From contig JAUIDY010000046.1 of assembly GCA_030428385.1 (NCBI GenBank), positions 1 to 43,597 of the forward strand: 43,597 nt of DNA, written 5' to 3'. A program made the position numbers and the translations under genes. The notes under the pieces were generated by a model. The model searched no databases and was not told the DNA's origin. It saw nothing but the letters and a program-made list of their open reading frames with translations. This document shows positions 1-43,597 of this stretch, in pieces. Source of the stretch: Rhodothermia bacterium (GTDB lineage: Bacteria > Bacteroidota > Rhodothermia > Rhodothermales > JAAAOL01). Position 1 is the first letter of the stretch. Every line of letters begins with the position of its first letter.

Positions 1-600
1 TTCGATGTCGAACTTGAGCGCGGTAAAGCCCCGCGCCTCCACCGCTTGCGCTTTGGCGGCGTAGGCCTCCGGCGTCTCGTCCGCCCCCGCGTGACAGTCG
101 TTGTAGAGGCGGATGCGGTCGCGGAATTTGCCGCCGAGGAGTTGGTACACAGGCACACCGAGCGCCTTGCCAGCGAGGTCCCACAACGCCGTCTCTACTG
201 CCGAGAGCACGGCCACAAACATGCCCGACTGCGCTCCCTCAAAGAAGCCCGAACGGCGGATCTGCTCGAACAAACGATGGACATTTAGCGGGTTTTCGCC
301 CCGGATGCGCCGCCCGAACATTTGCACCAGGTGGTACGTGCCCGGCGTCGCGTCCACGCCCTCGCCGCAGCCCCACACATCCTGGTTGGTGTAGATTTTA
401 ACAAACAGGCTGTGTCCGCCCCGAATATAGCCGCACATGACGTCGGTGATCTCTAAGTCGGACGGACGGGAATGCAGGTTGGCGTTGTGTTCGACGGCAG
501 TCTCCAGCCCTTGGCCGAAGCTGGTCAACGGCGTCGCTGCTGCCATCGCGCTGGCAATGGCACCTTTGGTGAGGAAGGAACGGCGGGATTGTGTTTTCAT
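1..600 (-). CDS. Tat-exported enolase-superfamily (mandelate racemase/muconate lactonizing-like) protein, C-terminus cut by window edge
   Basis: The first 200 residues are present; the rest lies beyond base 1. The ATG at 600 opens a twin-arginine signal (SRRSFLTKG, residues 5-13) and an Ala-rich stretch. The enolase-superfamily capping domain follows (about 47-165, with GENPLNV, AVETALWDLAGKA and GVPVYQLLGGK), and then the start of the barrel with the KxD motif K196-F-D198 that supplies a catalytic base. In this superfamily such enzymes abstract a proton alpha to a carboxylate, typically dehydrating or epimerising sugar acids. It is a clear paralogue of the protein at 1897-3345 and is the last visible gene of a leftward cluster. 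Family is secure; the metal ligands are off-window and the substrate is unknown. Confidence 0.9.
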   Translation of the reverse strand, partial: MKTQSRRSFLTKGAIASAMAAATPLTSFGQGLETAVEHNANLHSRPSDLEITDVMCGYIRGGHSLFVKIYTNQDVWGCGEGVDATPGTYHLVQMFGRRIRGENPLNVHRLFEQIRRSGFFEGAQSGMFVAVLSAVETALWDLAGKALGVPVYQLLGGKFRDRIRLYNDCHAGADETPEAYAAKAQAVEARGFTALKFDIE

Positions 601-660
601 GGGTGGGATACGTTTAATGCTATTGGATTTCGTGCTATGTTTTGGCAGTGCTTGTTCTCC

Positions 661-755
661 TGTCATCCCGAACGCAGGTGAGTGATCTCCCACGATATCA
701 TGTAGCAAGACTTAAAAGTGGGAGATCTCTCCTCACGATGTTCGTCGAGATGACA
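661..755. repeat. REP/MITE-like palindromic intergenic element
   Basis: A stretch of about 95 bases can fold into one long imperfect hairpin. The ends are TGTCATC (661-667) and its exact complement GATGACA (749-755). The inner arms GTGAGTGATCTCCCAC and GTGGGAGATCTCTCCTCAC are near-perfect complements. It fills the gap between the two genes of the leftward cluster. The TGTCATCC...GATGACA ends resemble intergenic palindromes scattered in many bacterial genomes; no second copy was found in this window. It may act on mRNA stability or be a non-autonomous mobile element. Confidence 0.6.
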
Positions 756-799
756 AGCGTATAAGCTGGTGATCGGTGTAGACTGATTTCAGGTGACGC

Positions 800-1750
800 T
801 TACCAGGTACGGTTGCTCAAATACTCCTGTATCTGCTCACGCGGCACGGGCAGTTCGTCGATGTGGTCGTTGAGCCACTGGGAAAAGTCGCGCTCGATCT
901 CGTCGGACCAGCGCGTATCAATCTGTCCCGGCGTGTAGACCTTTTCCCTCAGGCGTTGGTGACCAAACATGTCACGCAGGCGCACAATTTCGGAGACCGT
1001 CACCACGCGTTCTGCCAAATGCGGCGGGATAAAAATGACCCCGCCATCACGTCCCAGCACCACATCACCCGGCATCACGGTGGCCTGCCCGATACGGGTG
1101 GGTTGGTTGATGCCAACGAGCGTCGTGTTTAGCCGCCCGTCGGGGTTATTGAGGTGGTGTGACGGATGGTAACTGCGGAAAAACGACGTGAACGAGCCGA
1201 TTTCCTTGAGCCCATCGATATCGCGTATGGCACCGTCGTAGACAATGCCATTGCCGGAGTTGGCGAATATGGCGTTGCCAAGGTTGTCGCCAATGGTCGG
1301 ACCGTCGAGATGGGCACCGAACTGGTCGACCACATACACATCGCCCGGTACCAGCATGTCGATGGGCCACGAGTTCTGCGACTTGATGCGCCCGTCTTCG
1401 TTGTGTCCCCGGTCGTCGATCACGCGGTGAATGTCGGGTCGCCCTGGCATAAACGTCGCCGTCAGCGCCCGCCCGATGAGTACGCTGTCGGGGTTGATGG
1501 TCATCCAGCCTTCCTCGTACTGGAAATTGAAGTTCTCGCTGCGAAGCACCGCCCATGCCTCTTCGAGCGTGACCAGCTTCATCCGTTCGAGCACGTCGTC
1601 TGGCACGCGGGGCCGACCGTCCTCAAAACGCTCGCCGTCCCACTCGGGCGTCAGGAAGATGAGTTCGTCTTTGGCGATTTGCTGCGCGAGGGTGGGTACC
1701 GCGAGGAACAGCATCAGCACGAAGAGGGGGAGGAGTTTGGGTAGCGTCAT
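800..1750 (-). CDS. Exported RraA-family class II aldolase (HMG/CHA aldolase-like)
   Basis: This 316-residue protein has a Sec signal peptide (residues 1-23, ending LAQ) and one RraA/HMG-aldolase domain. RraA-fold aldolases (4-hydroxy-4-methyl-2-oxoglutarate/4-carboxy-4-hydroxy-2-oxoadipate aldolase) cleave pyruvate from 2-keto-4-hydroxy acids using a divalent metal. Their D-x20-R-D signature is visible as D155...R176-D177, with GDNLGN at 154-159. Protein-only RraA regulators of RNase E lack this full motif and are cytoplasmic, so an aldolase is more likely. The ATG at 1750 is preferred over an in-frame TTG at 1759. It lies between the two enolase-superfamily genes and has a paralogue at 3510-4436. 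The substrate is inferred to be a 2-keto-3-deoxy sugar acid. Confidence 0.85.
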   Translation of the reverse strand: MTLPKLLPLFVLMLFLAVPTLAQQIAKDELIFLTPEWDGERFEDGRPRVPDDVLERMKLVTLEEAWAVLRSENFNFQYEEGWMTINPDSVLIGRALTATFMPGRPDIHRVIDDRGHNEDGRIKSQNSWPIDMLVPGDVYVVDQFGAHLDGPTIGDNLGNAIFANSGNGIVYDGAIRDIDGLKEIGSFTSFFRSYHPSHHLNNPDGRLNTTLVGINQPTRIGQATVMPGDVVLGRDGGVIFIPPHLAERVVTVSEIVRLRDMFGHQRLREKVYTPGQIDTRWSDEIERDFSQWLNDHIDELPVPREQIQEYLSNRTW

Positions 1751-1774
1751 GGGTAGCAATGTCGGTACGAGGTC

Positions 1775-1887
1775 ATCAAACCGCCTCCTTGAGGGGGCTG
1801 GAGGTGTTCATCGTCGAGAAAACACCCTCCGGTTTCCGCTTGCGCGAAATCTACCTCCCTCAAAGGGCGGGTTGAGGTTTGGTTGAT
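1775..1887. repeat. Second REP/MITE-like imperfect palindrome
   Basis: The 146-base gap between two leftward genes is largely an inverted repeat. The outer arms ATCAAACCGCCTCCTTGAGG and CCTCAAAGGGCGGGTTGAGG..TTGAT are imperfect complements. An inner hairpin pairs GGAGGTGTT (1800-1808) with AACACCCTCC (1821-1830) with one bulged C. Its sequence differs from the element at 661-755, so it is a different repeat type. Intergenic palindromes with CCTCCCTTTGAGGG-like cores are common in Bacteroidota genomes. Function unknown. Confidence 0.45.
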
Positions 1888-1896
1888 TCGTTATCT

Positions 1897-3345
1897 CTAG
1901 CTCCAGATCCGGTCCCAGGAGCGGGGTTCATCCCATTCGGGCGTGGGTGCAAACAGTTCGGTATCGTCGCGCAGGTGTTCTTTGACGGCTTCCTCGTTGA
2001 GTTCTACTCCCAGTCCCGGCGTCTCGGGTACCTTTACGAAGCCGTCTTGCACAATCGGCTTTTCGATGCCGGTCACGAGATCTTCCCACCACGGATTATC
2101 CACCGAATGGTGTTCCAATGCAATAAAATTGGCGGTAGCGGCGGCGCTGTGGACGCTGCCCAAGAACGACACGGGGGACGCCGCATGATGCAGCGCCTGT
2201 GCGACGCCATGCTCTTCGGCATAGTCACCGATGCGCTTGGTTTCTAGAATCCCTCCCGAAGAGTTGGGATCAGGATGCACGATGTCGACGGCGCGGGTGT
2301 CGATGAGCGGCTTAAAGTGTTCGAGCAGATAGATGTCTTCGCCCGTAATGGTCGGCGTGTTGATGGCGAGCGAAATTTCTTTCCACATCTCCGTGTAGTC
2401 CCACGGCACCATGTCTTCGAGCCATGCCAGCCGGTACGGCTCCACGGCATTGCCCAGCCGAATGGCCTCGTTGACGCCAAAGTGACCGTAGTGGTCAGAA
2501 GCTATCGGGACTTCATAGCCTACGGACTCTCGCACGGCAGCCAAAAATTCGGTGATACGCGCCAGCCCTTTGTCCGTAATTTGAATACGCGTGAAGGGAT
2601 GCCGGGTCATGCCATACGACCCAGGACGGCGGGACCACTGCTGCAGGTTTTCATCCCACATGTTTTTTCCGACGATGGTCCCCTCCTCGTTTTTTACCAG
2701 GTCCACGCCAAAATCCATTTTCAGGAACGTAAACCCCTTGTCGATCCGCCCCTTCATGCGTTCGGCAAATTCCTGAGGCGTAGGAGCCATCGGGGTGTCC
2801 ACGTAGATGCGCACCTGATCGCGGTATTTACCCCCCAGCATCTGATACACGGGCACGCCATACGCCTTGCCTGCCAGGTCCCACAATGCCATCTCCACGG
2901 CACAAACACCGCCTGCCTGTCGGGCCTGCCCTCCGAATTGCTTGATGCGCTTGAACAGCATCTCCACGTTGCACGGGTTTTCGCCGAGAATGCGGCTTTT
3001 GAGGAACAACGCATACCGGGCGTCAGCCCCATCCCGCACGTCGCCGTGCCCCATAAGCCCCTGGTTGGTGTAGATGCGGATGATGGGGACGTTTCCCACT
3101 TCGGCCACCCGCATGTCGGTGATCTTTAGATCCGACGGTGCAGAACTGCGCCGCACGTTCTGAGAGGCATACGCCACTTGATCGGCCACGGGCAGGTGCA
3201 TCACCGCTGCCATGCTGAGCCCACCAAGCCCCGCCTTTTTCAGAAAGGACCGGCGTCCGTTTTCAGCAGGTGACGGATCTGTCGGAGACGATGTCTTCCG
3301 GATGGGCGAATCGTTTTGTAACAGATGTTTCAGGGAGGCTTTCAT
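1897..3345 (-). CDS. Tat-exported enolase-superfamily sugar-acid dehydratase-like protein
   Basis: The 482 residues begin with a long n-region and a twin-arginine signal (GRRSFLKKAGLGG, from residue 30). A capping domain follows (about 72-185; AVEMALWDLAGKAYGVPVYQ), then an enolase-type barrel. Visible catalytic features are K209-M-D211 (KxD), metal-ligand candidates D284 (SDHYGH), E310 (WLED) and E336 (TGED), and the late barrel motif ALHHAASPVS near 385-393. The arrangement resembles galactonate/gluconate dehydratase-type members of the mandelate racemase group, which convert aldonates to 2-keto-3-deoxy acids. The extra C-terminus ends in TPEWDEPRSWDRIWS, a Trp-rich tail. It is flanked by two RraA-type aldolase genes. 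Family is secure; substrate and reaction are inferred. Confidence 0.92.
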   Translation of the reverse strand: MKASLKHLLQNDSPIRKTSSPTDPSPAENGRRSFLKKAGLGGLSMAAVMHLPVADQVAYASQNVRRSSAPSDLKITDMRVAEVGNVPIIRIYTNQGLMGHGDVRDGADARYALFLKSRILGENPCNVEMLFKRIKQFGGQARQAGGVCAVEMALWDLAGKAYGVPVYQMLGGKYRDQVRIYVDTPMAPTPQEFAERMKGRIDKGFTFLKMDFGVDLVKNEEGTIVGKNMWDENLQQWSRRPGSYGMTRHPFTRIQITDKGLARITEFLAAVRESVGYEVPIASDHYGHFGVNEAIRLGNAVEPYRLAWLEDMVPWDYTEMWKEISLAINTPTITGEDIYLLEHFKPLIDTRAVDIVHPDPNSSGGILETKRIGDYAEEHGVAQALHHAASPVSFLGSVHSAAATANFIALEHHSVDNPWWEDLVTGIEKPIVQDGFVKVPETPGLGVELNEEAVKEHLRDDTELFAPTPEWDEPRSWDRIWS

Positions 3346-3509
3346 GGATGTGATGGGTGAAAGGTGAGAATATCAAGCTGCGAGTATAGAAGTGGCGTTG
3401 TATAGCTTCGTTGCCTTCGGCTCGGCGAACGCGGGAATCTGGGAAGGCCCCGCACAGCGATGTATGTTGGATCCCCACCTTAATGCGAAAGGCAGGTAAC
3501 AGCACGAAT
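3346..3509. other. 164-base spacer within the sugar-acid cluster
   Basis: No gene is visible. The segment has GC-rich pieces (GGCTCGGCGAACGCGGGAATCT and GGATCCCCACC, about 3419-3480) that could be remnants of a palindromic intergenic repeat, but pairing is too weak to call. No promoter was recognised, so the cluster may be read through from upstream. Confidence 0.3.
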
Positions 3510-4436
3510 TCACCAATTGCGGTCGGTGAGAATCTGCTGGATACGCGAACGCGGTACGGGAAGCGTGTCGATGTTGGCTTCGAGCCAGCCGAAAAAGTCT
3601 TCCCGAATCTCATTGCTCCACTGTGCATCGATCTGCCCCGGCGTGTAGGTGCCTTCGCGGAGACGCTGGTGGCCAAACATATCGCGCAGCGCTACAATTT
3701 CAGCGGTCTCCACCACCTCTTCGACCAGATGCGCGGGTATAAAGATGACCCCTTCTCGTTTGGCCAGAACCACATCACCGGGGAGCACCACCGCTTCGCC
3801 AATCTTGATCGGCGTGTTGATGCCATTAACCATCATCTCCTGGATGTAAGTGGGGTCCCAGCCCCGCACGAAAGCATTAAACCCTTCGATCTTCGACAAC
3901 CCTTCCAGGTCACGCAGCGATCCATCAAAAACCACCCCGTTGCCGGACTTCGCAAAGATAGAATTCCCCAGGTTGTCTCCGATTAGCGTCCCCCATGATA
4001 TCTTGCCAAAGCCATCGGCTACGTACACATCACCTTGTTGCAGCATGTCGATGGGCCACGAGTTCATCGCTCCGATGCGCCCCTCGGCGTGGCCCTGTTC
4101 CAGCATCCGCTGCGCCAGTTCAGGGCTGTTGGGCAGGTATTGCACCGTCAGCGCCCGCCCAACGATGGGCACATCCTGATGGATCATCTTCCACTCGCCC
4201 GCAAACTTGCTGTGGTACCCATGCCGACGAATCACTCCCCACGCTTCCTCGATGGAGACACGCTTCATGCGCTCAAGCAAATCGGCCGAAACCATCGGGC
4301 GGCCGTCCTCCGAGCGTTCGCCTTCCCATTCGGCGGTGTAAAACATAACGTCGTCTGGTGTGGCGACCTGAGCATGGGCGGACATGCCAGCCACTGACGA
4401 TAGGAATAGAAAAAGAGCGATGTAGCGGGTGATCAT
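3510..4436 (-). CDS. Exported RraA-family class II aldolase, paralogue 2
   Basis: This 308-residue protein has a Sec signal peptide (residues 1-23, ending SAHAQ) followed by an RraA/HMG-aldolase fold. The D-x20-R-D motif is intact: D154 (GDNLGN) and R175-D176 (DGSLRDLEG). It aligns along its length with the protein at 800-1750, including the mature start (EWEGERSEDGRP) and the end (MFGHQRLRE...YTPGQIDAQWS), so the two arose by duplication. It sits between the UxuA-like gene upstream (44-base gap) and the enolase-superfamily gene downstream. It presumably cleaves the keto acid made by one of the neighbouring dehydratases, outside the cytoplasm. The role is inferred from motif and neighbours. 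Confidence 0.85.
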   Translation of the reverse strand: MITRYIALFLFLSSVAGMSAHAQVATPDDVMFYTAEWEGERSEDGRPMVSADLLERMKRVSIEEAWGVIRRHGYHSKFAGEWKMIHQDVPIVGRALTVQYLPNSPELAQRMLEQGHAEGRIGAMNSWPIDMLQQGDVYVADGFGKISWGTLIGDNLGNSIFAKSGNGVVFDGSLRDLEGLSKIEGFNAFVRGWDPTYIQEMMVNGINTPIKIGEAVVLPGDVVLAKREGVIFIPAHLVEEVVETAEIVALRDMFGHQRLREGTYTPGQIDAQWSNEIREDFFGWLEANIDTLPVPRSRIQQILTDRNW

Positions 4437-4480
4437 GTGGGTACAGGATAGGTTTCGGAAGGTGATGGTTTGGATGATAG

Positions 4481-5575
4481 CTAGCCGCCGAATTCATCGT
4501 TGGCGCGCTCGAGCAAAGCCCGCATGTAGCCGAGGCAATACGTTTGCCCTTCGAGCGGGCCATACTGTCCGGGCTGACCTCCAGGCCAATGGTCGGCGAT
4601 GATGTAGCAGTTGTTGTTCACTTCGCGCAAGGCCTTCATGATCAGATACATGTCATAGTACCCATCGTCGGGCCACGTCTCATAAAACGAAGGCATCGTA
4701 GAGCTTACGTTGCGGAAATGCACCTTGAATATTTTGCCTTGCGCACCGAAATGATGGATAAACTCGATAGGGTCGCATCCCCAGCGTTCGGGGCCGGCTT
4801 GCAACACGTTGCCCATCCCGGCACAAAGTCCCACGTTCGGGCTGTTGGCGATCTCCAGCGCGCGCTTATACCCTTCGAAGCTGCTGGCAACGACGCGGGG
4901 GACGTTGCCTAACGTAAGCCCTGGCGGATCCTCGGGATGGATGCCTATTCGCACGCCTGCCTCTTCGGCTACCGGCGCGACAGCCCGAATGAAGTAGGCG
5001 TAGTTGTCCCACAGTTCTTCTTCCGTGTATTCCCGTTCGAAGTCAAACTGCTGGTATGCATAACTGAGTTCGGGATCACGCGGCTTCCCTTCTGTGAACG
5101 AGCGCGTAGGAGCCCCGCCCCGTGCCTCAACGACTTCGGTGGAAACAACGCCGTTGGCCATAAAAGAGACGGTGCGGTAGTCGAGTCCGGCCCGGCCCAT
5201 TGCTCGCAGGCTGGCCTTGTACTGTTCGATGACTTCATCTCGTCCCGGCAGTCCAAGCACTACCGCCTGGTGGTTGCTAATACTGCTGCAGGGCCCAATC
5301 TTTACGCCCTGCCGTTCGGCGGCCTCGGTGAGACCCAAATAATCTTCATAGGTGTACGTACCCGGCACCCACATCGTCAGGTATTCGATGCCCAGGTACC
5401 GTGCCCACGTCACCTGTTCCTCGTTGAAGACGGACGTCTGCATCGAGAGCTTTAAGTTGGACGTGTTCGGTGGATGCCGCTGTGTTGACCCGGTGATCTC
5501 AGAGAATGCCGGATTCAGTGTTGGGGCACCCGCCACGCCGGCAGCTGCGAGCTTGGTAAAAGTCCGTCGATCCAT
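4481..5575 (-). CDS. Tat-exported UxuA-like mannonate dehydratase family protein (TIM barrel)
   Basis: The 364-residue protein starts at the ATG at 5575, which opens a twin-arginine signal (MDRRTFTKLAAAGVAG). Upstream in-frame GTG/TTG codons would only add an unlikely 30-residue leader. The barrel carries all four metal and catalytic positions expected of UxuA: H213 (GIHPEDPPG), C251 (GLCAGMG), H286 (KVHFRNV) and D328-H329 (IADHWPG). Also present are SSFEGYKRALEI and DMYLIMKAL. UxuA dehydrates D-mannonate to 2-keto-3-deoxygluconate in hexuronate breakdown. Generic annotation may call it a sugar phosphate isomerase/epimerase, since the folds are related. It is the first gene of the leftward cluster. 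Export makes it unlike the cytoplasmic E. coli enzyme; the exact substrate is not proven. Confidence 0.82.
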   Translation of the reverse strand: MDRRTFTKLAAAGVAGAPTLNPAFSEITGSTQRHPPNTSNLKLSMQTSVFNEEQVTWARYLGIEYLTMWVPGTYTYEDYLGLTEAAERQGVKIGPCSSISNHQAVVLGLPGRDEVIEQYKASLRAMGRAGLDYRTVSFMANGVVSTEVVEARGGAPTRSFTEGKPRDPELSYAYQQFDFEREYTEEELWDNYAYFIRAVAPVAEEAGVRIGIHPEDPPGLTLGNVPRVVASSFEGYKRALEIANSPNVGLCAGMGNVLQAGPERWGCDPIEFIHHFGAQGKIFKVHFRNVSSTMPSFYETWPDDGYYDMYLIMKALREVNNNCYIIADHWPGGQPGQYGPLEGQTYCLGYMRALLERANDEFGG

Positions 5576-5866
5576 GGGGGAAAAGGGTGGGATGCCCTGC
5601 GTCAGTAGCGCGACGCAAAGCGCTTCCGGATTGCTGCAGCCTGTAGCCTCCAGTAGCTGCACCATCGAGAATGTCGGCGACAGACTTCTTCGATCGTGGC
5701 GTCTTCGATCCCGCCTCCCCTAGCGGAGAAACTGTGCTGACGATCCTACGATACGATTTCGCGAGGATTATCGCCAACCCGAGATCTCGATTCTGTGGTT
5801 TGCTGACTGTCTTGTTCGGTGGTACCTTCTGCCGCCCGTCTTTCTTTTGCATCGATACCCCCTTTT
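5576..5866. promoter_or_regulatory. Divergent promoter region of the sugar-acid cluster and dlgD
   Basis: This 291-base gap separates the leftward cluster from the rightward reductase gene and should hold both promoters. The octamer CTTCGATC occurs twice in direct orientation near 5688-5712. No convincing -35/-10 pair or large palindrome was recognised. No regulator gene is adjacent. Confidence 0.4.
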
Positions 5867-6868
5867 ATGCGAATCCCCTTCGACACCCTGTACCACGAAT
5901 TGGTACGCCTTCACCTTCAGGTTGGCTTTTCACCTGACCGAGCGGCCTTGTCAGCACGGCTTTTTACCGAGGCCACCCGCGACGGGGTTGCTTCCCATGG
6001 ACTGAATCGAATTCCGCGGTTTGTTGAAATGATTCGGCGCGGTACCATTGATGTAGATGCCATTCCCATTCAGGCCGGTGGTTTTGGGGCTGTGGAGCAA
6101 TGGGATGGCCGGGGTGGACCGGGAAACCTCAACGCCCATGCCTGCATGGCCCGTGCGCTCACCTTGTCAGAAAAATATGGACTTGGCTGTGTGGCTCTGC
6201 GCAATACCAACCATTGGATGCGTGGCGGAAGCTACGGTTGGCAGGCTGCGGAAGCAGGGGCGTTAGGAATGTGCTGGACCAATACGATGCCAAACCTTCC
6301 CGCCTGGGGAGCCCGCGAGGCAAGCGTGGGCAACAACCCCATCATCATTGCCGTGCCCCGTCCCGATGGACACGTGGTGCTCGACATGGCCATGTCGCAG
6401 TTTTCATACGGCACCCTCGAATCGTATCGGCGACAGGGAAAAGTGTTGCCAGCAGATGGCGGTTTTGACTCGGAAGGCAACCTCACCCGTGATCCCGCAG
6501 CCATCGAAGCAACGGGCCGGGCCTTGCCCATTGGCTTGTGGAAGGGTTCTGGACTTGCCATGGTGCTCGACCTTATGGCTTCGCTGCTCTCGGGTGGACG
6601 GGCCACCCACCAGATTTCAACCGACATCCACGCCGAAACCGGCCTTTCCCAGGTCTTTCTTGCCTTTAACCTCCATCGCTTGCATTCATCCGATGAAGCA
6701 GCCCGCATTGCCGACGACATCGTGGCCTTTGTCCATGCGGCCGCCCCCATCACACAAGGAGAATCGGTTTATTATCCCGGCGAGCGAACACGGTCTGTCC
6801 GTGAAGAGAATGAAACCCTCGGTATTCCCGTTGATCCAGAGGTGTGGGCGCAGGTCCAAGCGCTCTAG
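5867..6868 (+). CDS. dlgD: 2,3-diketo-L-gulonate reductase homologue (YiaK/DlgD, malate/L-lactate dehydrogenase family)
   Basis: The 333 residues align almost end to end with E. coli YiaK (332 residues), which reduces 2,3-diketo-L-gulonate with NADH in the cytoplasm. The ATG at 5867 gives the same N-terminus as YiaK; an upstream GTG at 5819 would add an unmatched leader. Signature stretches include VASHGLNRIPRF (H44 and R48 at the YiaK positions), ALRNTNHWMRGGSYGWQAAE (H116), MSQFSYGTLE, ADGGFDSEGNLT and LPIGLWKGSGLA. There is no signal peptide. It is divergent from the exported dehydratase/aldolase cluster, so it may handle a keto-sugar acid once imported. The family is certain; the E. coli substrate may not carry over. 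Confidence 0.9.
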   Translation: MRIPFDTLYHELVRLHLQVGFSPDRAALSARLFTEATRDGVASHGLNRIPRFVEMIRRGTIDVDAIPIQAGGFGAVEQWDGRGGPGNLNAHACMARALTLSEKYGLGCVALRNTNHWMRGGSYGWQAAEAGALGMCWTNTMPNLPAWGAREASVGNNPIIIAVPRPDGHVVLDMAMSQFSYGTLESYRRQGKVLPADGGFDSEGNLTRDPAAIEATGRALPIGLWKGSGLAMVLDLMASLLSGGRATHQISTDIHAETGLSQVFLAFNLHRLHSSDEAARIADDIVAFVHAAAPITQGESVYYPGERTRSVREENETLGIPVDPEVWAQVQAL

Positions 6869-6913
6869 GTCACAGCCAAAGAAGACAAAAAGACACACCA
6901 ACCCTGTGCTGCT

Positions 6914-6956
6914 GGCAAAAAAGAAGGCCCAGCACCCCCACCAGGTGCTGAGCCTT
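6914..6956 (-). terminator. Intrinsic terminator after the cupin gene
   Basis: Arms CAGCACC (6930-6936) and GGTGCTG (6944-6950) are extended by AAGGC/GCCTT after one mismatch. Read on the minus strand, the hairpin is followed by a T-rich run (complement of 6916-6922). It lies 150 bases downstream of the minus-strand cupin gene. On the plus strand there is no T-run, so it would stop dlgD transcripts poorly. Confidence 0.7.
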
Positions 6957-7104
6957 AAGCGGTGGATTCACCGCGATCTATGTAGAAGGTAACGGGCCAG
7001 ACGCCAGAGGTGCACGGCTAGAATTGATGCCCGCTACACTACCATATACGATAAACCGACTCGAAACGGGTCATCGTTTCCTAATTTTTTTTCAGAGCGG
7101 CACA

Positions 7105-7461
7105 TTAATCGTCCCGATGCACCGTTTCCATAGAGAAGGCGGGGAGGCAAATGGCCATGTAGGTAGCCCCACGTGGCGTGCTGTACCGTACCCACTCCCC
7201 TGGTTCCGTGATGACGGCCTGCCCGGCTTCTACCGCCATAGATCCCCCTTCATATTCGACCAATACCTGACCTGACAAGACCACAGTGATTTCCTGAAAC
7301 TCCGGACGCTGCCCCGGTTCTACCCAACCAGCAGGCGAAGTCATGCGTGCCACACTGAGTTGTTCGGTACCCGTGTTGACCTGTCCGACAAATTCTTCAA
7401 TTTGCTTGGGTTTGTTTCCAGCAGCTGCTATTCGCTTAGATTGGGCAATTAGTTGGGGCAT
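7105..7461 (-). CDS. Small single-domain cupin, EutQ-like
   Basis: This 118-residue cytoplasmic protein is one cupin barrel. Residues about 48-65 (EPGQRPEFQEITVVLSG) occupy cupin motif 1, but the usual two His are replaced; only the Glu and closing Gly are kept. Motif 2 region (AVITEPGEWVRYSTP) also lacks His. The pattern resembles EutQ-type and other small cupins in which acidic residues rather than His line the pocket. It stands alone between two plus-strand genes with its own downstream terminator. Metal binding and substrate cannot be predicted. Confidence 0.75.
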   Translation of the reverse strand: MPQLIAQSKRIAAAGNKPKQIEEFVGQVNTGTEQLSVARMTSPAGWVEPGQRPEFQEITVVLSGQVLVEYEGGSMAVEAGQAVITEPGEWVRYSTPRGATYMAICLPAFSMETVHRDD

Positions 7462-7541
7462 GGGTGATGCAGAATTTGTTTCTTGTTGGTTGACGAATGC
7501 TTATCTAAGGTACATCCCAAATGCCGAGGTGCCTACTCACC

Positions 7542-8093
7542 ATGCTGTTTGCATTTACACGTACGTGTTTGTTTATCCTCCTGCTGCTCGTTGGCTTCGG
7601 CTGTGCGGAGCCCGCGCCTCCGCCTCAAACGGGCACCGAAGACCCGCTACCCGTAGAGACCCCACCGACCAACACCCTCGTTGATGTGATCCTTGCGGAT
7701 GATAACTTTTCGACGTTTAGCGGCGCATTACAAGCAGCGAACCTGTCCGAAACACTGAGTGGCCCCGGCCCCTTCACTATTTTTGTCCCCACCAATGAAG
7801 CCTTCGCCGCCCTTCCCGATGGCACCCTCGAAAACCTGCTCGCTCCGGAAAACACAGAACACCTGATGAGCCTCATCCTTTTCCACGTTGCAAACGGGCG
7901 CATTTTAGCAACTGATGTGGAACGCATGGGAGCGGTTGAAACAGCCTTTGGAGAAAGCCTTCCCGTCGTCACCTCTTCAACAAATCCGGTGGAGGTGGGA
8001 GACGCCCAAATCATTTCTACGGACATGGAAACGGATAACGGGGTGATTCACGTGATTAATCGGGTGCTGCTTCCTGCATCACTACCGATCTAA
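7542..8093 (+). CDS. Fasciclin (FAS1) domain lipoprotein
   Basis: From the ATG at 7542 the protein has 183 residues. It has a lipoprotein signal (hydrophobic FILLLLV, lipobox GFGC with Cys21), a Pro-rich linker, then one FAS1 domain. That domain holds the two FAS1 blocks: TIFVPTNEAFAALPDGTL and DNGVIHVINRVLLP. FAS1 domains are extracellular adhesion or matrix-binding modules. An ATG seven codons upstream (7521) would also work but gives a longer signal. Anchoring in the outer or inner membrane and a surface role are inferred. Confidence 0.9.
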   Translation: MLFAFTRTCLFILLLLVGFGCAEPAPPPQTGTEDPLPVETPPTNTLVDVILADDNFSTFSGALQAANLSETLSGPGPFTIFVPTNEAFAALPDGTLENLLAPENTEHLMSLILFHVANGRILATDVERMGAVETAFGESLPVVTSSTNPVEVGDAQIISTDMETDNGVIHVINRVLLPASLPI

Positions 8094-8216
8094 CCGGCAG
8101 GACGGCGGCCATTGAAACGTGTAGCGGTGTAACAATCTGCATACACCGCGAACGGGCTGGACCCTGACAGGGCATCCATCGTGTATCGGGCATCTTCAAG
8201 CAAATTCTTGCAGCGT

Positions 8217-9656
8217 ATGTCCTTTTCCACAGCCCTGGTATGGTTGGACCACGATTTACGGTTGGTGGACAACCCTGCCCTCTATCATGCCGCCGAGCAA
8301 GCACAGGTGGTCGCCCCCGTTTTTATCTGGGCACCAGAAGAATATGGAGCCTATCCTCCTGGCGGCGCTTCCAAGGTATGGCTCCATCACTCCCTGCTTG
8401 CGTTTCAGGCCCAACTCAACAAGCTAAATATTCAATTAACCATCAGGAAGGGACCTTCTCTTGAACTTTTACTTGAGCTTGCTCAATCCCTGAATGTTGA
8501 GGCCGTCTATTGGAATTCCCGGTATACACCCGTACTTCGCGCCCGGGACGAAAAAATCAAAGAGGCCCTTCAAGCCGCGGGGATCAGGGTACATACCTTT
8601 GCTGCTCACTTGCTTCATGAACCTCCTCGCCTACGCACCCAGAGTGGAGGGCCGTATCATGTGTTCACCCCATTTTGGAAGAAGTTTCAACGCACCGTTT
8701 CCGTATCTGCCCCCCTTCCGCAAGCACCGCTTTCGGGAGTGCATAGACCAAGCCCTCAGACGTCCTCCTTACCCGTATCCGAGTTGGGCCTTTCTGCGCT
8801 TGCTCAAAGCGGAGTCGATTGGGCCTCGTCTATTCGAAAGGACTGGACCATCGGCGAACAAGCAGCCCAGGAACGCCTTGCCCAATTCATCAAAACCCAT
8901 GCAGAGGCCTACGCACTCCAGCGTAACTATCCTCATCAAGAAGGAACCTCGCGCCTCTCCCCTCATCTGCATTTCGGCGAGTTGAGTCCCCGGCAAGTGT
9001 GGCACGCCCTTTCTCGTTCACTCCCATCGGACATTGCCGAACCCTTCTTGCGTCAGTTGGCATGGCGTGAGTTTTCCTACCACCTCCTGTATCATTATCC
9101 CGACACGCCCCACGCCCCCCTTAAATCAAAGTTTGCCGCCTTTCCGTGGACCTCTGATCCCGAACCGTTGCATCGTTGGCAAAAGGGGAAAACCGGATAT
9201 CCGATCATTGACGCCGGGATGCGTCAGTTGTGGCAAACGGGGTGGATGCACAACCGGGTTCGTATGCTGGTGGCGTCCTTTCTGACCAAAGACCTGATGA
9301 TTCCGTGGCAAGAGGGGGCAGCCTGGTTCTGGGACACCCTCGTTGATGCCAACCTGGCCAACAACACCATGGGCTGGCAATGGGCCGCGGGAAGTGGAGC
9401 CGATGCCCAACCGTTTTTCCGGATCTTCAATCCTGTTAGTCAAAGCGAGCGGTACGACCCAGAAGGGGCGTTTATCAAAAGGTTCGTGCCAGCCCTTGCC
9501 GCTTTACCTGCCTCCTTTATCCATGCGCCGTGGACGGCCCCTCCCGCTGTCTTAAAAGAAGCAGGTGTTCGTCTAGGTAATAATTATCCACACCCGATGG
9601 TCACGCATGAAAAGGCCCGCGAGCGTGCGCTTCGTGCGTACCGAAGCCTTACCTGA
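8217..9656 (+). CDS. phrB: Deoxyribodipyrimidine photolyase (cryptochrome/photolyase family, class I type)
   Basis: The 479-residue flavoprotein uses blue light to split cyclobutane pyrimidine dimers. The N-terminal antenna-binding Rossmann domain begins TALVWLDHDLRLVDNPAL. The C-terminal FAD/DNA-binding domain matches E. coli PhrB closely: TSRLSPHLHFGELSPR, LAWREFSYHLL, GYPIIDAGMRQL, TGWMHNRVRM, GWQWAAGSGADAQPFFRIFNP. The WRE Glu and the MHNR Asn correspond to the substrate-contact and flavin-contact residues of PhrB. The ATG at 8217 is chosen because homologues start with a short leader before the Rossmann strand; a GTG at 8181 is less likely. It heads a plus-strand run with an FAD oxidoreductase and a methionine sulfoxide reductase. 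Confidence 0.95.
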   Translation: MSFSTALVWLDHDLRLVDNPALYHAAEQAQVVAPVFIWAPEEYGAYPPGGASKVWLHHSLLAFQAQLNKLNIQLTIRKGPSLELLLELAQSLNVEAVYWNSRYTPVLRARDEKIKEALQAAGIRVHTFAAHLLHEPPRLRTQSGGPYHVFTPFWKKFQRTVSVSAPLPQAPLSGVHRPSPQTSSLPVSELGLSALAQSGVDWASSIRKDWTIGEQAAQERLAQFIKTHAEAYALQRNYPHQEGTSRLSPHLHFGELSPRQVWHALSRSLPSDIAEPFLRQLAWREFSYHLLYHYPDTPHAPLKSKFAAFPWTSDPEPLHRWQKGKTGYPIIDAGMRQLWQTGWMHNRVRMLVASFLTKDLMIPWQEGAAWFWDTLVDANLANNTMGWQWAAGSGADAQPFFRIFNPVSQSERYDPEGAFIKRFVPALAALPASFIHAPWTAPPAVLKEAGVRLGNNYPHPMVTHEKARERALRAYRSLT

Positions 9657-9780
9657 TCCGAAACGGCCTTGATTGCAACACATTCGCAACATTCTGCGGT
9701 GGAATGCTTCTGGTCATTGAATCGGTGGCTGTGTGCCCGATCTTACTGGCACTACCCGCGCCCACACCGCCTTGATATTT

Positions 9781-11031
9781 ATGTCCTCCCCAGATGCTGT
9801 CGTTGTTGGTGCAGGAATGGCAGGCCTTACTTGTGCCCGTCACCTGCACCAAGCCGGTCTCCAAGTGCTTGTTCTTGAAGCATCGGAGCGGGTAGGTGGC
9901 CGCGTGAAGACCGATATCGTTGAAGGCTTTATTCTCGATCATGGGTTTCAGGTGCTGCTGACGGCCTATCCAGAGGCTGCCGCCCAGCTTGATTACGAGG
10001 CGCTTCAGTTGCATCCCTTTTATGATGGCGCGCTTGTTCGTTTCGACCAGCGTTTTCACCGCCTGGCAGACCCGTTTCGACACCCGCTCGATACCCCAGG
10101 TACGCTGATTTCCCCCATCGGGACGTTTACCGACAAACTGCGCATCGCCAAGGTGCGCAGCATGGTCAACCGGGGCCCTCTTTCTGCCGTGTTCGAGCGG
10201 GAGGAAAAAACCACCCTCGACGTGCTTCGACACCGGTATCAGTTTTCAGAAAACATGATCGACCGGTTTTTCCGACCTTTTTTTGGGGGCATTTTTTTCG
10301 AGCCCTCGCTCCAAGCTTCCAGTCGCATGTTTGAGTTTGCGTTTCGGATGTTTTCCAAAGGCCAGACGGCGTTGCCCGCCGATGGTATTCATGCCATTCC
10401 TCGCCAGTTGGCCGAACACCTTCCGAGTGACACCATCCGTCTGAGCCAGCGGGTTGAAGCTGTTTCAGCAAAGGGCGTTCAACTTGCCTCGGGTGAAATA
10501 ATTAACTCTGAGGCCGTGGTTGTGGCAACGGATGCACATCATGCCGCCACCTTACTTAAAGCCTCCGTTTCCACCCAGGGATATGGCTGTACCTGTTTTT
10601 ATTATGCCACGGATACCGCCCCCTCCTCCGACCCGATCCTCATGCTCAATGGGGAGGAGTCCGGTCTCCTGAACAACGTAGCGGTGCCTTCCGTCGTCGC
10701 TCCCAACTACGCCCCAGAGGGTAAAGCGCTCATCTCTGCAACCGTGCTCAACCCGCCCGCGCTAAGCCCCGGCTCCCTTGAAGCCCGTGTCCGCAGAGAA
10801 TTGGCTGAATGGTTTGGGCCTGAAGTGGGGACTTGGAGGCCGCTGCGTTCGTATCATATCCCGTATGCGCTTCCCGCCCAGCATCCTCCCTTTTTTACAG
10901 GAACGAATAACCGGTCGCGGATACAAAAGGGCCGCTACCTCTGCGGTGATCATACCCATTCCGGCTCCTTGCATGGTGCAATGCACTCTGGACGGAAAGC
11001 AGCTGAAGCATTGCTTGCCGACTTGAGCTAG
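9781..11031 (+). CDS. FAD-dependent amine-oxidase/phytoene-desaturase-like oxidoreductase
   Basis: This 416-residue protein begins at the ATG at 9781 with a dinucleotide-binding strand-loop-helix (VVVGAGMAGLTCARHL), then an acidic second strand (VLEASERVGGRV) typical of the amino-oxidase/desaturase superfamily. The C-terminus has the matching FAD motif (YLCGDHTHSGSLHGAMHSG). Members include phytoene desaturases, protoporphyrinogen oxidase and amine oxidases; this one fits none specifically. It follows the photolyase by 124 bases and precedes the methionine sulfoxide reductase by 37. No signal peptide. The substrate is unknown; a role in carotenoid or quinone chemistry is speculative. Confidence 0.85.
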   Translation: MSSPDAVVVGAGMAGLTCARHLHQAGLQVLVLEASERVGGRVKTDIVEGFILDHGFQVLLTAYPEAAAQLDYEALQLHPFYDGALVRFDQRFHRLADPFRHPLDTPGTLISPIGTFTDKLRIAKVRSMVNRGPLSAVFEREEKTTLDVLRHRYQFSENMIDRFFRPFFGGIFFEPSLQASSRMFEFAFRMFSKGQTALPADGIHAIPRQLAEHLPSDTIRLSQRVEAVSAKGVQLASGEIINSEAVVVATDAHHAATLLKASVSTQGYGCTCFYYATDTAPSSDPILMLNGEESGLLNNVAVPSVVAPNYAPEGKALISATVLNPPALSPGSLEARVRRELAEWFGPEVGTWRPLRSYHIPYALPAQHPPFFTGTNNRSRIQKGRYLCGDHTHSGSLHGAMHSGRKAAEALLADLS

Positions 11032-11068
11032 CAAGCCGCCGACCTCCTCAAATTCCCACCGTGTATCC

Positions 11069-11554
11069 ATGAACAATCAATTGACCCTCACTTTGGAAGC
11101 GCAATACCAGGACGTGCTTCGCCGCATCGATGCCCTCCTGGAAGGGGAAGATGACTGGGTTGCTGCAATGGCTACGGTGGCATGCGAATTACACCATGCG
11201 TTTGAACACTTCCACTGGACAGGCTTCTACCGGGCAGTGAAGGATGATTTGTTGGTGATTGGGCCCTATCAAGGAGGACACGGCTGCTTGCGCATTCCGT
11301 TTTCACGCGGGGTCTGTGGAGCCGCAGCACGCACGCGAACCACCCAGTTGGTCCCTGATGTTCATGCCTTTCCGGGCCATATTGCTTGCTCCTCCTCCAC
11401 CCTCTCCGAAATCGTCGTTCCCGTCCTTTCTCCATCCGGAAAAGTCCTTGCCGTTCTCGATATAGATTCCGACGATCCGGCCGCGTTTTCCGAAACCGAC
11501 CAGCGATACCTAGAACAGTTGTGTCACATCCTGGGGGAACAGTTTGGCGGTTAA
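11069..11554 (+). CDS. msrC: Free methionine-R-sulfoxide reductase (GAF-domain fRMsr)
   Basis: The 161-residue GAF-domain enzyme reduces free L-methionine-R-sulfoxide in the cytoplasm. Its three redox cysteines are C73 (GHGCLR), C83 (GVCG) and C107 (GHIAC). Their spacing of 10 and 24 residues is the same as in E. coli YebR/MsrC. Also present are the family stretches WTGFYR, IPFSRGVCG, SEIVVPVLSPSGK and AVLDIDSDD. It is the last gene of the photolyase run, consistent with protection from photo-oxidative damage. Its 3' end overlaps the 3' end of the opposite-strand gene at 11510-11809 by 45 bases. Confidence 0.93.
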   Translation: MNNQLTLTLEAQYQDVLRRIDALLEGEDDWVAAMATVACELHHAFEHFHWTGFYRAVKDDLLVIGPYQGGHGCLRIPFSRGVCGAAARTRTTQLVPDVHAFPGHIACSSSTLSEIVVPVLSPSGKVLAVLDIDSDDPAAFSETDQRYLEQLCHILGEQFGG

Positions 11555-11809
11555 CCGATGAGCGCCCCCCTGATAGGCGGCCAACTTTGGGGCCATGTCG
11601 ATCCGCCCCGCATCATAAGGTGATTCTGGTGAAACGCGTGCAATCAACACATATGGCTGCTCTATTTCGTCGACGTGAGAAACTACCTCAATCTGCTCCG
11701 CTGGACGTTTGGTTTCTACCCGGGTCTCGCTCTGCTCTTCTTGCGCCTGCGCGTTCTTGCAATGGCTGATGCATAAGATGCTGAGGATCAATAACAAAGA
11801 CGCTTTCAT
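11510..11809 (-). CDS. Small exported protein of unknown function
   Basis: The 99 residues begin with a good signal peptide (KASLLLILSILCISHCKNAQAQ). Cleavage after AQA is likely; the C at position 17 is a poor lipobox because His precedes it. The mature part is polar and acidic, then has a short conserved-looking domain (YVLIARVSPESPYDAGR...). The topology of a strand followed by LAAYQGGAHRLTAKL loosely recalls DUF4156-type small lipoproteins, but that is a guess. It overlaps the msrC 3' end tail to tail. The signal peptide supports a real gene; the function is unknown. Confidence 0.6.
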   Translation of the reverse strand: MKASLLLILSILCISHCKNAQAQEEQSETRVETKRPAEQIEVVSHVDEIEQPYVLIARVSPESPYDAGRIDMAPKLAAYQGGAHRLTAKLFPQDVTQLF

Positions 11810-12078
11810 GGCGACCTCACGTGCAGGCTACAGGAAACAGGAAGATATCCTCATAACTTAAAAGTTGATCGGTTTCGCATGTCTGCTTCTGCAAATCGAT
11901 ATTAGAGTTCCACTTTCATTTTGCAACAATGTCGTAGCAAAACGCATCGTCGCTTGGTAGAAGGAGCGTAATTCGGTAGATAAGGAAGACGCCTGTCCAT
12001 ATTCTGTCTCGCCGACGTGGCTCGGCATGCTTTTTTCAGGCCGTCCCCTATTGCTCAACATAAACCCACCTCTTTCTC

Positions 12079-12915
12079 ATGGAACAGTACCTCAGCGAAG
12101 AAAACTTCGCCTTGCTTCTGGGCTACGCCGTCAGCGTGGTAAAAGCCCTCGTATTTCTTTTTATCGGCTGGATCATTGCGGGCTGGTTACGCCGCATCAC
12201 CGTTCGCGGCCTCGAACGAGCCGAAGTCGACCAAACGCTGATCAAGTTTTTTGGCAATATTGTGCGGTACACCGTGCTGATCCTGGTGGTGCTGGCCTGC
12301 CTGAGCCTGTTCGGCATCAACACCACCAGCTTCGCCGCCGTGATTGGTGCCGCCGGTCTCGCCATTGGCCTGGCATTCCAAGGCACACTTGGTCATTTTG
12401 CTTCCGGCGTCATGCTGCTTGTTTTCCGCCCGTTTAAGGTGGGCGACGTCGTCTCAACCGGCGGCGTGTGGGGCAAAGTTAACGAGATCGAACTGTTTAC
12501 GACGACCCTCGACACGCCCGACAACCGCCGTATCATCATCCCCAACGGCACCATCTTTGGTTCCACTATTGAAAACCTTACCTTCCATCCCATTCGCCGG
12601 GTGGATGTGAGCGTGGGAACCGACTACGGCGCAGACCTCGACAAAGCACGTCAGGTAATGTTGGAGACGGCCAAAAATACGCCCAACACCCTGAGTGACC
12701 CCGCACCGCAGATTTACCTCGTTGCGCTCGGCGGGTCGAGCATCGACTGGCAAGTAAGAGCGTGGTGCAACACACCGGACTTCTTCTCAGTTAAAGATGA
12801 ACTTACACTCCGCGTCAAAAAGGCCCTGGACGCCGCCGATATTGGCATCCCGTTCCCGCAGATGGACCTCCATCTCGACGCCGATGTAACCGAAGCCCTT
12901 GCCAAGCGCAACTAG
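12079..12915 (+). CDS. mscS: Small-conductance mechanosensitive channel (MscS family)
   Basis: At 278 residues it is close to the length of E. coli MscS (286). Three membrane helices are visible (about 12-35, 56-80, 86-116). TM3 is the Gly/Ala-rich pore helix (AAVIGAAGLAIGLAFQGTLGHFASGVMLL), followed by the beta domain (FRPFKVGDVV, PDNRRIIIPNG) and the alpha/beta vestibule domain (VGTDYGADLDKAR). The channel opens under membrane tension to release solutes on hypo-osmotic shock. Monocistronic, with a strong shared terminator downstream. The 269 bases upstream hold no gene and presumably its promoter. Confidence 0.95.
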   Translation: MEQYLSEENFALLLGYAVSVVKALVFLFIGWIIAGWLRRITVRGLERAEVDQTLIKFFGNIVRYTVLILVVLACLSLFGINTTSFAAVIGAAGLAIGLAFQGTLGHFASGVMLLVFRPFKVGDVVSTGGVWGKVNEIELFTTTLDTPDNRRIIIPNGTIFGSTIENLTFHPIRRVDVSVGTDYGADLDKARQVMLETAKNTPNTLSDPAPQIYLVALGGSSIDWQVRAWCNTPDFFSVKDELTLRVKKALDAADIGIPFPQMDLHLDADVTEALAKRN

Positions 12916-12942
12916 GCGACTTCACCTCCGGCTTGCTCAAGC

Positions 12943-12977
12943 AAAAAAGGCGATGCCCTACCGGCATCGCCTTTTTT
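12943..12977. terminator. Bidirectional intrinsic terminator between mscS and thrC
   Basis: A perfect 15-base inverted repeat (12943-12957 and 12963-12977) has a GGCGATGCC core, a 5-base loop and A6/T6 flanks. On either strand the hairpin is followed by a T-run. It therefore ends both converging genes. Confidence 0.92.
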
Positions 12978-12997
12978 AACGGGGCAGTGCCACAACA

Positions 12998-14308
12998 TCA
13001 CCAATCGAAGTTCGCCAACTGATCCAATTCCGTTTGTAGTGCTTCTAGCGTAGGAAGGAGCGGACGCACCTGGGTGGGGGCTTCCCACAGTTTCGCCAAC
13101 CGCTCCGGCGTTTCTGGGACAATTCCGAGTGCTTGTTTAACAACATCAGGGAACTTGGCGGGATGCGCAGTGGAAGCAACAACCGCAGGTGCCAAATCGC
13201 CCGTTTGCTCCCGATACCGACGCACCGCCTCCAGACCCACTGCCGTATGCGGATCGGCTACATAACCCGTGGCTTCATACACACGCCGCATACTGGCCAC
13301 GGTCTCTTCATCCGAAACACTGGTGCCCCACACCAGCGCGCGCAATTCATCGGTAGACAGTAAATGTGTGAGGCGTTCGAAGTTGCTGGGAGCGCCTACG
13401 TCCATGGCGTTGGAAAGTGTTCGTATCGAATTGCCAACGGGATCACCCGCACCCCCAAGAAAAAGGGGAAACCCATCGTTGGCGTTGTGCGCGGCAATAA
13501 ACTGTCGTACGGGCAAACCACCGAGATAAGCCAGCATCCCGCCCGTCATGTTGCCCAGATTGCCGCTGGGGACACAGCAAACCATTTCCTTAAAGCCCCC
13601 CTCCCGGACTGCCCAGATATAATAAAGCATTTGCGGCAGCAACCGCCCGATGTTGATGGAATTGGCCGAAGAGAGCTTTTGCTGAAACCGATCTGCGTTT
13701 TGAAACGCCGCTTTCACTAGCCGCTGGCAATCGTCGAAGGTGCCCTCTACCGCAAACGTTTGTACCCCCGGCCGTTGGGTGATCAGCTGCCGCTCCTGAA
13801 CTGCACTGACTTGCCCCTTCGGGTACAACAGCACCACATTCACGGCCTCTTGTCCAGCAAACCCGTCCGCAACAGCACTACCCGTATCACCCGACGTAGC
13901 AACAAGAATGGTGAGTGCTTCTTCTTTTTCGGCAAGGAAATGCTGCATAAGACGCGCCATCGTACGCGCCCCAAAATCCTTGAAAGAAAGAGTAGGGCCG
14001 TGGAACAGCTCCAACACATGTACCCCTTCCCAACCTGCACCCTGCAACGCAACTACTGGAACCTTAAGATCCAGCGCCTCTCTTATGATACGCCTACTCA
14101 CTTCAGGTAAAACTTCACCTTGCAGCCAGGGCGTAAGCACGGCTTCGGCAAGCGCCGAAAACGAAGGCGCATCGCGCCAGCCATCTGGCAAGGGAGGCAC
14201 ATTGGTCGGTACAAATAGCCCTCCATCAGGGGCCAGCCCTTGCAACAGCGCTTCCGCAAAGGATACAGGGGCCGTGCTTCCCCGCGTAGAAATGTAGGAT
14301 CGGTCCAT
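12998..14308 (-). CDS. thrC: Threonine synthase
   Basis: The 436-residue PLP enzyme converts O-phosphohomoserine to threonine. The N-terminus is typical (MDRSYISTRG, then APDGGLFVP). The PLP lysine is K110 in LSFKDFGART, and the phosphate-binding loop is ATSGDTGSAVADGF. The SSANSINIGRLLPQ and CVPSGNLGNMTGG motifs are also present. The ATG at 14308 is preferred over a TTG one codon upstream. It lies 17 bases after the SDR gene on the same strand, so the two may be co-transcribed. No thrA or thrB is adjacent. Confidence 0.96.
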   Translation of the reverse strand: MDRSYISTRGSTAPVSFAEALLQGLAPDGGLFVPTNVPPLPDGWRDAPSFSALAEAVLTPWLQGEVLPEVSRRIIREALDLKVPVVALQGAGWEGVHVLELFHGPTLSFKDFGARTMARLMQHFLAEKEEALTILVATSGDTGSAVADGFAGQEAVNVVLLYPKGQVSAVQERQLITQRPGVQTFAVEGTFDDCQRLVKAAFQNADRFQQKLSSANSINIGRLLPQMLYYIWAVREGGFKEMVCCVPSGNLGNMTGGMLAYLGGLPVRQFIAAHNANDGFPLFLGGAGDPVGNSIRTLSNAMDVGAPSNFERLTHLLSTDELRALVWGTSVSDEETVASMRRVYEATGYVADPHTAVGLEAVRRYREQTGDLAPAVVASTAHPAKFPDVVKQALGIVPETPERLAKLWEAPTQVRPLLPTLEALQTELDQLANFDW

Positions 14309-14325
14309 CAATCAACTGCTTCGGT

Positions 14326-15102
14326 TTAAATTAGCGAGCGTGACTGCCCGCCATCCACATTAATGCAGGTGCCGGTCACCAGGCTGGCCCGCTCGGAGGC
14401 AAGAAATGCAACCACGTTGGCTATTTCTTCCACCCGGCCAAAGCGCCCCAAGGGGAGGTTTTCGCCGATAAAGGTTTTCATCTTTTCTGGTTGCTCCTTC
14501 ACCCTGCGGTCCCAACTTCCCCCGGGAAACCGAATGGACCCCGGCGCCACGCTGTTTACGCGGATGCCTTCGCCTGCCAGTTCCAGCGCCATAATTTTGG
14601 CAACGCTAATCACGGCAGACTTGGTGGTGTTGTAGATAGAAAGTCCCGTCCCCCCCGCTTCGCGCCCAAAGATGGACGAGATAAAAATGATTGAACCGGC
14701 GCCTGATGGAAGCATGTGCGGAATCGCCGCCCGGCTGGCACGCACATGGGCGTTGAAGTTCAGGTCGAGAATGGCATCCCAGTCTTCGTCGGTGGTTTCG
14801 GCAAACGGCTTGCGGCGATTCCCGCCGATGTTGTTGACCAACACGTCGAGCCGGCCAAAGTGGGCGGCCGCAGCATCAATAAAGCGTTGCGGCGCTTCGG
14901 CTTCGGTCAGGTCCAGTGCCATCGTAAATACGTCGGTGCCTTGTGCTTCAAGGTCGGATTTGGCCGCTTGAAGGGCGGCCTCCGTTCGTGCACAGATGGC
15001 GAGGCGACAGCCTTCGGCGGCCAGCCCCTGTGCGATACCGTGCCCAATGCCCCGGCTCCCACCCGTTACCACCGCCACCTTGTCTGAAAGTCCTAAGTCC
15101 AT
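14326..15102 (-). CDS. Short-chain dehydrogenase/reductase (SDR)
   Basis: The 258-residue classical SDR has the cofactor motif TGGSRGIGHG (residues 13-22), VNNIGG (89-94), and the catalytic set N115, S142/S143, Y157 and K161 (YNTTK). The VNSVAPGSIRFPGG loop follows. Arg39/Arg at the end of strand 2 (CART) suggests NADP(H). The C-terminus (VTGTCINVDGGQSRSL) is typical of the 3-oxoacyl-ACP-reductase-like subgroup. The physiological substrate cannot be told. It is transcribed leftward toward thrC and diverges from xseB. Confidence 0.92.
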   Translation of the reverse strand: MDLGLSDKVAVVTGGSRGIGHGIAQGLAAEGCRLAICARTEAALQAAKSDLEAQGTDVFTMALDLTEAEAPQRFIDAAAAHFGRLDVLVNNIGGNRRKPFAETTDEDWDAILDLNFNAHVRASRAAIPHMLPSGAGSIIFISSIFGREAGGTGLSIYNTTKSAVISVAKIMALELAGEGIRVNSVAPGSIRFPGGSWDRRVKEQPEKMKTFIGENLPLGRFGRVEEIANVVAFLASERASLVTGTCINVDGGQSRSLI

Positions 15103-15229
15103 AGATGTAGTTTTGCTTGTTTGATAGAGACGGACAAGGAACTATCGACGCCGTCCGACTTTTTCCACTTTCTTGTTTCTTTTTCGCTCAAACTTGGCGA
15201 AATCATTTTTTCATGCGACGTGCTGGCCC

Positions 15230-15418
15230 ATGCCCCACGATATTACATTTGAAGCCGCTCTGCAACGCCTGGAGGCGCTGGTGCAAACCTTAGAAGAGGA
15301 TTCATCGGGGCTGGAGGAAGCCTTGCAGGCCTACGCAGAAGGGGTTTCTCTTGCCCGCTATTGCCTCGAGCGCCTCAACGCGGCAGAATTGCGCGTGCAA
15401 GAATTAGCGCTTGAGTAG
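15230..15418 (+). CDS. xseB: Exodeoxyribonuclease VII small subunit
   Basis: This 62-residue helical protein has the XseB signature (ITFEAALQRLEALVQTLEE, then LEEALQAYAEGVSLARYC). It binds the XseA large subunit in several copies to form the nuclease that degrades single-stranded DNA from both ends. The ATG at 15230 gives the usual short N-terminus; an ATG/TTG further upstream would add an unrelated leader. The large-subunit gene xseA is not beside it in this window. Confidence 0.92.
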   Translation: MPHDITFEAALQRLEALVQTLEEDSSGLEEALQAYAEGVSLARYCLERLNAAELRVQELALE

Positions 15419-15488
15419 GCCCGATCTTTCGCTCGCCTGAAGCGTTTTCTCATTCTACCGTGCCCAACATTCTTTCCGCTGCTTCCTG

Positions 15489-16010
15489 ATGTCATATTCC
15501 ACCCTTTTTGCCAACCTCTCGCCTGATGCCCGTTGCTGGTTTTATGCCGCCGATCGGTCGCTCTTGGAGGACGAACAAACCCGCGTATTACAAGCCCTCG
15601 ACTCGTTTTTTGCGGGGTGGACGTCCCATCAACGCCCGGTACGGGGCCAGGCTGCCTTCGTCGCCGATCGTTTCTTAGTAATCGGCGCCGAGATTCCGAA
15701 CGCAGATATTTCCGGATGTGGTATCGACAAATCGGTGCATGCGGTCGAAGAAGTGGCCACGGCCTTGGGTTTTTCGTGGTGCTCCCCTCTTCTGGTGTTC
15801 TGGCGAGATAAGAGCGGAGAGGTGCAACACGGCAAACGCTCCGACTTCCGAAAACTGGTCCGTTCGGGTATGGTAAGTGGAGAAACCCTGGTATTTGACC
15901 TGAGTGTAGAGACGCTGGGACTACTGCGGGACGGAGCTTTCGAAAAGCCCGCTGCCCAATCCTGGCACGGGCTTGTTTTTCGCCTGAACGCTTTGGCCTC
16001 CCAGGACTAA
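15489..16010 (+). CDS. Uncharacterised Bacteroidota-type protein (often mislabelled ABC transporter ATPase)
   Basis: The 173 residues have no signal peptide or membrane segment. The layout matches a family widespread in Bacteroidota: an N-terminal PDARCWFYAADR stretch, then ALDSFFAGWTSHQRPVRG, a DRFLVIGAE strand, and ISGCGIDKSVHAVEE with conserved Cys, Asp and His. Database entries of this family are frequently named ABC transporter ATPase although no Walker motif is present here either. It lies between xseB and the K+ channel gene with short gaps (70 and 19 bases). The function is unknown; the GCGIDKSVH motif looks like an active or metal site. Confidence 0.75.
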   Translation: MSYSTLFANLSPDARCWFYAADRSLLEDEQTRVLQALDSFFAGWTSHQRPVRGQAAFVADRFLVIGAEIPNADISGCGIDKSVHAVEEVATALGFSWCSPLLVFWRDKSGEVQHGKRSDFRKLVRSGMVSGETLVFDLSVETLGLLRDGAFEKPAAQSWHGLVFRLNALASQD

Positions 16011-16029
16011 CCGCCCACGGCCCGGCACC

Positions 16030-17085
16030 ATGAGCACATCGCTTTCGGGCAAGGAACGCCTCCTCAAACGCTTCGCTGAACTAGAACAGCCCCGCCGCGA
16101 GATTTTGATTGCGACGGTGATCTTGGGTATCCTTCTCGGGGTGGGTGCCGCTGGCTATCGCCTCTTGGAGGGCTGGACGTGGATGGACGGGCTGTACATG
16201 ACGTTTATCACACTTTCCACCATCGGGTTTAAGGAGGTCAATTCCCTCTCGAATGCAGGACGTATCTTCACCATTGTGCTTGGGATTTCGGGGATTGGGT
16301 TGGTAGCCTTTGTGGCGGCACGCAGCGCCCAGCTTCTCCTCACCAGCGAGCGGCTGCAACAACGTCAAATGGAACGACGCATTCAGCGAATGGAAAACCA
16401 CTACATTATCTGCGGCTATGGTCGCATCGGGCGGCGTATCGTCGAAGACCTTCAAAATGCGGGAAAGCTATTTGTGGTTATCGACGTAAACGAAGAAAAA
16501 GTCGCCCACCTTCATGATGAGAACATTCCCGCCGTGCTTGGAAATGCGGAAGAAGAAGAGGTGTTACGAGAGGCCGGGCTTGAACAGGCGCAGGGTCTTA
16601 TTCTGCTGCTCCCACAAGACAGCGACAACGTGTTTGCCACACTCGTGGCCCGTGAAGTGCGCGCAGATCTCACCATTCTTGCCCGTACCAACGACGTAAA
16701 AAACCGCCGCAAGTTGATTCAGGCCGGAGCAAATAAAGTCATTGCCCCCCTGGATGTGGGTGCGGACCGGATGTCGCAGGTGATCTTGCGCCCCAACGTC
16801 GACCAATTCATGGAGCGGGTATTGCGCACGACAACGCTCGGCCTTCAGATGGATGAAGTTCAGGTCGAGAGTGGAGCCCCTCTGGCAGGCAAGTCCCTTG
16901 CCCACAGCAAGTTTCGTCAACAATTTGATGCCATCGTCATTGCCACCATCGATGGTGAAACCGGCGAAATGAAGTTTAACCCCGGCCCTAATGACCAAAT
17001 CGATGCCGGTGACATTTTGATTGTCTTGGGCAGCGAAGACATGATCAGTAAGGTGCGCGCTATTGGATGCACAGCAACGCGTTAG
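16030..17085 (+). CDS. Two-TM potassium channel with RCK (TrkA-N/TrkA-C) domains, variant filter
   Basis: The 351-residue protein has two membrane helices (about 25-47 and 79-104), a pore helix and filter between them, then a cytoplasmic RCK domain (HYIICGYGRIGRRI, Rossmann GxGxxG about 124-265). A TrkA-C domain follows (about 268-351). This MthK-like layout forms ligand-gated K+ channels. The filter reads T64-I-G-F-K-E69 instead of TVGYGD, so the second filter Gly is Lys. Similar GFxE/GYxE filters occur in other bacterial proteins annotated as K+ channels. Ion selectivity should not be assumed. Confidence 0.9.
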   Translation: MSTSLSGKERLLKRFAELEQPRREILIATVILGILLGVGAAGYRLLEGWTWMDGLYMTFITLSTIGFKEVNSLSNAGRIFTIVLGISGIGLVAFVAARSAQLLLTSERLQQRQMERRIQRMENHYIICGYGRIGRRIVEDLQNAGKLFVVIDVNEEKVAHLHDENIPAVLGNAEEEEVLREAGLEQAQGLILLLPQDSDNVFATLVAREVRADLTILARTNDVKNRRKLIQAGANKVIAPLDVGADRMSQVILRPNVDQFMERVLRTTTLGLQMDEVQVESGAPLAGKSLAHSKFRQQFDAIVIATIDGETGEMKFNPGPNDQIDAGDILIVLGSEDMISKVRAIGCTATR

Positions 17086-17194
17086 TGCCCCTTCTATTAT
17101 CCACCCACCCCCTACGATGAATGGAAACCTGTGCGCCGGTGCGGGGTGTTTATGCCCGTCTTGATTCGCATGGTCATCTAGCGCGCGTATTTCT

Positions 17195-18166
17195 ATGAAG
17201 CGTCTTTTAGTCCTCTGTGCAGGCGTTCTGTTCGTGGCATCGGGCCTCTCCGATGTCTTCGCCCAGGGCTACATCAACCAGACCGCTATCGAAAGCATCC
17301 TGAATCGGAAGGCGGAAACCCTGGACGACATTCCCGAGGTGTATTACAATTACCGCATCCTTTCCGAGTCAACCGGAAACAGTGTGATTGCTCGTAATCG
17401 GCTCTACAAACAACTGGGGCATGGCGATTCCCAACTCGGGCAAGATCGGGCCAAGCTGGTGGAGCTAATCAACCGGCGGCTGCTGGCCCAACTTGCCGTA
17501 GGAGACACGATGGTGGTCCCCACGGATTTTGAGCTTGATTTTCGCGCTTACTCCCCTTTCCCACGCTATTACATCGGGGGACGAGAATTCGACAAACTGT
17601 TTATCATCGACAAGACGATTCAGGCGTGGGTGGCCTACGAAAACGGTCAACTCAAGCGGTGGGGTATCGTCAACACCGGTAATCCAGACGAATCGCCGAC
17701 GCCGAACGGGCGCTACAACTTCAACTGGCGCGCCGAACACCGCGTTTCCAGCCTGAGCCCTCCTGGTGAATCGTGGGACATGTACTGGGTGGTTAACTTC
17801 CATCATGAACGTGGCATTCACGTCCACCAATATCCCCTGCCTACAGGTGGCCCCACCAGCCACGGCTGTGTACGCCTCGTTGATGCCGACGCCGAATGGA
17901 TCTATAACTGGGTCGACCTCTGGAGAACAACCGTTGGGGGCGAAGGACTGGGCAGCGCTAGCGGACGCATTATTGAGCAGGGCACGACGGTGCTTGTTAT
18001 CGGCGAAGACCCCGTCGACCATCCACAGCCCTTTGAGTTCAAAAAGCGGTACCCCATTCTTAAGCGTGTGGCGTTGCCGGAGCATCCTTATGATATTCCA
18101 CCCGGCACTGCCCAGCAGGAGCACTTCGACCGCATCCGGTTTTCCCAAATGGGCGCAACCAATTAA
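17195..18166 (+). CDS. Periplasmic L,D-transpeptidase (YkuD/ErfK family)
   Basis: The 323 residues have a signal peptide (1-24, ending VFAQ), an N-terminal helical region, and a YkuD catalytic domain (about 125-260). The active-site set is visible as H209 (GIHVH) and S222-H223-G224-C225-V226-R227 (TSHGCVRL), with C225 as nucleophile. Such enzymes make 3-3 peptidoglycan cross-links or attach proteins to the peptidoglycan stem peptide. The C-terminal 60 residues extend past the usual domain end. It overlaps the converging PAP2 gene by 4 bases. Confidence 0.93.
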   Translation: MKRLLVLCAGVLFVASGLSDVFAQGYINQTAIESILNRKAETLDDIPEVYYNYRILSESTGNSVIARNRLYKQLGHGDSQLGQDRAKLVELINRRLLAQLAVGDTMVVPTDFELDFRAYSPFPRYYIGGREFDKLFIIDKTIQAWVAYENGQLKRWGIVNTGNPDESPTPNGRYNFNWRAEHRVSSLSPPGESWDMYWVVNFHHERGIHVHQYPLPTGGPTSHGCVRLVDADAEWIYNWVDLWRTTVGGEGLGSASGRIIEQGTTVLVIGEDPVDHPQPFEFKKRYPILKRVALPEHPYDIPPGTAQQEHFDRIRFSQMGATN

Positions 18167-18975
18167 TTCAGCTTTAGGCGCACGTACACGCCCGCTCCCG
18201 CCGCACCAGCTATAGGCTGGAGATCAAGTCGCGTGGCGGGGCGGTGATCTTGGTGGCGATGCGTCAGATACCGCGCCGTAAAGAACCCGATCGCTGCTCC
18301 CGCCAGAACATCGGTGGGCCAGTGTTTGTCTCGCGCAATACGAGCCACGGCGGTACCCGAAGCGAGTACAAAGAGACTGTACGTTGCTACGTTGGGATAG
18401 TACAATACCCACGGTGTTACGACGGCAAAAGCCGCCGTCGTGTGGCCCGAGGGAAAGGAGGCATTTGCACCCGTAAAAGGTTCGAACTGATAGGCTCCGT
18501 AATCAGCCTCGGGTCTTAAACGCCCTGCAACCAGTTTCAACGAGCGTGTCATCATCCCGGCGTACACCAGCGATTGCAGGGATGTGAAGGCCGCATCCTG
18601 CAACCGATCATTGTTGGTTGCCAGGGACAACACAAAAACCCCTGCCGCAACAGGAGGCACTTTAGGGCCACCGAGTTCATTTGTTACATTAAGAAAAGAG
18701 GCAAATCCTCCCCGGTACCCTTCCTGCACACCACCAAGCACCGGATCGTCGAGAAACAGCCCAGGCAGCAGAATCATGGACGTACTCATGGCCACATTGG
18801 GCATCTGACGCCCTATGTGTTGTGCGTAGGCCCCGGCATCTTGATACGACCAATGTAGAAACCGCGCCCGACCTTGTTCTTGCGCAAGGGCTGGATATAG
18901 CAGGCCGCTGGATATCAACAGGCATAAGCCCAGCCCCTTTGAAAGGTGGAGTCGTATGGATGGGGTCGTTTTCAT
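18163..18975 (-). CDS. PAP2-family phosphatase, exported/membrane
   Basis: The 270 residues begin with a signal-like hydrophobic segment (ending PALAQ). All three acid-phosphatase motifs are present: KLVAGRLRP (147-153), PSGHTT (175-180) and ARIARDKHWPTD (211-222; R212, H218, D222). PAP2 enzymes remove phosphate from lipids such as undecaprenyl diphosphate or phosphatidic acid on the periplasmic side. Hydrophobic stretches between motifs fit a membrane enzyme. Given the L,D-transpeptidase next door, a cell-wall lipid-carrier role is possible, but the genes converge and are not an operon. Confidence 0.92.
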   Translation of the reverse strand: MKTTPSIRLHLSKGLGLCLLISSGLLYPALAQEQGRARFLHWSYQDAGAYAQHIGRQMPNVAMSTSMILLPGLFLDDPVLGGVQEGYRGGFASFLNVTNELGGPKVPPVAAGVFVLSLATNNDRLQDAAFTSLQSLVYAGMMTRSLKLVAGRLRPEADYGAYQFEPFTGANASFPSGHTTAAFAVVTPWVLYYPNVATYSLFVLASGTAVARIARDKHWPTDVLAGAAIGFFTARYLTHRHQDHRPATRLDLQPIAGAAGAGVYVRLKLN

Positions 18976-19025
18976 CTTCTTCGATGGTGTTTTTGTGCGC
19001 GTGTTGATTCGTAAGACGGTATGCG

Positions 19026-19751
19026 CTAGGGCATCACCAAATCGACCAATACGATTTCTTCTTCATCGTCCAAATTTTCCTCTTTTATAACCCCGATGCC
19101 GGGGCAATAGTATTTGTGCTCCAAAACATCGGGCTCCAGCGGTGTGGTGTCCTCCGTTTTGAGACAACCCGTGTAATTTCCCGCTGGTACATTCACCGCA
19201 ACGTCGAGGGCTAGAATCCGTCCTCGGTCTTCTGCCTCTCCTGCATAATACTCCTGATAATAAGCCTGCCCGACGGCGGGCGAAGCAGGCATGATAATTC
19301 CGGCTTCGGCACCATCCACACCTGCCTCCCAGGCTCCACACGCACAAACGACCTGCCCATTCTCAATCTCGTACGTGTCTTCTCCCAGATACCATACGTT
19401 ACCCTCGATGTCTTGTGCAAACCAGTCGTAGGTATCTTCAATCAGATCACCATCTAGGTACACCCGATCCCGCACTACGGTGACCATCACCCCCGCCACC
19501 TCACGCGTATCGGCCAGCACTTCTACCACCACACGCTCCAGCCCATCTTCGGTTTGCCCCTCGTACGTCCGCACCATGCCTGGTGTCAGTGGAAACAGCG
19601 GATGGGTAACATCGGCCTGGAAATTCGTGGCATTAAACGGGACTTCGTAGGTTACTTCAAACATGTCTTCGTTGTTGTTGGAATCGCAGGCGGTTAGAAA
19701 AAAGAGCACACACATACTCGCCATGAACATTCGTTGTATGGACGGACCCAT
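19026..19751 (-). CDS. Lipoprotein of a widespread uncharacterised family
   Basis: From the ATG at 19751 the protein has 241 residues, with a lipoprotein signal and lipobox LTAC (Cys22). The mature part carries strings I recognise from a broad family of hypothetical proteins: DTYDWFAQDIEGNVWYLGED, WEAGVDGAEAGIIMPA, YYQEYYAGEAEDRG and LEHKYYCPGIGVIKEE. Four cysteines (CACG, GC, YC) could form disulfides. The function is unknown; the strand-rich sequence suggests an extracellular binding or sensor domain. It sits 125 bases downstream of a DUF5666-type lipoprotein gene, with a strong hairpin terminator between them. Confidence 0.85.
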   Translation of the reverse strand: MGPSIQRMFMASMCVLFFLTACDSNNNEDMFEVTYEVPFNATNFQADVTHPLFPLTPGMVRTYEGQTEDGLERVVVEVLADTREVAGVMVTVVRDRVYLDGDLIEDTYDWFAQDIEGNVWYLGEDTYEIENGQVVCACGAWEAGVDGAEAGIIMPASPAVGQAYYQEYYAGEAEDRGRILALDVAVNVPAGNYTGCLKTEDTTPLEPDVLEHKYYCPGIGVIKEENLDDEEEIVLVDLVMP

Positions 19752-19787
19752 GATGCACCTCTGCTTGGTTGAATAAATCGATTTGAC

Positions 19788-19849
19788 ATAAAAAGGGCAG
19801 GCTACGGCTCCACAAGGAGATAAATCCCTTGATTTCGTAGCCTGCCCTT
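19788..19849 (-). terminator. Long-stem intrinsic terminator after the DUF5666-type gene
   Basis: A perfect 14-base inverted repeat (19793-19806 and 19836-19849, core GGGCAGGCTACG) encloses a 29-base loop. The loop itself holds a short CAAGG/CCTTG pairing. On the minus strand it is followed by TTTTT (complement of 19790-19794). It lies just downstream of the small lipoprotein gene and upstream of the next one, so they are probably separate transcripts or attenuated. Confidence 0.8.
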
Positions 19850-19875
19850 CCTCGGGTTCAGGCAAAACTTCAGCG

Positions 19876-20202
19876 TTAGCCGAACAGCCCCCCATCGTCG
19901 TCGCCATCCTTGGGCTCGACTTCCAGGGCGACGCGGCTTCCGTCTTGCTCTTCGTACTCAACCTCAACTTCGTCTCCCACCGTCACATCCGCCAGACTGT
20001 CGTAGCCATCTTCAAAAACGGTGTCGGCCGTAACGGCATAGCGAATGCCATCAACCGTGAGGCCGTCACTATCCACGGCCTCAACAATGCCGGTGGCTTC
20101 TTGCTCGTTTTCAAAAATACCTTCGATGGTGTCACAACCGACCATGCCAAATGCGAAGACGCATAACATCAGGGCAGCGCGTAGGGTGTGGTTTCGTTTC
20201 AT
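19876..20202 (-). CDS. DUF5666-type small lipoprotein
   Basis: From the ATG at 20202 the protein has 108 residues, with lipobox MVGC (Cys23). The mature part is one small acidic beta domain of DUF5666 pattern (ATGIVEAVDSDGLTVDGIRYAVT...VGDEVEVEYEEQDG), then an Asp/Gly tail. The fold is likely OB-like. No enzymatic role is known for DUF5666. The start is fixed by an excellent Shine-Dalgarno sequence, rare in this window, so high translation is likely. Confidence 0.8.
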   Translation of the reverse strand: MKRNHTLRAALMLCVFAFGMVGCDTIEGIFENEQEATGIVEAVDSDGLTVDGIRYAVTADTVFEDGYDSLADVTVGDEVEVEYEEQDGSRVALEVEPKDGDDDGGLFG

Positions 20203-20210
20203 GGGTGGTT

Positions 20211-20216
20211 CTCCTT
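20211..20216 (-). promoter_or_regulatory. Strong Shine-Dalgarno site of the DUF5666-type gene
   Basis: On the minus strand AAGGAG lies 8 bases before the ATG at 20202. Most other genes here have no recognisable ribosome-binding site, as is usual in Bacteroidota-type genomes. It rules out the longer start at 20250. Confidence 0.75.
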
Positions 20217-20343
20217 TCTTTTGGATGACTGAATCCCGACATGGGCCCATTGCCCGTTCTTATTTTTATGACCCTTTTCTCCCCTCATACCCGTAAGCCT
20301 TGGCGCAAAAAATTTCGCTCCTTTTATTCTTTCCACATCCTGT

Positions 20344-21357
20344 TTATAGTCCTCGACATATAGGCAACCGTACCATACCGAGGAACTGACAACCCGGCGC
20401 AACTTCATACCCCGCTATGTGCAGACTATCGAGGCGTAGGGGAAACAGTTGATATTGAAACCCGGCAAATACGCCAAAGCCACCCGACAGATTGGAATAA
20501 ACCCGAAGGGGTTCGGCAAACGGGTTTTCGTTTGTGAAGTACTGGGCGTTTGCGGTGATCCAATACTGGTACAACTCCTCCGAAGCAGAAACCACCACGA
20601 CAACAAAGGCCCGATGGATCACTACATTCGCATCGGGTGAGGGGCGGTCGTATTGAAGGAGGAATTCGAGGGGAAAAGATGCTCCATCGAACAACCCATC
20701 GCTGAAAAACGCCTCACGGTAGACCGTGGCATCCGTTTCCAAAAATTCGATGCCGCCCTCCCGCAACGCGGTGTTGCTACTTTCAAATGGAAAAAGGGAG
20801 GGAGGCAGTGGCGTCCATTGACCGGTGGTTCGGTCTTCCTTCATCCGGAGTTGAACCACGAACAGTCCGTAATAATCAGACGTGCTGACCGGATCTTCAA
20901 GTACTAGGTTAACTCGGACCTTCTTTCTCCTCGCCTCTTGGTTTTCTTCGGCGATTACGTTTTCCGTAAAATGACGAATCGCGGGGGGAGCGGGGAGCAT
21001 TCCACTTCCTTGTGTGACCTCAAAACCGGGCGCCGCAACCCGTATGGAATAGGCTTGATCAACACGTGCACCTGCGCCATTTGCCAGATACAATCCGGTG
21101 TCAGCACGGGTAGGTTGGGCGAGAAGGTGATCGCCCTGCCAAACCTCCACGGTCGCTTCCTCCACGGGAGTAGGGGCTTCGGGAGAGGTGAAGGAAACGG
21201 ACCGCGATACCCGAATAGCCCACACACTGTCGGGAGTGAAAAAGCCATGCACCACCAGTTGTGGCTCATGTTCGGGAACGGTCACCTCTACCACCGTCTC
21301 ACAGGACGCGGTGAGCACCCCGATGGTCAAGCATAGCAATGGCCACACGGTACGCAT
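20344..21357 (-). CDS. DUF4249 domain lipoprotein, TonB-receptor partner
   Basis: From the ATG at 21357 the protein has 337 residues, with lipobox TASC (Cys19). The DUF4249 domain begins VVEVTVPEHEPQLVVHGFFTPDSVW and continues as a beta-rich module (VEEATVEVW, GLYLANG, GYEVAPGCQ). DUF4249 proteins are outer-membrane lipoproteins encoded directly after TonB-dependent receptors in Bacteroidota, probably as surface-exposed ligand-binding or lid partners. Here the start is 10 bases after the receptor stop, so co-translation is likely. The ligand is unknown. Confidence 0.87.
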   Translation of the reverse strand: MRTVWPLLCLTIGVLTASCETVVEVTVPEHEPQLVVHGFFTPDSVWAIRVSRSVSFTSPEAPTPVEEATVEVWQGDHLLAQPTRADTGLYLANGAGARVDQAYSIRVAAPGFEVTQGSGMLPAPPAIRHFTENVIAEENQEARRKKVRVNLVLEDPVSTSDYYGLFVVQLRMKEDRTTGQWTPLPPSLFPFESSNTALREGGIEFLETDATVYREAFFSDGLFDGASFPLEFLLQYDRPSPDANVVIHRAFVVVVVSASEELYQYWITANAQYFTNENPFAEPLRVYSNLSGGFGVFAGFQYQLFPLRLDSLHIAGYEVAPGCQFLGMVRLPICRGL

Positions 21358-21367
21358 CTCTTCTTCC

Positions 21368-23791
21368 TCAAAAGGCAAAACGGTAAGACAGGAAGGGCAA
21401 CACGGGGAAAAGGCTCGCTTGTTTGTAGGTCAGCCCTCCCGAAGGGGAACGGGTGGTGAATAAATAGAAGGGATTTTTTCGGCTGTAAACGTTGTAGGCA
21501 CCCAAAGACAACGTCCCCTCTCCCACCCCCAAGAGGGCCGACCTTAAATGCCAGTTCAACACGAGATCGAGCCGATGATACGCTGCCATCCGGAAGCTTC
21601 CCCGGGCATCATAAGCCCGCAACTCAGGTAGATTCGATTGTCCGGTGAAGTATCCAAAATCCAACAACCGCCCGTCGGCAAAGCGGTCGCTTGCCAGTGT
21701 GATTGCTTGTCCAGTCCCGTACACCCACGTCAACCCTATGTCGAGCCGCTCCCCCAATTGACGCGATCCAACCACTGATATGTCATGCCGCCGATCATAG
21801 CGATAGGGGAAGACAGCTCCGCTATTCAGTGACTCAAAGCGGCGTTCGGTCCATGACAACGTATACCCCACCCACCCCGTCGTTCGGCCTGTTTTTTTCC
21901 GAACAAATACTTCTGTGCCATAAGACCACCCACGCCCTACAGCTACCTGATCCTGCCAATCGGTATTGGGGGCGATGAAGCTGGCGCCTGGCTGGTACTC
22001 CAACAACCCACGCATGTCTTTATAATACGCCTCCACACTTGCCACGAAGCGGTTTCCCAGGTTCAGCTGGGTACCAGCAGCCACCTGCCAGGACCGTTGC
22101 GGTCCGATCCGGTCCGTGGCTGCCAGCCAGAGATCGGTGGGCATGTTGATCCCCGTGTTGGTGAGCAGATGGAGATACTGTTTCATCCGCACAACGGAAA
22201 CCTTGAGGGACCAGTTTGGACGCACCAGATAACGGCCGGCGAGCCGCGGTTGAAGCGAGCGATACGTGAGGCCGTTTACTCGCAAGAGCGACGCATGAAG
22301 CCCCAGGTTCATCTGAAGGCTCGTCGAGAGGGCGACTTCATCTTCAGCAAAGAGAAAAGCTTCGGTCCCTTCAAACGGAAAGGCATTGGGCGTGAGCGTC
22401 GTATCCACGACCCCGGCTTGAGAAAGCCGGAGCCGCAGGCTACTTACACCGGGGTTGAAGCGATGACGGGTCACCTGCCCTCCCATTCGCAGGTCATGCA
22501 ACGGTCCCGCCTTGTACACCACATCAAGGCGAGCTCCGAGATCACGAACCCCGGAGCCGTACGTGATTTCCTCAGATTGGTGTACAGGCGGGCTGCGTTC
22601 TGCGATTTGCTCCAGGCTGGTTTTGACATCAAACACATACCCGCTGTAATACAGGCTTGTGTTTGCAAATAGGGCATTGGAGAAAAGATGGTTCCACCGT
22701 AAGGAGGCCGTTGCATTGCCCCAATCAGCGCCTCCAGTGTTACGCTGGCTTTGTACCGGATCGCGGGTCCGGTCGACGGTTTCCAGCGCCGAGCCGTACA
22801 CGTCGCGCCCGCCATACAGGGTGAGATACAAACGATCGCGTGGGGAAGCGGTAAGGCTAAGCTTGGCATTTGCGTCGTAAAAGTAGGAGACCAGCTTTTG
22901 CCCTTCGGCCAGCCTCCTGTTTAAAAACGGCCGTGCCAAAACATCGATATAGGTCCGGCGGGCCGAAACTAAAAATGATGCCCGCCCCTTCGACAACGGC
23001 CCCTGCACAGTAAACGAAGAGAAGACCAGCCCGACGGTCCCATCTGCTTCGTATGCCTCCTTGTTCCCGTCTTTCATCCTCAGGTCAACAACCGACGAAA
23101 GCCGTCCACCAAAACGAGCGGGAAACCCTCCTTTGATGAGTTGGACGCGATCTACTGCATCCGCATTAAAGACCGACAGAAAGCCAAAAACATGGCTCGG
23201 ATTATAAATTGGTGCCCCATCAACCAGGACTAGATTTTGGTCTGGGCCTCCGCCACGAACATACAGCCCTGTGGAGCCTTCCGTCCCCGACTGCACACCT
23301 GGCAGCAGTTGAAGGGTCTTCAGGACATCCACTTCTCCCATAAACGAAGGCAATTGTTTGACTTCTTCTGCCGTCAGCGTCACGGCGCTCATCTGTGTCG
23401 AAGTCACGACATCCTCTTCCCGGTCAGCAATCACCACAGCTTCGTCCAGGTCGAAGATGGCGGGCTGCAGCATAAACTCATGCTTGGTGTCCCGGTCCAG
23501 CACCAACGTATCTGTTTCAGCCTCGTACCCCAAATACCGCGCGTGTATCACCGCCTCTCGTGCAAGGGGTGTTGCCAAGCGGAAAAAGCCCTCCTCATCC
23601 GTAAAGACCCCCACGTTATGAGTAAGGGAAAAAACATAAGCGCCGGAGAGCCCCTCCCCGCTTTCGGCATCCGTCACGTGTCCGCTCAGGGTAACGGTTG
23701 GCAGCGATTGGGCCTTTCCCCCTGCCACCAGCAGAAGCCCCAGCAATACCCCTGCGAGTGCCCCGTACCCGGTGTCCCTGTGGTTGCGCAT
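21368..23791 (-). CDS. TonB-dependent receptor with carboxypeptidase-regulatory-like domain
   Basis: The 807-residue outer-membrane receptor has a signal peptide (1-27). A CarboxypepD_reg-like beta domain follows (about 34-115; LSGHVTDAESGEGLSGAYV), then a plug domain (about 135-235; VDVLKTLQLLPGVQSG, LYVRGGGPDQNLVLVDGAPIYNP) and a 22-strand-type barrel ending in aromatic F (SYRFAF). These receptors import a ligand with energy from TonB/ExbBD. It is of the type usually paired with DUF4249, which follows immediately. It lacks an STN signalling domain, unlike the receptor encoded just upstream. Ligand unknown. Confidence 0.93.
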   Translation of the reverse strand: MRNHRDTGYGALAGVLLGLLLVAGGKAQSLPTVTLSGHVTDAESGEGLSGAYVFSLTHNVGVFTDEEGFFRLATPLAREAVIHARYLGYEAETDTLVLDRDTKHEFMLQPAIFDLDEAVVIADREEDVVTSTQMSAVTLTAEEVKQLPSFMGEVDVLKTLQLLPGVQSGTEGSTGLYVRGGGPDQNLVLVDGAPIYNPSHVFGFLSVFNADAVDRVQLIKGGFPARFGGRLSSVVDLRMKDGNKEAYEADGTVGLVFSSFTVQGPLSKGRASFLVSARRTYIDVLARPFLNRRLAEGQKLVSYFYDANAKLSLTASPRDRLYLTLYGGRDVYGSALETVDRTRDPVQSQRNTGGADWGNATASLRWNHLFSNALFANTSLYYSGYVFDVKTSLEQIAERSPPVHQSEEITYGSGVRDLGARLDVVYKAGPLHDLRMGGQVTRHRFNPGVSSLRLRLSQAGVVDTTLTPNAFPFEGTEAFLFAEDEVALSTSLQMNLGLHASLLRVNGLTYRSLQPRLAGRYLVRPNWSLKVSVVRMKQYLHLLTNTGINMPTDLWLAATDRIGPQRSWQVAAGTQLNLGNRFVASVEAYYKDMRGLLEYQPGASFIAPNTDWQDQVAVGRGWSYGTEVFVRKKTGRTTGWVGYTLSWTERRFESLNSGAVFPYRYDRRHDISVVGSRQLGERLDIGLTWVYGTGQAITLASDRFADGRLLDFGYFTGQSNLPELRAYDARGSFRMAAYHRLDLVLNWHLRSALLGVGEGTLSLGAYNVYSRKNPFYLFTTRSPSGGLTYKQASLFPVLPFLSYRFAF

Positions 23792-23860
23792 GGCGTATGA
23801 TAGTCCTGTCCTTTTAGAGAGGACCCGTTGCCAGGCTTCTATGCGTACTGAGGGCTGTAT

Positions 23861-26554
23861 TTACCGGCTCAATCGTAACGAAAACGAAGGGATAAACGAT
23901 GCCGCGTGACGCGCCTGCGAGACGTATTGTTGTGCCGACTCATCATACCGCAGGCTCCAATCGGTGACATTCTGACGCCCTAACACATTCATGATACTGA
24001 CCCGGCCTTGAATACCCACCCCAGCCACCATGCGAGCATACGCTACTCCCAGATCCCATTGTGCAAAAGCCGACCGGGTGTGACGGGAGGGGTTGGACAA
24101 ATCAAAAGGAGCGAATAACGGCGTCTCTGGATTCGGCTCCAGAAAATCATAATATCCCTGCCGAAAGCCCCAGCTTCTTCCGAATACCCCTTCCCACCGG
24201 CTGAGCACTGTCCAATGGTCGCCCACGCGGAGGTTGATCGATGCAAAGATACGATGTGGCGCATCCCACGGGACGGGCACGTAAGCTTCTTCAAAGCGGT
24301 TCTCGACCCGCCGCTTTGCTACGGCATATTCATACTGGGTGCTCGCCTGGATCCGTTCTCCGCGAAAGCCAACCTTTCCGGAAACGCCATAGGCATACCC
24401 CTTGGCCTTCGCGAGCAGATTGTCGCTCACACGGGCATAATTCAACACCAGCAAATGGGGTTGGTGTTTGTAGTACGTCTCGACGGTGAGTTGCCAGGGC
24501 GACCGCCATTGATACAAAACGGCAGCCGTAGCATGATAGGCTTCAGGCGGTCGCTGATCTGCACCCACCGGCAGCCAAAAGCGGACGCGGGGCAACAGCG
24601 AAGCAACGTTGTAGGTCGCCACATCGAAGGCTTGCAAGTATTGCCGATAGCGCCCTCCGGCGACTCGAACGGCCCAACGCCCCTCTATCCCTGATGCCTG
24701 GTCATATTGCCATGTAAGACGCGGCTCCATGTAGACCCGGCGGTGGCCCGGCAAATAGGTAAAACGCATTCCCACCTTTAATGCACGCTGCGTACCAAGA
24801 CTTACCCGATCTTCGATAAAGCCACTTGTCCGCCAACGAAGTGGGTTTACGGAGGCAGCCTGCACAGATTCAGGCGAAAAAGGGTCGAGCACGAGGGCAA
24901 AGTCACTGCCCGTATAGGTCGTTGCCACTTTGCCGGAAAGCATATGACGAGGAGAAGCGGCCCAATCCCCTTCTACATGAAGTCCTGACTCCGCGACGTT
25001 GTTAAAATCATTAACAGAGGTACGGGCCAACCCCACGGCTTCGAGCCCACCCAGACTAAAAGGATGCAGCAGTTGATAAGCGGTATGCCATACCTGCGCG
25101 TTCAGGAACAACCGACTATTTTGCACCCATTCGTACCGTAGTTGTCCCGCATAGTTATGCCAACGGTACGCGTCCTCAAATTCTGCCTCCTCATCTTCCG
25201 CGAGATGAACGTCGTCAATCCCAAAGGCCCCCGATCCCTGGTAGGCAGAAAAGCGCACGCTGCGGAGTCCCCCTAGTTGAAGCCGCGCCGATGCATGCAC
25301 ATCGTGAAACCCAACCTCTAGGGGCCCCGATACCAGTTCTTCCGTCACCTCGGCGTCAAGTGTGTTTTCACCACTGCTTAGGGCATTTATCAAGAAAAGG
25401 TCAGGACTCGCCCATGTGCGAAACAAGTCCTCTAAGCGTTGTGGCGTGCGTACATCCCACAATCCTTTTCGCCATGCCACCATCCATTGGGCGTCAGACG
25501 TGTTGCCACGGGAAGCTTCTCCGTTCCACCGTGCATTCACGCTCAGCGGATCAACCTGAACCATCAGGGCTGGCCCCTCCCCCTTCGCAAGCGGTTGTTC
25601 AATTTCGATGACCCCTGACAACCCACTCCCATGCGCAGCGTCAAACCCGGCTTTGCGAACGGTCACTTGCTGGACAGCAAAGGGGCTGAACGGCCCAACA
25701 AATCCGCCATTGGGGATAGGCACAAAGATGGGGAGTCCGTCCAGGAGAAAATGCTGCTCATTGGAGGCTCCGCCCTGCACGTGCACGTCCGAGAGCGCAT
25801 CACCAAGCCGAACCCCAACTACACTGCCAACCTGTTGCACCACGTCGGGCGTCCCCAACACGGGGGCATCTTCTAGTTCAGGCGTTTCCGCTCCCAATTC
25901 ATCGGATGGGATTCGGGCTTCGAAGCCATTGACAATAACCGGAGTCGCCAGTACCACCCGGGGACGCATCGTCATCCGAACGGGCGTTGCTTCTCCAGCG
26001 CTCACCCAAATGGTGTCGGCCTTTTCATGATAGGCAATGTGGGTCACGATTAGCCGATGGGCCCCGGGCAACAAGGCAGCAAACGCAAAACGACCGTCCC
26101 GGTTGGTTACCCGTCCGATTTTTTCTCCCACTATGAAGACATGCGCATCGGACAGTGGGACTCCCGTCGCTGCGTCTTGAACCACACCGGTCAGTTGGAC
26201 ACGGGGCGAACTGTATTCCGGGTGGGGAATTAGGATATATGTCCCGGAAGACAGGCGCGCAAAATCCACCCCCGTCCCTTCTAGTACACAAGCCAACAGA
26301 GCCTCGGCGGGCACACGTTCGACCTTGCAGTACGTGGTCCTGTTTTCAACCAATGCCGTCTCATAAGCCAGGTTTAGCGGGGTTGTATCAAGTACATATT
26401 CAAGGGCTTCTCGAAGCGGGATGCCTACGAGTGCAAACGAATACCGCTCTTCCGATTGCGCTGCACTTTCAACCGCCGTGCTCGCCCCGAGCAGCACCAA
26501 CACCAAAAGCCGCCCCAAAAGGACAGCCCATCTATTTGATAACGCTAGATGCAT
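23861..26554 (-). CDS. TonB-dependent transducer with N-terminal STN signalling domain
   Basis: From the ATG at 26554 the protein has 897 residues. Order of domains: signal peptide (1-33), STN domain (about 38-110; YSFALVGIPLREALEYVLD), CarboxypepD_reg-like domain (about 118-200; LTGVVQDAATGVPLSDAHV), plug (about 240-345; VHVQGGASNEQHFLLDGLPI) and barrel ending SFSLRLSR. FecA-type receptors use the STN domain in the periplasm to signal ligand binding to a FecR protein. The start is 4 bases after the fecR-like stop, which fits this role. It could act mainly as a sensor, with the second receptor doing transport. Ligand unknown. Confidence 0.92.
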   Translation of the reverse strand: MHLALSNRWAVLLGRLLVLVLLGASTAVESAAQSEERYSFALVGIPLREALEYVLDTTPLNLAYETALVENRTTYCKVERVPAEALLACVLEGTGVDFARLSSGTYILIPHPEYSSPRVQLTGVVQDAATGVPLSDAHVFIVGEKIGRVTNRDGRFAFAALLPGAHRLIVTHIAYHEKADTIWVSAGEATPVRMTMRPRVVLATPVIVNGFEARIPSDELGAETPELEDAPVLGTPDVVQQVGSVVGVRLGDALSDVHVQGGASNEQHFLLDGLPIFVPIPNGGFVGPFSPFAVQQVTVRKAGFDAAHGSGLSGVIEIEQPLAKGEGPALMVQVDPLSVNARWNGEASRGNTSDAQWMVAWRKGLWDVRTPQRLEDLFRTWASPDLFLINALSSGENTLDAEVTEELVSGPLEVGFHDVHASARLQLGGLRSVRFSAYQGSGAFGIDDVHLAEDEEAEFEDAYRWHNYAGQLRYEWVQNSRLFLNAQVWHTAYQLLHPFSLGGLEAVGLARTSVNDFNNVAESGLHVEGDWAASPRHMLSGKVATTYTGSDFALVLDPFSPESVQAASVNPLRWRTSGFIEDRVSLGTQRALKVGMRFTYLPGHRRVYMEPRLTWQYDQASGIEGRWAVRVAGGRYRQYLQAFDVATYNVASLLPRVRFWLPVGADQRPPEAYHATAAVLYQWRSPWQLTVETYYKHQPHLLVLNYARVSDNLLAKAKGYAYGVSGKVGFRGERIQASTQYEYAVAKRRVENRFEEAYVPVPWDAPHRIFASINLRVGDHWTVLSRWEGVFGRSWGFRQGYYDFLEPNPETPLFAPFDLSNPSRHTRSAFAQWDLGVAYARMVAGVGIQGRVSIMNVLGRQNVTDWSLRYDESAQQYVSQARHAASFIPSFSLRLSR

Positions 26555-26558
26555 TCGA

Positions 26559-27563
26559 TCAAATACTGACTGCCCCGGAATGCTTGGCGTCATCCATGAG
26601 AACATAGCCCGTCGCCGTAGCGCGGTACTGCAATCCCAGAGCCAGGGAGATGTCGTGCAGCATTGTTTCCACGTCTTCCACCCGGTCAAAGGCGTACGTA
26701 AACCGGCGCTGGCTATTGATCCCCAACTCACAGGAAATCTCTATGGCAAAACGGCGGGACATTTCGCCCAAGATGTCGCCCAACGGCTCGTCTTTAAAAA
26801 CAAACCCACCGCGTCGCCACGCCGTCGCATCGGCCACCGAAGCCACGCCCGCTGGCACGGCATCGATGACCCCTTGAGTTACTCGCCGGGTGTCACCGGG
26901 AGCCAGTTCCACCGCTGCCTGCCTGCCTTCCCTTGCAGCCAGCGACACCTTTCCTGACGCTAAGGTGACCATCGTCTCCGGCACCGACGCCGAAGGCCAG
27001 GACCGTACATTAAACCGCGTACCAAGGACCGTGACGTTGGCATTAAAGGTTTGAACCACAAACGGGCGGGCATCATGTGAAACATCAAAAAAAGCTTCTC
27101 CGGTGAGTTCGACCTGCCGAATGGCTCCAAAATGGCGACGGTACTGTAGCGTAGAACCACTGTTCAGCTCCACCTCTGATCCATCGGGGAGTTGCACCAC
27201 CGCCATGTTTCCCAAAGCAGCAGTATGCGTGATCGGCTGTTGCCACCATCCCCAACCGACACCGATCGCCATCAGCAGCAGCACAACCACCCCCCCGGTA
27301 ATCAGGCCCATCCGCCTACCTCGGGTCCGACGATCTCGCGCAAGAGGGCGTCTTCCCTTCTGGGAACGACGCTCTGGAACGCCAGATGCGTTGAGGGCTT
27401 CCTGCAATCGGGCGACTTCTTCCGATTCGGAAATGGATGGATCCCCACTCGTAGGTTCTGGCCCGCCCATCACGTCCCAAACCTCCTGTAAACGGGTTGC
27501 TTCCTCAGGCTCCACCGAAGAAAGTATATTCTCGATATCGGTATTTGGTAGCTTCATGTTCAT
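26559..27563 (-). CDS. FecR-family anti-sigma factor
   Basis: The 334-residue protein has a cytoplasmic N-terminal part (1-85), one membrane helix (about 86-107; LITGGVVVLLLMAIGVGWGWW), a periplasmic FecR domain (about 118-225; VQLPDGSEVELNSGSTLQY, GEAFFDV, VLGTRFNVR) and a C-terminal STN-like/DUF4974 module (about 250-325). It should hold the ECF sigma factor and receive the signal from the STN domain of the receptor. The cytoplasmic part contains two similar units (EEATRLQEVWDVMGGPEP at about 20-37 and EEVARLQEALNASGVPER at about 48-65). Its ATG overlaps the sigma factor stop codon (ATGA), indicating translational coupling. Confidence 0.93.
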   Translation of the reverse strand: MNMKLPNTDIENILSSVEPEEATRLQEVWDVMGGPEPTSGDPSISESEEVARLQEALNASGVPERRSQKGRRPLARDRRTRGRRMGLITGGVVVLLLMAIGVGWGWWQQPITHTAALGNMAVVQLPDGSEVELNSGSTLQYRRHFGAIRQVELTGEAFFDVSHDARPFVVQTFNANVTVLGTRFNVRSWPSASVPETMVTLASGKVSLAAREGRQAAVELAPGDTRRVTQGVIDAVPAGVASVADATAWRRGGFVFKDEPLGDILGEMSRRFAIEISCELGINSQRRFTYAFDRVEDVETMLHDISLALGLQYRATATGYVLMDDAKHSGAVSI

Positions 27564-28138
27564 GATTCCATCGTCGTCAAAGGGTGCTGCAGGGCATCCA
27601 TGCGGCGTCGCAATTCCCGCAGAGCTAACAAGATGTGGGTGTCAACAGTACGTTGCGAAAGCTCCATAATCGTGGCAATCTCTCGGTGCGAAAGTCCGTG
27701 GTACCGGCTCAAAACAAACGCTTCTGCCCGGCGAGGCGGCAGCATTTCGATCCATCGGTACAGCAGGTGCTTTAAGTTTTGAGCCGATACTTCTTCGGCT
27801 ATGCTGGAGTCATCGGGGCGTTGATTTAGCACCTCTTCAACGACCACTTCACGGTTTATCCGTTGCTGCTTCCGGTTCACGTTGTAGGCCCGATTGCGCA
27901 CCATGGTGAACAAAAAAGCCTGGAGGGAAACCTCTATCGTGACTTTCGCTCTGTTTTCCCACAGTCGCAAAAACACATCCTGTAGCACATCGGCAGCGGT
28001 AGCGGCATCCCCTGTGATGCGACAGGCATACCGAGTCAGCGGCTCACGAAAATGCCGAAACAGTTCCGTCAACGCCGCTGGGTCTGTGGCCCACCCCGAA
28101 TGGGTTAACTCCTCCACCACGTGGTCAGGGGCTTGCAT
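27560..28138 (-). CDS. ECF RNA polymerase sigma factor (FecI-like)
   Basis: The 192 residues contain only sigma regions 2 and 4. Region 2 is about 24-95 (LFRHFREPLTRYACRI, DVLQDVFLRLWENR) and region 4 is about 120-180 (LPPRRAEAFVLSRYHGLSHREIA with the helix-turn-helix ELSQRTVDTHI). There is no region 3, as expected for ECF type. It should direct RNA polymerase to the promoter of this operon and perhaps others when released by the FecR protein. It starts a tight four-to-five gene operon with the anti-sigma factor and receptors. Target promoters are unknown. Confidence 0.94.
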   Translation of the reverse strand: MQAPDHVVEELTHSGWATDPAALTELFRHFREPLTRYACRITGDAATAADVLQDVFLRLWENRAKVTIEVSLQAFLFTMVRNRAYNVNRKQQRINREVVVEEVLNQRPDDSSIAEEVSAQNLKHLLYRWIEMLPPRRAEAFVLSRYHGLSHREIATIMELSQRTVDTHILLALRELRRRMDALQHPLTTMES

Positions 28139-28246
28139 GTGTTGGAAAATCCTGTTGTCCGATGCTAGGCGTCCCTTTTTTGATTAAAGGGCGTTTATCC
28201 TATGACCACACAGCGCCTTCCCATGCGTACTGGGCACATAAAAAAA

Positions 28247-30859
28247 TCAGCTTGTGATGGGAGCCTGCATCCGCATCGCCTGATACGTGGCGGCCTGTTC
28301 TTCTTGCCCAGAGGCCCTGAAATGGTCAATGACATACTGCAAGGCTTTTTGTGTGACCGCATGATCGAGGCCTCGTTCCTCCTGTAGTGTCGAAATCCCC
28401 TCCACGATGAACGGTTCGGCATCGACAAAACGCTGCTGTTGACTCAGGCAGCGCCCCAACTGAACCTTGCTCTGCGCAATTCGCCAGTCTGAAGGCGAAA
28501 GCAACGATTCATGGATCGTCAGAGCTTCCCGTAGCATTGGCTCAGCCTCAGGGGCGCGTTCGGCATCAACATGCACCAACCCCAGCCAATGCAAGGACTC
28601 GGCAAGATCAAGCGGGCTGGCGATATGATCCCGATACATGGAAACGGCCCGGCCCAGGTGTTCGATGGCTTCTTCGTAGCGCCCCTGGGCATGGTACAGC
28701 TTCCCCCGGTTGTGTGCGACCACAGCGGTAAACGGATGGGTTTCGCCAAGGCTCTTGACGGCAATGTCCCAAGCACGGCTGAAGGCCTGCTCCGCTGCTT
28801 CAAACTCGTCCCGGTCTTGATGCAGCGCAGCCAGGCTGTTGAGCCCGATGGCGACGTAGGGATGCTCGGGCCCCCTTGTTTCCTCGGCAAGCTGAATCGA
28901 CTCCCGATAAAGCGGTTCTGCTTCATCGAGCCGCCCCACGCTGTGCAACTGGTTGGCGAGGTTGCTCAGGTTGACGGGCAGACTGGCGCGGGATTCTTCG
29001 GCGGGCTGTTGCCGCCGGATGGCAACCACCCGCTCCATCACCTCTATCGAGGCTTCAAACCCCGAGGTATATTCCAGCACCAACGCCAGTGTATTCAGCA
29101 CCTGGGCCACCTCCGGATCGTCGGGACCAAACAGTTCCGTTTTTATCACCACGGCCTCATGGAGGAGCGGCTCAGCGGCCTCGTATTCATCTACACGGTA
29201 ATGAAGATTGGCCCGTTCCAGCAAGCTTGAGGCAAATTGATCCGCATGCGGGTCCGTTTCCCGAAAAAGAACAATGGCTTCGTCCAGGGCGTCTTGCGCT
29301 TCTTCGTATAATCCAAGGGTGCGGTACACCCCGCCAATAACGGTGAGTAATTGGGCCTTCACGACGGGCTGGGCCTCCAATTCGACCCGGATCTTTTCGG
29401 CCCCTTGGTCGAGCATCTCCCGGGCTGTCATTCCTTGCGCCTGATTCGGATCAGAGCCTTTGAAGAGATCCACCAAAAAAGCTGTCACTTCCTCCGACTT
29501 TTTCATTTCGAGCTGTGCCCGATCTCGCTCCTGTTCCAATTCTTGGGCCTGCTGTGCAATTTCGGCCCGTTGAATCGCCATCAATACGCCAAACCCGAGC
29601 ACCAACAGAAATACCAGCGTCGCCAGCCCCACCCCTGTACGGTGCCGCTGGATAAACTTCCGTGTCCGATAGCCCACGGTGTCAGGTCGGGCCTTCACGG
29701 GGAGCCCCACGAGGTACCGATGCACATCATCTCCCAGCGCCTCGGCGGAGATGTAGCGCCGCTGCGGCTCTTTGTGCATGGCTTTGAGGACAATGGTATC
29801 CAAATCCCCACTCAACCGTCGCACCAAGCGATCTACTTCCGTATTTCGGGCGGCACAGATCTCATCCGGGGTGATGGTCCGGGTGGTGCCTCCCAAGCTC
29901 GACACCTCCGACGTCCGCCGAACCATGGTCGAAGGTCGTTCGGGGGTTTCTTCGCAGATGGCCCTGGCTATTTCCTCCGTGGCTCTGCTTTTGAGCCGGT
30001 ACGGACGGTGCCCTGTTAGCAGCGTGTAAAGCAACACCCCGAGTTGATACACATCGGTTGCGGTGGTGATGGCTTCGCCTCGGACCTGTTCTGGAGCCGC
30101 GTATTCCGGCGTCATGAGCCGCATCTCGGTGCGGGTTTGTGCCAGCGTAAATGGGGCCAGGTCGGGGTTCAGGAGCTTGGCGATGCCAAAATCAAGTAGC
30201 TTCACCTGCCCTTGCTCCGAAACCAGAATATTCGAGGGTTTGAGGTCACGATGCACCACCAGGTTTTGATGGGCAAACTGAAGGGTGGCGCACACTTGCT
30301 GGAAGAGTTGTAACCGTTCGGCCACCCCCAGTCGCTTCCGGTCGCAGTAGGTGTTGATGGCTTCGCCCCCTTCCACATACTCCATGACAAAATAGGGCCG
30401 CCCGTCTTCGGTCATGCCCCCATCGAGCAAGCGGGCGATGCCGGAATGGTCGAGTGCCGCCAGAATCTGCCGTTCGCCCCGGAATCGCCGCAGGATCTCC
30501 TCGGTGTCCATGCCGCGCTTCACGATCTTCAGCGCCACACGTTTGCGAAACTGTTCGTCGTCTCGCTCGGCGAGATAGACCGCCCCCATGCCTCCCGTCC
30601 CGATGCGTTTTACGATGCGATAGGCTCCGATGTGTTGGCCTTCGAGTGGCGCTGGTTCTACGAGGGCATGAAAAGACGCCGCCGAGTCTTCCAAAAAGCT
30701 GGGGTCGTCGTCGTAGGTCTCTAGTAGCGCCAGGACTTCTTCAAACAGCGTTTCATCATTCTGACAGGCCGTTTTCAAATACAGCGTACGGCCTTCGCGC
30801 GGCTGTTCCAGCGCCGCATCAAACAGGGCTTGAATCTCCTGCCAGCGTTCAGGGGTCAT
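28247..30859 (-). CDS. Transmembrane Ser/Thr protein kinase with TPR sensor domain
   Basis: From the ATG at 30859 the protein has 870 residues. The first 75 form a helical leader (PERWQEIQALFDAALEQP). The kinase domain (about 80-385) is complete: G-loop GTGGMGAVYLA (87-97), VALKIV with K111, HRDLKPSN (203-210), DFG (223-225) and APE (255-257). A membrane helix lies at about 409-429, followed by a coiled segment and some eight to ten TPR units to the end. This architecture is common in Rhodothermota, Acidobacteriota and Gemmatimonadota, often beside an ECF sigma gene. Here it lies 108 bases upstream of one, on the same strand. A role in controlling the sigma module is plausible but unproven. 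Confidence 0.94.
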   Translation of the reverse strand: MTPERWQEIQALFDAALEQPREGRTLYLKTACQNDETLFEEVLALLETYDDDPSFLEDSAASFHALVEPAPLEGQHIGAYRIVKRIGTGGMGAVYLAERDDEQFRKRVALKIVKRGMDTEEILRRFRGERQILAALDHSGIARLLDGGMTEDGRPYFVMEYVEGGEAINTYCDRKRLGVAERLQLFQQVCATLQFAHQNLVVHRDLKPSNILVSEQGQVKLLDFGIAKLLNPDLAPFTLAQTRTEMRLMTPEYAAPEQVRGEAITTATDVYQLGVLLYTLLTGHRPYRLKSRATEEIARAICEETPERPSTMVRRTSEVSSLGGTTRTITPDEICAARNTEVDRLVRRLSGDLDTIVLKAMHKEPQRRYISAEALGDDVHRYLVGLPVKARPDTVGYRTRKFIQRHRTGVGLATLVFLLVLGFGVLMAIQRAEIAQQAQELEQERDRAQLEMKKSEEVTAFLVDLFKGSDPNQAQGMTAREMLDQGAEKIRVELEAQPVVKAQLLTVIGGVYRTLGLYEEAQDALDEAIVLFRETDPHADQFASSLLERANLHYRVDEYEAAEPLLHEAVVIKTELFGPDDPEVAQVLNTLALVLEYTSGFEASIEVMERVVAIRRQQPAEESRASLPVNLSNLANQLHSVGRLDEAEPLYRESIQLAEETRGPEHPYVAIGLNSLAALHQDRDEFEAAEQAFSRAWDIAVKSLGETHPFTAVVAHNRGKLYHAQGRYEEAIEHLGRAVSMYRDHIASPLDLAESLHWLGLVHVDAERAPEAEPMLREALTIHESLLSPSDWRIAQSKVQLGRCLSQQQRFVDAEPFIVEGISTLQEERGLDHAVTQKALQYVIDHFRASGQEEQAATYQAMRMQAPITS

Positions 30860-31113
30860 GTCTCTTTTTTGACGGTGGGAATACGTTTCTAATATACATC
30901 GGCGACAGGTGCCGAACATCTACCCCGGGGGTCGCGAGGGCCGCTAGCTCCGAATGCGTCATGCTTCCGTTGCTGATCAGATTTCACTCGGGGTGTCCTC
31001 TTTTATCAGGGATTGGCGCGTTGATAATATCGGCGGGCCCACGCATGGATCAGTATACAGCGGGTCTGCCTCTCTATTCTCTTTTTGCCGATCACATCGT
31101 GACACGCGTTCTC
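30860..31113. promoter_or_regulatory. Divergent region between the kinase and the FG-GAP operon
   Basis: This 254-base gap must hold promoters for the leftward kinase gene and the rightward exported-protein genes. The AT-rich TTGATAATATC (about 31020-31030) could be part of the rightward promoter, but no matching -35 was found. No palindrome of note. Confidence 0.35.
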
Positions 31114-32712
31114 ATGAAAAAGCTCCCCTTCCTTTTCCTGTTTCTTCCGTTCCCGCTTTTCGCTCAATCTCTCACCCCGCTGGAGCCACCGTCTCCACAA
31201 AACAGCGGTCGCTTTGGCAACGTGGTGGCCATGGGGGCATTGGATGACGACGCCGCAGCCGAGATCTTAATCGGGTCTCGCGAAACCCAAACTGACGACG
31301 GGGCGGGCCGGATCTACATTCTCGACGACAACGGAACAGCCCTTCATTCAATTGATGCACCGAACCCAGAACCCGATGGTTCTTTCGGGAACGCCCTCGC
31401 TGCCGGGGGAGATATCGACGGCGATGGTCACCGTGATGTTTTTGCCTGCGCCTCCAACGAGGACCCGGATGGCATCGACCGTGCCGGAAGGCTGTATGCC
31501 TTTTCGAGTGCCACGGGAAACCTACTACACACCATTGCTTCGCCCAACCCGGAGGATAGGGGCTACTTCTGTATCCAGGCTGCGCCCGTAGATGATCTGG
31601 ATGGGGATGGTGAAGAAGACGTATTGATTAGTGCTGCCTCAGAAGATGGTGGCGCGGGCAACGCCGGTCGCACCTATGTGCTGTCCAGCGTGACGGGGGC
31701 GGTCATTCACACCCTTGAATCACCCAACCCCGAATCGATCAGCCGCTTTGGCAGCGCCCTGGCTGCTTCCGACGACCTCAATGGCGATAACATCCCTGAT
31801 ATTTTTGTGAGTGCCTCTGGTGAAACCGTAGAGGGTCTGACAGGAGCAGGGCGTGTGTATGCCTTTTCTGGTGCCGACGGTTCCGTTTTGCGCACGTTCG
31901 TCTCGCCCAATGCACCCGCGGAGGATGTTTACTTTGGCAGTGGCATCGCGGCCCCCGGCGACCTGAATGCAGACGGTACTCCTGATTTATGGGTTGCTGA
32001 GTTGCCGGTAAATAGAGGCGACGGCACCAATGGTCAGGTCTACGCCCTTTCTGGACTCGACGGATCCTTGCTGTATACCATTACGTCGCCCAACGCACAA
32101 CCCGATGGCAGTTTCGGATTCAGCCTTGCCGCCACTCCTGACCTTACCGGCGACGGCATCGCAGATGTGCTGGTGGGTGCTCCGGAGGAAGACGCCGATG
32201 CCGACCGGGACGGACGTAGCTATGTGTTCTCAGGTGCCGACGGCTCCGAATTTCGGACGTTTGTGTCGCCCAACGCTGCTTTCATCAGCCGGTTTGGCTT
32301 TGCCGTAGCCGCCCCTCCTGTCACGACACCTCCTGCCGACGCCTATTTGATTGTGGGTGCCTCTACGGAGCATTCGGGGGAATTTGCGTCGGGACGTTCC
32401 TACCTGATAACCCCGGGTGTCTCGAGTGTGGCACTGGAACATCCAGAGGTTCTTGCTTCGCTTTCAATCTCTGCTGCCCCGAATCCGGCGCAGGGCAACA
32501 CGACACTCGTGTTCAACCTTACTACCTCTGCCCAAGTACGGCTCTCCATCTATGATGTACTAGGGCGCAAGGTACAGGACGTACTCCATCACACCCTTTC
32601 ACCAGGAGCGCATCGTGTCCCCGTTTCGCTCGACGCATATCCTGCTGGTCTCTACCTGTATCATCTTGAGGCTGAAGGCGTGGTTGCGACGGGTCAACTG
32701 GTCGTGTTCTGA
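31114..32712 (+). CDS. Secreted seven-repeat FG-GAP beta-propeller protein with type IX sorting domain
   Basis: The ATG at 31114 opens a signal peptide (KKLPFLFLFLPFPLFAQ); in-frame sequence further upstream is not coding. The 532 residues contain seven FG-GAP repeats of about 60 residues. Each runs SPNPE-x-SRFG-x-ALAA, then D-DGDG-x-D calcium loop, then GR-x-YVFSGADGS-x-L-T. Calcium loops are intact in repeats 2-6 and degenerate in 1 and 7. Seven such blades make an integrin-alpha-like propeller. The last 75 residues (APNPAQGNTTLVFNL, IYDVLGRKV, AGLYLYHLEA) are a Por/type IX C-terminal sorting domain, so it is secreted and attached to the surface. A binding or adhesive role is inferred. Confidence 0.92.
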   Translation: MKKLPFLFLFLPFPLFAQSLTPLEPPSPQNSGRFGNVVAMGALDDDAAAEILIGSRETQTDDGAGRIYILDDNGTALHSIDAPNPEPDGSFGNALAAGGDIDGDGHRDVFACASNEDPDGIDRAGRLYAFSSATGNLLHTIASPNPEDRGYFCIQAAPVDDLDGDGEEDVLISAASEDGGAGNAGRTYVLSSVTGAVIHTLESPNPESISRFGSALAASDDLNGDNIPDIFVSASGETVEGLTGAGRVYAFSGADGSVLRTFVSPNAPAEDVYFGSGIAAPGDLNADGTPDLWVAELPVNRGDGTNGQVYALSGLDGSLLYTITSPNAQPDGSFGFSLAATPDLTGDGIADVLVGAPEEDADADRDGRSYVFSGADGSEFRTFVSPNAAFISRFGFAVAAPPVTTPPADAYLIVGASTEHSGEFASGRSYLITPGVSSVALEHPEVLASLSISAAPNPAQGNTTLVFNLTTSAQVRLSIYDVLGRKVQDVLHHTLSPGAHRVPVSLDAYPAGLYLYHLEAEGVVATGQLVVF

Positions 32713-32754
32713 TTCATTCTACTCCTTCTCCCAGATTCAACTCGCCCCCGTGTC

Positions 32755-33672
32755 ATGAAAGCTCCTTCCTTTTTAATCTGCTTGATGGTGGCGGCCCTGC
32801 TGCTTCCATCCGTGGCGATGGCCCAGCCCTACGCTCCAGCACTAGATCGTGCCTCCCTCCTTGGCATGCGATATTATTCCCAGTCAGGAGGATTAATGGT
32901 GGAGGGACTTCAGGTAGTATTTCCTCCTGCGGAGGATGTTGAAGGATTGCTCTCCTTGACGAACCAAAGTGGAGAAGCCGTGGCCTCCATTCCCCTTCGG
33001 CTGGAACGATGGCCCGACTACCCAGCCTTCGGGATGCTGCGCGCCAACGGACCCGGAATTGCACACTTGAACGCAGGGGGCACCTACACCCTTTCGGTTT
33101 CCCTCGGAGACGACGAAATCGCATCCCTGACCTACACGCTGATGGAAAAAGCGTCGGGTGATCCTTTCAACCCACAAAAGACATACTTTCGTGACGGCCC
33201 CTGGCAGCGGCTCGCCTATCTTTCCGCACCCATGGAAAAACCCGACGAAGCTTTGCGGTTGAATTACTGGGTTAGTCTACGCGAGATAGGCTTCGATGAA
33301 CGCACGTCCCTTTCGTTAACCCTCCATCATGGAAACACCGTGAAGGCCAAAAGCCGCTCCGACTTTGTTGCAAGCAGTGAAAACTGGCAGTTTTTTTCAC
33401 ATCCTCTCGTTAAACCTGATGGCGCCCATCATTTCACCTTGTCCGATCTAGCCGCCCAGGACGGCGCCTATACCATCACAATTTGGGCGCATGAGAAGGC
33501 CTTCAAAACATACAACCTCGCTGTTCGGGAAGGTATCGTCATCCCTTCTTCAGATAGTGAACTCTCTACGACGCCAAATCCTGAGTTCCTTACTCCACGA
33601 CGCATCAACACATCTGCCGGAAGTGGCTCTCGGTACTTTATGGAGGATGTCTTTTGGATTGAAGCCCAATAA
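32755..33672 (+). CDS. Exported beta-rich protein of unknown function
   Basis: I do not recognise a family. The 305 residues have a clear signal peptide (1-23, ending SVAMAQ) and strand-rich sequence throughout, with no Cys in the mature part. Two segments look like Ig-like beta-sandwiches: about 45-125 (VEGLQVVFPPAEDVEGLLSL...TYTLSVSLGDDE) and about 145-255 (RLNYWVSLREIG, YTITIWAHE). It follows the FG-GAP gene by 42 bases and precedes the next exported protein by 28, so they form a probable operon. It may be a periplasmic or surface partner of the propeller protein. Confidence 0.75.
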   Translation: MKAPSFLICLMVAALLLPSVAMAQPYAPALDRASLLGMRYYSQSGGLMVEGLQVVFPPAEDVEGLLSLTNQSGEAVASIPLRLERWPDYPAFGMLRANGPGIAHLNAGGTYTLSVSLGDDEIASLTYTLMEKASGDPFNPQKTYFRDGPWQRLAYLSAPMEKPDEALRLNYWVSLREIGFDERTSLSLTLHHGNTVKAKSRSDFVASSENWQFFSHPLVKPDGAHHFTLSDLAAQDGAYTITIWAHEKAFKTYNLAVREGIVIPSSDSELSTTPNPEFLTPRRINTSAGSGSRYFMEDVFWIEAQ

Positions 33673-33700
33673 CTATTGCTCACCTACGCCCCTCAGACTC

Positions 33701-34108
33701 ATGAACACATATCACATTCCGACCTTTTTTCTACTCCTGGGAACGTTGCTCTCGGTTGCTTGCGCGTCCCCTCCCCGAGCCCTTAACGACTGGGAGTTTT
33801 TAGGTGATCGCACGGTTAATCACCGCCTTGACCGCGATGAGATTCGTGTCACGGTGCGCGAAGGCACGTTCCGGCGTATCAAGCTCAAAGTGCTGCGGAG
33901 CGAGGTCGCCTTCCTGGACGTGAAGGTCCATTATGCCAATGGAGGCGTAGAGGATGTTTCGCTCCGTCGAAACATACCAGCGGGTGGCGAGACCCGGGCG
34001 ATCGATTTGAATGGCCAAAACCGCATCATTGAAAAAGTAGTCTTTCATTATACGTCCACACAACGACGGCGGAGGCCAGCGGTGGTACAACTATTTGGCC
34101 TGCGCTAA
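33701..34108 (+). CDS. Small exported protein, DUF2541-like
   Basis: From the ATG at 33701 the protein has 135 residues, with a signal peptide and a lipobox-like VACA (Cys21). The mature part (WEFLGDRTVNHRLDRDEIRV, RRIKLKV, VKVHYANGG, IDLNGQNRIIEKVVFHY) has the pattern of small secreted beta-sandwich proteins of DUF2541 type. I hold that assignment loosely. It ends the three-gene exported-protein operon, with an intrinsic terminator 32 bases downstream. Function unknown. Confidence 0.75.
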   Translation: MNTYHIPTFFLLLGTLLSVACASPPRALNDWEFLGDRTVNHRLDRDEIRVTVREGTFRRIKLKVLRSEVAFLDVKVHYANGGVEDVSLRRNIPAGGETRAIDLNGQNRIIEKVVFHYTSTQRRRRPAVVQLFGLR

Positions 34109-34139
34109 CCCTTTTAACCATTCCTGCCTTGTACCTCTT

Positions 34140-34170
34140 GAGCACCGAAGCTTCTTCGGTGCTCTTTTTT
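34140..34170 (+). terminator. Intrinsic terminator of the FG-GAP operon
   Basis: A perfect 11-base stem (GAGCACCGAAG at 34140-34150 and its complement at 34154-34164) has a 3-base loop and is followed by TTTTTT. It lies 32 bases after the last gene of the operon. Confidence 0.92.
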
Positions 34171-34345
34171 CTTTTCGCTACTCCTAAAAATTTATTCGTA
34201 TTCCTTTCTGTGGGCCGTTGCTGTCCGCGAAATCAGTTTCCCACTCCTGCGTGATCTATAACCTGTTCGTGTGATGTCTAGCTCGAATCGCTTGCATGAT
34301 CTTATCACACATTCTCCTCAACCTACTTCCAAGGTAACCACCCCC

Positions 34346-34765
34346 ATGACACAGAACGATCATTTCTCCGCGTGGCGGAACACCCGTAATGTAGCACGGC
34401 GACGCAACCACCTCATGCTATTCGGTTGCTTGCTTATCATGGTTCTTCCTATTCTTGGGTTTCTCACTCTCGACACCGCATCCGATGATCCCCACGAACC
34501 ACTTGCAGTAAATGCCAGCGAGCAACTCATCGGGCACAGCCTTGGAACCACCGCCCTGCAATTTGGCACGGAACAGTTGGCCGTCCAGGACACCGAAGAC
34601 ATTCACTACCTGACGGTCCAGCGTACCGCTCCGATCCCTCTCGATGCTCCTGTCTTTTTGACCTGCGAGGGTAGCCAGGCCTTTGTACGGACCGCTGATG
34701 ATCTTTCGCCTTCGCCAGTCGTCAAGCTTCCCGAATCAATTTCCTGCCCCAGTTCTCGTCTCTAA
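34346..34765 (+). CDS. Small single-pass membrane protein of unknown function
   Basis: From the ATG at 34346 the protein has 139 residues: a basic N-terminus (WRNTRNVARRRNH), one membrane helix (about 23-42; LMLFGCLLIMVLPILGFLTL) and a polar domain of about 95 residues with two Cys (TCEG, SCPS) that could pair. The positive charge before the helix predicts the polar domain outside the cytoplasm. An ATG at 34274 would add 24 residues and cannot be excluded. It is a single gene between two terminators. No family recognised. Confidence 0.6.
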   Translation: MTQNDHFSAWRNTRNVARRRNHLMLFGCLLIMVLPILGFLTLDTASDDPHEPLAVNASEQLIGHSLGTTALQFGTEQLAVQDTEDIHYLTVQRTAPIPLDAPVFLTCEGSQAFVRTADDLSPSPVVKLPESISCPSSRL

Positions 34766-34830
34766 CCCAACATTTACGATGACATCGTTTGTGGCTTCTT
34801 GTCTCAAGCGTTGACAATACAGCCTTTCTA

Positions 34831-34867
34831 CAAGCGCCCAGATTACGATTTGGGCGCTTGTTTTTTT
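34831..34867 (+). terminator. Intrinsic terminator after the small membrane protein gene
   Basis: Perfect arms CAAGCGCCCA (34831-34840) and TGGGCGCTTG (34851-34860) have a 10-base loop and are followed by seven T. It lies 66 bases after the plus-strand stop and just before the end of the converging minus-strand gene. Confidence 0.9.
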
Positions 34868-34875
34868 CTGAAGCC

Positions 34876-35778
34876 TTATCTCCACCTCAGAAAGTATCCG
34901 GCAGTCAATGCTGGCCCCGCGGGCATGTTGCGTCCTGCAAGTGGAAGACGTAAACCGAGTTCTCCCGTGCCAGGACCCAGTTTTATTCCCATGGACGGGA
35001 AGAACTGCAGGAGTTCACGGCGTTCGTCCACTAGCGCTTGTTCTTGCGAGGCGTGGTGTTGGACTGGCGTATATCCGTAGATCCCCTCCGCAACAAATTT
35101 CCAGGTGAACCGCCCAGCCGTCTCCCCCAGGCCAAGCAACATAAACAGTTCATCGCCGGGCTCAAACCCGGTCCCTTCATTCCGTTCACGCCATCGGTAG
35201 CCTACCCACAGAAAAGAATAGATGGGTATGGAACGAAGGGTAAACCCCGCCTCACCGATGAGTTCAAAATCCCGCTGGCCTTCCCCTACCGGAATGATAG
35301 TGGCACCTTGCTCAAAATCACTTGAAGGGATTTTAACCCCCGCCCGGATTGAAACAGGGATATTAATTCCTACGATGGGGGCCCCAACCCGGAGGTGCAA
35401 CTTCGGGTCACTGATCCCTGTGTTGCTTCGATTCTGTACCGCATCGTTAAACTCAAGCCGATGGTACGGTACCTGCACCCACAGATCCACGCCCCGGAGC
35501 AGTCCCACCGTCCCCGTTACAAAGACTGATGTGGTTAAGGAGCGTCCCGATTCATGAAACAAGGGTTGGAGAGCACCATTGCTTCCATACTGCTGACGCG
35601 TTTCATGGTGATACACACTAAGTTGGATCCATCCCCGACCCGGCGCCTCTACCCACTGGGCCCGGGCTTGCTCAATTCCAAAAATTGTTGCCCCCAAAAG
35701 AAGCGTGATAATGATAAACCCGTTCTGCCAGCATTCTGTTGATTTTTCTGAACGCTGGACTTGGTACCAATCCAGCAT
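34876..35778 (-). CDS. Outer-membrane beta-barrel protein (MetA/phenol-degradation-transporter-like)
   Basis: From the ATG at 35778 the protein has 300 residues, with an unusually long polar n-region before a hydrophobic signal core (IIITLLLGATIFGIEQARAQ). The mature part is a strand-alternating barrel ending in aromatic-rich TAGYFLRWR. Stretches such as WVQVPYHRLEFN, GISDPKLHLRVG and VRAGVKIPSSDFEQG match the pattern of the Phenol_MetA_deg/DUF3187-like putative transporters. The start is uncertain because no ATG lies close to the signal core; 35838 (non-ATG) is less likely. Substrate unknown. Confidence 0.75.
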   Translation of the reverse strand: MLDWYQVQRSEKSTECWQNGFIIITLLLGATIFGIEQARAQWVEAPGRGWIQLSVYHHETRQQYGSNGALQPLFHESGRSLTTSVFVTGTVGLLRGVDLWVQVPYHRLEFNDAVQNRSNTGISDPKLHLRVGAPIVGINIPVSIRAGVKIPSSDFEQGATIIPVGEGQRDFELIGEAGFTLRSIPIYSFLWVGYRWRERNEGTGFEPGDELFMLLGLGETAGRFTWKFVAEGIYGYTPVQHHASQEQALVDERRELLQFFPSMGIKLGPGTGELGLRLPLAGRNMPAGPALTAGYFLRWR

Positions 35779-35906
35779 CTTTTTTGAATGGCGGGCCCCT
35801 TCCTTGTTCGGTGATTTTATTGCTTTAGAAGTCAGCACCCTGTTCTGGCAGTTCCAATCAATGATTTCATCTTGACTTTCTTTGAAGATGTTCTTGATCC
35901 CATGTT

Positions 35907-35964
35907 ACAGCCGCATAAATGATCCCGCTACCACCGTTACCTTCTCTGGATCAGAAGCGGCTGT
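35907..35964 (+). promoter_or_regulatory. Bipartite inverted repeat upstream of a beta-barrel gene
   Basis: ACAGCCGC (35907-35914) pairs with GCGGCTGT (35957-35964), and inside it TGATCC (35920-35925) pairs with GGATCA (35948-35953). The element ends 39 bases before the ATG at 36004 and has no T-run. It could be a structured mRNA leader or a pair of operator half-sites in the divergent gap 35779-36003. Confidence 0.45.
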
Positions 35965-36003
35965 GAAAGCAGAACCCCATCGATCATTTCTACTGAACAT
36001 ACA

Positions 36004-36717
36004 ATGCGCTACTCATCTGCTTCTACCCGCAGCCTTTTCCTGTTGATCGCACTGCTGTTTGCGACCCCGCTCCTCGCCCAGGCACAATCGGGAAAACGAG
36101 GGTATTATGGCGAACGTCGCTATTCCCGGTATCAGCCCTCCAACACCGAGGGATTTTTTCTACAAGGACACCTAACCGCCGCTGGCTTAGAAATCGAGGA
36201 TTTTGAAACCGACGGTGGTGGCGGCTTTGGCCTAAAGGTTGGATATGGCCTCAACCCAATCGTCACGCTTTATGCAGGGATTGACGTCGCCGTGATTGAA
36301 GACCTGGACCTTCCTGGCTTCGACCTGGGCCGCCGATTTGATGACGATTTCCGATTTGGGGACGATGAATTTGGATACTTCTCCCTCGATTTAGGCACCC
36401 AGTTGCATTTCGGAAGTGGCCGCAACAAGCTGGTGCCTTACCTCGACTTGGCATTGAGTTATTCTGGCATAGCCTACGAAGTGGATAATGGCTTTTTCAG
36501 CGATGAAGATGTGACCATCAGTGGAGGGGGCGCTAGTGTGGGCGCAGGCCTGAAGTATTTCATTTCTCCAACGGTTGCCCTCGACCTCAGTTTAACGGGG
36601 ACTGTTGCTGAATATGAGGATGTAACCATTGACGGTGAAGAACTCCATATTCCTCTGGAACTCGATGCCAGCGCTGCCCGTCTGGGCTTTGGAATTTCCT
36701 GGTATCCGAGCCGCTAA
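36004..36717 (+). CDS. Outer-membrane beta-barrel protein, OmpA/OprF-barrel-like
   Basis: The 237 residues have a signal peptide (1-28, ending LLAQAQ) and an eight-strand-type barrel of about 200 residues (GFFLQGHLTAAGLEI, FGLKVGYGLNPIVTLYAGID, AARLGFGISWYPSR). It ends in an aromatic strand suited to BAM recognition. An acidic loop (RRFDDDFRFGDDEFG) stands out and could bind cations. It precedes the DNA glycosylase gene by only 2 bases, so the two are co-transcribed despite unrelated roles. Specific function unknown. Confidence 0.82.
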   Translation: MRYSSASTRSLFLLIALLFATPLLAQAQSGKRGYYGERRYSRYQPSNTEGFFLQGHLTAAGLEIEDFETDGGGGFGLKVGYGLNPIVTLYAGIDVAVIEDLDLPGFDLGRRFDDDFRFGDDEFGYFSLDLGTQLHFGSGRNKLVPYLDLALSYSGIAYEVDNGFFSDEDVTISGGGASVGAGLKYFISPTVALDLSLTGTVAEYEDVTIDGEELHIPLELDASAARLGFGISWYPSR

Positions 36718-36719
36718 CG

Positions 36720-37379
36720 ATGGACGAAACCCTGCCTCCCCCTTACAACGTCGAGGAAGCCCTTCAACACCTGACTGCAAATGACCCAGATCTAGCCCGG
36801 CTCATTGACCGTATTGGCCCTTTTACCCTTCAGGTCAGAGCCGGGTTTGATCCTTTTCAGGCACTCTTGCGCTCTGTGGTGTATCAACAACTTTCTGGTA
36901 AAGCGGCCGCCACTATTTTTGGCCGCGTTAAGGACCTGTTCCCCGATCAAACACCCACGCCGCAGCACCTTTCGCTGCTTTCAGACGATGTCCTTCGGGG
37001 CGCAGGCATGTCCAGGGCCAAGGTTGCATCGGCCAAAGACCTTGCCGCCAAAACCATCGATGGGACCATCCCGGATCGTCAACGCTTATTATCCCTCGAC
37101 GATGAAGTAATCGTCGAACGGCTCATCCAGGTGAGAGGCGTTGGGAGATGGACTGTAGAAATGCTCCTCATGTTTTATCTGGGTCGCCCAAACATACTGC
37201 CTGCTACCGACTTGGGCGTGCGGAAGGGGTTCATGCGCACCTACGGGCTAGAAAACATGCCAACGCCTAAGCACATTTTGGCTCATGGCAACACATGCTG
37301 GAACCCCTTTCGATCTGTGGCTAGCTGGTACATGTGGCGTGCTGCTGACGAACCAGAAGATGCCCGTCCCGCTTCCTGA
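36720..37379 (+). CDS. alkA: DNA-3-methyladenine glycosylase II, AlkA-type HhH-GPD
   Basis: The 219 residues form a HhH-GPD glycosylase that removes alkylated purines to start base-excision repair. Seen are QALLRSVVYQQLSGKAA (48-64), the helix-hairpin-helix with its GPD loop (VRGVGRWTVEMLLMF, 138-152) and the catalytic Asp at D164 (PATDLGVRKG). The E. coli AlkA N-terminal domain is missing, as in the compact yeast Mag1/bacterial type. The final ASWYMWR is typical. It is coupled to the upstream beta-barrel gene (2-base gap). Confidence 0.93.
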   Translation: MDETLPPPYNVEEALQHLTANDPDLARLIDRIGPFTLQVRAGFDPFQALLRSVVYQQLSGKAAATIFGRVKDLFPDQTPTPQHLSLLSDDVLRGAGMSRAKVASAKDLAAKTIDGTIPDRQRLLSLDDEVIVERLIQVRGVGRWTVEMLLMFYLGRPNILPATDLGVRKGFMRTYGLENMPTPKHILAHGNTCWNPFRSVASWYMWRAADEPEDARPAS

Positions 37380-37433
37380 CGGTTCCATTGCCTCGTTTAA
37401 GAAACTGTCTGGTCCGTCGAATTGGGGCTTTGC

Positions 37434-38627
37434 CTAGTTGAGACGTGTAGCAAATCGTTCAACAATTAAGTTGCCCACGTTGAGAGCTGCTGTTGCCGCT
37501 GGTGAGGCCGCATTTATCACATGAACCATCCGCTCTGTCTCGTCAAAAAGGAAATCTTGTACGAGTTCACCTTTTCGTGTGACGGCCTGTGCCCGCACTC
37601 CCGCCTCCGTAGGGACGATGTCTTCAAGGGTTATTTCAGGAATTAGGTGCTGGAGGGCATTCAGGTAGAACTTTTTGCTCAATGACTGCCTGATCTCTAG
37701 CATTCCCTTTCGCCAGTGTCGGGTAGCGAGCCGCCGGAACCCAGGAAACCGCAAAATCTCCAATAATTCCTTGCGGTCGACCGTTCCAAAGGTATACCCT
37801 TCTCGCGCAAAAGCCAGGACGGCGCTGGGCCCACACTCCACCCTTCCATCAATCATGCGGGTGAAATGAACGCCCAGGAATGGAAAGGCAGGATCAGGAA
37901 CGGGATAAATCAGATTTCGACACAAGGTGCGGGCAGACGGCGTGAGGTCAAAGTATTCGCCTCGGAAAGGGACCACCTGAACTGTCGGAGCTTGCCCACT
38001 CATTTGCGCAATGCGGTCTGCGTATAACCCACCACAATTGATCAGATAGCGAGCCTGTATTTCTCCTGCCGTGGTGGTTAATACGATCCGATCAGGCTGA
38101 CTATTAATGTCGAGCACTTCGGTCCGTAATAAGAGCTCATATCCATGGTCTTGTATTAACTCGGCAAGTCGCTTACATACCCCTACATAATCAACGATGC
38201 CTGCTTCAGGAACGTAAATCGCTTCGACGCCCACCGTATGCGGTTCCATTTCTTTTAATCGCTCTGGCCCTATCAATTCACAGGCAACCCGGTTTTTTTT
38301 CCCTCTTTCATAGATGGCATGGAGTCGTTGCCGTTCGTCTTCATTCACCGCCACGATGACTTTGCCACACATGTCATAAGCAACGCCTTCCCGCTCACAA
38401 AACGCTACCAAGGCCCGTTTTCCCTCTCGGCAATTTTCCGCTTTCATCGATCCTGGGGCGTAATAAATCCCGGAATGAATAACGCCCGAGTTTCTACCCG
38501 TCTGATGAAACGCGACGCGTGCTTCTTTTTCCAAAACAGCGACGGATAGATTGGGAGCCCGTTCCATTAATCGAAACGCGGTGGCTAACCCCACGATTCC
38601 TCCGCCGATGATGGCAACATCATACAT
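37434..38627 (-). CDS. lhgO: L-2-hydroxyglutarate oxidase/dehydrogenase
   Basis: From the ATG at 38627 the protein has 397 residues of the DAO superfamily. The FAD motif is at the N-terminus (YDVAIIGGGIVGLATAF), followed by LEKE, HQTGRNSGVIHSGIYYAPGS and VPFRGEYFDL, all close to YgaF/LhgO and human L2HGDH. The enzyme oxidises L-2-hydroxyglutarate to 2-oxoglutarate, feeding electrons to the quinone pool at the inner membrane. The C-terminus (PTEAGVRAQAV, NAASPAATAALNVG) carries the second FAD contact. It lies downstream of the RidA-like gene, separated by a terminator. Confidence 0.94.
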   Translation of the reverse strand: MYDVAIIGGGIVGLATAFRLMERAPNLSVAVLEKEARVAFHQTGRNSGVIHSGIYYAPGSMKAENCREGKRALVAFCEREGVAYDMCGKVIVAVNEDERQRLHAIYERGKKNRVACELIGPERLKEMEPHTVGVEAIYVPEAGIVDYVGVCKRLAELIQDHGYELLLRTEVLDINSQPDRIVLTTTAGEIQARYLINCGGLYADRIAQMSGQAPTVQVVPFRGEYFDLTPSARTLCRNLIYPVPDPAFPFLGVHFTRMIDGRVECGPSAVLAFAREGYTFGTVDRKELLEILRFPGFRRLATRHWRKGMLEIRQSLSKKFYLNALQHLIPEITLEDIVPTEAGVRAQAVTRKGELVQDFLFDETERMVHVINAASPAATAALNVGNLIVERFATRLN

Positions 38628-38637
38628 AAAAGTCCTC

Positions 38638-38680
38638 AAAAACAAGAAGGATGATTCCGCAAAGTACGGGATCATCCTTC
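38638..38680 (-). terminator. Intrinsic terminator after the exported RidA-like gene
   Basis: A 14-base stem with one G-T pair (38646-38659 and 38667-38680, core GAAGGATGAT) has a 7-base loop. On the minus strand it is followed by TTGTTTTTG. It lies 40 bases downstream of the RidA-like stop and just before the lhgO start. Confidence 0.8.
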
Positions 38681-38720
38681 TTTCAACCTTGAACTTTTAT
38701 TTCGAATCCAGAGCGTGAAA

Positions 38721-39257
38721 CTATTTAACGGCTGTGACAGAAATTTGTACCGCCGCTGAGCTCGGCAATGCGGCAACCTGCGCCACTGAGCGGGCGGGCG
38801 GGTTTTGGAAGAAATAGGAACCATACACCTGGTTCATTTCCTCGTAATCGTTCATATCAGTGATTAAGATCTGAACCTGAACGATGTTTTCAAGGGTGTA
38901 CCCACTTTCTCGCAAGAGAGCCCGGATGTTGTTCATCGCCTGGCGGGTCTCAGCCCCAATTCCTCCGTACACGAGCAGGTTGGCGGCAGGATCAATGCCA
39001 ATTTGCCCTGAGCAATAGATCGTATTCCCCACTTGAATGGCCTGAGAGAAAGGCCCTACAGCGGCCGGAACATTGGGGGTTTCGATCACAGTCCGGCGAA
39101 CAGGCGTCGTAAGCGAATTGCTTGTGGAAGGAGGCTGCGTTGCCGTTGTTTCGGTGGAAACATCACCGGCGTTGGCCTGGAGGTCTTGTGCTTGTGATAC
39201 GGTTGCGGTTCCAGCGAAAACAAGCGCGACGAGGAAACAGAGAGAGCGGATCTTCAT
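38721..39257 (-). CDS. Exported RidA/YjgF-family protein
   Basis: From the ATG at 39257 the protein has 178 residues: a signal peptide (1-24, ending VSQAQ), a Thr/Ser-rich linker of about 35, then one RidA domain (about 57-178; AVGPFSQAIQVGNTIYCSGQIGIDP, NIRALLRESG, NPPARSVAQVAALP). The substrate-binding Arg of RidA is kept (R156). The Glu near the C-terminus of E. coli RidA is replaced by Ser in QISVTAV. Cytoplasmic RidA deaminates reactive enamines; an exported version must do something else or act on other substrates. Probably monocistronic. Confidence 0.9.
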   Translation of the reverse strand: MKIRSLCFLVALVFAGTATVSQAQDLQANAGDVSTETTATQPPSTSNSLTTPVRRTVIETPNVPAAVGPFSQAIQVGNTIYCSGQIGIDPAANLLVYGGIGAETRQAMNNIRALLRESGYTLENIVQVQILITDMNDYEEMNQVYGSYFFQNPPARSVAQVAALPSSAAVQISVTAVK

Positions 39258-39707
39258 GACTGTGGGAGAGGATGGTAGGGCAGGGAGCATATAATGAATA
39301 CAACAGGTTCACGTTTGAGCGCATCTGGGGAGTTGCTCAAACCCCATTGATATTTTCGGGTGGGGTTATCCGTCCTTTCAAGGAGCCGATACCATAGAAA
39401 CGCACTTTTCGATTGGAAACGCTTCCATGTAATAATAACCCACTTAAAAAATCTTGCCAAATCATTAAATATTTCCCTAATTGCGAACAGACCTCCATTC
39501 AACGCTGTTTCGGCTTGCCGATTGAATCAGTTTGAGTCGCAAAATGAAACTATTCGAGGCCCATCTCTTATTGAAGATGCCAATCCTAGAACTAGAAATA
39601 GCTTCTTTTCTTATAAAAAGCAGCTTCGCCATTCGTTCTACTTTACAGGCATCCCTCCAAACAGACCTTGTGTTTTAATTCGTATTCCGTAACCACCCTT
39701 GCCCCAC
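39258..39707. other. 450-base AT-rich intergenic region
   Basis: No credible gene is seen on either strand; the open frames here have no signal peptide or recognisable domain and unusual composition. The left part should hold the RidA-like promoter. It has TGGGG (39326-39330), AACCCCA (39340-39346) and TGGGGTT (39361-39367), which could form two mutually exclusive hairpins. The stretch 39420-39480 is much richer in A and T than the neighbours. Confidence 0.5.
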
Positions 39708-40871
39708 ATGCCTCTGCCCACAACCATAGTTAAGGTTATACAACCTGATTCAACATGGGTAGTTTTTACACATCTTTTGATGGGGTGTGTTTTGTTCATT
39801 GGGTGTTCTAAGACCGGTAGTTGGCATCGTTCTGACGCTACGAACAGCACTCCTGAACACCGTGCCTACCTGGATCGAGCGTTACCACTTACCCCCGTTC
39901 AATTCAGGGCTGTAACGCTGGATGCCCGCCACCCACCTGATGGGGCCATCCTGCTTCGGCTCCAAGCGCTCGGCGTTAAGCAAATAACACTTATCACCTT
40001 TGGGTTTCAGGAAAACCCCGCTTCTCCACACATTCGTATGAATCCTGATGCACGCTGGTATAGCGAAAGCGACGCCGGGATACGAACACTTGCTCAGCAG
40101 GCCGCTGCACTTGGAATAGAAACCATCATTAAACCACACATCTGGGTAGGCGGGTACAACCCTGAGGGGCAAACCCGAGATCGTATTGGGTTTTCAACGG
40201 AGGGAGAGTGGGCACAGTGGGAGGCTTCTTATCGGCAATTTATCTTGCATTATGCCTATTTGTCACAAGAAATAAAAGCTCCGCTATTTGTTATCGGCAC
40301 CGAGTTGGCCCATGTTGCTAAGTCCCGCCCCAATTTCTGGCGTTCCCTCATTGCTGAGATTCGCCATGTCTATTCAGGGCCGCTAACTTATGCTGGAAAT
40401 TGGTACGCCGAATATGAAGAAATATCGTTCTGGGATGCCCTGGACTTTATTGGCGTGCAGGCCTATTTCGAGTTGAGCAAAGAAGATAATCCCACGCTTC
40501 GGGATATGGTTTCTGGATGGGAACCCCACCTTGAAGCTCTTCAGCAACTCGCCCGATCAACCGGAAAACCGGTGTTGTTTACAGAGCTTGGATACCGAAG
40601 TGTGCCCTATGCGGCGGCGCAACCCTGGCGATGGCCCGAACGCGAAGAATCTGTTCCAAGTGACACTACCCTTCAAGCACTTCTCTATCAAGCCTTTTTC
40701 GAGCAAGTTTGGTCAGAAACCTGGTTTGCTGGGGCCATTCTCTGGAAATGGCACCCTACAGAAAATGCCCAGCACCCCGGTCGGGCGCGGGATTTTACTC
40801 CCCAGTTTAAGCCTGCAGAAACAATCATCGGGACTTGGTTCAACCAATCGGCTATTCTTCCTACCCGATAA
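39708..40871 (+). CDS. GH113-type glycoside hydrolase lipoprotein
   Basis: From the ATG at 39708 the protein has 387 residues, with a long n-region, a hydrophobic core and lipobox FIGC (Cys33). The TIM barrel has the clan GH-A pair: the acid/base E199 in FVIGTELAH after strand 4 and the nucleophile E293 in VLFTELGYRS after strand 7. IKPHIWVGG and GVQAYFEL are typical of GH113, whose characterised members are endo-beta-mannanases. Anchored in the envelope, it could trim mannan or a related glycan. It stands alone with no sugar transporter beside it. The upstream region is AT-rich, which may point to acquisition. Confidence 0.85.
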   Translation: MPLPTTIVKVIQPDSTWVVFTHLLMGCVLFIGCSKTGSWHRSDATNSTPEHRAYLDRALPLTPVQFRAVTLDARHPPDGAILLRLQALGVKQITLITFGFQENPASPHIRMNPDARWYSESDAGIRTLAQQAAALGIETIIKPHIWVGGYNPEGQTRDRIGFSTEGEWAQWEASYRQFILHYAYLSQEIKAPLFVIGTELAHVAKSRPNFWRSLIAEIRHVYSGPLTYAGNWYAEYEEISFWDALDFIGVQAYFELSKEDNPTLRDMVSGWEPHLEALQQLARSTGKPVLFTELGYRSVPYAAAQPWRWPEREESVPSDTTLQALLYQAFFEQVWSETWFAGAILWKWHPTENAQHPGRARDFTPQFKPAETIIGTWFNQSAILPTR

Positions 40872-40907
40872 AAAAATAGCGCCGCGTCTTGCAGGACACG
40901 GCGCTAT
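40870..40907 (-). terminator. Intrinsic terminator of the pilin-like operon
   Basis: ATAGCGCCG (40876-40884) pairs with CGGCGCTAT (40899-40907), with a further GTC/GAC pairing inside. Read on the minus strand it is followed by a run of T (complement of 40870-40876). The T-run overlaps the stop codon of the converging GH113 gene. It lies 24 bases after the last operon gene. Confidence 0.88.
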
Positions 40908-40930
40908 GAGAGTGCTGCTGTTTACCTAGA

Positions 40931-42085
40931 TCAAGCGGGCTCTTCTTCCTCTTCTTCCACGGGCACTAGTTCAATCTCAATAACCTGGTCACTGTAATCA
41001 GGCTGATTGCCCCAGTCCTCCAAGTCCCTGTACCCTTGCACGTCGATATTCCATCCATCTCCTCCATAGGACCAACCGATGAGTGGGACCAATTCCCATA
41101 CCTCGTTGCCATATCCGTTGATCTTAATGTCGTTGTGCTGATCTACGCTAAAGACTTCGAGGTCCTCGAAGGCAATACGCCATATATTTTCGTTGAACGA
41201 ACTTTGCTCAACCATCGCAAAGGTGCCTTCTGTCATATCAGTGATATCCCCTGTTTCAAACTCGAGAGCCGGGTGACTATGACAGAATTCCCCCCCATAG
41301 GGACCACCCGGATATCCACAGGCCGTCCAAGTGATGTTCTCGTAAACCACACCCGTGTCACCCTGCTCTGAACAATCAGCATCAGCAGCAAGGATAAAAT
41401 TCATTTGGGTGCCGGGCACCAATAATTGGGAGAACGTTGTCGATTGACCATCCCTGTTTTTTCCAGAGTCGAAGACAAGCCCAATTTCCTCGGTGTAACC
41501 GCTTTCTGAATCAGGATCAGGGATATATTGCTGGAGAAAGATCGCGGAGCACCAGCCTGCTTGAGACTCGATAAAGGTCACGTGTAACTCATATTCTTCG
41601 GCACACTCTTCCCCTTCTGCACATTCGACACATAGAACCCCGTCATCCCCACATACAGGGGTTGCAGGATCAACCGTTGGGATCATGGCCTTGTTTGTCG
41701 TGATGAGATGATAGGCCGAGTCTAACGCTCCAGACACAGGGTCGGTATAGTAATAATACCCCTCTGCTTTTGCGAAATATGCTTCTCCACCCGCCCCCGC
41801 TTCGAGCCACGCCTTGTATTTCCCATTATCTAGCTGCCGAATAACAGGATAGTCGACCTGCGACATAAAATCATCGATGTCGTCCCAAGTTGAGTTATCC
41901 TCTATATTTTTGGCCGCTGCGATGATTTCATTCAGACCTGAATGGGCCAATTCGCGTGCGAGCAACTCAGACTGACGCGCACTTTGGCTCACGTCTATGG
42001 CCTTGTCCACTTCATTGCTCTGAAATAGCAAAAAGCCACCTGCAAAAATGAAGGCTGCAACAAAAAGAAGTCCTAGCTTACCCAT
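40931..42085 (-). CDS. Membrane-anchored pilin-like protein with large acidic outer domain
   Basis: The 384 residues start with one membrane helix (about 4-21; LGLLFVAAFIFAGGFLLF), then an amphipathic helix (ARQSELLARELAHSGLNEII) like the spine of minor pilins such as PilX, then a mostly beta domain to the end. There is no G/FxxxE prepilin peptidase site. The outer domain has many Cys (CGDDG, CVECAEGEEC, WCS, CSEQ, CGYPGG, FCHSH) that could form disulfides, and the tail is very acidic (EEEEEEPA). It is the last gene of a three-gene operon of similarly built proteins. Function unknown; a surface fibre tip or adhesin is plausible. Confidence 0.72.
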   Translation of the reverse strand: MGKLGLLFVAAFIFAGGFLLFQSNEVDKAIDVSQSARQSELLARELAHSGLNEIIAAAKNIEDNSTWDDIDDFMSQVDYPVIRQLDNGKYKAWLEAGAGGEAYFAKAEGYYYYTDPVSGALDSAYHLITTNKAMIPTVDPATPVCGDDGVLCVECAEGEECAEEYELHVTFIESQAGWCSAIFLQQYIPDPDSESGYTEEIGLVFDSGKNRDGQSTTFSQLLVPGTQMNFILAADADCSEQGDTGVVYENITWTACGYPGGPYGGEFCHSHPALEFETGDITDMTEGTFAMVEQSSFNENIWRIAFEDLEVFSVDQHNDIKINGYGNEVWELVPLIGWSYGGDGWNIDVQGYRDLEDWGNQPDYSDQVIEIELVPVEEEEEEPA

Positions 42086-42148
42086 GGGGTGCCTCCGAAG
42101 GTGTGTGTGTATAGGTCCACGGATTCGTGGAAAATGATGATGAGGATG

Positions 42149-42781
42149 TCAGTCATAATCCACCAACAGTGTATTCCCGTAGTACAGTTCACGAATAGTG
42201 TTATTGCTAACATCATAAGGTGTAACAACCGCTATTCGGACGCGGGTATTTTTAATGGTGCCTCCGGGAACAGCAAGCGGATTAGCGATCACGGCTCCCG
42301 TGCTGTCCAAGAAATCAACCCGAAAATCGGACACTGGGATTGAAATGCTTCCAACCGGATCTGTCCCAAAAGTCCCCCCAACAACATCCGACTCGTATCG
42401 ATTAAAGGTGAATGTCATCAGGTTTTTCCCGTTTACATTGCGCCGGCTGGAATCCGCCAATTGATATCGAACATCCAGGGTGTCTGCAGTAAATGCTATG
42501 CTTTCTACATAATTAACCGCCGTGGTATCAGTACCCTCGTATGCGATATACGTCTTTTCTACAAGCTCAATCAGCGGATTCTCGTTTGCAGTCAAAAAAT
42601 CACCCATTCGATCTAAGTCATCTTCCATCCAAGTCATAAAATCATCGGTGGATGTGCGGATGATCAGGTTTGACGTTTGCTCAATCTGTACCTCTATCAT
42701 GCGCTGGCGTGCCACCAACAGAAGGAGCACTACTGTAGCAACGATGATTGATGCCGTCAGGTTGTCCCAGATTATCCACAT
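42149..42781 (-). CDS. Membrane-anchored pilin-like protein, middle gene
   Basis: The 210 residues begin with one membrane helix (about 6-25; NLTASIIVATVVLLLLVARQ) that runs into a long amphipathic helix (QRMIEVQIEQTSNLIIRT, DFMTWMEDDLDRMGDFL). A beta-rich domain follows (ADTLDVRYQLAD, NLMTFTFNRYE, RVRIAVVTPYD). This resembles PilW/GspJ-type minor pseudopilins in layout, but no prepilin cleavage site is seen. The start is 20 bases after the upstream gene stop, so the operon is tight. Function unknown. Confidence 0.72.
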   Translation of the reverse strand: MWIIWDNLTASIIVATVVLLLLVARQRMIEVQIEQTSNLIIRTSTDDFMTWMEDDLDRMGDFLTANENPLIELVEKTYIAYEGTDTTAVNYVESIAFTADTLDVRYQLADSSRRNVNGKNLMTFTFNRYESDVVGGTFGTDPVGSISIPVSDFRVDFLDSTGAVIANPLAVPGGTIKNTRVRIAVVTPYDVSNNTIRELYYGNTLLVDYD

Positions 42782-42801
42782 GGCGCTAACTCAGCCGGAT
42801 A

Positions 42802-43260
42802 TTATTCAAAGAATCGTTCCAGGTTGGCTCCTCCCGGTAGAAACAGATGCTGTCGATCATAGACGGTAACCTCAACAGCCTGCACCCCTGAATCGATAGA
42901 AACAACAGAATCACGATTCGCAGGATCACGCCAAGTGACGGACACATCGACATCAAAGGAGAACATCGACCCACTCAGCTCGAAGTTTTTCAGGAAGTTC
43001 TGGTCATGGAAGTCGTCCAGATCATTACAAACCCCTACGCCACCAAATTGCGAACAGGCAACAGAGCCATCTCCAAATGCCCCATCTCCAAAATCGTTGA
43101 TCGCGATGGTCTGCATCACCTCTTTCGCCACTGCACCAGCCATTTCACCCATCTCGATACTGATAAGGTTACGCTCGACCCGAGCATAACGCTGGTACGA
43201 CGAAAACGTAAACGCCGTCGCAAGCGTCAAGGCTAGCAATGCCAATAGAGTCTGAGGCAT
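42802..43260 (-). CDS. Membrane-anchored pilin-like protein, first gene
   Basis: The 152 residues start with one membrane helix (about 4-20; TLLALLALTLATAFTFS) followed by an amphipathic helix (RVERNLISIEMGEMAGAVAKEV) and a small beta domain (FSFDVDVSVTWRD, VQAVEVTVYDRQ). Two Cys (VACSQ, GVCND) could pair. The layout is that of PilV/GspI-type small pseudopilins without a prepilin peptidase motif. It heads the operon, with a candidate promoter and leader hairpin upstream. No pilus ATPase or platform gene is in the window. Confidence 0.72.
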   Translation of the reverse strand: MPQTLLALLALTLATAFTFSSYQRYARVERNLISIEMGEMAGAVAKEVMQTIAINDFGDGAFGDGSVACSQFGGVGVCNDLDDFHDQNFLKNFELSGSMFSFDVDVSVTWRDPANRDSVVSIDSGVQAVEVTVYDRQHLFLPGGANLERFFE

Positions 43261-43287
43261 AATCGAGAGGAGCAGTTTCGAGTGAAT

Positions 43288-43323
43288 GGGTAGATTCGCG
43301 CTTTCGCAATTTCGAATCTACCC
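43288..43323 (-). promoter_or_regulatory. Leader hairpin or operator of the pilin-like operon
   Basis: A perfect 11-base inverted repeat (GGGTAGATTCG at 43288-43298, CGAATCTACCC at 43313-43323) has a 14-base loop. It lies 28 bases upstream of the first start codon and downstream of the candidate promoter, so it would be in the mRNA leader. There is no T-run, so it is not a simple terminator. Confidence 0.55.
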
Positions 43324-43337
43324 TAAGCGGCTACTTA

Positions 43338-43365
43338 AATATAAGGGTGCGAGGCAAAAAGTAAA
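43338..43365 (-). promoter_or_regulatory. Candidate promoter of the pilin-like operon
   Basis: On the minus strand TTTACT (43365-43360) and TATATT (43343-43338) are separated by 16 bases, a fair match to a housekeeping promoter. Transcription would start near 43331, giving a leader of about 70 bases that contains the hairpin. Confidence 0.4.
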
Positions 43366-43597
43366 GGATTACCAACGGATGTAGCCCAACCCAAACAAAG
43401 GGTGTCTATCTTCTCACCTCCCTGTACTGCGCTAAATGCTCAAATGCAGGAACATTTCTCACTTTTTACTCCACTAGGCGCTCGAATTTTTCACAATTGT
43501 CCCAACGAATTGCCCCGTTTCAAAAAGTATTCCCGCTCTAATTCTGGTGGGTAAAATCGGAATTTGTCAAAATGAAAAAGGGCCCCTACTCAATAAA
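43366..43597. other. Right-end intergenic sequence
   Basis: With the promoter and hairpin next to it, this belongs to a 337-base gap (43261-43597) without a gene. No open frame of note, repeat or RNA gene was recognised up to the window end. Confidence 0.45.

Follow-up and report, generated by a model that had tools for sequence, protein, structure and literature searches.

The closest described counterparts of the locus reported here are the GspI-GspJ-GspK tip of the type II secretion system (T2SS) and the type IVa pilus (T4aP; PilABCTMNOPQ with the minor pilins FimU/PilVWX or PilHIJK). Pilins are defined by a class III leader, a hydrophilic stretch of 6-26 residues with a glycine at its end; surveys find pilins by this motif, and leader and prepilin peptidase are both treated as core, defining features (PMC4471445). 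Similarly, a survey of type IV filaments counts the peptidase among the shared components, and its generic model needs a recognised major pilin (PMC6668835). In Melioribacter roseus, pilT, pilQ, pilB and pilC are present, pilA and pilD were reported as not found, and the pilus set was judged incomplete (PMC3534657).

We analysed a complete contig of 43,597 bp (hereafter the window), which carries close to one end a three-gene operon, A-B-C. With the GspI-GspJ-GspK tip (3CI0, 2RET, 5BW0, 5VTM) this operon shares the folds of A and B, the gene order, a large third member and the N-terminal spine helix. Unlike that tip, however, A-B-C have no leader or Gly-1 and are encoded with a T4aP-like PilT machine, and the likeness of C is one of position. 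As in the T4aP, the assembly ATPase, platform, retraction ATPase, secretin and minor pilins are found in one cluster, whereas the presumed major pilin and the minor pilins are leaderless here and the peptidase is missing from most carrier genomes. The M. roseus set, compared here via its published account (PMC3534657), is alike in having pilB, pilC, pilT and pilQ without pilA and pilD, and leaderless pilins went unrecognised there. Our own literature search covered open papers, with subscription papers and preprints outside its scope, and turned up no type IV pilus that lacks the leader or works without the peptidase. The system appears to work like a T4aP but fails two features that define the family, the leader and the peptidase, and we therefore do not call it an ordinary member.

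Results

A three-gene operon at the end of the contig

An earlier note on this DNA had proposed three genes in a single operon, and these are indeed real open reading frames, all on the minus strand (Table 1). Gene A is separated from B by 20 bp and B from C by 63 bp. The GGAGG ahead of C backs the start codon assigned to that gene. Upstream of A, promoter consensus matches are no more frequent than in shuffled sequences. Since the contig terminates 337 bp upstream of A, other parts of the system are not visible in the window.

Table 1. Features of the A-B-C operon in the window
Feature	Position	Strand	Size	Description	Basis
Gene A	42802..43260	-	152 aa	Predicted leaderless GspI-type minor pilin, MPQTLLALLALTLATAF...	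ORF list, model, structural matches
Gene B	42149..42781	-	210 aa	Predicted leaderless GspJ-type minor pilin, invariant Asp6	ORF list, model, structural matches
Gene C	40931..42085	-	384 aa	Presumed GspK-type minor pilin, MGK start, multiple Cys	ORF list, position
Shine-Dalgarno GGAGG of C	42092..42096	-		6 bases 5' of ATG; sequence ...TTCGGAGGCACCCC-ATG	
Intrinsic terminator 3' of C	40876..40907	-		Strong; 13-bp stem, 6-base loop, T run; closes the operon	
Operon upstream region	43261..43597	-		No pilB detected; contig end at 43597	

Two other stretches of the window may be recorded. A candidate glycoside hydrolase of 390 aa, lipoprotein-like, is encoded at 39699-40871, convergent with the operon and with a common terminator region. 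By eye, a secreted enolase-superfamily-like protein is paired with an RraA-like one at 1-4436, and the pair occurs twice in tandem, apparently through a duplication.

N-termini without a class III leader

Each of the three open reading frames begins at the first ATG, GTG or TTG past an in-frame stop. True starts lying further upstream and bringing in a cleavage motif, a case raised in the earlier note, were looked for, and the upstream in-frame codons (about 19 for A, 3 for B and 21 for C) contain no class III leader. In the relatives, the orthologues of A, B and C start at the same methionine, as M-x-Q-(T/S) in A, M-x-x-x-x-D in B and M-G-K in C, and there is scant room upstream, with an in-frame stop 1-4 codons away for many of them. 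Homologues of B were found in 47 of 99 relatives, which, together with the common start of the A, B and C orthologues, indicates that these reading frames are more than chance. In B, Met1 and Asp6 are invariant in the alignment (16/16). The acidity of residue 6 was judged from alignments, and a pattern-based count was set aside, since the pattern itself imposed the acid.

The presumed major pilin, which in several relatives is encoded in one cluster with A-B-C (see below), starts with MGQQQLLL, and M1-G2-Q3-Q4-Q5-L6-L7-L8 is invariant in an alignment of 19 sequences across phyla. An MG start is present in 128 of its 133 homologues, and all 128 begin MGQQQ. Conservation starts at the ATG itself; 73 of the 128 have an in-frame stop no more than 4 codons before it, and a minority have at least 10 in-frame codons there. 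Lysine and arginine are absent from the first 28 residues in 117 of the 128, so that the positive-inside rule fails to explain an N-in topology for this protein.

Across homologues, neither this pilin nor A, B or C presents a class III leader of 6-26 residues with a terminal glycine, and a leader hidden behind an upstream start was rejected on the in-frame stops. That A, B and C are pilin-like proteins without prepilin sites, as the earlier note had it, is confirmed, and the absence of the motif is conserved in their orthologues; the true N-termini are predicted from the sequence.

Pilin folds of A and B

AlphaFold models were built from homologue alignments (n=12 for A, n=16 for B). The model of A has a helix at residues 2-59 followed by four strands (pLDDT 85.6), and that of B a single helix at 2-62 followed by seven strands (pLDDT 76.5). 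Both thus present the pilin fold, a long N-terminal helix and then a beta-sheet, and for these two proteins the spine helix and beta domain described from the letters of the sequence were borne out. Foldseek ranked pilins and pseudopilins at the top for both, at weak E-values (0.028 for B and 0.05 for A); the assignment to GspI and GspJ is based on Z-scores. In structural alignment, the best ten entries for B were EpsJ, XcpW, GspJ and a Thermus pilin, at Z 9.6-11.9 over 122-164 residues; GspJ was the best solved match (Z 11.9), and the nearest unrelated chain scored 5.3. The best seven entries for A were XcpV, EpsI and GspI, at Z 7.4-9.2 with GspI on top (9.2), followed by two other pilins at Z 6.7 and then by the nearest unrelated chain at 4.7. 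With GspI the top fold for A and GspJ for B, we take A to be GspI-like and B GspJ-like, in the gene order I-J-K, and the likeness to a GspI/J/K set that the earlier note had pointed out is thereby backed.

By its position and size, C is presumed to be the GspK-type minor pilin. It is third in an A-B-C order that is kept across the relatives, and its profile also picks up the families of A and of the MGQQQ pilin, via the N-terminal helix. A tip complex of the three proteins is plausible.

Family searches of A, B and C against Pfam and NCBIfam returned nothing of value; matches to an amylase inhibitor and to Hok/Gef are chance. A sequence-profile search of solved structures found no pilin for B or for the MGQQQ pilin, and a match of B to isopropylmalate synthase (9e-4) was dropped as partial helical similarity.

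A T4aP-like machine in the relatives and in the same genome

In several of the relatives that carry B, A-B-C belong to a cluster in the order pilin, PilC, PilB, A, B, C, PilT, PilM/N-like and PilQ, which is a complete T4aP-like set. This order, whole or partial, recurs in relatives from the Rhodothermota, Kryptonia, KSB1, Calditrichota and Balneolota. The cluster pilin is a protein of ~150 aa beginning MGQQQLLLLVLG. Pfam and NCBIfam identify the platform protein (T2SSF, 3e-28), the assembly ATPase (T2SSE, 2e-103) and a PilT-family ATPase (5e-95; TIGR01420, 318.6 bits with the cut-off at 319.1). The secretin matches PF00263 at 1.4e-28, and its best NCBIfam match is PilQ. Proteins are conserved at the PilM and PilN positions but matched by no curated family, so that their names are mostly positional, with weak similarity; unlike in the T4aP, no PilOP was identified in the cluster. 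In some relatives, A-B-C sets or C alone are tandemly duplicated within the clusters (L133:8381-12985, L080:5283-11124, L110:8165-10759), which looks as if minor pilin sets had been swapped or multiplied.

A search of the genome for co-occurring secretion or pilus genes, as the earlier note had proposed, found a full T4aP-like set of parts on other contigs. Contig C244 encodes two MGQQQ pilins, PilC (1e-210) and the N-terminal part of PilB, which runs to the contig end; C69 encodes PilT (4e-199 to that of a relative) with PilM- and PilN-like proteins; and C62 encodes the secretin of the set. The earlier statement that there is no ATPase or platform gene therefore holds for the window but not for the genome, in which PilB and PilC are found on C244. 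Nor is the system stripped-down, as had been suggested, since its core machine, made up of PilB, PilC, PilT, PilM/N-like proteins, secretin and presumed major pilin, is present in the same genome. In the window, the minor-pilin genes of this machine are present as a dispersed copy. A second complete A-B-C operon stands alone among unrelated neighbours on contig C36 (L036:9250-11571). Both copies are intact, and their proteins are 57-60% identical; divergence at third codon positions is roughly double that at first and second positions, an excess that indicates purifying selection. A third copy may lie in an assembly gap. Lone extra MGQQQ pilins occur at C176:58570 and C218:29707, away from the core cluster. 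We also observed two PilB-like ATPases of ~650 aa with no visible pilus neighbours (C138:7614-9620 and C150:8311-10278; L038, L039).

The MGQQQ pilin served as the query for a scan of named genomes, which returned at least 368 loci. Phyla were taken from 80 of these, and Rhodothermota, Balneolota, Ignavibacteria, Kryptonia, KSB1 and Calditrichota are among them. A- and B-like genes adjoin the core outside Rhodothermota as well. Cultured carriers include Roseithermus sacchariphilus and Salinivenus, and we presume that Rhodothermus marinus and Salinibacter ruber are probably carriers too.

Most carriers lack a prepilin peptidase

The peptidase domain PF01478 was detected in 8 of the 99 relatives. 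It is absent from 42 of the 47 relatives that carry B, and 40 of the 47 have neither PF01478 nor an N_methyl pilin. Among the relatives, N_methyl pilins and PF01478 co-occur (Fisher p 5e-6), which indicates that the PF01478 search works, and carriage of A-B-C is unrelated to the peptidase (p 0.47). When the sample was widened to 296 genomes from the phylum, 102 had the MGQQQ pilin, 90 of them without a detectable PF01478 peptidase, and again carriage and peptidase showed no association (Fisher p 0.72). Eleven of the peptidase-free carriers are assembled in one contig (G003, G007, G011, G213, G250, G262, G269, G319, G322, G361 and G412), and 37 of 49 named carriers have no peptidase match above the cut-off. 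A rule that carriers never have the peptidase was rejected, as 12 of the 102 do; the data speak for independence, not exclusion. PF06750 gave a convincing match in the genome of the window only and a borderline one in G319. All 14 controls without the enzyme match PF06750 at E<=1, and weak matches to this family are therefore noise.

The genome of the window has a single PF01478 peptidase, in a locus separate from A-B-C on contig C101 (C101:26600-46599; L037), where a PilD-type peptidase, a canonical pseudopilin, a GspE-like ATPase and a 743-aa secretin are encoded. This locus resembles the A-B-C system in its homologous ATPase, secretin and pilin types. In contrast to A, B and C, however, its pseudopilin has a long leader ending in DG|FSMTEL and is encoded beside the peptidase, and it serves as an internal control.

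Discussion

We consider it likely that A, B and C are leaderless GspI/J/K-type minor pilins that act in initiation or at the tip of a T4aP-like retractable pilus independent of prepilin peptidase. In such a pilus, the initiator methionine would stand in the place of the leader and of Gly-1. Given that the hydrophobic helix begins at residues 2-6, the protein would be born in the form that other pilins reach only after cleavage. If the methionine is counted as -1, the invariant acid of B would fall at +5, the place of Glu5. Methionine aminopeptidase would remove the methionine of MG- and M(P/A/S)- proteins; that of B is probably kept. A, B and C would insert with the N-terminus in and the C-terminus out and assemble on the platform protein into a tip, beneath which PilB would add the presumed major pilin. 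The fibre would then exit via the PilQ-like secretin and be retracted by PilT. The two dispersed A-B-C operons and the lone pilins of the same genome suggest that one core machine may be fitted with alternative tips or fibres.

Among solved structures, A and B come closest in fold to the T2SS proteins GspI and GspJ, and an I-J-K set is common to T2SS and T4aP. A-B-C might on these grounds be leaderless pseudopilins of a T2SS-like pseudopilus, whose I-J-K trimer caps a short piston in the periplasm, by which proteins are driven through the secretin. We regard this as unlikely, because the cluster includes a PilT-family retraction ATPase, which the T2SS is not known to have, and because its secretin scores best to PilQ rather than to a GspD-type secretin. 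The separate C101 locus, with a canonical pseudopilin, a peptidase and another secretin of its own, argues in the same direction. Moreover, the minor pilins PilI/J/K of the T4aP are themselves counterparts of GspI/J/K (PMC4471445).

It is also conceivable that the system is otherwise ordinary and that its subunits carry a short leader, either cut by a non-homologous peptidase or made from a non-standard start. In all other type IV filaments prepilins are processed (PMC4471445), and the minority of pilin homologues with in-frame space upstream would accommodate such a leader. Nevertheless, the stops that closely precede so many pilin, A, B and C starts, a conserved block that sets in at the ATG itself and a Shine-Dalgarno sequence placed at the ATG of C make this very improbable. 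Decay of a former pilus would account for an operon that stands apart from the core genes and is present in two copies; yet both copies are intact and under purifying selection, and the core genes exist in the same genome, so that we give hardly any credence to a relic. Returning to leaderless minor pilins of a retractable pilus, we think it likely that they represent a phylum-spanning type IV pilus lineage without prepilin processing. Its subunits would be born mature, with methionine, or glycine after removal of the methionine, at the N-terminus, and would need neither leader nor peptidase nor the N-methylation that this enzyme performs.

If this is true, bacteria that do without the leader yet keep motors, platform, secretin and tip proteins would explain the 'incomplete' pilus sets reported in these groups, and a class of pili that present searches miss would be added to the family. 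The carriers may build retractable pili by an unrecognised route. The role of prepilin cleavage would in turn become open to direct test, by asking what the leader does that these systems manage without.
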